Origin: Clostridia bacterium
Lineage (GTDB): Bacteria; Bacillota; Peptococcia; DRI-13; SV3-B141
Assembly: GCA_018433015.1 (NCBI GenBank)
Contig: JAHDSB010000072.1
Coordinates: 1-49,750 of the forward strand
DNA length: 49,750 nt
Direction: 5' to 3'
A program made the position numbers and the translations under genes. This document shows positions 1-49,750 of the stretch, one piece after another. Each line of letters begins with the position of its first letter. Position 1 is the first letter of the stretch. Below the pieces are notes generated by a model. It searched no databases. It saw only the letters and a list, made by a program, of their open reading frames with translations, and had not been told where the DNA came from.

Positions 1-141
1 GATACGACGACAGGGTTCAGCTACCCCGGGCGTATAGGCTGTACTTAAATCCTCTCTGGTTTTCACCGGTACTTTGCTGATTACTTCTATTTTCCCGCGC
101 TTTTCTTCATGCATTTGTAAGGCTTTTTGATTAAAATCCAT
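1..141 (-). CDS. NAD-type malic enzyme, N-terminal fragment (left copy)
   Basis: The first 47 codons of a malic enzyme (malate oxidative decarboxylation to pyruvate) run off the left edge. The fragment starts MDFNQKALQMHEEKRGKIEV and contains YTPGVAEPC, the conserved N-terminal signature of bacterial malic enzymes. The ATG at 141-139 follows an AAGGAGA ribosome site. It lies directly downstream of a 2-hydroxycarboxylate transporter on the same strand, which suggests a malate uptake and decarboxylation operon. All 141 bases are identical to the reverse complement of 49610-49750, while the bases upstream of the ATG differ. The NAD versus NADP preference cannot be read from this fragment. Confidence 0.9.
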   Translation of the reverse strand, partial: MDFNQKALQMHEEKRGKIEVISKVPVKTREDLSTAYTPGVAEPCRRI

Positions 142-157
142 ATTATTATCTCCTTAT

Positions 158-189
158 GGGCTAAAGGGCGTGTCATTATCCTTTAGCCC
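158..189 (-). promoter_or_regulatory. Intercistronic hairpin between transporter and malic enzyme
   Basis: A perfect 10-bp inverted repeat (GGGCTAAAGG / CCTTTAGCCC, loop 168-179) sits between the transporter stop and the ribosome site of the left malic enzyme. There is no T-run after it on the minus strand, so it does not look like a terminator. An mRNA stabilising or processing hairpin, or a translational control element, is more likely. Its role is inferred. Confidence 0.5.
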
Positions 190-225
190 TAGTTTATTAA
201 ATGATCAAATAGGGCCGCTTCTTTT

Positions 226-1512
226 TTAATGGGCTAATAAAGGTAAAATTACTCCTATTAAAATGAGGATAAATGCCCCGCCCAAACGGGAAGAAATCTG
301 ACCAAAAGGCATTAGCTCCATACGCTTGGAGGCAGACAAAACTGCTACATCTCCGGTACCTCCCATGTTAGCCATACATAAACCTGCTGTGAGGGCAGAT
401 TCGATGGGATAGAAGCCTACTAATTTTCCTGCCACACCTGCACCAATTATGGCCCCTAATACTACAAAAATATCTATAATAATATACTGGGGTGTAAGAG
501 CTGCTAATACTGTTTGTAGATCTGTATAGGCTACTCCAATTCCTATTAATAATGCTAAAGTGAAGTTCTTAGCTACGAATTGATACCACTGACTAGCACC
601 TTCTTCTATTTGTTCAGGGAATAACTTAAAGATTTTGAATACTGCTACAGAAATAATCATCAAAGCATAATAGTGAATAGGGATAAATTTTGCAAGGAAT
701 TTACCAAAAATGAAAAAGGTTACAGAAATAAGGAGGCCAGTACCCATTTTTGATAAATTAATCTGTGATTCTTTCTTTTTAGTTACTTGGAACCCGTCCA
801 TAATCATTCCATTTCCTGTCCATTGCGGTTTAAGATTGCCTAGTCTGTTTAATAGTCCCGCAAATATGATAGATAGGGCATTACCTAAAGCTAAGGCTGG
901 GACAAGGACAGATAAATAATAGGAGGGATCGTTTTCTAAAGTCTTAGCATAAATCTGGGACATAGGGACAGCACCGGCTCCCATGCCACCACCCATAATA
1001 GGCATAGCAATTTGAACTAGAGCCTCTTGCCATCCATATCCTATTATACCTCCCAGTACTGCAGCAAAACTAAAGCTCACAAGGACTCCTGCTATAACGG
1101 GAAAGATATAACGTACACCTGCTTTGACTAATAATTTTGAGTCCATACCTAAGATACTTCCACAAATAAGTGCAGCAATATAAAAGTTTAGAAATCCAGT
1201 GCCCTTCATAAAATCTGTTACAATTTGTACAGTGTTTTCCGGCATCAAACCAGCATAGACCATATAAGCGCTGCCGAAAATTGCTACAATAGGTCCACCG
1301 CCTAAATAATCTTTTACTATCGGTAAATTATCGCCAATGAGTCCAGCTACCGCTCCCAAAACCATCATGTAGGCAAAGGCTCCGATCATACCCTGAGGTA
1401 ATAAATCTGTGTAAGATGCCATAAGGATAAGACCTATTGCCAGTACAAAGTAAAAAACAGGCAATCCCATAATAGAAAACTTGGGTTCAATTGTTTTAGC
1501 ATTAACTGCCAT
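226..1512 (-). CDS. 2-hydroxycarboxylate (malate/citrate) cation symporter, 2HCT family
   Basis: A 428-residue polytopic membrane protein of the CitS/CimH/MaeN family, which moves citrate or malate with Na+ or H+. Both family re-entrant loop signatures are visible: GGGMGAGAVPMS near residue 175 and NMGGTGDVAVLSASKRM near 385, followed by SSRLGGA. Length is normal for the family. The ATG follows an AAGGAGG ribosome site. The downstream malic enzyme makes malate the likeliest substrate, but citrate or lactate exchange cannot be excluded. A strong dyad lies 84 bp upstream (1596-1626). Confidence 0.93.
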   Translation of the reverse strand: MAVNAKTIEPKFSIMGLPVFYFVLAIGLILMASYTDLLPQGMIGAFAYMMVLGAVAGLIGDNLPIVKDYLGGGPIVAIFGSAYMVYAGLMPENTVQIVTDFMKGTGFLNFYIAALICGSILGMDSKLLVKAGVRYIFPVIAGVLVSFSFAAVLGGIIGYGWQEALVQIAMPIMGGGMGAGAVPMSQIYAKTLENDPSYYLSVLVPALALGNALSIIFAGLLNRLGNLKPQWTGNGMIMDGFQVTKKKESQINLSKMGTGLLISVTFFIFGKFLAKFIPIHYYALMIISVAVFKIFKLFPEQIEEGASQWYQFVAKNFTLALLIGIGVAYTDLQTVLAALTPQYIIIDIFVVLGAIIGAGVAGKLVGFYPIESALTAGLCMANMGGTGDVAVLSASKRMELMPFGQISSRLGGAFILILIGVILPLLAH

Positions 1513-1595
1513 AAAGTGACCTCCTTTTTATAGATTGCTATTATTTTGCCTGAAAAGTTGAAATATAACAATTTTATGAACTTAATGTTTTTTTT

Positions 1596-1626
1596 GTTCT
1601 TTTTGTTCAAAAGTGAAAAAAAGAAC
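1596..1626. promoter_or_regulatory. Long dyad upstream of the 2HCT transporter
   Basis: GTTCTTTTT (1596-1604) and AAAAAGAAC (1618-1626) are inverted. The symmetry continues inward with TTCA (1606-1609) and TGAA (1614-1617) around a 4-base centre, leaving one unpaired base at 1605. There is no terminator-like T-run in the right place. It is a candidate operator for the transporter; the regulator is not identified. Confidence 0.4.
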
Positions 1627-1642
1627 TAGGAAGATTAAGAAA

Positions 1643-1670
1643 GGAGCGTAGCAAGTAGTTGCTACGCTCC
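1643..1670 (-). terminator. Rho-independent terminator after the HD-GYP gene
   Basis: A perfect 12-bp stem (GGAGCGTAGCAA / TTGCTACGCTCC) with loop GTAG. On the minus strand it is followed by TTTCTTAATCTT, and it lies 37 bases past the HD-GYP stop. Confidence 0.8.
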
Positions 1671-1706
1671 TTTTGGTGGGAAAGTATAAGTTTGATAGTT
1701 ACCTTG

Positions 1707-2777
1707 TTAAGCTACAATACTTTGGATTGTTACCTTCATAGAGCTGGAGTCATTTTTTAAATCAATATAATAGGGGGTAACATGTTGGTCTTGAGATTTA
1801 ATAATTTTAATTACCGGTCTAATACAGCAGTCTTTATAATTATTAATAACAATTCCGGTGCGGTTATCACTTAAATTAACTAATGTTCCTGTGGGATAAG
1901 GGGCAACCTTTTTGGCAAATATTTGCACTAATTCAGGGTCGAATAGTGTTCCGCTTGCTCCCATAATATATTCCATAGCTTCGGAAGGATTTTTAGCCGG
2001 ATTATAAGGCTTTTCTGAAGTCATAGCATCGTAGCATGAAGCAATGGCGATTATTCTTCCATAAATATAAATATTAGCGTCCTTTTTCTTGTTAGGATAA
2101 CCGGTACCATTATATTTTTCGTGATGTTCTAAAACACCAATATAAGTCTTAGTTGATAGGCAGTTTAAGTCTTTTAGATATTTATAACCTAAGTAAGCGT
2201 GATTTTGTAAGATCTCCACTTCTTTCTCTGTGAGTTTAGTATTTTTAGTTAAAATATTATTGTCTATAAAGGCCTTCCCCACATCATGAAGCAAGGCGGC
2301 TAAACCTAACTCGAAAAGTTGTATTCTATTTAGTTTTAAATCCAACCCGATGATTAAAGATATTATTGCAGTATTAACAGCATGATAGTAATAATAGTCT
2401 TCTAATGTCTTAATATCAACAATATTAATCATAGTAACTTTATAAGATATTAGTTCATTGATTATATCTTCAACAGCATTTTTTAATTTATCCAGATCTC
2501 GATAAGAATTGATATTCCTAGGAATACGCTGATAAAAATTTTTAAAATTATGAAGAGCTTCAGCTTTTAGTTTACTACTGATGACATCAGAAATCTTGAT
2601 ATCTTTTGATATTTCATCTTCAATATAGATTCCGTTATAGCCAAAATCTTTTATTCTCTGAACAGTTCTTTCATTAAGGGATCTTCCTTCCATAATTAAA
2701 GGGTCGCCCTTTAATGTGTAGAGGGTTTTAGCTATAGTCATCTGGGGTTTTATGTGGGGGGTAGATATATAACGCAT
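1707..2777 (-). CDS. HD-GYP domain phosphodiesterase
   Basis: 356 residues. The HD motif is at 164-165 (LLHDVGKA), HHE at 218-220 and GYP at 226-228, which together define the HD-GYP branch of HD hydrolases that degrade cyclic di-GMP. The first ~110 residues form an N-terminal domain like those often found ahead of HD-GYP, and about 70 residues follow the catalytic core. There are no membrane segments, so it is cytoplasmic. The gene is monocistronic, with its own terminator, and is divergent from the ABC exporter. The family activity is known; the signal it answers to is not visible. Confidence 0.9.
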   Translation of the reverse strand: MRYISTPHIKPQMTIAKTLYTLKGDPLIMEGRSLNERTVQRIKDFGYNGIYIEDEISKDIKISDVISSKLKAEALHNFKNFYQRIPRNINSYRDLDKLKNAVEDIINELISYKVTMINIVDIKTLEDYYYYHAVNTAIISLIIGLDLKLNRIQLFELGLAALLHDVGKAFIDNNILTKNTKLTEKEVEILQNHAYLGYKYLKDLNCLSTKTYIGVLEHHEKYNGTGYPNKKKDANIYIYGRIIAIASCYDAMTSEKPYNPAKNPSEAMEYIMGASGTLFDPELVQIFAKKVAPYPTGTLVNLSDNRTGIVINNYKDCCIRPVIKIIKSQDQHVTPYYIDLKNDSSSMKVTIQSIVA

Positions 2778-2919
2778 TAAAATTCACTCCTTGGCATAAG
2801 AAATAAGTACTAAAAAAATAGATAAAAGGTCCTAAAATATTATACAATAATATATTTCGAAGGCAAAGTTAATTTTATGGGGGTCGCTAATAAAATAAAT
2901 AAAATAAATTTAATTCTAT

Positions 2920-2948
2920 TTGACGGGCAGTGATTCACTTGCTATAAT
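2920..2948 (+). promoter_or_regulatory. Near-consensus sigma-A promoter of the ABC efflux operon
   Basis: TTGACG (2920-2925), a 17-base spacer and TATAAT (2943-2948) stand 36 bases before the first gene of the ABC set. This is the clearest vegetative promoter in the window. Confidence 0.85.
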
Positions 2949-2983
2949 TCACTTAATTTTCACATTGATGAGGAGTGATGTTA

Positions 2984-3694
2984 GTGACAGACGAAGAAGT
3001 TTTTAAGCTCCAACACGTTTCTAAAGAGTATAAAATGGGTCAGGTTTCGGTAAGAGCTCTTCAGTCAATCACATGTAACATTGAAGATGGTGAAATGGTC
3101 GTTATTTTAGGACCTAGTGGTTCAGGAAAAAGTACACTGCTTAATATCATGGGTGGTATGGATACACCTACACACGGTCAAGTTTATTTTCAGAATATTA
3201 ATATTTCAACATATTCGGCTAAAGAGCTTACTCTTTACAGACGAGAAAAAATAGGCTTTGTTTTTCAATTCTATAATCTAATGCCCAATTTAACTGCCAG
3301 AGAAAACATTGAGTTAGCAACAGAATTAGTATCTAATCCTCTGGATTTAGATGAAATATTAGCAAAAGTTGATTTAAAAGATAGAGCGAATCACTTTCCC
3401 TCACAAATGAGCGGGGGAGAACAGCAACGTGTTGCTATAGCCCGAGCTATAGCTAAGAATCCTGTGGTGCTGTTATGCGACGAGCCTACGGGAGCGTTAG
3501 ATTACAGTACGGGAATAAAAGTTCTAACTTTATTACAAGAAATCAACAGAGAAATGAATAAAACAGTAGTTATTATTACCCACAATCAACCTATTGCTCA
3601 GATGGCAGATCGGATTATTAAGTTAGGCAGTGGTAAAATTGTAGAAATAATTGATAATAAGCAACCTTTGGATCCATCCCAGATCAGATGGTAG
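2984..3694 (+). CDS. ABC transporter ATP-binding protein (MacB/LolD type)
   Basis: ATPase of a MacAB-like exporter. It shows Walker [10 protein letters not shown], signature [14 protein letters not shown] and Walker [14 protein letters not shown], as typical of the MacB/LolD/FtsE subfamily. The open frame extends to GTG 2975, and ATG 2978 is also in frame, but the AGGAG site at 2971-2975 is correctly spaced only from GTG 2984, giving 236 residues. It is first in a three-gene operon with the two-FtsX-domain permease and an HlyD-type adaptor. The substrate (peptide, lipid or antibiotic) is unknown. Confidence 0.92.
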
Positions 3695-3706
3695 GTGGAG
3701 TAGACG

Positions 3707-6073
3707 GTGAATAAACTAAATAAAATGCTGTGGCGTGATATTAGAAAGTCATGGGGACAATTTGTTGCTGCTGCTGTAGTAGTTTTTGTAGGGATTACTA
3801 TCTTTGCTGCTATTTATTCTTCATATTTGAATTTAAAGAACTCATTAGAGTATTACTATCGGGAATATAATTTCCTAGATTATTATGCAGAAGCTAGGAA
3901 TATTACACCTGAGGCTATCAAAAAAATAAAAGCCCTGGAGGGCGTAAAAGAAGCTATAGGTAGGATAAGCATTGATGTTGGAGCGGATATGGGAGCTGAA
4001 AAAAAAGCTGTAGTGAGATTAATCTCGTTACCTGCAGATACCCATCCTTCCGTTAATGATGTATATCTTTTATCCGGAGATTATTTTAGTTCAACGGGAA
4101 AGAAAAAGTGTCTTGTGACACAAAAGTTTGCTGAATATTACAATATTAAGAAAGGCGATAAGTTAAAATTAATTATCAATAATAATTTAAATGAGTTTGA
4201 AATCCAGGGATTAGTAGCAAGTCCTGAATACATTTATGCTATTAGATCTGGCATATCTGCATTTCCTTCTCCTGGAGATTTTGGGATTGTATATATTAAG
4301 GATGAGGCTTTTCAAACTTTATTAGGCTACAGAAATATATTTAATGAAATTCATGTGGTATTAGAAGAAGTGGATAAGCCCCAACATATTTTTAATAAGA
4401 TAGAGGATATTTTAAAACCATATGGTTTTATTAAGGGAATTGAACGAAAAGATCAACTTAGTAATTATACAGTGGCAGAAGAGATAAAACAGTTAGAAAG
4501 TTTTGCCTTTATGTTTCCCGCTTTGTTTCTTTTCGTAGCTACTATGATGATTTATATAATACAGAAAAGGTTAATAAATTATCAAAGAACCCTAATTGGA
4601 ACAATAAAAGCCCTCGGCTATAGCAATAAAAGCATTTTTTGGCATTATATAAAATATTCTGTGCTAGTAACTTTAGCAGGGTCATTACCAGGTGTTATTG
4701 CAGGAATATATCTAAGTAAAGGTATTACTATGGAATATAATAAAATATTTAGCATTCCTCTTTTATATCATCGTATTTATGGAGAAGTTTTTTTTGTTGG
4801 TATCTTATTTAGTATGGTTTTTTGCGTCATGGCGGGAATTCAAGCTACTCGAGGTATTTTATCCATTCAACCTGCTCAGGCCATGAGGCCGGAAATACCC
4901 AAGGTGGGTAAAAAGATAGCACTAGAACATATTAAACCATTATGGGCCCGGTTAAGTTTCGGTTGGAAAGTGAGTATACGTAATGTCTTCCGTAATAGGC
5001 AAAGAGCGCTGTTGACCTTTTTGGGGACTGTTTTAACGATAATGTTTTTGCTTGTTTCCATGTTTTTTATGGATTGTGTTGATTATATTTTTAAATTTCA
5101 CTTTTTTGAGTTTCAAAAACAGGATTATAAAGTAGTTTTTAATAGACCAGTAGCTTATGAAGATGTAGTGGAATTGCAAAGAATAAAAGGAATTAAAGAA
5201 GTGGAGCCAATTTTGGAAGTGCCGGTGGAAATGAAAAATGGCTGGCACAAAAAGGAGACTGTATTAGTAGGAATCACAGAGGAAAACTCCCTCTATCGCT
5301 TGAGAGATGAGGAGCTAAATCCCGTCCAGGTTCCTACTAAAGGAATGTTGGTAGCAGAAGCTCTGGCTCAACAATTATCAGTAAAAAAAGGGGATAAATT
5401 AACTCTTAAATTTTTCCTGGGAAATATTGAAGAAAAAGAAGTCCAAGTAGCAGGATTTGTTAAGCAATATGCTGGTTTTATGTGTTATATGAACCTAAAG
5501 GAATTGGGAGTTTTGCTGGAAGAAGGAAAATTTGGAACAGGAGCCTTAATAAAAGTAGAAAAAGGCGCTGCAACATCTGTTGAGAAAGAATTATATGATA
5601 TTCCAGGGGTTGAAAGTATAGAAAGCAGAAATGAGGCATATCATGCTTTGCAAGAGATGATGGCTTTCATGTATATATTTATTTTTTTGCTACTTATTTT
5701 TGGCATAATTATGGGTGTTGCCATAATATTTAATACAACATTAATTAATATTATGGAAAGACGCAGGGAACTAGCATCTTTAAGAGTGATGGGCTATACA
5801 ATTAAGGAAATAGAAAAAACCATCTTTAGAGAAAATGCCCTCATATGTATAATAGCTTTAATACCAGGGATTGCGCTGGGAAAAGCAATGTCCCATCTTT
5901 TTGTCAAACAGTTTGTTAACAAATTGTTTGCTTTGGAGGTAGTTATATTTCCCCGCACATATTTAATTACATTAGTATGTGTCCTAGTATTCGTATTTTT
6001 AGCCCAATGGGCTAGCAGGAGAAATATAAAGTCCTTGGATATGATAGAAGTCCTAAAAAATAGAGAAGGTTAG
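3707..6073 (+). CDS. ABC transporter permease with two FtsX/MacB domains
   Basis: 788 residues starting at GTG, 12 bases after the ATPase stop. An N-terminal membrane segment (about 15-38) is followed by a large extracytoplasmic domain and a first three-helix FtsX unit (about 265-395). A fourth segment near 430-450, a second extracytoplasmic domain and a second FtsX unit (about 650-785) follow. This duplicated layout matches large Gram-positive exporter permeases. It forms the pore for the preceding ATPase and presumably works with the downstream adaptor. Substrate is unknown. Confidence 0.9.
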   Translation: MNKLNKMLWRDIRKSWGQFVAAAVVVFVGITIFAAIYSSYLNLKNSLEYYYREYNFLDYYAEARNITPEAIKKIKALEGVKEAIGRISIDVGADMGAEKKAVVRLISLPADTHPSVNDVYLLSGDYFSSTGKKKCLVTQKFAEYYNIKKGDKLKLIINNNLNEFEIQGLVASPEYIYAIRSGISAFPSPGDFGIVYIKDEAFQTLLGYRNIFNEIHVVLEEVDKPQHIFNKIEDILKPYGFIKGIERKDQLSNYTVAEEIKQLESFAFMFPALFLFVATMMIYIIQKRLINYQRTLIGTIKALGYSNKSIFWHYIKYSVLVTLAGSLPGVIAGIYLSKGITMEYNKIFSIPLLYHRIYGEVFFVGILFSMVFCVMAGIQATRGILSIQPAQAMRPEIPKVGKKIALEHIKPLWARLSFGWKVSIRNVFRNRQRALLTFLGTVLTIMFLLVSMFFMDCVDYIFKFHFFEFQKQDYKVVFNRPVAYEDVVELQRIKGIKEVEPILEVPVEMKNGWHKKETVLVGITEENSLYRLRDEELNPVQVPTKGMLVAEALAQQLSVKKGDKLTLKFFLGNIEEKEVQVAGFVKQYAGFMCYMNLKELGVLLEEGKFGTGALIKVEKGAATSVEKELYDIPGVESIESRNEAYHALQEMMAFMYIFIFLLLIFGIIMGVAIIFNTTLINIMERRRELASLRVMGYTIKEIEKTIFRENALICIIALIPGIALGKAMSHLFVKQFVNKLFALEVVIFPRTYLITLVCVLVFVFLAQWASRRNIKSLDMIEVLKNREG

Positions 6074-6084
6074 GGGTGAGCTGG

Positions 6085-7206
6085 ATGTTAAAACATAAAA
6101 AAGTTGTTTATATATTACTAGGTATAGTAGTAATGGCCATTATTGCCTTAATAAGCAATTATGCAAGACAGCAGACTGTAGATGCTTTTCCAGTCAGGAA
6201 AGGTGAGATACAGAAAATCATAGAAGTACGGGGAATAGTAGAATTAGGAAATAAAGAAACAGTCTATAGCCAGTTAACAGGAACTATTGAGGAATTAAAA
6301 GTAGAAGAGGGAGATAAGGTTCACCCCGGTTTTATAGCTGGAAGTTTTTCATCACAAGATCTGAAGCTGGCACAAGATAAAGCATTAGCCCAGCTTAAAC
6401 ATGCGCAAGCCGTGGAGGCTGCTGCTTGGGAAGAATATACTTATAAAAAAGAATTATATGAAAAGAATAAAGTATTATACGAATCTGGGGCCATACCTAA
6501 ACAGGATTTAAAAGAGCTGGAAACCCAATTAAATATAACTGAATTGAAGGCCCGCGGGGATAAAGCCGCAAGAGAACAAGCGGAAGTAGCATTACAAGAA
6601 ATAACTAACAATATGGAAAAACTGATCATATCTTCAGATTCAGGCGGAGTAATTTTAACAAAATATGTAGAAGAGGGAGCTGTGGTGCAAGCTGGTGCAC
6701 CATTACTAGAAATAGGGGATAATACGACAGTTTATATAAGAGTAGATGTCCTATCGGATGATGTTACGGAGATGGAGCTGGGACAGGAGGCAATAATTTC
6801 CGGTGATGTATTAGGCCTTAGTACAATTAAAGGTAAGATTTATTATATTGCCCCCAAAGCAGAAAAAAGTATCTCTTCTTTAGGGGTTGAACAGCAAAGA
6901 GTTGAAGTGCGCATTAAAATACAGGATATGTTGGAGAAATTTAAAGCAGGCTATGGTGTTGATGTAGATATTGTAATCGGTGAAAAGAAGGATACCTTGT
7001 ATATTCCTGAAAAAGCCATTTTTAAATTAAACGGTACAGATACTGTATTTGTAATAGAAGGAGAAAGAATAGAGCTGAGAACTGTGCAAAAGGGTATAGA
7101 AAATACAGATTATACGGAGGTTCTAGCAGGAGTAGCTGAAGGAGAGCAGGTGGTGCTTGATCCTCCTGAGGATCTAAAACCAGGGATGAGGGTGAGGAGC
7201 GAATAA
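6085..7206 (+). CDS. HlyD/RND-type membrane fusion (adaptor) protein
   Basis: About 373 residues: one N-terminal membrane anchor (residues 6-23), then a lipoyl-like half motif (QLTGTIEELKVEEGDKV), a helical hairpin rich in A, K, E and L (about 105-180), the second lipoyl half (GGVILTKYVEEGAVV) and beta-barrel domains. The open frame begins at GTG 6076, but AGGGGTG at 6072-6078 favours ATG 6085. It is coupled to the permease by an 11-base gap. In a cell without an outer membrane it probably links the permease to extracytoplasmic substrate rather than to TolC. Confidence 0.88.
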   Translation: MLKHKKVVYILLGIVVMAIIALISNYARQQTVDAFPVRKGEIQKIIEVRGIVELGNKETVYSQLTGTIEELKVEEGDKVHPGFIAGSFSSQDLKLAQDKALAQLKHAQAVEAAAWEEYTYKKELYEKNKVLYESGAIPKQDLKELETQLNITELKARGDKAAREQAEVALQEITNNMEKLIISSDSGGVILTKYVEEGAVVQAGAPLLEIGDNTTVYIRVDVLSDDVTEMELGQEAIISGDVLGLSTIKGKIYYIAPKAEKSISSLGVEQQRVEVRIKIQDMLEKFKAGYGVDVDIVIGEKKDTLYIPEKAIFKLNGTDTVFVIEGERIELRTVQKGIENTDYTEVLAGVAEGEQVVLDPPEDLKPGMRVRSE

Positions 7207-7208
7207 TA

Positions 7209-7248
7209 AAAGGACCTATTATCTTCAAAGTGAGATAATAGGTCCTTT
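7209..7248. terminator. Bidirectional terminator between ABC operon and flavodiiron gene
   Basis: A perfect 16-bp stem (left arm 7209-7224, right arm 7233-7248) closes an 8-base loop between two convergent genes. The arms are bounded by A and T runs. Confidence 0.85.
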
Positions 7249-7266
7249 GCTGTTTGGCTTATTGTA

Positions 7267-8430
7267 TTAAGGAAGTAGATTTTCGATTTTCTGGGTAATT
7301 TCTTCAAGTTGTTTTTCTTCGGGGATGTAGTTGATTTTGACCATTTCCCACATATCAAAACCACATTCCTTGAGAGCATTATCAATATGAGGAATACTTT
7401 GACCGCCCCAGCCATAGGAGCCAAAGGCTAATCCAGTTCTGTTCTTAGGAGCTAAACCTTTGAGGTAAGTCAAAAAGGCAGCAGCTGTAGGCAACATATT
7501 ATTATTTATGGTAGGGGAACCTACGCAAACATATTTAGCTGTTAACACATAGGTCATAATATCAGAAATATGATTATGCCGTAAGTTCAACATTTTTGTA
7601 TTGATATTTTTATTTTCAAAGGCAGCTTGGATAGCGTATGCTATCTTTTCCGTAGAATTCCACATGGTATCGTAAATAATAGCTGCAGTGTTTTCTGTTT
7701 CATTGGCAGCCCATTTTTTATACTCTTCCAAAATTTGAGGGATTTTGGAGCGCCAAACTACTCCGTGGCTAGGTGCGATAATTTCGATATCAAGGCCTGA
7801 GATAGCATCCATAGCTTTTTGTACTTGTTTACCGTAGGGCAGTACAATATTGGCGTAGTATTTAGCGGCTTCTTCGAACAATATGTCATTAGGAATCTCA
7901 TCATCAAATCTTTCAGTAGTTGCTATGTGTTGGCCGAAGGCATCGTTGGAGAAGAGAATTTTATCTTCTTTTAGATATGTAACCATATTATCGGGCCAGT
8001 GAACCATCGGTGTAGGGGCAAAAGAGATGGTTTTTGTTCCCAAGTTTAATTCTTCATTAGGTTTTATACTATGGAAATTCCACTCTTTTTTATAATGGGC
8101 TCTTAACCCTTTTTCTCCATTGGGGGATGTATAGATACATGCTTGTGGGGCTAATTCTAAGATACGGGGAAGACCTCCCGAGTGATCCATCTCTACATGA
8201 TTAGATACTATGTAATCTATTTTAGAGGGATCTACAATGCTGGAAATGCGGGCGATCATTTCATCAGTACAATAATGTTTAACAGTATCTATTAATGTTA
8301 TTTTTTCATCAATAATTAAAAATGCATTATATGTAGCACCTCTTTGGGTAATGTAGCCATGAAAGTTCCTTAAATCCCAGTCAATAGCACCTACCCAATA
8401 GATGCCCTCTTTAATTTTGATTGCTTTCAT
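7267..8430 (-). CDS. Flavodiiron protein (A-type flavoprotein, O2/NO reductase)
   Basis: 387 residues. The N-terminal metallo-beta-lactamase-like domain carries diiron ligands H78-x-E80-x-D82-H83, the HWPDNM histidine, the NDAFGQH aspartate and the SHGVVW histidine. A flavodoxin-like FMN domain fills the last ~140 residues. Family members reduce O2 to water or NO to N2O in anaerobes. The rubredoxin gene just upstream on the same strand is the usual electron donor, which supports this role. The C-terminus has no extra rubredoxin or flavin reductase domain. Confidence 0.95.
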   Translation of the reverse strand: MKAIKIKEGIYWVGAIDWDLRNFHGYITQRGATYNAFLIIDEKITLIDTVKHYCTDEMIARISSIVDPSKIDYIVSNHVEMDHSGGLPRILELAPQACIYTSPNGEKGLRAHYKKEWNFHSIKPNEELNLGTKTISFAPTPMVHWPDNMVTYLKEDKILFSNDAFGQHIATTERFDDEIPNDILFEEAAKYYANIVLPYGKQVQKAMDAISGLDIEIIAPSHGVVWRSKIPQILEEYKKWAANETENTAAIIYDTMWNSTEKIAYAIQAAFENKNINTKMLNLRHNHISDIMTYVLTAKYVCVGSPTINNNMLPTAAAFLTYLKGLAPKNRTGLAFGSYGWGGQSIPHIDNALKECGFDMWEMVKINYIPEEKQLEEITQKIENLLP

Positions 8431-8484
8431 TGATACAGCTCCTCATCTAATAAAATAATATACAAATTACTTGATTTCACCTGA

Positions 8485-8646
8485 TTACTCTTCAGGTTCG
8501 AAGTCATCTTTTCCTACTCCGCATACGGGACAAACCCAATCATCAGGTATTTCTTCAAAGGGTGTTCCTGGTTCAATTCCGGAATCTGGATCACCTACTT
8601 CGGGATCGTAAATATATCCACAAATTGTACAAACATATTTTTTCAT
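8485..8646 (-). CDS. Rubredoxin
   Basis: 53 residues beginning [19 protein letters not shown], with the two CxxC knuckles CTIC and CPVC that bind one iron, and normal rubredoxin length. AAGGAGG stands 9-10 bases before the ATG. It is the first gene of an operon with the flavodiiron protein 54 bases downstream and is its likely electron donor. A perfect inverted repeat at 8674-8698 overlaps its promoter region. Confidence 0.95.
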
Positions 8647-8673
8647 AGTAAAAAAACCTCCTTGAACTTTTTT

Positions 8674-8698
8674 ATTTTACCGTAGTATTTGGTAAAAT
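8674..8698. promoter_or_regulatory. Candidate operator of the rubredoxin-flavodiiron operon
   Basis: ATTTTACC (8674-8681) and GGTAAAAT (8691-8698) form a perfect 8-bp inverted repeat with a 9-base spacer, 27 bases upstream of the rubredoxin ATG. It does not match the Rex, FNR or HcpR consensus sites I know. It is too AT-rich and distant to be the ribosome site. Confidence 0.4.
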
Positions 8699-9133
8699 TA
8701 TATTTATTATGTAAAATTTGCTTTGAATAGCAGGGATACAATAGAAATTAGTGGAAGAAAATAACGCTGACATGGCAAAAACTCTAGAAAATTGTTGCAA
8801 TATGATTATAAAATAAACAGAACTAATAATCAATACTAATAAGTTTTAGTACCTAGAAAAGATTAGGAAGCTAGCAGAAGTTATTAGTGGTGCTAAATTT
8901 CCTACCATACTGAGGGCTTTGCAAAGGAGGGATATTTATTTTCAAAAGAATACTGTATTCATGAATTTATATAGGAGGAAAATGTTGAGAATTTATTGAA
9001 TAGAAAAATTTATGTATTTTATTAGGACATTAGTTGTTTTCTAATCCTTTTACATATTTGTAGTTTGTCAATCAGGGCTCATTAAGTCAGACAATGATAC
9101 ATTTAATTACCATCAAAAAATAGAGGTAGAGAC
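8699..9133. other. Intergenic region without a recognised gene
   Basis: About 430 AT-rich bases lie between the divergent rubredoxin and FadR-type genes. A frame open for about 48 codons (about 8850-8999, plus strand, containing AEVISGAKFPTILRALQRRD) lacks a good start and matches nothing I know; it could be a decayed gene end. TTGTC (9065-9069) and GACAA (9090-9094) near the regulator start are a weak inverted pair. No RNA gene is seen. Confidence 0.5.
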
Positions 9134-9829
9134 ATGTTTAAAAATATTAGGACAAGTAGGGTTAGCGATAAAATTGTTGCCCAGATAAAGCAGCTCGTTC
9201 TAGAAGAAAAATTAAATGCAGGTGATAAATTGCCTCCAGAACCTGAATTAGCGGAGCAGTTTTCGGTGAGTCGGACATCTGTGCGTGAAGCTTTATCAAT
9301 CTTAGAATCCCAGGGTATAGTTGAGAGGAAAAAGAGCGAAGGGACAATCATTAAACGTTTTAGTATGCTCAAGCTTTTTGAATCAATTGTTATGGGTCCC
9401 AAATCTGATTTTGATATGTTTCTTGATTTAATGGAAGCAAGAAAACTAGTGGAAGTAAGTCTGCTAAGATTTGTTGTGGATCGTTGTGACCCCGAAGGTG
9501 CCCATAGAGTTGAGATGGCTTTGCACATGATGGAAAAGGAAGTATGTCATGGTTATACAGGAGTTGATTCAGACATATTATTTCATTTAAATTTAGCGGC
9601 ATGTGCCAACAATCAAGTGTTAATTTCTATTGTAAAATCAATCAGTGATATGCTTACTGAAACTCGTTCTAAAACTTTGCAGGTTCCGGGAAGGTTGAAA
9701 ATTTGCTTGGAGGAACATCGCCTAATCTGGGAGGCTGTACAAAACAAAGATTTACAGCTTGCCCAAGAAAGAATGCTGGCACATTTAAATTGTGTAATAA
9801 AAATAGCTTCTAGTATATATGGACAGTAA
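9134..9829 (+). CDS. GntR-family transcriptional regulator, FadR subfamily
   Basis: 231 residues. The N-terminal winged helix-turn-helix (residues 8-75, including LPPEPELAEQFSVSRTSVREALSILESQGIVE) is the GntR signature, and the helical C-terminal FCD ligand domain covers about 90-225. FadR-type FCD regulators usually sense small organic acids or amino acids and control the genes beside them. It is separated by 14 bases from livG, so it probably regulates the livGFHMK importer and perhaps the amidohydrolase at 14717. Confidence 0.9.
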   Translation: MFKNIRTSRVSDKIVAQIKQLVLEEKLNAGDKLPPEPELAEQFSVSRTSVREALSILESQGIVERKKSEGTIIKRFSMLKLFESIVMGPKSDFDMFLDLMEARKLVEVSLLRFVVDRCDPEGAHRVEMALHMMEKEVCHGYTGVDSDILFHLNLAACANNQVLISIVKSISDMLTETRSKTLQVPGRLKICLEEHRLIWEAVQNKDLQLAQERMLAHLNCVIKIASSIYGQ

Positions 9830-9843
9830 AGGGTGATTTGTAG

Positions 9844-10638
9844 ATGGATACTGTTAAGAAAAATAAAATTGTATTATCAGTAGAGGGAATAACAAAAAAA
9901 TTCAAAGGACTGGTGGCAGTAGATAATTATAATCTCCAGCTACCTGAGGGAGAAATCATTGGACTAATCGGTCCTAATGGAGCCGGTAAAACAACAGTTT
10001 TTAATATGTTAACAGGAATTTTTCCCCCAACAGAAGGAAAAATAATGCTTGCAGGTTCGGACATTACTGGATTTAGACCCGATCACATTGTTCAACGAGG
10101 AATAGCCCGCACTTTTCAAAATATTCGCCTTTTTAGTAATCTTTCCGTATTAGAAAATGTGGTAATAGCTGCGCAAATAAGAAAAAAGTATGGTTTTATT
10201 AGTACCTTATGTAGCAGCGCTTCCTTTACTAAGGAGGAAAACGAGCTTATTACAAAAGCGGAAGAATATTTAGAAGCTTTAGGAATTGCAGAATATAAGG
10301 AGCAAAAGGCTAAAAATTTGGCATATGGTATACAACGCAAATTAGAAATTGCTCGTGCTTTGGCTACAAATCCTCTAGTACTCTTGTTAGATGAACCAGC
10401 AGCAGGTATGAATCCTCAGGAGAGCATTGATTTAATGCATACTATACGTAAACTAAAAGATGAGTTTAATTTGACAGTAATATTAATCGAACATGATATG
10501 AAAGTGGTAATGAATCTTTGCGAACGTTTGCAGGTATTAAGCTATGGGAAAATACTTGCCGAAGGCACTCCGGAGGAAATTAGAAATAATAAGTTGGTTA
10601 TTGATGCTTATTTGGGGAGGTCAACTGCTAGTGCTTGA
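9844..10638 (+). CDS. livG: Branched-chain amino acid-type ABC importer ATPase LivG
   Basis: 264 residues. Walker A GPNGAGKT is at 43-50. The signature region reads NLAYGIQRKLEIARALA, the atypical LivG form in place of LSGGQ, followed by Walker B LLLDEPAAGMNP. The family-specific insert after the Q-loop (SSASFTKEENE) is present. It pairs with LivF to drive LivHM. Related importers also carry amides, urea, polyamines or aromatic acids, so the substrate cannot be fixed from the ATPase. Confidence 0.93.
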   Translation: MDTVKKNKIVLSVEGITKKFKGLVAVDNYNLQLPEGEIIGLIGPNGAGKTTVFNMLTGIFPPTEGKIMLAGSDITGFRPDHIVQRGIARTFQNIRLFSNLSVLENVVIAAQIRKKYGFISTLCSSASFTKEENELITKAEEYLEALGIAEYKEQKAKNLAYGIQRKLEIARALATNPLVLLLDEPAAGMNPQESIDLMHTIRKLKDEFNLTVILIEHDMKVVMNLCERLQVLSYGKILAEGTPEEIRNNKLVIDAYLGRSTASA

Positions 10639-11335
10639 GTTAAATGATATAAATGTATACTATGGAAAAATTCATGCTGTAAAAAATATTTCACTAAAGA
10701 TTAAGAAGGGAGAATTAGTAGCTTTATTAGGAGCAAATGGTGCAGGAAAAACCACTACTTTGAGGACAATATCCGGCATGTTAAGAGCCAAAAGCGGTTC
10801 AATAATTTTTGATGGTCAGGATATTAACAAAATTGAAGCTCATAAAATAGTGGCAATGGGATTGGCCCATTGTCCCGAAGGTAGGCAGGTCTTTTCCCGC
10901 TTAAGCGTGCTAGAAAATCTTAAGATCGGTGCTTTTTTGCGCAAAGATCATAAAAAAATTGAAAAAGATCTAGAGTTGGTATATTCCTTATTTCCAGTAT
11001 TAGCAGAAAGAAAAAACCAGTCTGCAGGGACCCTTTCCGGGGGGGAACAGCAAATGTTAGCTATCGGGAGGTCCTTAATGTCTAATCCTTCCCTCTTGCT
11101 TTTTGATGAACCTTCTTTAGGTTTAGCACCCATAATTATTGAAAAGATCTTTGAGGTTATTAAAGAGTTAAAAAATGAAGGAAAGACGATTCTTTTAGTA
11201 GAGCAAAACGCTTATAATGCCCTTGCTATTGCAGATAGAGGCTACGTACTGGAAACAGGTAACATTAAATTATCTGGAGAAGCTGGGGACTTATTAGCGA
11301 ATGACGAAGTAAAAAAAGCATACTTGGGAGGTTAA
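10631..11335 (+). CDS. livF: Branched-chain amino acid-type ABC importer ATPase LivF
   Basis: 234 residues. Walker A GANGAGKT is at 34-41, the signature is LSGGEQQMLAIGRSL and Walker B is LLFDEPSLGLAP, as in LivF. The open frame extends back to 10544, but family alignment and GGGGAGG at 10614-10620 place the start at GTG 10631, overlapping the livG stop by 8 bases. This indicates translational coupling in the importer operon. Confidence 0.93.
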   Translation: MLELNDINVYYGKIHAVKNISLKIKKGELVALLGANGAGKTTTLRTISGMLRAKSGSIIFDGQDINKIEAHKIVAMGLAHCPEGRQVFSRLSVLENLKIGAFLRKDHKKIEKDLELVYSLFPVLAERKNQSAGTLSGGEQQMLAIGRSLMSNPSLLLFDEPSLGLAPIIIEKIFEVIKELKNEGKTILLVEQNAYNALAIADRGYVLETGNIKLSGEAGDLLANDEVKKAYLGG

Positions 11336-11343
11336 ATTACATA

Positions 11344-12240
11344 ATGAGCGGTACTTATTTATTACAAAACTTAATAGATGGAATAAGTCTTGGTAGTATT
11401 TATGCTTTAGTAGCTATAGGGTTTTCCATGACTTATAGTATTTTGCGACTTATCAACTTTGCCCATGGAGATATCTTAATGATTGGTGCTTATTCGGGGT
11501 TATTTATTATGGTAGCGTGGCAATTACCCCTGTGGGCTAGTTTATTAGGAGCTATGATATTTGCAGCTTTTGTCGGTATGTTGGTAGAGAGAATTGCCTA
11601 TAGGCCACTACGAGGTTCTAATGAGGAAGCTACCTTGATTACTTCTTTGGCTGTATCTATATTCATTGAGAATTTGGGAATCATGGTATTATCACCTCAA
11701 CCTCGTGGATTTGCTATTCCTAAATTTCTCACTAAGTTACATACTATTAATGAAATCACTATTAGTAATATGACAATTCTGATTATAAGTTTAGCAATAA
11801 TACTAATGTTAGTCCTTACTTATTTTGTTATCTGTACGCGGATGGGGGTAGCCATGCGGGCTTGTTCGGAAAATATTAATGCGGCACGTTTAATGGGAGT
11901 TAATATTAATAAGGTTGTAGCCTGTGCCTTTGCTGTAGGTTCAGGAATGGCTGCAGTAGCCGGAATAATGTTGGCAGGCCAATATGGACGAATTGAACCT
12001 TTAATGGGCTTTGTCCCGGGATTAAAGGCTTTCATAGCAGCAGTAATAGGGGGGATAGGGAGTATCCCCGGCGCAGCCTTAGGGGGATATGTTCTAGGAC
12101 TTTCTGAGATTCTCCTGGTAGCCCTTCTGCCAGCAGCATATTCAGGTTATAGAGATGCCTTTGTCTTTATAATTCTGATTTTAGTTTTACTGTTTAAGCC
12201 CGCTGGACTTCTGGGTACCTTGGAAGGGAGGAAAGTTTGA
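11344..12240 (+). CDS. livH: Branched-chain amino acid-type ABC importer permease LivH
   Basis: 298 residues with about eight membrane segments. It contains the family marks IDGISLGSIYALVAIGFSMTY, INFAHGDILMIGAY and GGIGSIPGAALGG. It forms the membrane channel with LivM. It starts 8 bases after livF, and its stop overlaps the livM start as TGATG. Confidence 0.93.
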   Translation: MSGTYLLQNLIDGISLGSIYALVAIGFSMTYSILRLINFAHGDILMIGAYSGLFIMVAWQLPLWASLLGAMIFAAFVGMLVERIAYRPLRGSNEEATLITSLAVSIFIENLGIMVLSPQPRGFAIPKFLTKLHTINEITISNMTILIISLAIILMLVLTYFVICTRMGVAMRACSENINAARLMGVNINKVVACAFAVGSGMAAVAGIMLAGQYGRIEPLMGFVPGLKAFIAAVIGGIGSIPGAALGGYVLGLSEILLVALLPAAYSGYRDAFVFIILILVLLFKPAGLLGTLEGRKV

Positions 12241-13283
12241 TGCTTTCACGTCGTGACAAATTATATACAGGAATTGCCCTCATAATTTTTCTTGGCCTTC
12301 TAGGAATATTGAATAATACCCTTTCCGGTTACCATATGAGATTAATTAACCTAATTGGTATTAATATAATTTTGGTAGTAAGTTTGAACCTAACTAACGG
12401 ATTTTGCGGTGTATTTTCCCTGGGACATGCGGGCTTTATGGCTGTAGGAGCTTATGTTTCTGCTATTTTAGCCTTGCCACTAACAAAAAAAGCTCTCGTT
12501 TTACCGGAGCTTCCTACTTGGCTGGGTTCTATCGAAGTGAATTTTTTGTTGTCCTTAATAATAGGGGGATTAGTTGCTGCTTTTTTCGCTCTTTTGATTG
12601 GTTATCCTGTATTGCGCTTGAGCGGTCACTATCTGGCAGTAGCTACTTTAGGATTCTTAATTATTATACAGGTATTGATTACTCAGCTGAGCCATATAAC
12701 TAGAGGGGCTAGAGGTATTAATGGCTTGATTTCTTATACCAACGTCTGGTGGGTATGGGGAACAGTGATAGTAACCATTTATGCTGTGTGGAGAATAGTA
12801 AATTCTTCTTATGGACGAGGTATGTTGGCTATTAGAGAGGATGATCTGGCTGCGGAATCTTTAGGTATTAATTTGACTTCTCACAAATTGTTAGCTTTTT
12901 GTGTGGGGGCCTTTTTTGCAGGGGTTGGTGGAGCTCTATGGGGACATCTGATTACTGTTGTTAATCCCTTATCTTTTGATTCCAACCGTACCTTTAATTT
13001 AGTAGTAATGTCTGTAGTCGGAGGAATGGGAAGCATTACGGGAGGAGTAATAGGAGCAACTTTGATGACCATAGTCCCGGAGCTTTTACGTAATCTAGAA
13101 GTAGGAATCACCATCTTTGGTATGTCTATTCCTCCTTTATATGGTTTAAGTCAGATCATCTTGGCAGGAGCTTTAATATTAGTAATCTTTTTCCGGCCCC
13201 ACGGTTTAGTGGGAAACTGGGAATTTAACTGGAATTTTCTCAAAAAAAGTAAAAATATCTCAAAAACTACACAAAACTTGTAA
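12240..13283 (+). CDS. livM: Branched-chain amino acid-type ABC importer permease LivM
   Basis: About 347 residues, a polytopic permease with the LivM landmarks SLNLTNGFCGVFSLGHAGFM, AIREDDLAAESLGINLTSHK and VVGGMGSITGGVIGA. A TTG at 12237 is also in frame, but the ATG at 12240 has better spacing from GGGAGG. It overlaps the livH stop by one base. A gap of about 100 bases with no terminator separates it from the binding protein gene. Confidence 0.93.
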   Translation: MLSRRDKLYTGIALIIFLGLLGILNNTLSGYHMRLINLIGINIILVVSLNLTNGFCGVFSLGHAGFMAVGAYVSAILALPLTKKALVLPELPTWLGSIEVNFLLSLIIGGLVAAFFALLIGYPVLRLSGHYLAVATLGFLIIIQVLITQLSHITRGARGINGLISYTNVWWVWGTVIVTIYAVWRIVNSSYGRGMLAIREDDLAAESLGINLTSHKLLAFCVGAFFAGVGGALWGHLITVVNPLSFDSNRTFNLVVMSVVGGMGSITGGVIGATLMTIVPELLRNLEVGITIFGMSIPPLYGLSQIILAGALILVIFFRPHGLVGNWEFNWNFLKKSKNISKTTQNL

Positions 13284-13387
13284 TAAAAAGCAGGAAAAAA
13301 GGTGGTGATTGTGGAAATAAAATACAGTATTTTCAGTTTATATTAAATTCAACAATTTATTATTATGGAGGAGGTTAAAGTTAAGAA

Positions 13388-14572
13388 ATGAAAAAAATTA
13401 CAGCTTTTCTTCTAACCTTGGTTATGGTATTTGCCATGGCGGGTTGCGGTGAACAAAAAGATGCTGCAAAAGACAACGAAGCTGCTGCAGGTGAAACAAT
13501 TAAAGTGGGAGCTATCTTCAATCTTACTGGGGCTCAAGCATCCCTTGACGGCCCGTCTTTAAATGGATTTAAATTAGCAGCTAAAGAAATTAATGCTAAA
13601 GGTGGAGTATTAGGAAAACAGATCGAAGTTATTTCTATTGATGGCAAAACAGACCAAACATCAGCAACTAATGCTGCTCTTAAATTGGCAGAAGAAGATA
13701 AAGTAGTTGCCATGGCCGGATTTAGCGATTCTAACTATGCCTTGGCTGCAGGACCTACTGCTCAGGAAGCAGGTATCCCCTTTATTACTACTGGTGCTAC
13801 GCTTCCCAGTCTACCTGAACAAGTAGGTGACTATTTCTTCTTAGCTCCTTTTGGTGACGATGCACAAGCATATGCTGCTGCCGATTATGCTGTTGAAAAG
13901 TTAGGTAGTAAAACAGCTTATATTCTAAAAGATACGGCTATGGATTTCACTATGAATTTGGCTGCTTATTTTGAAGAAAGATTTAAAAAATATAATGGTG
14001 AAGATGCAATATTATTAGAAGATACTTTTAAAACTAATGATCAGGATTATTCAGCTCAGATTAATAGATTAAAAGCCATGAAGACAAAACCTGAATTGCT
14101 CTTTATTTCTTCAGGACCTTCCGATTGTGGAATAATTGTAAAACAAGTGAGAGAAGCCGGTATTGATATCCCAATTATCAGTGGTGATGGTTTCGATACT
14201 CCGCTGTTAATTGAATTAGGTGGCGAAGGTGCCAATGTTGATACATATTTTGCTACTCACACATGTTTGACAAATGAAAAAGAATTAGTTAAGAACTTTG
14301 TTACTGCTTATCAAGAAGAATATTCAAGAGAGCCGGAAAATGGCTTTGCAGCTCTCGGTTATGACACTATGTACTTAATTGCTGATGCTATTGAGAGAGC
14401 AAATTCTGAAGATCCTACCGCTATCCGTGATGCAATTGCTGAAACTCAAGGCTTCGAAGCTGTTACCGGAACAATTAGCTATGAGCCCGGTAACCGTGTG
14501 CCTAAGAAATCAGTATCTGTCCTTAAGGTGGAAGATGGTAAATTTGCTTTTGTAGAAGAGGTTACCCCTTAA
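13388..14572 (+). CDS. livK: Branched-chain amino acid-type ABC substrate-binding lipoprotein
   Basis: 394 residues. A lipoprotein signal with lipobox AMAGC near residue 20 anchors it to the membrane, and a type I periplasmic-binding fold follows (GAIFNLTGAQASLDGPSLNGFKLA; GGVLGKQIEVI; repeated ligand lobes). It delivers substrate to LivHMGF. The family binds Leu/Ile/Val but also amides, short-chain acids and other amino acids. GGAGGAGG lies 13 bases before the ATG. A hairpin terminator follows the gene. Confidence 0.92.
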   Translation: MKKITAFLLTLVMVFAMAGCGEQKDAAKDNEAAAGETIKVGAIFNLTGAQASLDGPSLNGFKLAAKEINAKGGVLGKQIEVISIDGKTDQTSATNAALKLAEEDKVVAMAGFSDSNYALAAGPTAQEAGIPFITTGATLPSLPEQVGDYFFLAPFGDDAQAYAAADYAVEKLGSKTAYILKDTAMDFTMNLAAYFEERFKKYNGEDAILLEDTFKTNDQDYSAQINRLKAMKTKPELLFISSGPSDCGIIVKQVREAGIDIPIISGDGFDTPLLIELGGEGANVDTYFATHTCLTNEKELVKNFVTAYQEEYSREPENGFAALGYDTMYLIADAIERANSEDPTAIRDAIAETQGFEAVTGTISYEPGNRVPKKSVSVLKVEDGKFAFVEEVTP

Positions 14573-14598
14573 AATTAAGTTATTTAGTGAATGTTTAG

Positions 14599-14624
14599 CT
14601 GGGTTGGCAGTGATGTCAACCCAG
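14599..14624 (+). terminator. Terminator after the liv operon
   Basis: An 11-bp stem with one G-T pair (arms 14599-14609 and 14614-14624, loop GTGA) is followed by ACTAGTTTTG. It lies 27 bases after the binding-protein stop. The T-run is short, so it may be partial. Confidence 0.6.
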
Positions 14625-14650
14625 ACTAGTTTTGTCTGTAGGAAAAAGGC

Positions 14651-14680
14651 TTGGCACAAGCCAAAGTTTCTTTATATAAT
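14651..14680 (+). promoter_or_regulatory. Putative sigma-A promoter of the creatininase-family gene
   Basis: TTGGCA (14651-14656), an 18-base spacer and TATAAT (14675-14680) precede the ATG at 14717. A small hairpin (GGCTTG / CAAGCC, 14648-14662) overlaps the -35. TTGGCACA also resembles a sigma-54 -24 element, but no -12 GC follows at the right distance. Confidence 0.6.
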
Positions 14681-14716
14681 AATTATGTTGGATTATATTT
14701 CTAGGAGGGACTATAG

Positions 14717-15478
14717 ATGGGTATTTTAATGCAAATGACAGGTAATCAGTACTTAAGCAACAAGGATAAGTATGATAAAGTAATAATTTCTGTAGGCGCC
14801 TGTGAAGACCATGGGTATCATCTGCCATATGGGAATGACACTCTGGTTTCTTCAATCTTAGCAGAAAAGGTAGCTGAACAAGTAGAAGGGATGTTAGTGC
14901 TTCCTCCTATCAACATTGGTATGAGCGAACATTATGCTCACTTTCCTTTTACCTTAACACTTCAACCGGAAACCCTTATTGCAGTACTGAAAGATGTGCT
15001 AGAGTCTGTAGTTAAAAATGGAATTAAAAAAATATTCATAATGAACGGACATGACGGAAACATAGCTCCTATTGAAATTGCCACTCGTTCTATTAAAGTA
15101 AAATATCCCGAAGTTAAGATAGCATCCTTGGATGCATGGTGGGTAACGGCCGGTAAATTATTACCTCCTGATACTTTCGAAGTGTGGAATGGTTTAGGTC
15201 ATGCCGGTGAAGGGGAGACATCTATTGCTTTAGCATTATTCCCTGAATTGGTGGAAATGGAACATGCCCGCGGTGTAGTGCCCGATTTACCAGAAAACGT
15301 AGAAATTAAGTGGAACTTTGCGGAGCTTACTAATACCGGAGCCACAGGAGATCCTTCCAAAGCTACGGTGGAAAAAGGTCAGAAGATGGTCGATGTTCTG
15401 CTGAAAGCTGTAGTTGACTTTATTAAAGAAATGGATGCTAAAGATTGGAATTACTCTTCTAAAGAATCAGATATGTAA
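14717..15478 (+). CDS. Creatininase-family metal-dependent amidohydrolase
   Basis: 253 residues. Family metal ligands are recognisable: E30-D-H32 in GACEDHGYHLP, D41 in GND, H112 in NGHDGN, and a GEGETS glutamate near 167. Members open cyclic or linear amides such as creatinine, dehydro-inosose lactone-like rings or formamides. It stands 144 bases after the liv operon behind its own promoter, so the importer may supply its substrate. Creatinine itself is not proven: no creatinase-type gene is seen here. The ribosome site is AGGAGGGA. Confidence 0.85.
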   Translation: MGILMQMTGNQYLSNKDKYDKVIISVGACEDHGYHLPYGNDTLVSSILAEKVAEQVEGMLVLPPINIGMSEHYAHFPFTLTLQPETLIAVLKDVLESVVKNGIKKIFIMNGHDGNIAPIEIATRSIKVKYPEVKIASLDAWWVTAGKLLPPDTFEVWNGLGHAGEGETSIALALFPELVEMEHARGVVPDLPENVEIKWNFAELTNTGATGDPSKATVEKGQKMVDVLLKAVVDFIKEMDAKDWNYSSKESDM

Positions 15479-15488
15479 AAATTGCATA

Positions 15489-15529
15489 AAAAACAAGCTC
15501 GTAAGATATTGCTCTGCGAGCTTGTTTTT
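15489..15529. terminator. Bidirectional terminator between convergent genes
   Basis: Arms AAAAACAAGCTCG (15489-15501) and CGAGCTTGTTTTT (15517-15529) pair perfectly between the amidohydrolase and the DUF4931-type gene. The A and T runs suit both directions. Confidence 0.88.
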
Positions 15530-15542
15530 TTATGCTAGTATT

Positions 15543-16310
15543 TTAGAGAAAATATTCTTGTTGGATTTTCTTAACAATATCAGGAATTCTATCTGATACC
15601 TGGGGAATAGAATACCCGATAAACAAGGGTGAAGTGAGAAAACGAGGAACGATTTTAACAATTATCTTGTTATGGAGATGGTAAAAAAATAAGTTATAAC
15701 TGGTGCATTTTTTCTTGTGGTAATGATTTAAAATATAATGAACACCTATTTGCAGATAATCGGACATTTTATTAAGGAGAGAGAGATCATGTAGAATAAC
15801 ATTTAATTCAACAAACCCCACTAGGGGTTGAGTAGAGAGGGTAAATTCCACATTAGGTTGTTGATCAATCAGTATTCCGGTAAAATGTTCTTCCTTGATG
15901 TTCTGATGATAATCTATTTTTTTTAAGCCAACTATTTGCATGTGAGGGTGACGAATAGTTCCTCCCGAACGGGGTCCATGATTTTTGTAATAAATAACCG
16001 ATTTAAATAAACCATTGTTTTCCATGTTAAGCCAGTTTCTGACACCAAAGGAGATTAATCTGTAGAGATGTTCTTTAGAATACAAAGATAATTCAGAATT
16101 ACAATCTTTTGTTTCTATCAATACAGTTTGAAAAGTATCTTCCAACACCGGATATTTATTCTTAACGAGCAAGATATCACCATCTTGATCAAGGATGTTT
16201 TCTAAACTTTCACGATCACAAAATGGGCATTTAACCTTCGGATCAATGATGTTTTTAGGCTTCAGTTCACCATAAAAGGAATTAAAGTTAAGATGAGAAG
16301 TAAAATCCAT
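15543..16310 (-). CDS. GalT-like HIT-superfamily protein (DUF4931-like)
   Basis: About 255 residues. CPFCDRE near residue 32 is a zinc-knuckle half like that of galactose-1-phosphate uridylyltransferase. NKYPVLED follows, then GGTIRHPHMQIVG carrying an HPH triad in place of the GalT HPHGQ motif. It therefore looks like a nucleotidyl-transferase or hydrolase relative of unknown substrate. The open frame begins at GTG 16316, but ATG 16310 fits the AAGGTG ribosome site better. No galactose genes are nearby. Confidence 0.7.
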   Translation of the reverse strand: MDFTSHLNFNSFYGELKPKNIIDPKVKCPFCDRESLENILDQDGDILLVKNKYPVLEDTFQTVLIETKDCNSELSLYSKEHLYRLISFGVRNWLNMENNGLFKSVIYYKNHGPRSGGTIRHPHMQIVGLKKIDYHQNIKEEHFTGILIDQQPNVEFTLSTQPLVGFVELNVILHDLSLLNKMSDYLQIGVHYILNHYHKKKCTSYNLFFYHLHNKIIVKIVPRFLTSPLFIGYSIPQVSDRIPDIVKKIQQEYFL

Positions 16311-16513
16311 TAGCACACCTTCTTAATCGTAGGAATTGCAATTATATATGAGAAACGCTTTATTAATATTATATAAGATATTTAAAGTAATTAGGGTAAA
16401 AAAAATAATTATTATCAGAAGTATATTTACCCCACGTTATTTAAAATGGTAAAGTATTAAGGATAACAAAAATATGAAGGATATAAGTAGGAAAAGGATA
16501 AGGAGGAAAAAAA

Positions 16514-17308
16514 GTGGTCCAAGCAATTACAGGGAAGGTATTAAGTAATGAGCTAGTAGCGCCTGATTTTTATAAATTGGATGTATTTGTTGGTTCTATG
16601 GCGGAGGAGATAAAACCTGGACAGTTTGTGATGGTTAAGGTAGCTTCAGGGCTAGAACCTTTTTTACGCAGACCTATCAGTATAAATAGTGTTAATATAA
16701 AAGAAAGAAACCTTTCTTTAATCTATCAAGTTATAGGTAAAGGTACAAAATTAATGACTAACATTAAAAGGGACCAAAATCTAGAGATAATGGGGCCCTT
16801 GGGCCAGGGATTTACTTGGAAGGGGACAGATAAGACAGCCGTTCTAGTTGGCGGGGGTTGTGGTATAGCACCTTTAGTTGCTTTGGCTCAGGAACTAAAA
16901 GCTAATGATAAGGATGTATATGTTTTATTGGGGGCACAAACTAAAGACAGGCTAATTTGTGAACGGGAGTTTAATAAGGTGGGAGCAAAAGTACAAGTAG
17001 CAACTGACGATGGTTCTTGGGGGTTTCATGGTTTTGTTACGGAACTTTTAGAGAGATTACTAGCTCAAGTCAAGGTTGATCAGCTCTATTGCTGTGGGCC
17101 TCTGCCTATGACAAAAATAGTAACAAGGATTGCAGAAAAGAATTCTTTACCCTGTCAGGTATCTTTAGAAGAACGTATGGGTTGTGGTATAGGTGCTTGT
17201 ATCGGTTGCGTTTGCAAGACCCAAGATCACCACGGCAAAATAGATTATAAAAAAGTTTGTACAGATGGCCCTGTATTTGACAGCCGAGAGGTGGTATTTG
17301 ATGACTAA
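16514..17308 (+). CDS. pyrK: Dihydroorotate dehydrogenase B electron-transfer subunit PyrK
   Basis: 264 residues. It has a ferredoxin-reductase-like FAD domain (PFLRRPISI), an NAD-binding domain ([13 protein letters not shown]) and a C-terminal [2Fe-2S] motif beginning [13 protein letters not shown]. It passes electrons from PyrD to NAD+ in pyrimidine synthesis. It starts at GTG 16514 after AAGGAGG. The stop overlaps pyrD by 8 bases. The rest of the pyr operon is not adjacent. Confidence 0.96.
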
Positions 17309-18212
17309 GCTAGCAGTAGATATTGGAGGAATAAAACTAAAAAACCCTGTCATGACGGCGTCGGGGACTTTTGGTTTTGGACAAGAATATGCACAGTTCT
17401 ATGATCTGAGTTTATTAGGAGGGCTGGTTGTTAAGGGAACTACCCTTAATCCCAGGTTAGGAAATCCGCTACCCCGCATTGCTGAGACCCCTGCAGGCAT
17501 GCTAAATAGCGTAGGACTACAAAATCCTGGAGTTGATTATGTTATTGAAAAGGAATTGCCCTGGTTAAGTAAATACGATGTTTCCGTGATCGTAAATGTA
17601 TCGGGTCATTCTTTGGAAGAATATGGAGAAATAGTGGAGCGTTTAGACAGAGCAGAGGGAGTAGATGGTGTAGAGATTAATATTTCTTGTCCTAATGTTA
17701 AAGAAGGTGGCATGTCTTTTGGAACTGATCCTGCTATTGCCGAGGACGTTATTAAGTTGGTGCGTGGCAAAACTAAATTACCGGTGATAGCTAAACTATC
17801 TCCCAATGTTACAGATATAGCGGAAATTGCTAAAGCAGTGGAAGCAGGAGGGGCAAATGCCGTATCTTTAATTAATACTGTTTTAGGTATGGCTATAGAT
17901 ATAAAAAAACGGCGACCAGTTTTAGCTAATATTGTAGGAGGACTTTCCGGACCTGCTATTAAACCCATCGCTGTGCGCATGGTATGGCAGGTAGCACAAG
18001 CAGTGAAAATACCTGTTATTGGTATGGGTGGTATAGTCAGTGTGGAAGATGCCTTAGAGTTTTTCTTAGCAGGGGCCAGCGCCATTGCCGTAGGTGCTGG
18101 GAATTTTCATAATCCTAGAGCGGCAGTAGAAATCGTTCAAGGATTGGAAAAATGGTTACAGGAAGAAAAGATAGAAGATATTAGAGACATTATTGGGGCA
18201 TTGGAACTTTGA
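17301..18212 (+). CDS. pyrD: Dihydroorotate dehydrogenase B catalytic subunit PyrD
   Basis: 303 residues. It shows the type 1B marks [37 protein letters not shown] with the catalytic-base cysteine, and [26 protein letters not shown] for FMN phosphate binding. The open frame begins at 17265, but AGAGGTGG and homology support ATG 17301. It is coupled to PyrK. Its stop lies only 8 bases from the convergent protease gene. Confidence 0.96.
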
Positions 18213-18220
18213 TAATGGTG

Positions 18221-19132
18221 CTAATATCTTTTCACCTTGATTAAAGTGAGCAAGATAATAATCCCTAGCAGTAAAATAATAGTTTCTATTAGGCTGCCTT
18301 CAGGTCCAAACAAACCTCCTGTTAAGTAAGTCGGACCTGATGTTTGCAGATTAATTAAATTATAATTACCTAAATTAAGCCCACTGACTTCCAGCCCCAA
18401 AAGATTACCTTCTGACCAATTCCAGGCCCCATGCAGGGCGCAGATCCCCCATAGATTCTCTTCCCAGATAACATAGAGGGCGGCAAATGTCCCGAAAAGA
18501 ATCAGGTTGGTAAAGGATAATAAAGTAATGTTGGGATTGAATAAATGGAGAATAGCGAAAATCAAAGATGATATTAAGATACCTAAGTATACATTGTGAC
18601 GTAGGCTTATAACAGGGAGAGACCATCCCCGTAAAATTATTTCTTCTGCTGCTCCTTGGAAGAGCCAACCTATCAGAAAAATAAGTATAGTTTGATAGGT
18701 AAGAAAACTAACAGATACATGAGGAACTGCATACCCTAGTAGAATTAAAGTTATGGCATAGCTAAAAATCATGATAACTCCGAGAATAAAACCTCGTAGA
18801 TACTGGGGTATTACTTTGGTACGGCCTGTAAATCCTAAGCTAGAGATATTTCTTTTTTCTATATATTTAACCCAGGCAAATAAACATAAAATAGTAGGAC
18901 CATAGCTCATAAGCATGCTGATGATAAATATCATAGCAATTCCTGGAGCTTTTGTTGATTCTGCATATCTGGTTAAAAATTCACTTAGTGGAGCGAAGAA
19001 GATTTGGAATATTAATGGGATAAAGAAAATAATGGTACCGATCAGAAGAACTACTAAACCAAAATGGGGCAGATATTTACTTTTCTTTGTCATAGCAAAT
19101 ATTTTATTGTCACTAATATTAAAAGTAGACAT
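18221..19132 (-). CDS. CPBP (CAAX/Abi) family intramembrane metalloprotease
   Basis: 303 residues with about eight membrane segments. The EExxxR motif (AAEEIILRG), the FxxxH segment (FAILH) and the third motif (HGAWNW) are all present. These define the CPBP family of membrane glutamic-type or metallo-proteases, which includes Rce1 and bacteriocin-immunity Abi proteins. The substrate is unknown and no bacteriocin gene is adjacent. Confidence 0.85.
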   Translation of the reverse strand: MSTFNISDNKIFAMTKKSKYLPHFGLVVLLIGTIIFFIPLIFQIFFAPLSEFLTRYAESTKAPGIAMIFIISMLMSYGPTILCLFAWVKYIEKRNISSLGFTGRTKVIPQYLRGFILGVIMIFSYAITLILLGYAVPHVSVSFLTYQTILIFLIGWLFQGAAEEIILRGWSLPVISLRHNVYLGILISSLIFAILHLFNPNITLLSFTNLILFGTFAALYVIWEENLWGICALHGAWNWSEGNLLGLEVSGLNLGNYNLINLQTSGPTYLTGGLFGPEGSLIETIILLLGIIILLTLIKVKRY

Positions 19133-19197
19133 TAAGGTTCCTCCTTTGTGGAAAGCAGATCACATACTATTCTATTATATATTAGTGTGTAGTATAC

Positions 19198-19214
19198 CTG
19201 GTGAAACTCTTGCA
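19198..19214 (+). promoter_or_regulatory. Possible sigma-54 promoter of the activator gene
   Basis: CTGGTGAAACTCTTGCA has GG and GC at the -24/-12 spacing, 71 bases before the activator ATG. Unlike the two promoters downstream, it lacks the paired TTCTA-N5-TAGAA sites, so autoregulation is uncertain. Confidence 0.4.
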
Positions 19215-19284
19215 AAAAGTGTAATTATATTATTTTTGGTGTAGAATGAAATTTGGAGGATTCGCAGGGAGGTAATACACAAAT

Positions 19285-20982
19285 ATGAATGATCCTAATG
19301 GAATTATCAACGTTGTAATTATTGGAGCTGGAGCTGGCGGCACTTCCATTCTCAAGGCTTTATTAAAAATGGATAAAGTAAATATACTGGGGATAGCTGA
19401 TGTGAATCCTGAAGCTCCCGGTATGCAATTGGCTAAGGAGAAAGGAATAACAACATCCTTAGATTTTAGCACGTTACTTCACGACAAAAGGGTAGGAGTA
19501 ATCATTGAAGCTACAGGGGTTCCGGAGGTGCAAGAAAGAATCAGAAAAGAAAAGTTGCCTCAAGCATCTTTTATGGAATCTGCAGCAGCATATTTGATGA
19601 TTTATCTTATTGATAAGCATGAAGAAATGGTAAAAGTAAAGGAATTGGAGGAGCATATTGGTACTATTTTAAATTCTGCTCAGGAAGGCATTCAAGTGGT
19701 TAATAATAGTGGCAAAGTTATATATGTCAACGATTCTTTTTGTAGGATCACAAAATTGATTCGTGAAGAACGCCTGGGACAGAATATCTTTGATGTATCA
19801 CCCAAAGGGGCTTTGGCGGAGGTATTGCGAACTAAAGAACCCGTCTTTGGCAAGGTTAATATTATCAAAGGTAAGCAGATAGAGGTACTATCTAATGCTT
19901 CCCCTGTTATGGTAGAGGGGGAAATGCGAGGAGCCGTAGTAGTATTTCGCGATATAAGTGATATTAGGAGAATGGCCCAAAAACTTGAAGAGAGTAAAGA
20001 GGTCATAAATTACTTAAAGGAAGAGATTAATAATTTAGTAGCTCCTAAATATTCATTTGCTGATTTAATTGGCAATAATGAAAGATTCTTGAAGTGTATT
20101 AAAATAGCACGTCAAGCTGCAGATAATTTATCTACAGTGTTAATAACGGGAGAAAGCGGTACGGGTAAGGAACTATTTGCTCATGCTATTCACAAAGAAG
20201 GTTCTAGAGCTGATGGACCCTTTATCAAAGTAAATTGTGCTGCCATTCCCGAAACTCTTTTAGAAAGTGAATTGTTTGGTTACGAAAAAGGAGCCTTTAC
20301 GGGTGCGACGAAAGCAAAGATGGGGAAATTTGAACTGGCTAATGGTGGTACTATCTTCCTTGATGAAATTGGAGATATGAATATTGTTCTACAGGCTAAA
20401 TTATTAAGGGTTTTGCAAGAAAAAGAAGTAGAACGACTGGGGAGCAATCGCCCGCAAAAAATAGATGTGCGGATTGTAGCGGCTACTAATCAAAATTTAC
20501 TTAAACATGTAGAGCAGGGCTTATTCCGCCGCGATCTTTATTACAGATTAAATGTAATTAATGTGGATATCCCCCCTTTGCGGGACAGGAAAGATGATGT
20601 ACTGCTCTTAGCCCAGCATATAATCCAAAAATTAAATAAGCGACATGGCAAAGAATGTGTTTTGAGTCAGAAAGGACTAACCCTGTTAGCACGCTATGAT
20701 TGGCCCGGCAATGTACGGGAATTAGAAAATTTGTTAGAACGGGCCGTTATTTTATCGGAAGGAAAAGTTATTAGTATTGAATTAGTGCAATCTTATTTTT
20801 CTGCCAGCAGTTTACATGAGACAGAAGAAATATTATCTTTAGCTGAAATGGAAAAAAGATTAATAAAGAAGGCTCTGGATGTGTATGGTAGGGATTTAGC
20901 AGGAAAGAAAAAGGTGGCTAAAAAGTTAAAGATATCATTAGCTACCTTGTACAATAAGCTTAGCAAATACAAAATGACTTAA
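19285..20982 (+). CDS. Sigma-54 activator with N-terminal Rossmann domain and PAS domain
   Basis: 565 residues. Residues 8-115 are a Rossmann-like NAD(P)-binding domain ([14 protein letters not shown], then D39). A PAS domain covers about 125-225. The AAA+ sigma-54 activation domain follows, with Walker A GESGTGKE 289-296, GAFTGA 336-341 and Walker [11 protein letters not shown] Fis-type helix-turn-helix occupies the last ~45 residues. There is no receiver domain, so it is a one-component sensor, plausibly of redox state or a nucleotide-like ligand. It lies immediately upstream of two operons with sigma-54 promoters and shared enhancer-like sites. Confidence 0.93.
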
Positions 20983-20998
20983 AAAAAGTAGAAGTTTT

Positions 20999-21013
20999 TT
21001 CTAAAATATAGAA
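20999..21013 (+). promoter_or_regulatory. Distal activator site of operon 1
   Basis: TTCTAAAATATAGAA is a perfect TTCTA-N5-TAGAA palindrome ending 132 bp before the TTGG of the operon 1 sigma-54 promoter. The same position in operon 2 holds TTCTAATTATTAGAA. Confidence 0.7.
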
Positions 21014-21029
21014 ACCTTAAATTAAGCAT

Positions 21030-21065
21030 AAAATATGGGGCTGATAATTATCAGTCCCATATTTT
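21030..21065 (+). terminator. Terminator after the sigma-54 activator gene
   Basis: A near-perfect palindrome (arms AAAATATGGGGCTGATAA and TTATCAGTCCCATATTTT, one G-T pair) ends in a T-run 48 bases after the activator stop. Confidence 0.75.
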
Positions 21066-21067
21066 GG

Positions 21068-21082
21068 TTCTAGATATTAAAA
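21068..21082 (+). promoter_or_regulatory. Proximal activator site of operon 1 (degenerate)
   Basis: TTCTAGATATTAAAA has an intact left half-site and a degenerate right half. It starts 69 bases after the distal site and its last base is 63 bases before the TTGG, exactly as for the proximal site of operon 2. Confidence 0.55.
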
Positions 21083-21144
21083 ACTGGAGTCAAGAGAAGA
21101 TATTTAGATCTCTGTAATAGCAAGGGTTTTGTGAATTAGTGATA

Positions 21145-21161
21145 TTGGTACTATAATTGCA
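21145..21161 (+). promoter_or_regulatory. Sigma-54 promoter of operon 1 (permease and hydrolase)
   Basis: TTGGTACTATAATTGCA matches the -24/-12 consensus (TTGG, then TTGCA at correct spacing), 59 bases upstream of the permease start. Confidence 0.82.
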
Positions 21162-21220
21162 ATAATATAAAAATACATAATATTGCTAATATTATAAAAT
21201 CAAGAGGAGGAGGAATATGG

Positions 21221-22574
21221 ATGATTTCAGTTATTATTCCCGTTACGCTTTTATTAGGAATTATTTTAATTAAGCGTATACCTTTTATTGGTGGGGAGAT
21301 CAGGATTGGTCTAGTTGTTGCAGCTTTATCTGCTCTAATTTTAGGTGGTATTTATTCTCCTGTAGAATGGATGAAAGCCTGGCTAAGTGGAATTGACAGA
21401 ATATCCTGGGTTATGGCCTTAGCCTTATTCGGTAGTATCTATGCCGAGTCTCAAATTACCATGGGTACCATGGAAACCGTTTTGAACAGTTTACGGGCTC
21501 GTTTCGGTCGTTCCCCTCGGGGGCTTATTGTTACTGTTATTATCGGATTAACAATAGCCGGGTCTTTATTGGGTGATGCCATAGCAGCTGCCGCCGTTAT
21601 TGGTGTGCTGGTAATTACTATTATGTATGAGATGGGAATGAGACCTGAACAAATTTCCGCTTCTATCGTAATGGGGTCTTGTTTGGGTTCCATTATGCCC
21701 CCTATTTCCCAAGCTCTTTTTTTATCTGCTTCTTTAATGGGATTGGAATCTCCTGACCCCGTATTAAATATAGGATATTTTACTGCCTTAATAGGTGTAT
21801 TTTTAATTTCCCTATATATAACAAGGTGTTTTATTAAAATACCTGCTTTGCCGGATCACTTAATTCCTGAGAAAAGGGCAGGGCAGATTTTAAAAGAAGG
21901 GTGGAAAACCTTAATACCTCTTAGTGTGTTAATTATTATTATTGTTTTACGCTCTGGTTTCGGGATTGAACTATTAAATCTTGTTAATCCTCTTTTTGCT
22001 CCTATCAAGGATGTCCCCATCTTGCAGGGAATAGATTTCGCTGTTGTGAAGGCCATAATTGTCGTGACGCTTATTAGCTATTTCTATGCTCCTGTGCGTA
22101 AAAATGGCTTACAAGTATTAAAAAGAGGCTTAAGTAACGTCAAAACAAGCTTAGGAATTCAAGCGTGTGCAGGTTTTATGATTGGAGCTTTCTATGCAGC
22201 AGGGCAAATTCAAGCTGTGCAAAGTTTTGCTCAGGGCTTAAGCGAACATGTTTTAAAAATAGGAGGGGCCTTGTCTTTAATGCTGGTGGGGATGTTGACG
22301 GGCTCGCAAACTTACAGCCCAAACGTCGATATTTACTTTCTTTGGACCGGCCCTGCAGGCCATAGGCGTAGACCCTGTTAAAGTTGCCATAGCCGGCGGT
22401 CATTTAGCTTGTGCAGGGGAAGGATTTCCTCCCGCATGCTTAACTACTTTCGTGGTAGCGGGACTTGTAGGGGGAATTATTAACAAAAAAGTTGATCCCT
22501 TGCGTTCCATGTTTTATTCCAGCTTTTTGTGTATCTATTTCCTAATAGTAGGGATCTTCTTTATGTATATATGA
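21221..22574 (+). CDS. DctM-like (TRAP large-subunit family) permease, frameshifted
   Basis: A polytopic membrane protein resembling TRAP large permeases, with tandem hydrophobic helices and motifs such as GSLLGDAIAAAAVIG and GSCLGSIMPPISQ. The first frame ends at 22381 with an aberrant tail after GSQT. If one T at 22312-22313 is skipped, the next frame reads TAQTSIFTFFGPALQAIG and runs to TGA 22574. This restores about 450 residues, the usual family length. It is either a true frameshift or a one-base assembly error. No DctP/DctQ genes are near. It is first in operon 1, with GAGGAGGAGG as ribosome site. Confidence 0.75.
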
Positions 22575-22591
22575 TGTGAGGAGGTTTTATA

Positions 22592-23368
22592 GTGTCTTAT
22601 AAAAAAGAAAAGGTTATATTCCAGGCTTTTGATGGTACGAATATTAATTGTTTGAAATTAACGCCTACTCTTAAAGGCGCACTACGGGTACCGGCGGTAT
22701 TGTTTCAGCCGGGTAATAGGATGACCCCTGATGACTATTTATGGCTTTTAGAGCCCCTGGCCCGGGAAGGTTGGTTAGTTTATGGTATTTATCAGAGAGG
22801 CCATGGTTCGGGAGTCCCTGATTGTAATGATCGAGGAGGGCCCATACAACAACAAGATTTGCAGCTGGCGTTAGATTTGGTCAAACGAGATGATTTAGTG
22901 GATACAGAAAGAGTTGCTTTAGTGGGGCATTCTAATGGTGGTCATATGATACAAAGGCTGGCTGTGCAAGAAAGTGTAAAATGTCTTGTACCTATGTCTC
23001 AGATTTCTGATTGGTATCTTTTTGTTTCTTCTTCTCAAGATTATCTACCGGATTATTATAAGGCAGTTACGGAAGAATTTGGTGGTAGCCCGGAAGAAAA
23101 TCCTCAGCCTTATTGGGAACGGTCTTGTTTACATTTAGCTGAGCAAATCGCAATTCCTGTCTTAACAATAGTGGGCGGGGATGATACTACTACACCACCT
23201 CATTTAAGTCGGTTAATGCACGAAGCCTTGGTAAAAGGTGGGAATCAGAGGGCTGAAATGGCGGTGATCCCTGGTGTTGGTCACTTCTATGAGGTTTATG
23301 CCTTTGATGGATATTTGACGAAGAAAGTTGCTCAAATAGTAGTTGATTGGCTGAAAAAAATTCTGTAG
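22592..23368 (+). CDS. Alpha/beta hydrolase
   Basis: 258 residues starting at GTG after GAGGAGG. The nucleophile elbow GHSNGG holds S114. The likely acid is in GGDDTTTPP (about 197) and the histidine in GVGHFYEV (about 236), the layout of prolyl-oligopeptidase and dienelactone-hydrolase relatives. No signal peptide, so it acts in the cytoplasm. It is second in operon 1 after the permease, so it may cleave an ester or amide of the imported compound. The substrate is unknown. Confidence 0.85.
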   Translation: MSYKKEKVIFQAFDGTNINCLKLTPTLKGALRVPAVLFQPGNRMTPDDYLWLLEPLAREGWLVYGIYQRGHGSGVPDCNDRGGPIQQQDLQLALDLVKRDDLVDTERVALVGHSNGGHMIQRLAVQESVKCLVPMSQISDWYLFVSSSQDYLPDYYKAVTEEFGGSPEENPQPYWERSCLHLAEQIAIPVLTIVGGDDTTTPPHLSRLMHEALVKGGNQRAEMAVIPGVGHFYEVYAFDGYLTKKVAQIVVDWLKKIL

Positions 23369-23378
23369 TATTTTTAAG

Positions 23379-23404
23379 AAAAAGCCGTCTTGTACGGCTT
23401 TTTT
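23379..23404 (+). terminator. Terminator of operon 1
   Basis: AAAAAGCCGT / ACGGCTTTTT with a 5-base loop and a terminal T-run, 10 bases after the hydrolase stop. Confidence 0.92.
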
Positions 23405-23421
23405 AAATTAGAAGAGTTTTG

Positions 23422-23436
23422 TTCTAAATATTAAAA
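23422..23436 (+). promoter_or_regulatory. Third, degenerate activator-like site of operon 2
   Basis: TTCTAAATATTAAAA is nearly identical to the proximal site of operon 1 (TTCTAGATATTAAAA). It starts 20 bases before the distal site of operon 2. Confidence 0.4.
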
Positions 23437-23441
23437 TCATA

Positions 23442-23456
23442 TTCTAATTATTAGAA
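23442..23456 (+). promoter_or_regulatory. Distal activator site of operon 2
   Basis: TTCTAATTATTAGAA is a perfect palindrome whose last base is 132 bases before the TTGG at 23588, the same distance as in operon 1. Confidence 0.7.
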
Positions 23457-23510
23457 GGGTGCTAAAAAGAACATTATTATTCATATATAAAAATATAAGA
23501 AAATTTAGTC

Positions 23511-23525
23511 TTCTAAAATGTAGAA
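23511..23525 (+). promoter_or_regulatory. Proximal activator site of operon 2
   Basis: TTCTAAAATGTAGAA (TTCTA-N5-TAGAA) starts 69 bases after the distal site, and its last base is 63 bases before the sigma-54 -24 element. Confidence 0.7.
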
Positions 23526-23587
23526 TGTTTAGTAAGGCAGTAAAAAGTAAAAGCCTTGCGGCAGTAGGTTGCTGGAAGGTTATATAA

Positions 23588-23604
23588 TTGGCACAAATAT
23601 TGCT
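23588..23604 (+). promoter_or_regulatory. Sigma-54 promoter of operon 2 (dehydrogenase)
   Basis: TTGGCACAAATATTGCT is an almost ideal -24/-12 element (TTGGCAC-N5-TTGCT), 73 bases upstream of the first dehydrogenase gene. Confidence 0.9.
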
Positions 23605-23677
23605 TGATATATCTACAGAGTAAGTTATTTAAGTTGATATATAGTGCTGGAGACGATAGAAAAGGGGAGGTTGAATC

Positions 23678-23995
23678 ATGAGAGTAAAGAAACATCCTAT
23701 TTTAGAGGAGGATACCAGAGTTCCTGACGCTATCATTATAGTTGATGGCAAGGAAATACCTGCTAAGGAAGGAGAACCTATAGCAGCAGCACTTTTAGCG
23801 GCGGGTATTCGTAAATTCCGTTATACAGCTAAAGAAGGAAAGCCGAGAGGTATCTTCTGTGGGATTGGACGTTGTACTGATTGTACTATGACGGTAGACG
23901 GCCAGCCCAATGTTCGTACTTGTGTAACTCCGGTAAGAAACGGAATGATAGTTGAGACGCAAAAAGGTCTGGGAAGGTGGAGTGATGAACAATGA
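23678..23995 (+). CDS. [2Fe-2S] subunit of multimeric dehydrogenase (HcnA / SoxA N-terminal type)
   Basis: 105 residues with cluster ligands C61, C66, C69 and C82 (CGIGRCTDC, then TC), as in HcnA of hydrogen cyanide synthase and the N-terminal part of sarcosine oxidase alpha. It should relay electrons between the two flavin subunits. It is the first gene of a five-gene operon; its stop overlaps the next start by 4 bases (ATGA). Confidence 0.88.
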   Translation: MRVKKHPILEEDTRVPDAIIIVDGKEIPAKEGEPIAAALLAAGIRKFRYTAKEGKPRGIFCGIGRCTDCTMTVDGQPNVRTCVTPVRNGMIVETQKGLGRWSDEQ

Positions 23996-25089
23996 AGAAA
24001 ACACAGACTGCTATAATTGGAGCTGGACCTGCCGGTTTAGCAGCAGCTATAGAAGTAGCTAAAGCTGGGGGAAAAGTTACATTAATTGATGAAAACGGAC
24101 GGCCTGGAGGACAGCTCTTTAAACAAATTCATAAATTTTTCGGTTCCAGGGAACATAGAGCGGGAACACGGGGTTTTAATATAGGTCAGCAGTTGCTTAA
24201 GGAAACAGAAGATTTGGGAGTAGAAGTCTTATTAGATTCTCCCGTATACGGTCTGTTTCCTGATAATATTATTAGTTATTTGCATCAAGGAAAAGAACAA
24301 GGCCTGCAAGCCGAAAAAATAATTATAGCTACCGGGGCAACAGAAAATCCCTTGGCTTTTCCTGGGATCACTTTGCCCGGAGTAATGGGAGCAGGGGCAG
24401 CCCAAACAATGATTAATGTGAACAGAGTTTTACCAGGCAAAAAAATATTAATGATTGGGTCCGGAAATGTGGGATTAATTGTTTCTTATCAGTTGATGCA
24501 GGCTGGGGCAGAAGTTGTAGCTTTAATTGAGGGAGCACCTCAAATAGGGGGCTATGGGGTCCATGCAGCTAAGATTAGAAGAGCCGGAGTACCCATTTAT
24601 GTATCTCATACAGTGAAAAAAGTTATAGGGTCAAATGAGGTAGAAGGTGCTGAAATAGTTGCCTTGGATAATAAATGGCAAATGATTCCTGGTACGGAGC
24701 AGGTTTTAGATGTTGACACTGTCTGTATCGCAGTAGGCTTAACGCCTTTAACGGAATTAGCTTGGATGATGGGATGTGAATTTACATTTGTACCTACTCT
24801 TGGTGGCCATGTTCCTAAGCATAACCGGGATATGCAAACTACCTTATCGGATGTATATATAGCCGGGGATATTTCCGGGGTTGAAGAGGCCAGTACAGCT
24901 ATGGAAGAAGGTCGTTTAGCAGGCATAGCTTGTTCTGAATCCTTAGGTTTATACTCCCCTGAAAAAGCAGCAGAGTTGAAACGTGATGTGTGGAACCGCA
25001 TGGATACTCTACGAACGGGTTCTTTTGGAGAAAAGCGACGGGATGCTAAAGAAAGTCTTATTAAACAATCGATAGGAGGGCTAGCATGA
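23992..25089 (+). CDS. FAD/NAD(P)-binding oxidoreductase subunit (HcnB / SoxA-like)
   Basis: 365 residues. The N-terminal FAD site GAGPAGLAAA is followed by ENGRPGGQL, the central nucleotide site GSGNVGL and the C-terminal FAD motif VYIAGDISG. It resembles HcnB, opine oxidase subunit A and the middle of sarcosine oxidase alpha, and in archaeal proline dehydrogenase complexes the NADH-active alpha subunit. It probably passes electrons to or from NAD(P). It overlaps the next gene by 4 bases. Confidence 0.88.
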   Translation: MKKTQTAIIGAGPAGLAAAIEVAKAGGKVTLIDENGRPGGQLFKQIHKFFGSREHRAGTRGFNIGQQLLKETEDLGVEVLLDSPVYGLFPDNIISYLHQGKEQGLQAEKIIIATGATENPLAFPGITLPGVMGAGAAQTMINVNRVLPGKKILMIGSGNVGLIVSYQLMQAGAEVVALIEGAPQIGGYGVHAAKIRRAGVPIYVSHTVKKVIGSNEVEGAEIVALDNKWQMIPGTEQVLDVDTVCIAVGLTPLTELAWMMGCEFTFVPTLGGHVPKHNRDMQTTLSDVYIAGDISGVEEASTAMEEGRLAGIACSESLGLYSPEKAAELKRDVWNRMDTLRTGSFGEKRRDAKESLIKQSIGGLA

Positions 25090-25595
25090 ATAAGGGTGTA
25101 AGATATACAGGTATGCCATCACTGGAAGAACTGCAAAATTCTCCGGGAACACCAAGCTTAGAACGCATAGAAAAAGGATCTGTAGCCTTTATTGAATGTG
25201 TTCAGGATATACCTTGTAATCCTTGTGAAAAAGCTTGCCCCTTCGGAGCGATAACGGTGGGAAACCCCATTACTAATTTACCTAGTTTAGATGAAGAGAA
25301 ATGTACGGGTTGTGGGGTCTGTATTGCCAAATGTCCTGGATTGGCCATCTTCAGAATTCATAAAAATTATACTGATGATACGGCTTTAGTAGAATTTCCT
25401 TATGAATATTATCCCTTGCCGCAGAAGGGTGAAGAAGTACCATGTGGAGATAGAGCGGGGGAATTTGTGACCATGGGTAAGGTTTCGTCCGTAAAAAATC
25501 CTAAAGCCTATGATGGAACCTCCGTAATTACAGTAGAAATACCCAAAGAGTTTTACAAAGATGTGCGGACAATCTGTCGAAAGGGGATGAAGTAG
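25086..25595 (+). CDS. Ferredoxin-like subunit with two [4Fe-4S] motifs
   Basis: 169 residues. One cluster motif is C44-x2-C47-x3-C51-P, with C38 ahead of it, and the other is C73-x2-C76-x2-C79-x3-C83-P. After the ferredoxin domain comes a ~85-residue extension without cysteine pairs until C167. This subunit is absent from aerobic HcnABC and marks an anaerobic version of the complex, matching the gamma-type ferredoxin subunit of archaeal dye-linked proline dehydrogenase. Confidence 0.85.
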   Translation: MNKGVRYTGMPSLEELQNSPGTPSLERIEKGSVAFIECVQDIPCNPCEKACPFGAITVGNPITNLPSLDEEKCTGCGVCIAKCPGLAIFRIHKNYTDDTALVEFPYEYYPLPQKGEEVPCGDRAGEFVTMGKVSSVKNPKAYDGTSVITVEIPKEFYKDVRTICRKGMK

Positions 25596-25874
25596 ATGAG
25601 TTGTTCCGATGATAAAATATATATTTGCCGCTGTGAAGAAGTTACCAGAGAAGATATAGAAAAAGCCATTGCAGATGGTGCTACTACTTTAGCCGGTATA
25701 AAAAAACGTACCCATGCCGGGATGGGACTTTGTCAAGGACGTACTTGCAGCAAATTAATAACCAGAATATTAGCAGAGCATGGCATAAAACCCGCTGATG
25801 TTTATCCTCAGACTTCTCGGCCACCTGTTAGGACAGCCAAAATAGGTGATTTTGTAGAGGAGGATGACGTATGA
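25596..25874 (+). CDS. BFD-like [2Fe-2S] subunit
   Basis: 92 residues with C11-x-C13 and C46-x4-C51, the ligand set of bacterioferritin-associated-ferredoxin (Fer2_BFD) domains. In HcnB-type proteins this domain is fused at the C-terminus; here it is a separate gene. It starts right after the ferredoxin stop, and its stop overlaps the next gene by 4 bases. Confidence 0.87.
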   Translation: MSCSDDKIYICRCEEVTREDIEKAIADGATTLAGIKKRTHAGMGLCQGRTCSKLITRILAEHGIKPADVYPQTSRPPVRTAKIGDFVEEDDV

Positions 25875-27040
25875 ATAAAAAAGCAGATGTACTTGTTATA
25901 GGCGGGGGAGTCATTGGTACTTCTATTGCTTATTATCTAGCCAAGCAGAAGAAAAAAGTTATTTTAGTTGAACGCTATGACCATGCGGCGGGAGCAAGTG
26001 GTTCTTGTGATCAGATGATTATAATGCAGTCTAAGAACCCCGGTGTACATTTACAATATGCTTTGGCCAGTGCGGAAATGTATAAGACTCTAAGCCAAGA
26101 ACTTGATTATGATATTGGTTATCATAAAGAAGGCGGCATGATCTTAATTGAAACGTCAGAAGAAATGGAAGTAATGGAGGACTTTGTAGCCAGACAGAAA
26201 GAGATTGGTTTGCAGGTGGAAATACTAACACGTAAGGAAGCAGCTAAGCATCAGAGGGGGCTAGCTGAACATTTGGTTGGCGCTACCTATAGTCCCCAAG
26301 ATGCTCATATAGATCCCATGAAACTCAACTTGGGCTTTGCTTATGCTGCTAAAAAGTTAGGAGTAGAAATTTTATTAAATACAGAAGTTACCGGAATAAT
26401 ACAGCAAGGGAATAAAGTAACAGGAGTAGAAACTAATCAAGGGACGATTTTGGCACCTTTAGTAATAAATGCGGCAGGAGCTTGGGCTCCACTAATTGGC
26501 CAGATGGTAGGTTTGGAGCTTCCCATTAAGCCGCGGCGTGGTCAAATAGCAGTTTCCGAACCGGTAGCCCCTTATGTAAAAGGAGATGTTCTTTCAGCTC
26601 GTTATATAGTAGCCAAATATAATCCTGATATCCTAGAGAAATCAGATGATAGAGCTGTACAGTTGGGAGTAGGATTAGCTCTGAGCCAAACGGAAAAAGG
26701 AAATATATTGATTGGAGCTACCCGGGAATTTGTGGGTTATGATTTAGGAAATACAAGGGAAGGTATAAAAGAGGTATTGAAAAATGCTACTCGCCTTGTT
26801 CCCGGATTAAAGAAAATGAACTTTATTAGAGTAATGTCCGGAGTGAGACCTTATACTCCTGATGGTTTACCTCTGGTTGGTTTTGTGAAAGGTCTAGAAG
26901 GATTCTTTATGGCTGCTGGACACGAAGGAGACGGCCTAGCTCTGGCCCCTGTAACAGGAAAGATGGTTGCTGATATTATTGAGGAAGGTAAAACCTTTAT
27001 GGATGTCAGCGCTATCGATCCTAACCGTTTTAATTTATAA
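25871..27040 (+). CDS. FAD-dependent amine/imino acid dehydrogenase subunit (DAO family)
   Basis: 389 residues. The FAD motif is GGGVIGTSIAYYLAKQKKKV. An AGGAGCSGSCDQM-like flavin loop region (GASGSCDQMI) and the C-terminal DAO segment (TPDGLPLVG, then GHEGDGLALAP) are typical of glycine, sarcosine, D-amino acid and proline oxidising enzymes and of HcnC. It is the likely substrate-oxidising subunit. A sarcosine, proline, hydroxyproline or opine substrate cannot be decided from sequence. A terminator follows. Confidence 0.87.
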   Translation: MNKKADVLVIGGGVIGTSIAYYLAKQKKKVILVERYDHAAGASGSCDQMIIMQSKNPGVHLQYALASAEMYKTLSQELDYDIGYHKEGGMILIETSEEMEVMEDFVARQKEIGLQVEILTRKEAAKHQRGLAEHLVGATYSPQDAHIDPMKLNLGFAYAAKKLGVEILLNTEVTGIIQQGNKVTGVETNQGTILAPLVINAAGAWAPLIGQMVGLELPIKPRRGQIAVSEPVAPYVKGDVLSARYIVAKYNPDILEKSDDRAVQLGVGLALSQTEKGNILIGATREFVGYDLGNTREGIKEVLKNATRLVPGLKKMNFIRVMSGVRPYTPDGLPLVGFVKGLEGFFMAAGHEGDGLALAPVTGKMVADIIEEGKTFMDVSAIDPNRFNL

Positions 27041-27070
27041 ATTTAACCTTGAAATAAATAAGTTATTTAA

Positions 27071-27098
27071 ACACGGCTTGACAGCCGTGTTTTTTTTT
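27071..27098 (+). terminator. Terminator of the dehydrogenase operon
   Basis: ACACGGCT / AGCCGTGT with loop TGAC, followed by eight T residues. Confidence 0.95.
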
Positions 27099-27181
27099 AC
27101 ATAGTATTAGGGTTAGGAAGCAAGGGCAAGTGGAATTCCCTTTAAATAGTTTGTTACAAGACTTGAAAGGTTGAAGATAGT

Positions 27182-27859
27182 ATGAAAGAAATAAAAATTT
27201 TAATTATCGACGATGATCCTAAAATAAGAGCAATGTTAAAAAGAAGTCTCACTTATGCAGGGTATACTGTAGTAATGGCAGAGGATGGTATGGCGGGATG
27301 GGATAGTGTTATTAAAAATAAGCCTCAGCTTATTATTTTAGATATAATGCTACCAGAAATAGATGGATTTGAAGTATGCCATTTATTAAGAAAAGAAGAA
27401 ATTGCTATTCCTATTTTGATGTTAACTGCCAAAGATGAAATTCGCGATCGGGTTAAAGGGTTAGACTGTGGAGCTGATGATTATTTAGTGAAACCTTTTG
27501 CTCTGGAGGAGTTATTAGCTCGGGTAAGGGCTCTTTTGCGTCGCAATAGTAGGGAGCAGGAAGTATTAGAATTTGAAACCTTAAAGGCTAATACCAAAAC
27601 ATATCAAGTATGGCAGGGAGAAAGAGAGGTCGAGCTTACACCTAAAGAATTTAAGATATTAACATTGTTTATGGCCCATCCCAATCAGGTAATAACCAGA
27701 GAAAAACTAATGGAAACTATCTGGGGTTACGATTATGAGGCTGAATCTAATGTGCTAGAAGTGTATATAGGATATCTACGACATAAACTTGAGGAAGAGG
27801 GAGAAGAAAGATTAATTCATACCGTAAGAGGTGTAGGTTATGTTCTCAAAAAGAAGTGA
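27182..27859 (+). CDS. OmpR/PhoB-family response regulator
   Basis: 225 residues. The receiver domain has acidic pair D11-D12, phospho-acceptor D54 and the LVKPF lysine, and a winged-helix Trans_reg_C domain follows (ELTPKEFKILTLF; HTVRGVGYVLKK). Its 3' end overlaps the kinase gene by 20 bases, so the two are one unit. HtrA lies downstream, which suggests an envelope-stress circuit like CssRS, though the target is inferred. Confidence 0.95.
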   Translation: MKEIKILIIDDDPKIRAMLKRSLTYAGYTVVMAEDGMAGWDSVIKNKPQLIILDIMLPEIDGFEVCHLLRKEEIAIPILMLTAKDEIRDRVKGLDCGADDYLVKPFALEELLARVRALLRRNSREQEVLEFETLKANTKTYQVWQGEREVELTPKEFKILTLFMAHPNQVITREKLMETIWGYDYEAESNVLEVYIGYLRHKLEEEGEERLIHTVRGVGYVLKKK

Positions 27860-29285
27860 GCTGCCTGTACGCTGGCGCTTGACTCTGTGGTATACGGGAT
27901 TACTGTGTACTATTCTACTTATATTAGGTGGTATGGTTTATTTTTTATTGAACTATTCTCTCCGCGGGGAAATGGAAAGAAGTATAGAGAACAAGGCTAA
28001 TGAAGTTCTTAAATCAACTAAGGTGGTAAGCTCATTACCTTTTTTTTTAAGACAAGTAGTGTTACCTGATGTTGAAGTTTTTGCCGCTCCCGATATATAC
28101 GTGCAAGTTGTAACTAATAAAGGGGAGGTTGCAGCTCGTTCTAAGAACCTTAGTCAATACAGTTTACCCCTTAATTCTAAGGTGTTTGAAGATCTGGCAA
28201 CTGGTAAAAGGGGCTTTTATGAATTTAGTGTCGAAGATGAGAAATTGTTGATGATAGTGAAGCCTATTCAGTTTGAAGATGTTGTTGTAGGTTTCCTTCA
28301 GGTAGCTCGCCCCCTTAAGCCGGTTCTGCAAACCCTAGGGCGTTTAAGGATAATTCTCATAATGGGTGGCCTTGCTTCCCTTTTGGCTTCTTTATGGTTG
28401 GGATGGTTCATGTCAGGAAAAGTATTAAAACCTGTTACTCATATTACGGAAGAGGCTAGGAAAATAGGAGCAGAAAAGGATTTTAAACGGAGAATATCTT
28501 ATCAAGGGCCTAAAGATGAATTGGGGATGTTGGCAGTAACTTTCGATGATATGCTAGAAAGCTTAGAGGAAGCATACAGTAAGTTGGAAGACTCTTTAGA
28601 GATGCAAAAACGTTTTGTGGCCGATGCTTCCCATGAGTTAAGAACACCATTAACTTCCATCCAAGGTAATGTAGATTTTTTATTGCAGCTGCAAGAAAGT
28701 AAAGGTAACAATGAAAATATTAGGCACGAGGCTTTAGCTGATATATCCTCAGAGACTAAGCGCTTGTCACGTTTAGTAAAAGAGTTGTTAACTTTAGCTA
28801 AGGTAGATGCCGGTTTAAAGCTTTCTTTGGAACCGCTGGAGCTTTATCCTGCTTTAGAAGAGATTGTGCGTAAGTCAAGATTTTTAGTAAAAGGACAGAA
28901 TTTTGCAGTTGAAATTAAAGAGGCAAAAGGCGTATACATTAACGGAGATAGAGATTATTTTCAGCAATTGCTTTTAATCTTTTTTGATAATGCATTTAAG
29001 TATACTCCACCCCACAAGGAAGTACTTTTTAAAGTGAAAATAGTAGAAAATTGGGTATCTTTGCTAATCGAAGATGAAGGTGTGGGTATTCCTGCCCAGG
29101 ATATTCCTCATTTATTTGAACGCTTCTATCGGTCAGATAAATCCCGAACGGGTGAAGGAACAGGACTAGGTTTGGCCATTGCTCAGTGGATTGTTAAGGA
29201 GTATCAAGGAAAAATAGAAGTACAGAGCACAGTAGGAGAAGGAACAAAATTTATAATATATCTTCCTTTTTTCAGGTTATTTTAA
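27840..29285 (+). CDS. Sensor histidine kinase
   Basis: 481 residues. Two membrane segments (about 14-36 and 166-190) flank a ~130-residue extracytoplasmic sensor. A HAMP domain, the H-box FVADASHELRTPLTS and the N, G1 and G2 ATP sites (DNAFKYTP; EDEGVGIP; GEGTGLGLAI) follow. The ATG at 27840 lies inside the regulator gene with GAGGTG as ribosome site. It is the cognate partner of the preceding regulator. Confidence 0.95.
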   Translation: MFSKRSELPVRWRLTLWYTGLLCTILLILGGMVYFLLNYSLRGEMERSIENKANEVLKSTKVVSSLPFFLRQVVLPDVEVFAAPDIYVQVVTNKGEVAARSKNLSQYSLPLNSKVFEDLATGKRGFYEFSVEDEKLLMIVKPIQFEDVVVGFLQVARPLKPVLQTLGRLRIILIMGGLASLLASLWLGWFMSGKVLKPVTHITEEARKIGAEKDFKRRISYQGPKDELGMLAVTFDDMLESLEEAYSKLEDSLEMQKRFVADASHELRTPLTSIQGNVDFLLQLQESKGNNENIRHEALADISSETKRLSRLVKELLTLAKVDAGLKLSLEPLELYPALEEIVRKSRFLVKGQNFAVEIKEAKGVYINGDRDYFQQLLLIFFDNAFKYTPPHKEVLFKVKIVENWVSLLIEDEGVGIPAQDIPHLFERFYRSDKSRTGEGTGLGLAIAQWIVKEYQGKIEVQSTVGEGTKFIIYLPFFRLF

Positions 29286-29360
29286 GGTTTATGAGTTATT
29301 ATTTAGATAACAGGTAAAAGATGTATTATGGGCAAATATAGTAATAGGAGGGTGTTTGTA

Positions 29361-30524
29361 ATGAGTAAGTTAAGAGTTAATAAGTCGCTAGTGTTGTACA
29401 CTTTAATAATTTTTATAGCAGGCATATTCTCCACGGGCGTTTGGCTAACAGTAGAAGGATATGATCTGCCTTGGAATAGTTCCCAGGATATTGTGCAAGC
29501 GGCAGAAGCTGCCCAGCAGGTACCTGCTTCTGCCTTCTTTGGGCCCGATACAATTCAAAATATAGTGGAGGGGGCTGGGGAGGCAGTAGTTAAAATAGAG
29601 ACTACCGTTAAGGTAACAGGGGGAGCCCAGGATCCTTTTTTTGATGATCCCTTCTTTAGAGAATTTTTTGGCAATAGCTTTCGGGCAGTACCTCAACCCC
29701 GGGAAAGTACAGGCCTGGGATCAGGCTTTATCATTTCTACAGACGGCTATATTTTAACTAATGATCATGTGGTAGAAGGTGCCACAGATATAAAAGTGTA
29801 CTTATCAAGCAGACAGGAACCATATGATGCCAAAATTGTGGGAGAAGATGCAGAGCTGGATTTAGCCATAATTAAGATAAATGCAGGTCACAATTTACCT
29901 GTTTTAAAGTTCGGTGATTCTAATCAAACTAAGGTAGGTAACTGGGTGATAGCCATAGGAAATCCTTATGGATTGGATCATACCGTGACTGTCGGTGTAA
30001 TCAGTGCTAAAGGACGACCTGTGAATATTGAAGGTAGGCAATTTAAGAATCTTATCCAAACGGATGCGTCTATAAACCCGGGAAATAGCGGGGGCCCTCT
30101 GCTCAACTTACAAGGGGAGGTAGTTGGCATTAATACTGCCATTAATGCCCAAGCTCAAGGAATTGGCTTTGCTATTCCTAGTTCTACTGTTCAACAAGTA
30201 TTAGATCAGTTGATGACAAAAGGTAAAGTTGAACGCCCCTGGTTAGGAGTATATATTCAGCCTGTAACTAAAGAACTTGCTGAATATTTTGGACTGGCTA
30301 AAGCGGAAGGAGCTTTAGTTGGTGGAGTAAGCAGCGGTTCTCCGGCAGAAAAGTCCGGTATTCAGTATGGAGATATAATTTTAGAATTTAACAAGAAACC
30401 TATTGCTAATCCTGATGATCTCTTGAACGCTGTGAAAGAATGTAAAATCGGAGAGAAAGCAGTGCTTCTAGTTCATAGGAACAATAAAACTCAATATGTG
30501 AGTGTTACTATTGGTGAGAAATAG
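29361..30524 (+). CDS. HtrA/DegP-family serine protease with one PDZ domain
   Basis: About 387 residues. A membrane anchor or signal covers about residues 9-31, then a trypsin-like domain with H (LTNDHVVEG), D (AELDLAIIK) and S (NPGNSGGPLL), and one C-terminal PDZ domain (VERPWLGVYIQPV onward). It degrades misfolded proteins outside the membrane. The open frame begins at 29328, but AGGAGGGTG fits ATG 29361. It lies 75 bases after the kinase, so it may be co-transcribed or controlled by that system. Confidence 0.94.
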   Translation: MSKLRVNKSLVLYTLIIFIAGIFSTGVWLTVEGYDLPWNSSQDIVQAAEAAQQVPASAFFGPDTIQNIVEGAGEAVVKIETTVKVTGGAQDPFFDDPFFREFFGNSFRAVPQPRESTGLGSGFIISTDGYILTNDHVVEGATDIKVYLSSRQEPYDAKIVGEDAELDLAIIKINAGHNLPVLKFGDSNQTKVGNWVIAIGNPYGLDHTVTVGVISAKGRPVNIEGRQFKNLIQTDASINPGNSGGPLLNLQGEVVGINTAINAQAQGIGFAIPSSTVQQVLDQLMTKGKVERPWLGVYIQPVTKELAEYFGLAKAEGALVGGVSSGSPAEKSGIQYGDIILEFNKKPIANPDDLLNAVKECKIGEKAVLLVHRNNKTQYVSVTIGEK

Positions 30525-30544
30525 CCAAAAGTCAATTTTAAAAA

Positions 30545-30574
30545 ACTGGCACTTTAGACAAGTGCCAGTTTTTT
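30545..30574 (+). terminator. Terminator after htrA
   Basis: ACTGGCACTT / AAGTGCCAGT with a 5-base loop and a T-run, preceded by an A-run. Confidence 0.92.
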
Positions 30575-30651
30575 GTGGGTAAATAACCGAAATTTGCTAA
30601 TTTAATTTTATTAAGTGGTGAGGGAATAAGTAATAAGGGAGATTTATCAAT

Positions 30652-30931
30652 CTACATTAGAGGATCTTCTTCTAAGAACAACCAGGGATTGATAACTGTT
30701 GTACCGATGCTAATATTCCAGTGGAGATGGGGTCCCGTTAAACCTATTTTTCCACCTTTGTATGATTAGAAAATAGGGGGAGTTGTAATTATATTGCTAG
30801 TGATAGAGATAGTATCAGTGTTTTGACATTTTTCTATGTAAATTGCTAAATAATCTCCCGGAAAGATAGCTGTTTTAGAAAATCTTACATTAGGCATATC
30901 TGTGGTTAGGGAAGAAATTTCTTTTTTCCAT
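30652..30931 (-). pseudogene. Decayed M23 (LytM-type) peptidase remnant
   Basis: Two translated pieces of one peptidase remain. From 30931, ATG GAA AAA AGA overlaps the kinase stop as TGATG but soon hits a stop. In a shifted frame the product continues as FPGDYLAIYIEKCQNTD and ends ITTPPIF at a stop. A second piece reads GGKIGLTGPHLHWNISIGT to the stop at 30652; GPHLHW is the C-terminal M23 zinc motif. The catalytic middle with HxxxD is missing, so this is a deleted, frameshifted ruin of a cell-wall endopeptidase or SpoIIQ-like gene. Confidence 0.8.
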
Positions 30932-31575
30932 CAAAATAATTCCATGACTGCTTTTTTAATGTCAGAAAAAACTGTTTCTATGTCTCTTGTGCCATCGATA
31001 ATAATAATATTTTCTCCTTCTGCCTGTAGTTTTTTAGCAATTGCAAGATAATTATTGCGAATATTTATTAGAGTTTCTGTTTTTTCATATAGTTCTTCAT
31101 GAAAACGGGAATCGTTTCTTCTTTGCACGGAAGCATTAACAGGTATTTGTAAGAATATAGTAAGGTCAGGTTTAAGTGCATGTTTATTGATTTGTTGTAG
31201 CCAATCTAAATCTACCCTGAGGGATTGATAGGCGTAAGAAGACAAATAATATCTATCAGAAACGACGTTAACTCCTTGAGCTAATAAGTGGGATAATCCT
31301 CCTTGTTGTTCAGCTTCGTTGGGACAATATAGATGATCTAAACGGTCTGCTGCAAAAAGAAGTGCCATAACTCTTTCATCTAAGGGTTTTAGACGTTTAG
31401 CCAAAGCTTGCCGAATGACACTGCCTACAGGACCGTCGGTTGGTTCTTTAGTAAAATATGCTTTACCATAAATATTTTTATTAGCAGTAAACCACTTTTT
31501 CAATAAACTTGTTTGGGTAGTAATTCCAGAACCATCCACACCTTCTAGTACTATAAATTTTCCATTATTTACCAT
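30931..31575 (-). CDS. Thymidylate kinase family protein with altered P-loop
   Basis: 214 residues, normal Tmk length. The fold marks are LEGVDGSG at the N-terminus, the DRYYLSSYAYQ (DRx) motif, FTKEPTDGPVG and a LID region. The P-loop reads GVDGSGITTQ: the invariant Walker A lysine is isoleucine (residue 18, codon ATT, two changes from a lysine codon). It may be an impaired or divergent dTMP kinase, or use another substrate. The open frame begins at 31602, but AGAGGATG supports ATG 31575. Confidence 0.82.
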   Translation of the reverse strand: MVNNGKFIVLEGVDGSGITTQTSLLKKWFTANKNIYGKAYFTKEPTDGPVGSVIRQALAKRLKPLDERVMALLFAADRLDHLYCPNEAEQQGGLSHLLAQGVNVVSDRYYLSSYAYQSLRVDLDWLQQINKHALKPDLTIFLQIPVNASVQRRNDSRFHEELYEKTETLINIRNNYLAIAKKLQAEGENIIIIDGTRDIETVFSDIKKAVMELF

Positions 31576-31724
31576 GAAAACCACATCCTCTTTGATACGC
31601 ATATTGTCTGTTTTTATTTTTTTATCAATAAGACCTCTTTGTATTATACAACATATTTTCCTCAGATTTGCGGATACTATAAATGATCTCTAAATTTAAA
31701 ATTCAAGGAGGATTGAGTTAGTAT

Positions 31725-32216
31725 ATGAATACTAAGGTAAACAAGAGGGTAACAGCAGTACTTCTTATATTTATTTTTCTTTTTGCTGTCCTGAGTTTCA
31801 CGGCGTGTAGTCCCCAGAAGAGACCAGCTCCTGCCCCGGATCAGCAAATGCCTGCTCCAGGTCCGGATACTACTCCTCAGGCCACCGAAGATAATAAAAA
31901 AGCAGATATGCTAGCTTCTAAAATCAGTGATATGACAGAAGTAAATTCTGCAACAGTAGTACTAGCTGATACCAGGGCATGGGTAGGTGTAGACTTAAAA
32001 GCAGAAACAAATTTAACAAATACAGTTAAGGATAAGATTATCGATATGGTAAAAAAAGAAGATAAAAATATTCAATCTGTATATGTTACTGCTGATGCTG
32101 ACACAGTTACTCGTTTGAGAAACATTGCTCGCGATATTGCAAGTGGAAGACCTTTATCGGGCTTTATAGATGAACTGAATGAAATAGGAAACAGAATAAT
32201 GCCTATGCAGAAATAA
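31725..32216 (+). CDS. YhcN/YlaJ-family sporulation lipoprotein
   Basis: 163 residues. A lipoprotein signal (SFTAC lipobox near residue 28) is followed by a proline-rich linker and the YhcN/YlaJ core (LASKISDMTEVNSATVVLADTRAWVGV; RLRNIARDIASG). Family members sit in the spore inner membrane and affect outgrowth, so the host probably forms spores. Ribosome site AAGGAGG. A hairpin follows. Confidence 0.9.
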   Translation: MNTKVNKRVTAVLLIFIFLFAVLSFTACSPQKRPAPAPDQQMPAPGPDTTPQATEDNKKADMLASKISDMTEVNSATVVLADTRAWVGVDLKAETNLTNTVKDKIIDMVKKEDKNIQSVYVTADADTVTRLRNIARDIASGRPLSGFIDELNEIGNRIMPMQK

Positions 32217-32241
32217 CATTTTTTTATATAATGAAAATGAT

Positions 32242-32272
32242 ATAATCCATCAGCATTTTGCTGATGGATTAT
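32242..32272. terminator. Hairpin between convergent genes
   Basis: A perfect 14-bp stem (ATAATCCATCAGCA / TGCTGATGGATTAT) with a 3-base loop between the lipoprotein and DtxR-type genes. T-runs are poor on both sides, but the position suits a shared terminator. Confidence 0.7.
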
Positions 32273-32278
32273 CTATCT

Positions 32279-32773
32279 TTAGTATTCTTTTTCTTCTAGG
32301 GATAAATTAAAATCTTGATATTTTTTTAAAATAGTAGGATTATCTTGAAAAAATTTAGCTAAACGAAAAAATGCTTTAAAAGTTTCTTTACTAAGATTAT
32401 GTTCAATCCTTTCTACATCATAATGAATATTATTTTTAACGCCTATTAATTTAAGAAAAACAGATAAAATTTCGTGCCTTTTTAGAAGAAAATCACCGAC
32501 TTCCTCACCATTTTTTGTTAAATAAACAATTCCGTAAGGCTGATATTTTACATAACCTTTGGCATGAAGCTTACGAAGCATGTTAGAAACAGCAGATGGT
32601 GAAACATTTAAAGCACTGCTTAATTCTGTTATTTTTACATGATTTTTTTCTTGATAGAGGCGTGTAATCATTTCTAAGTAATCTTCCATTGAAGCTGTAA
32701 GACCTTGGGCTTTTATATTTATATTTTCATAACCTCGGGCAGTATAAAAATCATGAGGATTTTTCATAGGCAA
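32279..32773 (-). CDS. DtxR/MntR-family metal-dependent regulator
   Basis: 164 residues. The N-terminal winged helix (ASMEDYLEMITRLYQEKNHVKITELSSALNVSPSAVSNMLRKL) and a helical dimerisation and metal domain (EILSVFLKLIGV; DVERIEHNLS) match MntR/IdeR. There is no SH3-like third domain, which fits the shorter MntR class. It probably senses Mn2+ or Fe2+. The ZIP transporter at 35367 is a possible target, though not adjacent. TTATAATTATAA, a perfect palindrome at 32788-32799, lies just upstream. Confidence 0.88.
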   Translation of the reverse strand: MPMKNPHDFYTARGYENINIKAQGLTASMEDYLEMITRLYQEKNHVKITELSSALNVSPSAVSNMLRKLHAKGYVKYQPYGIVYLTKNGEEVGDFLLKRHEILSVFLKLIGVKNNIHYDVERIEHNLSKETFKAFFRLAKFFQDNPTILKKYQDFNLSLEEKEY

Positions 32774-32952
32774 TACACTTCCACAAGTTATAATTATAAT
32801 AATACGTGATATAATATATTTATTTTAATGAGAGACAAAATATGCATTACTGCATTTCTATAAGATAAACAAATTAATAGGAAATCCAGAACAATATCTT
32901 GTAAATCTATCTATAAGTAAGGTATTCTGTAAAATATAACGTAACATTGACC

Positions 32953-32981
32953 TGTACAAAAATAAATGACATGGATATAAT
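32953..32981 (+). promoter_or_regulatory. Putative promoter of the riboswitch-ktrBA transcript
   Basis: TGTACA (32953-32958), a 17-base spacer and TATAAT (32976-32981) end 13 bases before the riboswitch P1 stem. The -35 is weak and the -10 is perfect. Confidence 0.55.
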
Positions 32982-32994
32982 TGCAAACAGTAAT

Positions 32995-33110
32995 AACGCT
33001 GAATTTTTCATCAGGAAATGCGGGGGAACCAATTATTAGGGGTTAATCCTTATAGGTAGGGCTTTTTCTTCCAGTCCGAATCCGTCAGCTAACTTCGCAA
33101 GCGTTGGAGG
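32995..33110 (+). promoter_or_regulatory. Cyclic di-AMP riboswitch (ydaO-yuaA class)
   Basis: P1 pairs AACGCT (32995-33000) with AGCGTT (33100-33105). Conserved blocks occur in the right order: CGGGGGAACC, GGGGTTAATCC, GGTAGGG, TTCTTCCAGTCCGAATCCGT and CAGCTAACTTCGCAAGCGTT. The GGAGGA at 33106-33111 can pair with TCCTCC at 33145-33150 as antiterminator against the terminator at 33150-33172. This class usually turns genes off when c-di-AMP is bound. It sits upstream of ktrB-ktrA, a classic target because c-di-AMP limits potassium uptake. Confidence 0.93.
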
Positions 33111-33149
33111 AGTGGACCGCTATTATTTATTTAATATAATTTAATCCTC

Positions 33150-33172
33150 CAGGCTTGAAGGCCTGTTTTTTT
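33150..33172 (+). terminator. Riboswitch-controlled terminator
   Basis: CAGGC / GCCTG with a 6-base loop, followed by seven T residues, 49 bases before ktrB. The 5' arm overlaps the antiterminator partner TCCTCC. Confidence 0.85.
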
Positions 33173-33221
33173 ATGTTTAATTTAAGTTTTTATATAACTA
33201 TGAGATAAGGACTGACAGTAA

Positions 33222-34595
33222 ATGAACAAAATAAACATTAATAACGGTAATAATGGAAATGAGGTACAAAAGAGGAGTTTTACACCTACCCAGGTTTTGG
33301 CTTTAGGTTTTATTGGAGTTATTTTTATAGGTGCAGTGCTTCTTTCCCTTCCTTTTGCCACTGTGGACGGAGAGGGAACAAATTTTTTAGATGCACTATT
33401 CACATCAACTTCGGCGGTTTGTGTAACCGGCTTAGTTGTCGTAGATACTGGTACATATTTTACTTTATTTGGGCAATTAGTGATACTTTTGATGATAGAA
33501 ATCGGTGGCTTAGGATTTATGACTTTTGCTACCCTTATAGCTATCATCATGGGGAGAAAAATAACTCTGAAGGAAAGAATCCTTTTGCAGGAAGCCTTAA
33601 ATCAAATGAGTATCGAAGGTATTGTGAGACTAGCTAAATACGTTATCCAAATCACATTCGGAATACAAGCCATCGCTGCCCTGATTTTAGCGGTGCGTTG
33701 GTCTGGTCAATTAGGTTGGGGTAAATCTTTATACTATGGGATATTTCATGCGATTTCAGCTTTTAATAACGCAGGTTTTGATCTTTTTGGTAACTTTAGC
33801 AGCCTTACTGGCTATGCTACAGATATAGTTACTAATATTACTATCATGGTGTTAATAATAGTAGGTGGGTTAGGATTTTTAGTGCTCTCGGAATTATATA
33901 CTAACAAGGGGAAAAAACTTCATTTGCATGGGTATGTTGTTTTAAAAACTACTACTTTCTTAATTATTCTAGGAACCGTAGTTATATTTGCTCTAGAATA
34001 TAATAATCCTAACTCTATAGGTGATATGAGCATGCCCCATAAATTTATGGCTGCCCTCTTTCAATCCGTTACTCCCAGAACTGCCGGGTTTAATACAATA
34101 AACATAAGTGATCTAAAGATAGCAACTCAATCATTTATCATGGTTTTAATGTTTATTGGTGCTTCCCCAGGTTCTACCGGAGGAGGAATAAAAACAACTA
34201 CTTTTGTGGCTGTTGCTATGGCGTTGCTGGCAACTATTAAAGGTAAGAGTGACGTGACTATGCGCGAAAGAACTTTACCTAGAGATTTAATTCAAAAAGC
34301 TATGACTATCACACTTATTGCGCTAACGTTAATACTTATAACAACTATAGTATTAACCGTAACAGAACAAGGAGATTTTATGGCCCTTCTTTTTGAGGCG
34401 GTTTCAGCTTTTGGTACGGTAGGTCTTTCCCTAGGAATTACAACCCAGCTTACGTGGATTGGCAAAATAGCTATAATGTTTACCATGTATGCAGGTAGAG
34501 TGGGAATTTTAACTTTGGCTTATGCGTTGGCCCAGAAAAAAATAATATCATTAGCACAAATTAAATATCCAGAGGAACGTATTTTAATAGGGTAG
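33222..34595 (+). CDS. ktrB: Potassium uptake channel subunit KtrB/TrkH
   Basis: 457 residues of the TrkH/KtrB family. The four pore-loop selectivity segments are visible: TSTSAVCVTGL, ISAFNNAGFD, TPRTAGFNT and AFGTVGLSLG, each with the central glycine. It moves K+ (often with Na+ coupling) across the membrane with its RCK partner KtrA, encoded 13 bases downstream. Expression is under the c-di-AMP riboswitch. The N-terminus (NKININNGNNGNEVQ) is a short polar extension. Confidence 0.95.
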   Translation: MNKININNGNNGNEVQKRSFTPTQVLALGFIGVIFIGAVLLSLPFATVDGEGTNFLDALFTSTSAVCVTGLVVVDTGTYFTLFGQLVILLMIEIGGLGFMTFATLIAIIMGRKITLKERILLQEALNQMSIEGIVRLAKYVIQITFGIQAIAALILAVRWSGQLGWGKSLYYGIFHAISAFNNAGFDLFGNFSSLTGYATDIVTNITIMVLIIVGGLGFLVLSELYTNKGKKLHLHGYVVLKTTTFLIILGTVVIFALEYNNPNSIGDMSMPHKFMAALFQSVTPRTAGFNTINISDLKIATQSFIMVLMFIGASPGSTGGGIKTTTFVAVAMALLATIKGKSDVTMRERTLPRDLIQKAMTITLIALTLILITTIVLTVTEQGDFMALLFEAVSAFGTVGLSLGITTQLTWIGKIAIMFTMYAGRVGILTLAYALAQKKIISLAQIKYPEERILIG

Positions 34596-34608
34596 GTGTT
34601 CCGGTTAA

Positions 34609-35268
34609 ATGCCAAAACAGTTTGCAGTAATAGGTTTAGGAAGATTTGGAATCAGTGTTGCTACTACATTAAGTGAATTAGGACATGATGTTATTGCTAT
34701 CGATAATTCGGAGGCTGCAGTGAAAGCTGTTGCTAATTTGGTTACTCAAGCGGTACAAGCCGATGCCCGGGATGAACAAACTCTGCGGGCATTAGGTCTT
34801 AGAAATCTTGATATGGCAGTAGTAGCCATTGGTGACGATATTCAGGCTAATATTTTAATAACGCAGATGCTTAAAGAAATAGGTGTAAAAAAGGTTATTT
34901 CTAAAGCTATGAATCCAGTGCATGCCAAAGTCTTGAAAAACATAGGTGCCGATAAAGTTATTTCTCCTGAGAAGGATATGGGTGTCAGAGTTGCCCATAA
35001 TTTAGTTTCTTTTCATTTTGAAGATTGTATCGAGCTGTCTAATGACTACAGTATGATAGAAATAAAAATACCTGCCAAATATGTTAATAAGACCTTGAGG
35101 CAAATCCAAATGGGAGCCAAATATGGAATTAATGTGATGGCTATCAAAAAAGGTGATGAGGTCATTGTTTCTCCTGGTGCAGATGAAGTAATAGAAGAAG
35201 GGGATCTTCTTATTGTAATCAGTGAAAATAAGGCTTTAGCCCATTTGTCTAAAAAAATATGTGATTGA
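34609..35268 (+). CDS. ktrA: Potassium uptake regulatory subunit KtrA/TrkA
   Basis: 219 residues. The RCK_N Rossmann domain (FAVIGLGRFGISVATTL, D31, then QADARDE) binds NAD(H) or ATP/ADP, and the RCK_C domain (about 135-218) is the known c-di-AMP binding unit in Gram-positive KtrA. It gates KtrB. Control by c-di-AMP could thus act on both RNA and protein here; the protein level is inferred from the family. Confidence 0.94.
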   Translation: MPKQFAVIGLGRFGISVATTLSELGHDVIAIDNSEAAVKAVANLVTQAVQADARDEQTLRALGLRNLDMAVVAIGDDIQANILITQMLKEIGVKKVISKAMNPVHAKVLKNIGADKVISPEKDMGVRVAHNLVSFHFEDCIELSNDYSMIEIKIPAKYVNKTLRQIQMGAKYGINVMAIKKGDEVIVSPGADEVIEEGDLLIVISENKALAHLSKKICD

Positions 35269-35366
35269 GTCATTGCAGATTAAGTAAAAATAAATATTAC
35301 CAAACTTGCCCTAATTATATATAATAATACTTTAGGAAGATATTTTAGATAGCCAATGAGGAAGAG

Positions 35367-36083
35367 GTGATTTTTATAAACATATTAGTATATAGCTTTA
35401 TGGCTGGATTAGTAACGGGACTTGGGGCCTTGATAACTATTCTTATCAAAGAACCTTCTAAAAAGTTATTATCTCTAGCTTTAGGTTTTGCATCGGGTAT
35501 TATGATTGGTATTTCTACAATAAGCTTGATACCGGAAAGTATGGAAGCGGGAAGTTTTACTCTCTGCTTCTTGGGGTTTGTCAGCGGAGCTGTTTTTTTG
35601 TGGTTAATTGACGTTTCTCTGCCCCATATTCACAAAAATGAGACAAATTGTGATATGTATATGAAAATGGGATATTTCATTGCTGCCGGGATTGCTTTTC
35701 ATAATCTTCCGGAAGGTATTGCAATTGGTGCAACAAATGAGGTATCCACCCAATTAGGACTTTATACAGCTATATCTATTGGGATTCACAATATTGCAGA
35801 AGGTTTAAGTATTGCAATGCCTTTGTGCATGGGGAAAGTTGGTAAGATAAGAATTATATTTATTACAACTATGACCGGTTTGGCCACCTTATTAGGAACA
35901 ATAATAGGATTGTTTATGGTAGGGGTTTCTCAAGGTTTTATTTCTTTTTCATTAGCATTTGCAGCTGGAGCTATGATATATATTTCTAGTGATGAATTAA
36001 TTCCTCATAGTCATAGTGTACATAGTCATACAGCTAACATGGGTATAGTATTAGGTATTATGTTGGCCTTATTATTAAAATAA
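35367..36083 (+). CDS. ZIP-family divalent metal transporter
   Basis: 238 residues, about eight membrane helices. The metal-site helices IAFHNLPEGIAIG and GIHNIAEGLSIA carry the HNxPE and HNxAE motifs of GufA/ZupT-type ZIP proteins. HSHSVHSH near the C-terminus is a histidine-rich metal stretch. It takes up Zn, Fe or Mn. It starts at GTG 35367 after a GAGGAAG site. It is monocistronic, with a terminator at 36106. Confidence 0.9.
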   Translation: MIFINILVYSFMAGLVTGLGALITILIKEPSKKLLSLALGFASGIMIGISTISLIPESMEAGSFTLCFLGFVSGAVFLWLIDVSLPHIHKNETNCDMYMKMGYFIAAGIAFHNLPEGIAIGATNEVSTQLGLYTAISIGIHNIAEGLSIAMPLCMGKVGKIRIIFITTMTGLATLLGTIIGLFMVGVSQGFISFSLAFAAGAMIYISSDELIPHSHSVHSHTANMGIVLGIMLALLLK

Positions 36084-36105
36084 ATAATGAAAAACCAACG
36101 AAAGA

Positions 36106-36144
36106 AAAAAAGTGACTCCCCCCCAACAGTTAGTCACTTTTTTT
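36106..36144. terminator. Bidirectional terminator between ZIP and ArsR-family genes
   Basis: AAAAAAGTGACT (36106-36117) pairs with AGTCACTTTTTT (36132-36143) across a C-rich loop. A and T runs serve both convergent genes. Confidence 0.88.
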
Positions 36145-36170
36145 ATAACGATTAAAAAAATTTTGAAAAA

Positions 36171-36452
36171 TTATATTAAGTTAACGATTTTTTTAGCGTC
36201 AGGATGTACAACATAATAAGTAATTTCAGTACCGGTTCTTTTGCCTTCTACTATACCTGATGACTTTAATTTGCTTAAATGCTGGGAAACAGTAGATTGT
36301 GGCATGTCAAGGCAAACCTGGATTTTACTTACATTACATCCTCCAGTTTCAACTAGGTTTTTGACAATGCAAAGGCGTACAGGGTGAGCCAGTGCTTTTA
36401 GCATTTGAGCCTTTTTTTCTAGCACTTTTAATTGCTCTTCGTTAATTTTCAT
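36171..36452 (-). CDS. ArsR-family transcriptional repressor
   Basis: 93 residues, a single winged-helix domain (ALAHPVRLCIVKNLV; MPQSTVSQHLSKLKSSGIV). Three cysteines, C28, C39 and C47, surround the alpha-3 region, so a metal, persulfide or redox signal is plausible, but the classic ELCVCDL arsenic motif is absent. It is divergent from the SmsC-SmsB iron-sulfur pair with a 180-base shared intergenic region, making it a candidate regulator of that pair. Confidence 0.87.
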   Translation of the reverse strand: MKINEEQLKVLEKKAQMLKALAHPVRLCIVKNLVETGGCNVSKIQVCLDMPQSTVSQHLSKLKSSGIVEGKRTGTEITYYVVHPDAKKIVNLI

Positions 36453-36632
36453 GATACCAATAACCCCCGTTTATACTAAAACTTGTAATATTCTAATAAT
36501 TTAATAATAAAACAAATAAAGGAAAATGGCAACATAAATTAAAAATCTCTGGACTTATAGTGGCTATTCTGGGAAAATAATCAGTGTGACACAATAATAA
36601 TTAAACTACTCTTAATAGGGGAGGTTGTATGA

Positions 36633-37373
36633 TTGCTTGAATTAAAAAATATCTCATTTACACTTGATAGCGATAAAGAGCCAGTAACAATACTAAAAGA
36701 TGTTTCTTTAAATCTAGAGGATAATAAATTTTATGTGATTACTGGTCCAAATGGTGGAGGAAAGTCTACCCTAGCCAAAATAATTATGGGGATTTATCAG
36801 CCCACAGCCGGCAAGATTATTTTAGATGGTAAGGATATAACAGAGCTTCCTATTAATGAACGGGCAAAGTTGGGGATTGGTTTCGCGTTTCAGCAGCCCC
36901 CACGTTTTAAAGGAATAACTGTACGAGAACTATTAAAACTAGCCAGGGGTGAGCAAAAAGGATCGGGCTGCAATCATTTATATGATGTGGGTCTATGCCC
37001 CAAAGATTACGCAGATAGAGAGGTTAATGCCAGTCTGTCCGGTGGTGAATTAAAAAGAATTGAAATTGCAACGTTATTAAATCGAGACCTGAATGTAGCC
37101 ATTTTTGATGAACCGGAAGCGGGTATTGATTTATGGAGTTTCAGTCGCCTTACAGAAACATTTAAAGAGATGAATAATAAGAACAAATCAACAATGGTGA
37201 TTATTTCTCACCAAGAAAGAATCCTGGAAATGGCCGATGAAATAATCTTAGTTAGTGAAGGAGAAATCCAAGAAATAGGAGAGAAGAATGAAATGCTCTC
37301 CCAGATATTGAGTAAATGTAATTGCGATATGGCATGTCCCGAAAGAGGTGAAGAAAATGTTAAATGCTATTGA
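36633..37373 (+). CDS. SufC-like Fe-S assembly ATPase (SmsC)
   Basis: 246 residues. Walker A GPNGGGKST 38-46, signature LSGGELKRIEIA from 135 and Walker B IFDEPEAGID from 157 are of SufC type. The C-terminal tail carries SKCNCDMACPE, three closely spaced cysteines absent from standard SufC, plus a last-but-one cysteine. With only a SufB-like partner and no SufD, SufS or SufU nearby, it fits the minimal SUF-like (SMS) system of anaerobes. TTG start after GGGGAGG. Confidence 0.9.
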   Translation: MLELKNISFTLDSDKEPVTILKDVSLNLEDNKFYVITGPNGGGKSTLAKIIMGIYQPTAGKIILDGKDITELPINERAKLGIGFAFQQPPRFKGITVRELLKLARGEQKGSGCNHLYDVGLCPKDYADREVNASLSGGELKRIEIATLLNRDLNVAIFDEPEAGIDLWSFSRLTETFKEMNNKNKSTMVIISHQERILEMADEIILVSEGEIQEIGEKNEMLSQILSKCNCDMACPERGEENVKCY

Positions 37374-38277
37374 TAAAGAAATGTTAGAGGCTATAGCTGA
37401 TATACATGATGTACCCATAGGGGCATATAATATACGGAAAAATGGTGAAGGTGTAAGTAAAAAATCTACAGCTAATATTGAAATTCGACCCAAAGAAGGA
37501 AAACCAGGTATAGATGTTATTGTAAAACCAGGTACAAAGGGTGAAAGTATTCATATCCCTGTAATTATAACAGAGACAGGCATGAATGACCTGGTTTATA
37601 ATACCTTTGATATTGGGGAAGGGGCAGATGTTTTAATTGTAGCAGGGTGTGGAATTCATAATCCGGGCAACAATAAATCCCAACATGATGGTATTCACAA
37701 TTTTATTGTACGCAAAGGTGCTCGTCTTCATTATATAGAAAAGCACTATGGGGCTGGAACCGGTGAAGGGGGAAGGGTCCTTAATCCCAAAACTATCTTA
37801 GAAATTGAAGAAGATGGTTATGCAGAATTAGATATGGTGCAAATAAAAGGGGTAGATTCAACAAAACGTTATACAGAAGCAAAAATCCACAAAAACGGAC
37901 ACTTACTCGTATCGGAAAGATTACTAACCCACGGGAAACAGTATGCTGAAACAGAAATGATCATAGATCTGGTAGGAGAAAATGCAACAACTCAGGTTAT
38001 TTCCCGCTCTGTAGCACAGGACAACTCCAAACAGATCTTTTATCCTCGTGTTATTGGCAAGGCTAAATCACGGGGACACGTACAGTGTGATGCTATCATT
38101 ATGAATAATGCTGTTGTTCGCTCTATTCCCGAAATTGATGCACGCCATGCAGATGCCCAATTAGTTCACGAAGCAGCTATAGGGAAAATTGCAGGAGAAC
38201 AAATAATAAAGCTGATGACTTTAGGACTTTCCGAAGAGGAAGCAGAAGAAAGAATTCTACAAGGCTTTTTAAAATAG
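37357..38277 (+). CDS. SufB/SufD-like Fe-S scaffold protein (SmsB)
   Basis: 306 residues, shorter than SufB (about 470), carrying the SufBD beta-helix core (GEGADVLIVAGCGIHN; ARLHYIEKHYG; SRSVAQDNSKQIFYPRVIG) and the conserved DARHADAQLVHEAAIGKI end. It is the likely scaffold for cluster assembly with the ATPase whose gene overlaps it by 17 bases. The open frame extends to GTG 37348, but AGAGGTG favours ATG 37357. A strong terminator follows. Confidence 0.9.
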   Translation: MLNAIDKEMLEAIADIHDVPIGAYNIRKNGEGVSKKSTANIEIRPKEGKPGIDVIVKPGTKGESIHIPVIITETGMNDLVYNTFDIGEGADVLIVAGCGIHNPGNNKSQHDGIHNFIVRKGARLHYIEKHYGAGTGEGGRVLNPKTILEIEEDGYAELDMVQIKGVDSTKRYTEAKIHKNGHLLVSERLLTHGKQYAETEMIIDLVGENATTQVISRSVAQDNSKQIFYPRVIGKAKSRGHVQCDAIIMNNAVVRSIPEIDARHADAQLVHEAAIGKIAGEQIIKLMTLGLSEEEAEERILQGFLK

Positions 38278-38295
38278 GGTAAACTGTAGAAAGAC

Positions 38296-38341
38296 AAGTT
38301 AGTTATTGGCATTTAATTATGCTGATAACTAACTTTTTTTG
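38296..38341 (+). terminator. Terminator of the smsCB pair
   Basis: AAGTTAGTTAT (38296-38306) pairs with ATAACTAACTT (38325-38335), with an inner GCAT / ATGC stem, then a T-run. Confidence 0.9.
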
Positions 38342-38513
38342 TTGGGATTATCTATTTAGGGATACCTCACGTAAAAACTATTGTACTAGCAAATTCCTCA
38401 TTACTGTAAATTATGAGAGTTAGGTAGCCACCTTCTATGGAGTTATGGTAAAATTTATAAGAAGTAATAAAAACAAGTTTCTACTAGCAAAAATAGAAAG
38501 TGAGTAGATGTAG

Positions 38514-38888
38514 ATGTGGGTTAAATTATTAATTATAATGATCGTTCTATGGGTCTTACAGGGCTTCTTAACGGTATTTCAGTTAATGAATTTGAAAAAA
38601 AGAATAGGTGAATTAGAGAAATATGGTCATGTAGGTATGGGTGCTGTAAAGGGGCGTTTTAAGGCAGGAACCATGGTTTTAGTGGCTGGCAATGAGGACG
38701 GGGAAATTGTAGAAGCCCAGCTTATGCAGGGACGTACCATATTTGCTAAATTTAAACCTTATCAAGAGATCATAGGTTTAAAATATTGGGATGTATTAGC
38801 CGAAAGTAAAGAAAAAGAGGGCAATTTATCACAAGCTTTAGCAAGGGCTATCAAGAGTTTAGAACAAAAATATGAAGAAGAGAATTAA
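38514..38888 (+). CDS. GutM-like membrane-anchored regulator
   Basis: 124 residues. One N-terminal membrane helix (3-25) is followed by a soluble domain whose GHVGMGAVKGRFKAG and VEAQLMQGRTIFAKF parallel the GxVGVGRSSGRFK and MKGLTVFAR stretches of the glucitol operon activator GutM. GutM normally accompanies a glucitol phosphotransferase; none is here. The gene stands alone with its own terminator, next to a fructose-6-phosphate aldolase gene. Function outside sugar alcohol use is unknown. Confidence 0.72.
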   Translation: MWVKLLIIMIVLWVLQGFLTVFQLMNLKKRIGELEKYGHVGMGAVKGRFKAGTMVLVAGNEDGEIVEAQLMQGRTIFAKFKPYQEIIGLKYWDVLAESKEKEGNLSQALARAIKSLEQKYEEEN

Positions 38889-38899
38889 ACGGTAAGTAT

Positions 38900-38929
38900 A
38901 AAACCTCCGCCTAAAAGGATGGAGGTTTT
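38900..38929 (+). terminator. Terminator after the GutM-like gene
   Basis: AAAACCTCC / GGAGGTTTT with a 12-base loop, 11 bases after the stop. Confidence 0.82.
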
Positions 38930-39061
38930 GTGCTAGTAGAGTGCCGGCAAATTACATTTTAAAATTCATGTTATAAAAGGTAGGGGTGGTAGGGATATAA
39001 TAATATTGATTAAATAACATAAGATATAATATTTCCGATATGAAATGGAGTGTGAAAAAGA

Positions 39062-39712
39062 GTGAAATTATTTATTGATACTGCTAATGTAGAGGATATC
39101 AAAAAAGCTAATGAGATGGGTGTTATCTGTGGAGTAACTACTAATCCCTCTTTAATAGCTAAAGAAGGAAGAGATTTTCAGGAAACAGTCCGGGAGATTG
39201 CAACAATTGTAGATGGACCTATCAGTGCAGAGGTTATTAGCTTAGATGCGAAAAGAATGATAGAAGAAGGAAAAGAGTTAAGCAAAATTCATGAAAATAT
39301 AGTTATTAAAATACCTATGACGGTAGAAGGGCTTAAAGCCGTCAAGATGTTAAAATCATTAGGAATTAAAACAAATGTCACTCTGGTTTTTTCTGCAGCT
39401 CAAGCCCTTTTGGCAGCTAGGGCAGGAGCCACATATGTTAGTCCTTTTTTAGGGAGATTGGATGATATAGGAAATATAGGGGTGGAACTTTTAAGGGAGA
39501 TAGTAGATATATTTACGGAACACGATATTAAGACGGAAATAATTGCAGCCAGCATTAGGAGTCCCCTTCATGTGATAGAAGCAGCAAGAATAGGAGCAGA
39601 TATAGCTACCATACCTTATAATGTAATTATGCAAATGACTAAACATCCCTTAACGGATCTTGGCATAGAAAGATTTTTAAAAGATTGGGAAAGTGTACCG
39701 CAAAAAAAGTAA
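39062..39712 (+). CDS. Fructose-6-phosphate aldolase / TalC-type transaldolase
   Basis: 216 residues. [14 protein letters not shown] and [14 protein letters not shown] are TalC/FSA signatures, and K83 in VIKIPMT is the Schiff-base lysine. Length matches the short transaldolase family (Fsa, MipB). In Firmicutes this class is usually a true transaldolase or transaldolase-like enzyme of the pentose phosphate pathway, so aldolase activity is not certain. GTG start. Confidence 0.93.
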
Positions 39713-39731
39713 GCTTGTATTGAAACTTTGG

Positions 39732-41096
39732 CTATAATTCCAAGGCCCCTTCTTTAATAATTTCTGAGACAGTAGGATGAGGGAAAACTAGGTTTTGTAT
39801 GTCTTCTATAATCATATTTTTTTCTATCATCAGAGCAGGTCCGAAAATTATTTCTGAAGCATAGTTTCCCAGTAAATGAGCGCCCAGGAGGCGTTTGTTT
39901 TTTTTATCAATCAATAGCTTACAAATCCCGTTACCCCCTTCATTTTCCGCAATGTACCTACCGCTGTATCGCATGGAGAGGGAAATAGTTTTATATTCCA
40001 GACCTTTTTCTTGGGCGGAAGTTTCTGTTTCACCACATCCTGCTACTTCGGGATTAGTGTAAATAACAGCAGGGATGGCTTGATAATTCATAACACTTTC
40101 TTTACCTAAAATAGTACTGATACATATTTCTGCTTCTTTGTAGGCCGTGTGAGCCAGCATAGACTTGCCGTTTATATCGCCGGCGGCATATACATCAGGG
40201 ATATTTGTTTGGCCCAATTCATTAGTTATGATAAAATCCCGTTCCGTGTTGAGTCCAATATTTTCTACACCTAAAGCTGCAGTAGCAGCTTTTCTACCTA
40301 CACTCAAAAGAACGTTTTCTGCTTCTATAGTATCTTGACCTTTGGGACCTGCGATAGTTATGGAATTATTATTAATTTGCATAACCCGGGAATTTAATAA
40401 AAAAGTAATGCCCTTTTTTTGATAATCTTGTTGTAAAAGATTTGCAATATCTAAATCAATGTTACCGCCGATGTGATCTAGCATTTCAATAATCGTGACT
40501 TTACTGCCTACAGAATTAAAATATGAAGCCATTTCCAGACCAATAACACCTCCACCGATGATAGCCAGGGAGGAGGGGATGGCAGGTATATTTAAAATTT
40601 CACGGTTCGTTACAACAAAAGAGTTTTCCAGACCTTCCTTGAGACCAGGGATAGGAGGAATAACAGGTTCGGAACCGGGAGCCAGCAGGAGCTTCTTTCC
40701 CAGGTAAGAGGTATCGTTAACTTGTATTGCAAAACCTGCCGGTTTCTTAGCAAGTATTTGCCCTGAACCTGCTAAAATTTCCACATCGTTATTTTTTAAG
40801 CGTTTTTTTATTCCGGTAGCTAAGATTTTAATTACCTTGTCTTTTCTTTTTAGAACTGTTTTATGATCAAAGACTACATTTTCTGCAGTAACCCCATATT
40901 TATTGCTGTGGCGAGCATTATCGTAGAGTTTAGCTGAGTAGAGTAGAGTTTTAGAAGGGATGCATCCTTCATTAAGACAAACTCCACCGATCTTGTTTTT
41001 TTCAATTAACAGAGTTTTTAATTTTGCTTTCCCAGCCAGATCAGCAGCGTGATAGCCGGCAGGACCTCCGCCGACAATTATTAAATCATACGTCAT
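39732..41096 (-). CDS. lpdA: Dihydrolipoyl dehydrogenase (E3)
   Basis: 454 residues. The FAD site is GGGPAGYHAA, the redox-active disulfide is C40/C45 in GGVCLNEGCIPSK, the NAD site is GGGVIGLEMASYF, and the C-terminal HPTVSE supplies the catalytic histidine. It reoxidises lipoyl groups of 2-oxoacid dehydrogenases or the glycine cleavage H-protein. No E1/E2 or gcv genes are in the window, so its partner complex is elsewhere. It converges on the transaldolase gene with a 19-base gap. Confidence 0.95.
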   Translation of the reverse strand: MTYDLIIVGGGPAGYHAADLAGKAKLKTLLIEKNKIGGVCLNEGCIPSKTLLYSAKLYDNARHSNKYGVTAENVVFDHKTVLKRKDKVIKILATGIKKRLKNNDVEILAGSGQILAKKPAGFAIQVNDTSYLGKKLLLAPGSEPVIPPIPGLKEGLENSFVVTNREILNIPAIPSSLAIIGGGVIGLEMASYFNSVGSKVTIIEMLDHIGGNIDLDIANLLQQDYQKKGITFLLNSRVMQINNNSITIAGPKGQDTIEAENVLLSVGRKAATAALGVENIGLNTERDFIITNELGQTNIPDVYAAGDINGKSMLAHTAYKEAEICISTILGKESVMNYQAIPAVIYTNPEVAGCGETETSAQEKGLEYKTISLSMRYSGRYIAENEGGNGICKLLIDKKNKRLLGAHLLGNYASEIIFGPALMIEKNMIIEDIQNLVFPHPTVSEIIKEGALEL

Positions 41097-41230
41097 TGTA
41101 ATTCCTCCGTTTTCTTACCTAAAGAGTATAATTAAAAGACAAAAGTTCTTTAATTTAGTAATAGCGCATTACAACTTAGATTATTCCTGTGATAAAGGAA
41201 AAATATTGTAAAAAAAACTCTTGTAAAAAA

Positions 41231-41260
41231 TGCAACCCTTTGTTTATTTTTTGTGTCTAA
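41231..41260 (+). promoter_or_regulatory. ECF-type promoter, probably autoregulated
   Basis: TGCAACC (41231-41237) and GTGTCTAA (41253-41260) resemble the TGCAAC / CGTCTA elements of ECF sigma factors, with about 17 bases between TGCAAC and TGTC. It ends 26 bases before the sigma factor ATG. Confidence 0.65.
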
Positions 41261-41286
41261 TAAATAGTGAAACTTGGAGGAGATAC

Positions 41287-41847
41287 ATGGAAAATGAAAA
41301 GCAATTACTAGAGGGGATAACAAAGGGAGATGCAGAGGCTATAGAAACATTGGTGATAAGCTTCAGCGATCCCTTATTACGGGTAACAACAGCCATCACA
41401 GGGGATGTTTCTTTAGCAGAAGAAGTAGTACAGGATGTTTTCCTACAGGTATGTGACAAGATTGAATCTTTTCAAGGAAATGCTACATTTAAAACTTGGA
41501 TCTATAGGATAGCCGTCAATACTGCTAAAAATAGACTACGTAATAGGTGGGCCAGAAAAGTATCTTGTTGGAATGAAATATCTGAAAAGGCTAAAGGTGC
41601 TAATACCGATTCTCCGGAGGAATTAGTTCTCAGAAAGGAAAACCAAAAAGAACTCCTGGAATGTTTGGAGATACTACCTGTTTATTATCGTTCTGTACTG
41701 GTGCTGTATTATTTAGAACAATTAAAAATAACGGAAATTGGCCAGATCTTAAAGAAACCTGAGGGTACCATAAAAAGTCAACTAGCCAGGGGAAGAAAGT
41801 TGCTCAAAGATATTATGATCACAAAAGGAGTGGGGACTCATGGTTAA
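41287..41847 (+). CDS. ECF-type RNA polymerase sigma factor
   Basis: 186 residues. Region 2 (DPLLRVTTAITGDVSLAEEVVQDVFLQVCDKIESFQG, TFKTWIYRIAVNTAKNRLR) and region 4 (LPVYYRSVLVLYYLEQLKITEIGQILKKPEGTIKSQLARGRKLLK) are both complete. The open frame goes back to 41230, but GGAGGAG points to ATG 41287. Its stop lies inside the next gene, which encodes a membrane protein and is probably the anti-sigma factor. An ECF-type promoter lies just upstream. Confidence 0.94.
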   Translation: MENEKQLLEGITKGDAEAIETLVISFSDPLLRVTTAITGDVSLAEEVVQDVFLQVCDKIESFQGNATFKTWIYRIAVNTAKNRLRNRWARKVSCWNEISEKAKGANTDSPEELVLRKENQKELLECLEILPVYYRSVLVLYYLEQLKITEIGQILKKPEGTIKSQLARGRKLLKDIMITKGVGTHG

Positions 41848-42220
41848 TGAGGACAAGGAATTATATAACTTTATGCAAAAAGGGCTACAAGATCTAGCTT
41901 ATACTCAGGAAAAGAAAAAAGCATTACAGCATGTTATAAAGCAGCACATGTTACAGCAGCAAGATAAAGGGTGGAAGAGATTGTTTAAGAGGATAAGTAA
42001 CTTTATGAACACTACTTATGAAGTATCCTTGTTGCATGTAGGTGCCGGTCTAGCCGCAATAGTTATAATTGTCAACCTTGCTTTATTTAGTGGTAGCATT
42101 CCTGCTCTCCAGATGAAAAGTAATACATCTCAGGTGGCGTGCTATCTTCAGCAAACTACTGTAAATCAAGATGGCAGCATACGAATCGTTTATGTACCCA
42201 TATATGAGGAGGAGCGATGA
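41840..42220 (+). CDS. Probable membrane anti-sigma factor
   Basis: 126 residues: a cytoplasmic helical N-terminus (1-60), one membrane helix (about 65-87) and a short outer tail. There is no zinc HxxxCxxC motif, so it is not a ZAS-type anti-sigma and is not recognised by sequence. The assignment rests on position: it overlaps the sigma gene by 8 bases and the TPR gene by one base, and it has the right topology. Confidence 0.65.
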   Translation: MVNEDKELYNFMQKGLQDLAYTQEKKKALQHVIKQHMLQQQDKGWKRLFKRISNFMNTTYEVSLLHVGAGLAAIVIIVNLALFSGSIPALQMKSNTSQVACYLQQTTVNQDGSIRIVYVPIYEEER

Positions 42221-44496
42221 TGTGGGATATTAAGGTAAAAGGAAAACACCTGCTATTAGTAGTTATGGGACTACTCTTGTTAGGAGTAGTGGGATACTTA
42301 AATCTACCCAACTTGCTTTACTGGCGGGCAGAATCTTTGGCATCTCAGGGAAGAACGGGAGAAGCCCAAATATATTATGAAAGGGTAGCCGAATATTTTC
42401 CTAAAAGTCAAGAATCGGCCAAAGCTTTGTATTTTTCGGCTCAAAATGATGCAGGGCATCTAACTGATGGAAATGGTCTCGTTTATATATTTTCTGACTC
42501 TACAGGGGGGGCAAGTAGCGCTGTAGAAAATAACCCCCTGAAGGCTATTGAAAAATTCAAGAGAGTCTGTGCAGATTACCCTGAATCTCCTTGGGCTAAA
42601 CATGCTCTGCGGGAGCTGGGCAGAGTTTATTACAGCCTAGGAGAGTATGATGAGGCGGAAAAATATTTACAGGAATCTTTGGCAAAGAGCGAAATGAGAG
42701 CAGTAGAGAGTACCGAACTTTTAGGCGATCTTTATTTGAAGCGGGGAGAAGGGGAAAAAGCCTTAGCCTTAGCAAATAAAAGTTTAGAAGAGAGACCGGG
42801 TTTTTGTCCGCTAAATATGATGGAATTAAAGGGGCGGGCTTTACTGGCTACAGAAAAATATGAGGAAGCCCAAGCCTTATTTGAAATGTTGCCGCAAAAA
42901 GCGGAGAGTCAGTTTAGTGATTTAGCTAAAGAGGAGGATTTAGAAACAAAAAATTTAAATGTTGAAATATGGGAAAAAAAGGCTCAAGGGTATCTGAGAA
43001 AGCTGGAAGTCATGCAAAAAAGTGAAGGACGGAAAGCTGTAATCCACGGTCAGGTATCTTTGGGAGGAAAGGCATTTTCTAATGTGAGCGTATATTTGGT
43101 AGATAGAAGACTTCATGAGAACTATTACACAGGGAGTACCCGAGATTTACCCCGTGTAATAACTGATGAAGAGGGAAAGTTTAGCTTTTCTGACCTAGTG
43201 CCGGGGACATATACGGTAGGTCTAGGGGTACGACCGGAAGAAGTAAAGGGTTATACCATTAAGCTTACACGGGAGGACATTAGGGTAAAAGCAGGAGAAA
43301 AGAAGACCTTTAACTTAAGTTTTAGGCCCACTATCAAGCTGGAACAGCCGTTAGGAGATAAAATTACAGGAAATAAATATACTTTTAAATGGGAAAAAGT
43401 AGAGGGAGCTGCTAGCTATAAGTTATCAGTAGGACCTGTAACCAGGGATGAGAAAGGGAACATTTGCAGTACTTACAGAAGTGTATTACGTACGGATATT
43501 AAAGAGAACCAGCTGGTTATAGACTTTAAGAAAGAACGAGAAAAGACTAAATTTAATGGTGCTATTTCCTGGGATGAGGGAATATCACCCAACTCCGTGC
43601 TAGGATATTTTTATGGCAAAGGCGAATATACCTGGGAGGTTACGGCCTATGACAGTAAAGGGCAGGAGTTAACCAGCAGTAACGGCTTTGGCTTTTATTT
43701 AAAAAATAAAGAGTTACCCCTCTTTTCTCTGGAAACAGGAAGCTTTTCTAAAGCAGATCAACTCCTGATGGATAGGAAATATGAAGAAGCAATTCACGCC
43801 TATGAAGAGATACTCCAAGAAAATCCCCGTGATGCTCACAGTTTGCTGGTCTTGGCAAGATTATATGATTTCGGTTATAAAAGCTGGGATGATCAAGACC
43901 CCGTAAAAGCAGCTTTGTATTATGAAAAGCTATTGGAAGTGGAAGATACCCCACAGGGGAGAAGAACTTTAGCCCAAACTTACTATAAACTAGAGAAATA
44001 TCAGCAAGCTCTACAGCTTTATAAATCTTTACGAGGTAGTTCCTGTGAAGATTGGGATATATATTCTCAGACAGGAAAAATCCTTGTTATGTTGGGTAAA
44101 CCCCAAGCAGGTTTAAGGGAGCTGGAAAGAGCTTTAAAGATGGAAAATGGCCAATATATATATTCTTATCCAGTAGCCCTATCTCTCCTTCTGGGGGATC
44201 AAGGAAAGGCCTTAAATCTTGTGGAAAAGGTTGATGGGGGCATTTCGTATCTGGATTTGCTTCAAGAATATAAGCAAAAGGGTTATAGAATTAATCCCCA
44301 GGTGAGAAGTGCTTTTTTGCGAGGAGAGTATAGTAAGGCGTTAGAACTTTTAGGAGATACGGATCATGATTTATTTATCGAAGGACTTCTTAAATATACA
44401 ACGGAGAATTTAGATAGGAGAGAAAAAGTAGAGACTGTGCTAAACAAGATGGAACCTGGTTTATTGAAGGAACTGTTGAAAATGATTGTTGATTAG
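42220..44496 (+). CDS. Membrane-anchored TPR protein with carboxypeptidase-like beta domain
   Basis: About 758 residues: one N-terminal membrane helix (about 9-28), TPR-like repeats (about 35-255), a carboxypeptidase-regulatory/CnaB-like beta-sandwich (about 270-370; IHGQVSLGGKAFSNVSVYL, ITDEEGKFSFSDLVPGTYTV), a fibronectin-like region (about 370-495) and a second TPR array (about 505-700). It is probably extracytoplasmic. It shares an operon with an ECF sigma and its likely anti-sigma, so it may be the sensor or the main effector. Function is unknown. AGGAGG favours ATG 42220 over 42217. Confidence 0.85.
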   Translation: MWDIKVKGKHLLLVVMGLLLLGVVGYLNLPNLLYWRAESLASQGRTGEAQIYYERVAEYFPKSQESAKALYFSAQNDAGHLTDGNGLVYIFSDSTGGASSAVENNPLKAIEKFKRVCADYPESPWAKHALRELGRVYYSLGEYDEAEKYLQESLAKSEMRAVESTELLGDLYLKRGEGEKALALANKSLEERPGFCPLNMMELKGRALLATEKYEEAQALFEMLPQKAESQFSDLAKEEDLETKNLNVEIWEKKAQGYLRKLEVMQKSEGRKAVIHGQVSLGGKAFSNVSVYLVDRRLHENYYTGSTRDLPRVITDEEGKFSFSDLVPGTYTVGLGVRPEEVKGYTIKLTREDIRVKAGEKKTFNLSFRPTIKLEQPLGDKITGNKYTFKWEKVEGAASYKLSVGPVTRDEKGNICSTYRSVLRTDIKENQLVIDFKKEREKTKFNGAISWDEGISPNSVLGYFYGKGEYTWEVTAYDSKGQELTSSNGFGFYLKNKELPLFSLETGSFSKADQLLMDRKYEEAIHAYEEILQENPRDAHSLLVLARLYDFGYKSWDDQDPVKAALYYEKLLEVEDTPQGRRTLAQTYYKLEKYQQALQLYKSLRGSSCEDWDIYSQTGKILVMLGKPQAGLRELERALKMENGQYIYSYPVALSLLLGDQGKALNLVEKVDGGISYLDLLQEYKQKGYRINPQVRSAFLRGEYSKALELLGDTDHDLFIEGLLKYTTENLDRREKVETVLNKMEPGLLKELLKMIVD

Positions 44497-44540
44497 TAGG
44501 AGAATAAAGCAAAATAAGAAAAAGGAAATAAAGAAGATAT

Positions 44541-44573
44541 AAAAAAAGCTCCGATAGTATTGGGGCTTTTTTT
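44541..44573 (+). terminator. Terminator of the ECF sigma operon
   Basis: AAAAAAAGCTCC pairs with GGGGCTTTTTTT (one G-T pair), 45 bases after the TPR gene stop. Confidence 0.85.
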
Positions 44574-44926
44574 ACTAGAAACATATGATCTAATAAAATC
44601 TTATAAACTGACACTATGGACATATATGGTAAACTTAATAAAATGGGCGATAATTCAAAAATCAAGAAGCAGAAGTTTATTTTTTAGACTACCCGATAAA
44701 AATACAAATAAAAAGTAGTAGAATAATCTTGTATTATTATCTATCGAATAAACCAAGTATATTTTGGGAGTGGAGTGGATTATAGTTATAAGTGGAATTA
44801 AGAGTTCTAAGATTTTTAGGGTTAGAGCTTTTTTTATTAGAATATCTACCCAATGCCAAATGAATCCAATACCAACACTAAAGAAGAACAGAAGAGGTTT
44901 CGTTTGGTAAAAAAGTTTAATGGATA
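44574..44926. other. Intergenic region without a recognised gene
   Basis: About 350 AT-rich bases between the ECF operon terminator and the RluA leader. A hydrophobic minus-strand frame (44933-44655) begins with TTG, has no ribosome site and matches nothing; I do not count it as a gene. No promoter is convincing. Confidence 0.5.
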
Positions 44927-45026
44927 AAACCAAGGAGGTTTAACAATAGCAAATGTGGTGAAAGTCGCACACCATTTTTCATTACTATTTGTGCCGCCAG
45001 CGACAGCGGCGGAATGGAGAATCACT
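44927..45026 (+). promoter_or_regulatory. Structured leader of the RluA-family gene
   Basis: Potential stems are CAAAT (44952-44956) with ATTTG, enclosing TGTGG-TGAAAGT-C-GCACA, and then the GC-rich GCCGC / GCGGC hairpin just before GGAATGGAG and ATG 45027. The GTGAAAGTC loop resembles P4 of cobalamin riboswitches, but the GGGAA and CCCGC core and GCCACTG box are missing. An upstream AAGGAGG at 44933 has no clear frame of its own. RNA class is unassigned. Confidence 0.35.
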
Positions 45027-45959
45027 ATGAAAAATCATAGCTATAGAAAAAATAAAAATCTAAAAGGTAGGGAAAGGCAGACACAACTGCAGGTTTTGGA
45101 ACCTGTAGAATTAATGATATTTCTAATGGAAAGAATGCCTGATCAATCACGTAACAATATTAAATCCTTATTGCTCCATCGCCAAGTATTGGTAGATGGA
45201 AAAGCTGTTACCCAATACAATCATTTGCTACGGAGGGGACAGGAGGTAATTGTTAACTGGTCACTGGTAAGGGATAGAGAGGTAGACAAAGGCCTAAGCA
45301 AAGATTTAAAAATTATATATGAAGATGCGGAACTCATAGTCATCGATAAGCCAGCGGGGCTTCTAACGATAGCTTCTGAAAAGGAAAAAGAGTATACAGC
45401 TTATCGCCAATTAATGGAGTATGTACGTAGAACAGATAGTGCCAATAGGATATTTATTGTCCACAGACTGGATAGAGATACGTCAGGTGTTATGTTATTT
45501 GCAAAGAATGAAGAAATAAAAAGACTATTTCAGAATGGGTGGAAAAAGCTTATGGTGGAGCGTGCATATATTGCAGTTGTTGAAGGACGGGTTAGTAAAA
45601 AAGAAGACACGATAAAGTCTTGGTTATTAGAGACGAAAACCAAGCTTATGTATTCCGGTTCTAATCCTGGAGATGGGTTGGAAGCAATAACCCATTATAA
45701 AGTACTTCAAGATACAGCAAAGTACTCTTTGCTGGAAATGCATCTGGAAACTGGGAGAAAAAATCAGATACGTGTTCATATGAAAGATATAGGCCATAGT
45801 ATAGTTGGTGATAAAAAATATGGAGCAAATAGCAATCCCATAGGACGATTGGCCTTACATGCTCATATTTTAGCTTTTCGTCATCCTATAACAAATGAAT
45901 TAATGCGTTTTGAAACAGAAGTGCCCAAAAAGTTCTCGCGGTTGTTCAAAAAATACTAA
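45027..45959 (+). CDS. RluA/RluD-family rRNA pseudouridine synthase
   Basis: About 310 residues. An S4-like RNA-binding domain (SLLLHRQVLVDGKAVTQYNHL) precedes the catalytic domain with VHRLDRDTSGVMLFAK, where the aspartate of HRLDRDTSG forms the catalytic intermediate; GRKNQIRVHM and ALHAH follow. It converts uridine to pseudouridine in rRNA or tRNA; the target site is unknown. The frame extends to GTG 44955, but that part (VPPATAAEWRIT) covers the leader hairpin and is not family-like, so ATG 45027 is preferred. Confidence 0.9.
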   Translation: MKNHSYRKNKNLKGRERQTQLQVLEPVELMIFLMERMPDQSRNNIKSLLLHRQVLVDGKAVTQYNHLLRRGQEVIVNWSLVRDREVDKGLSKDLKIIYEDAELIVIDKPAGLLTIASEKEKEYTAYRQLMEYVRRTDSANRIFIVHRLDRDTSGVMLFAKNEEIKRLFQNGWKKLMVERAYIAVVEGRVSKKEDTIKSWLLETKTKLMYSGSNPGDGLEAITHYKVLQDTAKYSLLEMHLETGRKNQIRVHMKDIGHSIVGDKKYGANSNPIGRLALHAHILAFRHPITNELMRFETEVPKKFSRLFKKY

Positions 45960-46007
45960 TCGATAAGAATATGAAAAAGGTTGCACTAAGAGAGGAGGAT
46001 GCCCATA

Positions 46008-46205
46008 ATGGAAGGAACTAAACGTGAAAATATAAAACAGGGAACAAAAGTTAGAGTTGTACAAAAACAAGATCAACGTTCAGGGAAATTAACAGAAGGA
46101 ATTGTTCAAAGGATTCTTACAAATTCCCATAATCATCCTCATGGTATAAAAGTAATGCTTGAAAGTGGTATTGTAGGTCGAGTTAAAGAAATTATAGATT
46201 TATAG
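46008..46205 (+). CDS. YwbE family protein
   Basis: 65 residues, basic, with the YwbE core INxGxxVxVVxKxDQRSGKLTEGxVxxILT (seen as QKQDQRSGKLTEGIVQRILT) and HGIKVMLESG. This small family is widespread and of unknown function. An in-frame ATG at 45999 abuts AGAGGAGG, so ATG 46008 with a 9-base gap is the likely start. It is 48 bases after the pseudouridine synthase and may share its transcript. Confidence 0.88.
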   Translation: MEGTKRENIKQGTKVRVVQKQDQRSGKLTEGIVQRILTNSHNHPHGIKVMLESGIVGRVKEIIDL

Positions 46206-46225
46206 GGAATACAATTGCAGTTATT

Positions 46226-46280
46226 AAAAAATGGGGCAGTCCCAAAAGTAAAATAACTTGAGGGATATGCCCCATTTTTT
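46226..46280. terminator. Bidirectional terminator
   Basis: AAAAAATGGGGCA (46226-46238) pairs with TGCCCCATTTTTT (46268-46280) between ywbE and the convergent racemase gene. Confidence 0.88.
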
Positions 46281-46986
46281 ATATAATATTTTTTTGTTTT
46301 TTCCCGGCAAATTCTATTGCTTTTAAGGCTAGAATTTCTAAGGGGTCTACAAAATTCCCTTTGAATTTGAATAAATCATAGGCAACAGATAGCTCTGTAC
46401 AGCCTAAAATCAAGACGTTAGCTCCTTGGTTATTCAAGTCTTTAACAGTTTCAAAAAAGTCTTTTAAATCAAGAGTTTCTTTCCCTTTCTTTATATCATA
46501 AATAAATTCTGTTACAAATTTTTGTGTGTCTTTACTAGGCTTTAATATTCTCATGTTATATGCTCGGAAAACTTCATCATATATGCCTGAATTACCTGTT
46601 CCTTCAGTAGCCAAAAGTCCGATTTCTTTTTCCGGAGCATATGTTTTAGCTATATATTTTGCTGTTTCCTCTATCATGTTGAGAAAAGGAATAGTAATGC
46701 TTTGTGCTATTTCTTTGTAAAAATAATGGGCAGTATTGCAGGGCATTATTAAATAATCTGCGCCCATTCTTTCAAGCCTTTGGGCAGATTCAACTAGATA
46801 TGTTATAGGATTTTCGCCTAAACCGACAATGTACGCAGTTCTGTCCGGTATTGTTGTATTGTTATCAATTAAGATAGGTAAATGTTCTTGATCACTTTGG
46901 GCATCAGTGAATAAAACTATCTTTTTTAATAATTCCGTTGTAGCCAGAGGGCCCATTCCACCGATAATACCTAAGATTTTTATCAT
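46279..46986 (-). CDS. Aspartate racemase (Asp/Glu racemase family)
   Basis: 235 residues. The two catalytic cysteines are C83 (MPCNTAH) and C196 (LGCTELS). The N-terminal GIIGGMGPLATTEL is typical of aspartate racemase rather than MurI. It interconverts L- and D-aspartate without PLP. It lies 40 bases downstream of a dicarboxylate/glutamate symporter gene on the same strand, which may bring in its substrate. Confidence 0.92.
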   Translation of the reverse strand: MIKILGIIGGMGPLATTELLKKIVLFTDAQSDQEHLPILIDNNTTIPDRTAYIVGLGENPITYLVESAQRLERMGADYLIMPCNTAHYFYKEIAQSITIPFLNMIEETAKYIAKTYAPEKEIGLLATEGTGNSGIYDEVFRAYNMRILKPSKDTQKFVTEFIYDIKKGKETLDLKDFFETVKDLNNQGANVLILGCTELSVAYDLFKFKGNFVDPLEILALKAIEFAGKKQKNII

Positions 46987-47026
46987 ATTTAATTTTCCTT
47001 TGCATAAGCTTTTTTTACATTTATAT

Positions 47027-48247
47027 TTACATTTCTAGCACTTTATTCGGAACATTTAGTTCACCTTCTGTTGCAGCTATTATAGTTGCAGCGGAAGTAT
47101 CACCTACTACATTTATACATGTTCTGGCCATATCAAGTATTCTATCGATGCCGCCTACTAAGGCTGCGCCTTCAAGGGGTAAACCTACCGATTGAAGTAC
47201 CATAGTTAACATGATAAAACCTGCTCCCGGTATCCCGGCAGTACCAATAGAACCTAATGTAGCTGTAAGTACGATCGTTGCCTGCTGAGCAAAGTTTAAG
47301 TCTAAGCCATACAATTGTGCCACAAACAAGGCACACACACCTTGATATAAAGCGGTGCCATCCATATTGATAGTTGCACCCAGGGGAAGGACAAAACTTG
47401 CTACTCCATCAGATACGCCTAAGTTTTCTTTTACAGATCTTATTGATACCGGTAATGTTCCTGAACTACTAGAAGTACTAAATGCTGTAATGGCTGCTGG
47501 TGAGATGGCTTTAAAGAAATATAAAGGGCTTATCTTGGCGATTGTTTTAACAGCTGTAGAATATACTAGGGCAGCATGTAGTAAACAGCCTAAATATACA
47601 GCTAAGATTACCTTAATTAACGGCAATAAAACCTTAGGTCCATTCATGGCAACTACTGGGGTGATCAAGCCAAATACACCATAAGGTGCTAAACTCATAA
47701 TAAATCCAGTTATTTTATACATAACTTCAGCTAAGCTTTCGAAAAAGTTAATAAAGGGTTTGCCTTTATTCTCGGGTAAGGTTGTTGCTGCAATGCCTAG
47801 AAAAAGTGCAAAAGCAATGATTTGAAGCATATTTCCTTGTACCAATCCATTAAGAGGATTAGTAGGAACAATATTTAATAATGTGTCAACAATGGAAGGA
47901 GCTTCTGCGGCTGCAACTTCAGCATCAACAGGAATATTGAGGCCTGCTCCGGGATTAAATAAATTTCCTAATATAAGTCCAATTAATACCGCAACCGCCG
48001 TTGTACATAAATAATAACCAATAGTTTTTCCACCAATTCTGCTGAGTTTCTTTACATCTCCCACACTGGCAGCTCCTACAATCAATGAAGATAAGACCAA
48101 GGGAACAATAATCATTTTAATGAGTCTTAAAAACAGGTCTCCAAAAGGTTTGATATAAGTGGTAGCAATTTCTGGACTTGATGTTAACAAAAAACCTACT
48201 ATTACACCTCCAATCAATCCAATAAAAATCTTTGTGGTTAACTTCAA
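47027..48247 (-). CDS. Dicarboxylate/amino acid:cation symporter (DAACS, GltP/DctA type)
   Basis: 406 residues. The serine-rich hairpin (FSTSSSSGTLPVS), the substrate helix NMDGTALYQG and the last-domain signature (GIPGAGFIMLTM, then RILDMARTCINVVGD) identify the family. It imports glutamate, aspartate or C4-dicarboxylates with Na+ or H+. The open frame begins at 48292, but AAGGGGGTTG supports TTG 48247. The RTCINVVGD end (arginine, aspartate) resembles amino-acid rather than pure dicarboxylate carriers, matching the racemase next to it. Confidence 0.93.
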   Translation of the reverse strand: MKLTTKIFIGLIGGVIVGFLLTSSPEIATTYIKPFGDLFLRLIKMIIVPLVLSSLIVGAASVGDVKKLSRIGGKTIGYYLCTTAVAVLIGLILGNLFNPGAGLNIPVDAEVAAAEAPSIVDTLLNIVPTNPLNGLVQGNMLQIIAFALFLGIAATTLPENKGKPFINFFESLAEVMYKITGFIMSLAPYGVFGLITPVVAMNGPKVLLPLIKVILAVYLGCLLHAALVYSTAVKTIAKISPLYFFKAISPAAITAFSTSSSSGTLPVSIRSVKENLGVSDGVASFVLPLGATINMDGTALYQGVCALFVAQLYGLDLNFAQQATIVLTATLGSIGTAGIPGAGFIMLTMVLQSVGLPLEGAALVGGIDRILDMARTCINVVGDTSAATIIAATEGELNVPNKVLEM

Positions 48248-48513
48248 AATAACAACCCCCTTTTTTATATTGTGATTTTTTATTATGTTCATTAAATGTT
48301 ATTCCAGAGATAATAACTTCAGACAATAAAAATTCAAATTAATATAAATTAATTTGAATTTTGGCAAATTTTAACCTACATTAAATATACATTATTTTAC
48401 ATCCTATTTATATCCTAACTTAAATATATTCACTTTGTAAAGATTTATTTTAAGTAAAGCTAACCAGATGATTATATGTGGATAATGTCTTTATTTTTCC
48501 TGTAAAAATGAGT

Positions 48514-48560
48514 GTACCGGAGTGAGGGGTTCCTTTTTTAGAACCTTTTTCACCCGGTAC
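48514..48560 (-). terminator. Interrupted hairpin after degV
   Basis: GTACCGG / CCGGTAC, GTGA / TCAC and GGTTC / GAACC form a long stem with small internal loops, 22 bases past the degV stop. On the minus strand it is followed by ACTCATTTTTA, so it probably ends degV transcription. Confidence 0.6.
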
Positions 48561-48581
48561 TTATCTTTTATTGATATAGTA

Positions 48582-49424
48582 TTATTTTAAGGGTAATTTA
48601 GAAAAACTGAGGATAATGCCTTTGTATCCGGCGTAAGTACTTACAACAGGACCCATGTCTACGGTCATTATTCTGGCAGGATGATAGAGTTCAGTTATTT
48701 TTTCTTTTAAGAAATTTGCATCTTCTAAATTATCCACGTGGGAGATGGAAACTATGGAGTTTGAGAAATCATCTTGACGCTCTCCCATAATTTCTAATAC
48801 TCTTTGTAAGAATTTATTTTTACCACGTACTTTTTCCACCATTTCCACGGCACCCTCAATACCTTCCAATAATACTTTAATATTTAATATTTTTGCTAAA
48901 GATCCTTGGAATTTATTGAGGCGACCGCCTTTGACGATATTTTCTAAAGTATCAACAAGAATGAAGATACTCATTTTTTTACGAAAAGTTGTGAGTTCAG
49001 AAACAATTTCTTTTAAGGATAAGCCTTTTTCCGCCAGTTCTGCAGCCAAAATAACCTGCTGACCGTGGGCAATGGAAGCCCCTAGACTATCAAAAACAGT
49101 AGCTTCTTGGTTGGAAAGTTTTTGTCCTAAACAAGCAGATTGATATGATCCACTTAATTTAGAAGAAATAGTAATACAAAGTACAGGACCTTTTTCGGCT
49201 AACTCTGTGAATTTCTGAGCAAAGGCAGCGGGTGTAGGCTGGGAAGTTTTAGGTAGATTTTTAGAAGCCACCATTTTTTTATAAAAGTCTTGAGAAGTTA
49301 TATCAACTCCTTCTGTATATTCTTTTTCATCAATGGAAACTTTTAAAGGTATCACATGAATTTTATATTTTTCTAGTAATTCTAAAGGTATATCAGCGGT
49401 GCTATCTGTAACGATTTGAATCAT
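48582..49424 (-). CDS. DegV family fatty-acid-binding protein
   Basis: 280 residues. IVTDSTADIP at the start, then TSQPTPAAF, ITISSKLSGSYQSA and GGRLNKFQG are DegV landmarks. These proteins bind fatty acids (the FakB role with a FakA kinase). No fakA is in the window. The open frame begins at 49565, but AAGGAGAAG and family alignment fix ATG 49424. Confidence 0.94.
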   Translation of the reverse strand: MIQIVTDSTADIPLELLEKYKIHVIPLKVSIDEKEYTEGVDITSQDFYKKMVASKNLPKTSQPTPAAFAQKFTELAEKGPVLCITISSKLSGSYQSACLGQKLSNQEATVFDSLGASIAHGQQVILAAELAEKGLSLKEIVSELTTFRKKMSIFILVDTLENIVKGGRLNKFQGSLAKILNIKVLLEGIEGAVEMVEKVRGKNKFLQRVLEIMGERQDDFSNSIVSISHVDNLEDANFLKEKITELYHPARIMTVDMGPVVSTYAGYKGIILSFSKLPLK

Positions 49425-49609
49425 AATCTTCTCCTTTATAAAGTGGTTTACAAAAAAATAACTCAAGAATACTATAAACTTATTCCAGCCATAAGTCCAG
49501 ATATCCTGCTGATATATATTTTTTACGAACTTGCACCTTGCCTTTTTTACAGAGATAGGTGACAATTATGTAAATATAGAGATTAAGACTTGAGGAGGGT
49601 GTGTTACAA

Positions 49610-49750
49610 ATGGATTTTAATCAAAAAGCCTTACAAATGCATGAAGAAAAGCGCGGGAAAATAGAAGTAATCAGCAAAGTACCGGTGAAAACCAGAGAGG
49701 ATTTAAGTACAGCCTATACGCCCGGGGTAGCTGAACCCTGTCGTCGTATC
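49610..49750 (+). CDS. NAD-type malic enzyme, N-terminal fragment (right copy)
   Basis: 47 codons of malic enzyme run off the right edge, identical base for base to the left copy read on the other strand. GAGGAGGG stands 9-10 bases before the ATG. Unlike the left copy there is no transporter before it; degV is divergent. The 5' flank differs completely from that of the left copy, from the base before ATG onward. Whether this is a second gene or one repeat used twice in assembly is discussed in the findings. Confidence 0.88.
   Translation, partial: MDFNQKALQMHEEKRGKIEVISKVPVKTREDLSTAYTPGVAEPCRRI

Follow-up and report, generated by a model that had tools for sequence, protein, structure and literature searches.

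The window analysed here, a 49,750-nucleotide stretch of a Clostridia bacterium genome, contains the gene of an orphan sigma-54 activator followed by two operons (Table 1). Operon 1 encodes a permease and an alpha/beta hydrolase, operon 2 the five subunits of a dehydrogenase. The permease gene is frameshifted in the region 22300-22575, and homology to the permease runs on in another frame to about position 22575: the first 377 residues of an intact paralogue encoded on contig C5 match one frame, and its residues 363-450 match another. The frameshift may be real decay or an assembly error.

Operon 2 brings together DAO, Fer2, flavoprotein and BFD components, which identifies its product as a heteromeric DAO-type amino/imino-acid dehydrogenase. 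The enzyme shares these parts, including the DAO-type beta subunit (for which 1y56_B is the best solved relative), with heteromeric sarcosine oxidase and with proline and hydroxyproline dehydrogenases. It differs from these enzymes in that its subunits are split over five genes and an extra ferredoxin is present. In NCBIfam no substrate-specific family for the dehydrogenase subunits scored above its cut-off.

Table 1. Genes, activator sites and promoter elements in the window
Feature	Position	Strand	Sequence	Remarks
Activator gene	19285..20982	+		565 aa; Rossmann-like, PAS, sigma-54 AAA+, Fis-type HTH
Outer site A, promoter 1	20979..20993	+	TTAAAAAAAGTAGAA	2 mismatches; overlaps activator stop codon
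Site B, promoter 1	20999..21013	+	TTCTAAAATATAGAA	perfect; 132 bp to TTGG
Inverted repeat, then T-rich DNA	21030..21065	+		between sites B and C; read from sequence
Site C, promoter 1	21068..21082	+	TTCTAGATATTAAAA	1 mismatch; 63 bp to TTGG
Sigma-54 -24/-12 promoter 1	21145..21161	+	TTGGTACTATAATTGCA	1 mismatch to TTGGCAC-N5-TTGCW
Permease ORF, operon 1	21221..22381	+		386 aa; frameshift ends it early
Alpha/beta hydrolase, second gene of operon 1	22592..23368	+
Outer site A, promoter 2	23422..23436	+	TTCTAAATATTAAAA	1 mismatch
Site B, promoter 2	23442..23456	+	TTCTAATTATTAGAA	perfect; 132 bp to TTGG
Site C, promoter 2	23511..23525	+	TTCTAAAATGTAGAA	perfect; 63 bp to TTGG
Sigma-54 -24/-12 promoter 2	23588..23604	+	TTGGCACAAATATTGCT	0 mismatches to TTGGCAC-N5-TTGCW
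Fer2_4 [2Fe-2S] subunit, dehydrogenase operon	23678..23995	+
Pyridine-nucleotide-disulphide-type flavoprotein subunit	23992..25089	+		sarcosine oxidase alpha / hydroxyproline dehydrogenase alpha-like
4Fe-4S ferredoxin-like subunit	25086..25595	+
BFD-like [2Fe-2S] subunit	25596..25874	+
DAO-family FAD dehydrogenase subunit	25871..27040	+

Both operons are preceded by a GG-N10-GC -24/-12 element, and the same genome has an rpoN gene on contig C39 (PF04552, 212.9 bits); together these features identify the elements at 21145 and 23588 as sigma-54-dependent promoters. An earlier, sequence-only reading of the window had located both elements exactly. It had also described upstream sites B and C, 69 bp apart and ending 132 and 63 bp before TTGG, and these distances are exact at both promoters. 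Three of the four sites match TTCTA-N5-TAGAA without mismatch (20999, 23442 and 23511) and the fourth, at 21068, with one; the window has no further perfect copy, and all three lie within the two promoter regions. The count of two sites per promoter, with the copy at 23422 as an extra of operon 2, was correct in its coordinates but incomplete. In a scan allowing two mismatches each promoter has a third, outer site A, 20 bp upstream of site B, and the counterpart at operon 1 lies at 20979. The distances of A, B and C from the -24 element (last site base to TTGG) are 152, 132 and 63 bp at both promoters. Since the A-B-C layout was found again in relatives, we treat the three sites as a unit. The inverted repeat between sites B and C of promoter 1 is probably the terminator of the activator gene, so that the enhancer would straddle it. 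A similar terminator-like repeat lies between sites B and C at two other loci (L037 and L042).

Array spacing within and between species

In the 3.75 Mb genome, site pairs with a gap of 40-68 bp were found at only four promoters, of which the window and contig C5 hold two each, and the reversed-pattern control over the whole genome gave no match. The C5 arrays, at 154/133/63 bp before the promoter, precede permeases that share about 64-65% identity with the window permease and 87% with each other, with a racemase-like gene (Asp/Glu-type) between them; no activator gene is present on C5. Array geometry is nearly identical throughout this genome, the distance from site C to the promoter being 63 bp at 4/4 promoters and the B-C distance 69 or 70 bp. 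Between species the two distances range from 42 to 106 bp and from 57 to 88 bp, respectively, and conservation of the exact spacing across the family was rejected. The class genomes that have a close activator orthologue keep the sites beside it, but the exact spacing noted by the earlier reading is specific to this genome.

The identical spacing could be a relic of promoter duplication, one array having been copied to each operon too recently to drift. The variation between species agrees with such an origin, as do the C5 promoters, which are clear duplicates in front of their closely related permeases. However, no similarity is detectable any longer between the spacer of promoter 1 and that of promoter 2, as the earlier reading had also stated (42/121 identities compared with 35.2 in shuffles, a value reached in 196 of 2000 shuffles), while the sites and distances are intact. 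In addition, the two arrays of another genome (G310), with similar B-C distances, precede different genes. Divergence of the spacers around intact sites and distances argues that the spacing was held after any copying, and we regard duplication as a possible but rather doubtful explanation of the identity.

The C-promoter and B-C distances cluster at steps of about 10.5-11 bp. Rayleigh tests, applied post hoc to rows that share ancestry, gave p values of about 0.01 (C-promoter) and 0.0002 (B-C) with this genome counted once, and, again post hoc and with a few weak arrays included, 0.04 and 0.02 on distinct values. Because the test was picked after the data had been seen, the rows share ancestry and some arrays are weak, conservation of helical phase between species is suggestive only. 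Helical phasing would fit the DNA looping that activators bring about from enhancers (review PMC7057263).

The activator as candidate binding protein

The product of the 19285 gene has a sigma-54 activation domain (Sigma54_activat PF00158, 245.8 bits, cut-off 20.2) with a readable GAFTGA motif, a PAS domain and a C-terminal, Fis-type HTH_8 domain (24.4 bits, cut-off 22), the domain features of a bacterial sigma-54 enhancer-binding protein. Its best NCBIfam match was the equivalog of PrdR, the sigma-54 activator of clostridial proline reductase (NF041552), but the score of 458 bits is under the cut-off of 795, and by this cut-off the protein is not PrdR itself. The two activators have the PAS-AAA+-Fis architecture in common over residues 115-563. 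They differ in their targets and in their sites, which for PrdR are TGT-N10-12-ACA in the published reconstruction (PMC6615313) and here TTCTA-N5-TAGAA.

A search for site pairs in this genome and its relatives, which the sequence-only reading had proposed, covered 46 whole genomes from the class. When no more than one mismatch was allowed, only nine places were found, the four promoters of this genome and a single place per genome in five relatives, and all five of the latter adjoin orthologues of the 19285 activator; the reversed pattern gave no match across the 46 genomes. Outside G000, G001, G011, G013, G017, G023 and G031, the remaining 39 class genomes had no pair match, and no close activator orthologue was found in those of them that were scanned with the activator. 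Absence of the sites, at pair stringency, from class genomes lacking an orthologue suggests that sites and activator belong together. Perfect pairs detect 3 of the 7 orthologue-bearing genomes and pairs with one mismatch 6; the seventh, G001, was recognized by direct scan. Counting this genome, the activator has an adjoining array in 7/7 class genomes in which a close orthologue is present.

Among 42 activators placed in a tree, those with an array have the recognition helix ISLAT[LF]YNK, and no promoter-anchored array was found in lineages with the helix SLTCLYDK, SLQTLYNI, SLSTLYNK or SLSTLY[LY]K. A scan without the promoter requirement also separates the helix groups, with exceptions. Two loci (L184 and L194) keep the helix, yet the scan for nearby arrays was no better than in shuffles, and several other helix-keeping loci have weak arrays. 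Among loci with a changed helix, L046 has a site triple that scores above its shuffles but is not arranged like a normal array, and the scores of L045 and L048 are marginal, near the top of their shuffles. The correlation speaks for the activator as the protein that binds the sites, short of proof. Recurrence of the sites beside orthologues in other genera and families, together with their tracking of the helix, likewise favours the earlier proposal that they are enhancers of the 19285 activator family. Beside the SLSTLYNK activators of L045 (8870-9300) and L046 we observed TTCTA/TAGAA half-sites with N6 and N8 spacers, possibly a shifted DNA code.

Assignment of the sites to the activator is comparative, and the palindromes could instead bind another regulator, for example a repressor, with the activator using other sites; many repressor families typically recognize AT-rich palindromes of 15 bp. 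Against this reading, the arrays are found in front of -24/-12 elements and next to activator orthologues in many families, they correlate with the recognition helix, and no second regulator gene was constantly linked in the loci read. The position of the pair places beside activator orthologues and the helix correlation led us to reject this reading as improbable.

Similarly improbable is the alternative that a paralogous activator, encoded on C13, C186 or C197, serves the regulon in place of the 19285 gene. The C13 and C197 helices are related to that of the 19285 protein, and the C13 helix (SIATLYNKI) could share its sites; the C186 gene adjoins a permease and a DAO gene. However, no arrays were found near C13, C118, C156, C197 or C186, whereas the 19285 gene adjoins an array here and in relatives. 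The C186 locus (L043, 167-4857) encodes another homologue of the activator, with about 49% identity and one in-frame TAA in the match, which has its own permease and DAO gene alongside, no TTCTA arrays and the changed helix SLTCLYDK.

That the arrays are chance AT-rich palindromes of an AT-rich genome is hardly conceivable: sites with two mismatches are no commoner in the window than in shuffles, so that the evidence lies in the near-perfect sites, their pairing, spacing and promoter context, but a combined scan for array plus promoter found no match in 3.8 Mb of shuffled sequence and genome-wide pairs are confined to these loci. Chance was rejected on the shuffled-sequence scan and the class-wide pair search, as the earlier reading had argued from the exact spacing.

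The proposed regulon and its relatives

On the observed array, promoters, genome-wide specificity, conservation, helix correlation and sigma-54 gene we base the following model, which we hold with high confidence. The palindromes would be enhancer sites bound by the 19285 activator. Each target promoter carries an array in which A and B lie two helical turns apart and C about 57-90 bp further downstream, 42-106 bp before the -24/-12 element. The array-bound activator would loop to RNA polymerase-sigma54 at the -24/-12 element and drive open-complex formation. There would be four targets: the promoters at 21145 (permease, hydrolase) and 23588 (five-gene amino/imino-acid dehydrogenase) and the two on C5 (permeases with the racemase between). 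Because permease and dehydrogenase promoters carry the same array, the cell would switch the uptake of a single amino- or imino-acid-like substrate together with its oxidation. A new sigma-54 regulon, with the known sigma-54 enhancer mechanism as its proposed mode of action, is well supported by comparison.

The earlier reading placed permease, hydrolase and dehydrogenase in one regulon, and this holds for permease and dehydrogenase. In G001, G011, G013 and G031 the activator-adjacent array precedes the same five-gene dehydrogenase operon; the G001 array is built of weaker sites. In G017 and G023 the arrays beside the activator are situated at the ends of contigs, and unlinked permease genes also carry arrays. 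In L051 (Firmicutes bacterium UBA3567) an uninterrupted series of dehydrogenase, permease and racemase genes follows the activator and a single array. G310 (L172) has a permease on one side of the activator and Fer2/flavoprotein genes on the other, each with its own array, a layout that independently supports the permease-dehydrogenase regulon. Two perfect sites precede racemase and dehydrogenase genes in L076 (Lawsonibacter MAG), where the activator is divergent. No array was found at the nearest permease homologue of G011 and G013; that of G011 (L204, contig C9, 2563-8432) adjoins a hydantoinase-like gene and a gene for a large Fe-S protein resembling xanthine/aldehyde dehydrogenase. Conservation does not extend to the hydrolase: it had no match in the regulon loci searched elsewhere, and is therefore probably a passenger.

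Homologues of the activator (E <= 1e-120) are present in 43/398 sampled genomes of the phylum, so that the family extends through the Bacillota. A promoter-anchored scan of 26 phylum loci (L172-L197), picked by the activator alone, with a site model trained only on class-level arrays, found arrays at 16, none of them equalled in 60 shuffles; the fits in L180, L193 and L196 are weak. The targets, named from sequence likeness, are the DAO dehydrogenase at L174, L175, L181 and L190, class I fumarase at, for example, L178, L187 and L192, succinyl-CoA synthetase at L191 and succinate dehydrogenase at L180. In L208 (G312), which has a Rossmann-PAS-AAA+-Fis activator homologue with the helix ISLATLYNK, an array at 184/166/99 heads genes for fumarase (confirmed by NCBIfam), SucC/D, methylmalonyl-CoA mutase, epimerase, carboxyltransferase and malate dehydrogenase. 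The presence of the array before dehydrogenase, fumarase and mmc genes indicates that one DNA code serves different pathways.

In gene composition the L208 cluster behind activator and array is the same as the mmc cluster of Pelotomaculum (PTH_1356-1369), which is induced in syntrophic coculture (PMC6046458). The mmc-cluster group shares with the 19285 system a homologous activator, the recognition helix and the three-site array; there the array precedes fumarase/mmc genes, here permease and amino/imino-acid dehydrogenase genes instead. Kosaka is said to have noted, in 2006, a putative regulator within the Pelotomaculum mmc cluster.

The reconstruction of Clostridiales sigma-54 regulons defined 39 activator groups (PMC6615313). 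These regulons have, as here, the activator beside its targets, multiple upstream sites, amino-acid catabolism genes and permeases. Table 1 of that paper lists no group with dehydrogenase-permease-racemase or fumarase/mmc content, and the activator group is apparently common yet undescribed. The code of three TTCTA-N5-TAGAA sites before a -24/-12 element offers a way to find the regulons of this group in unculturable anaerobes, and its presence before fumarase/mmc clusters suggests a testable mechanism by which anaerobes that oxidise propionate might turn on their central pathway.

The N-terminal domain of the activator was modelled with confidence as a Rossmann-like fold (AlphaFold2, 21 homologues, pLDDT 92.6), and among solved folds it most closely resembles NAD(P)-dependent oxidoreductase domains, with a Rex-family repressor among the listed matches. 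Residues G14, G16, G18, G19 and D39 are invariant; such a glycine pattern with an Asp is the usual NAD-binding signature. An NAD-type Rossmann fold is predicted, and our guess is that the inducing signal may be NAD(H)-linked. The G031 activator does not have the domain, which is therefore not needed for the DNA code. A widespread Bacillota family in which an NAD(H) Rossmann sensor and a helically phased three-site enhancer couple redox state to anaerobic oxidation is an unlikely, speculative extension; if true, it would control fumarase/mmc genes in syntrophic-type propionate oxidisers and the amino-acid dehydrogenase here. In the Lawsonibacter cluster (L076), whose activator lacks the Rossmann domain, a stand-alone DapB-like protein is encoded at 5524-6264.
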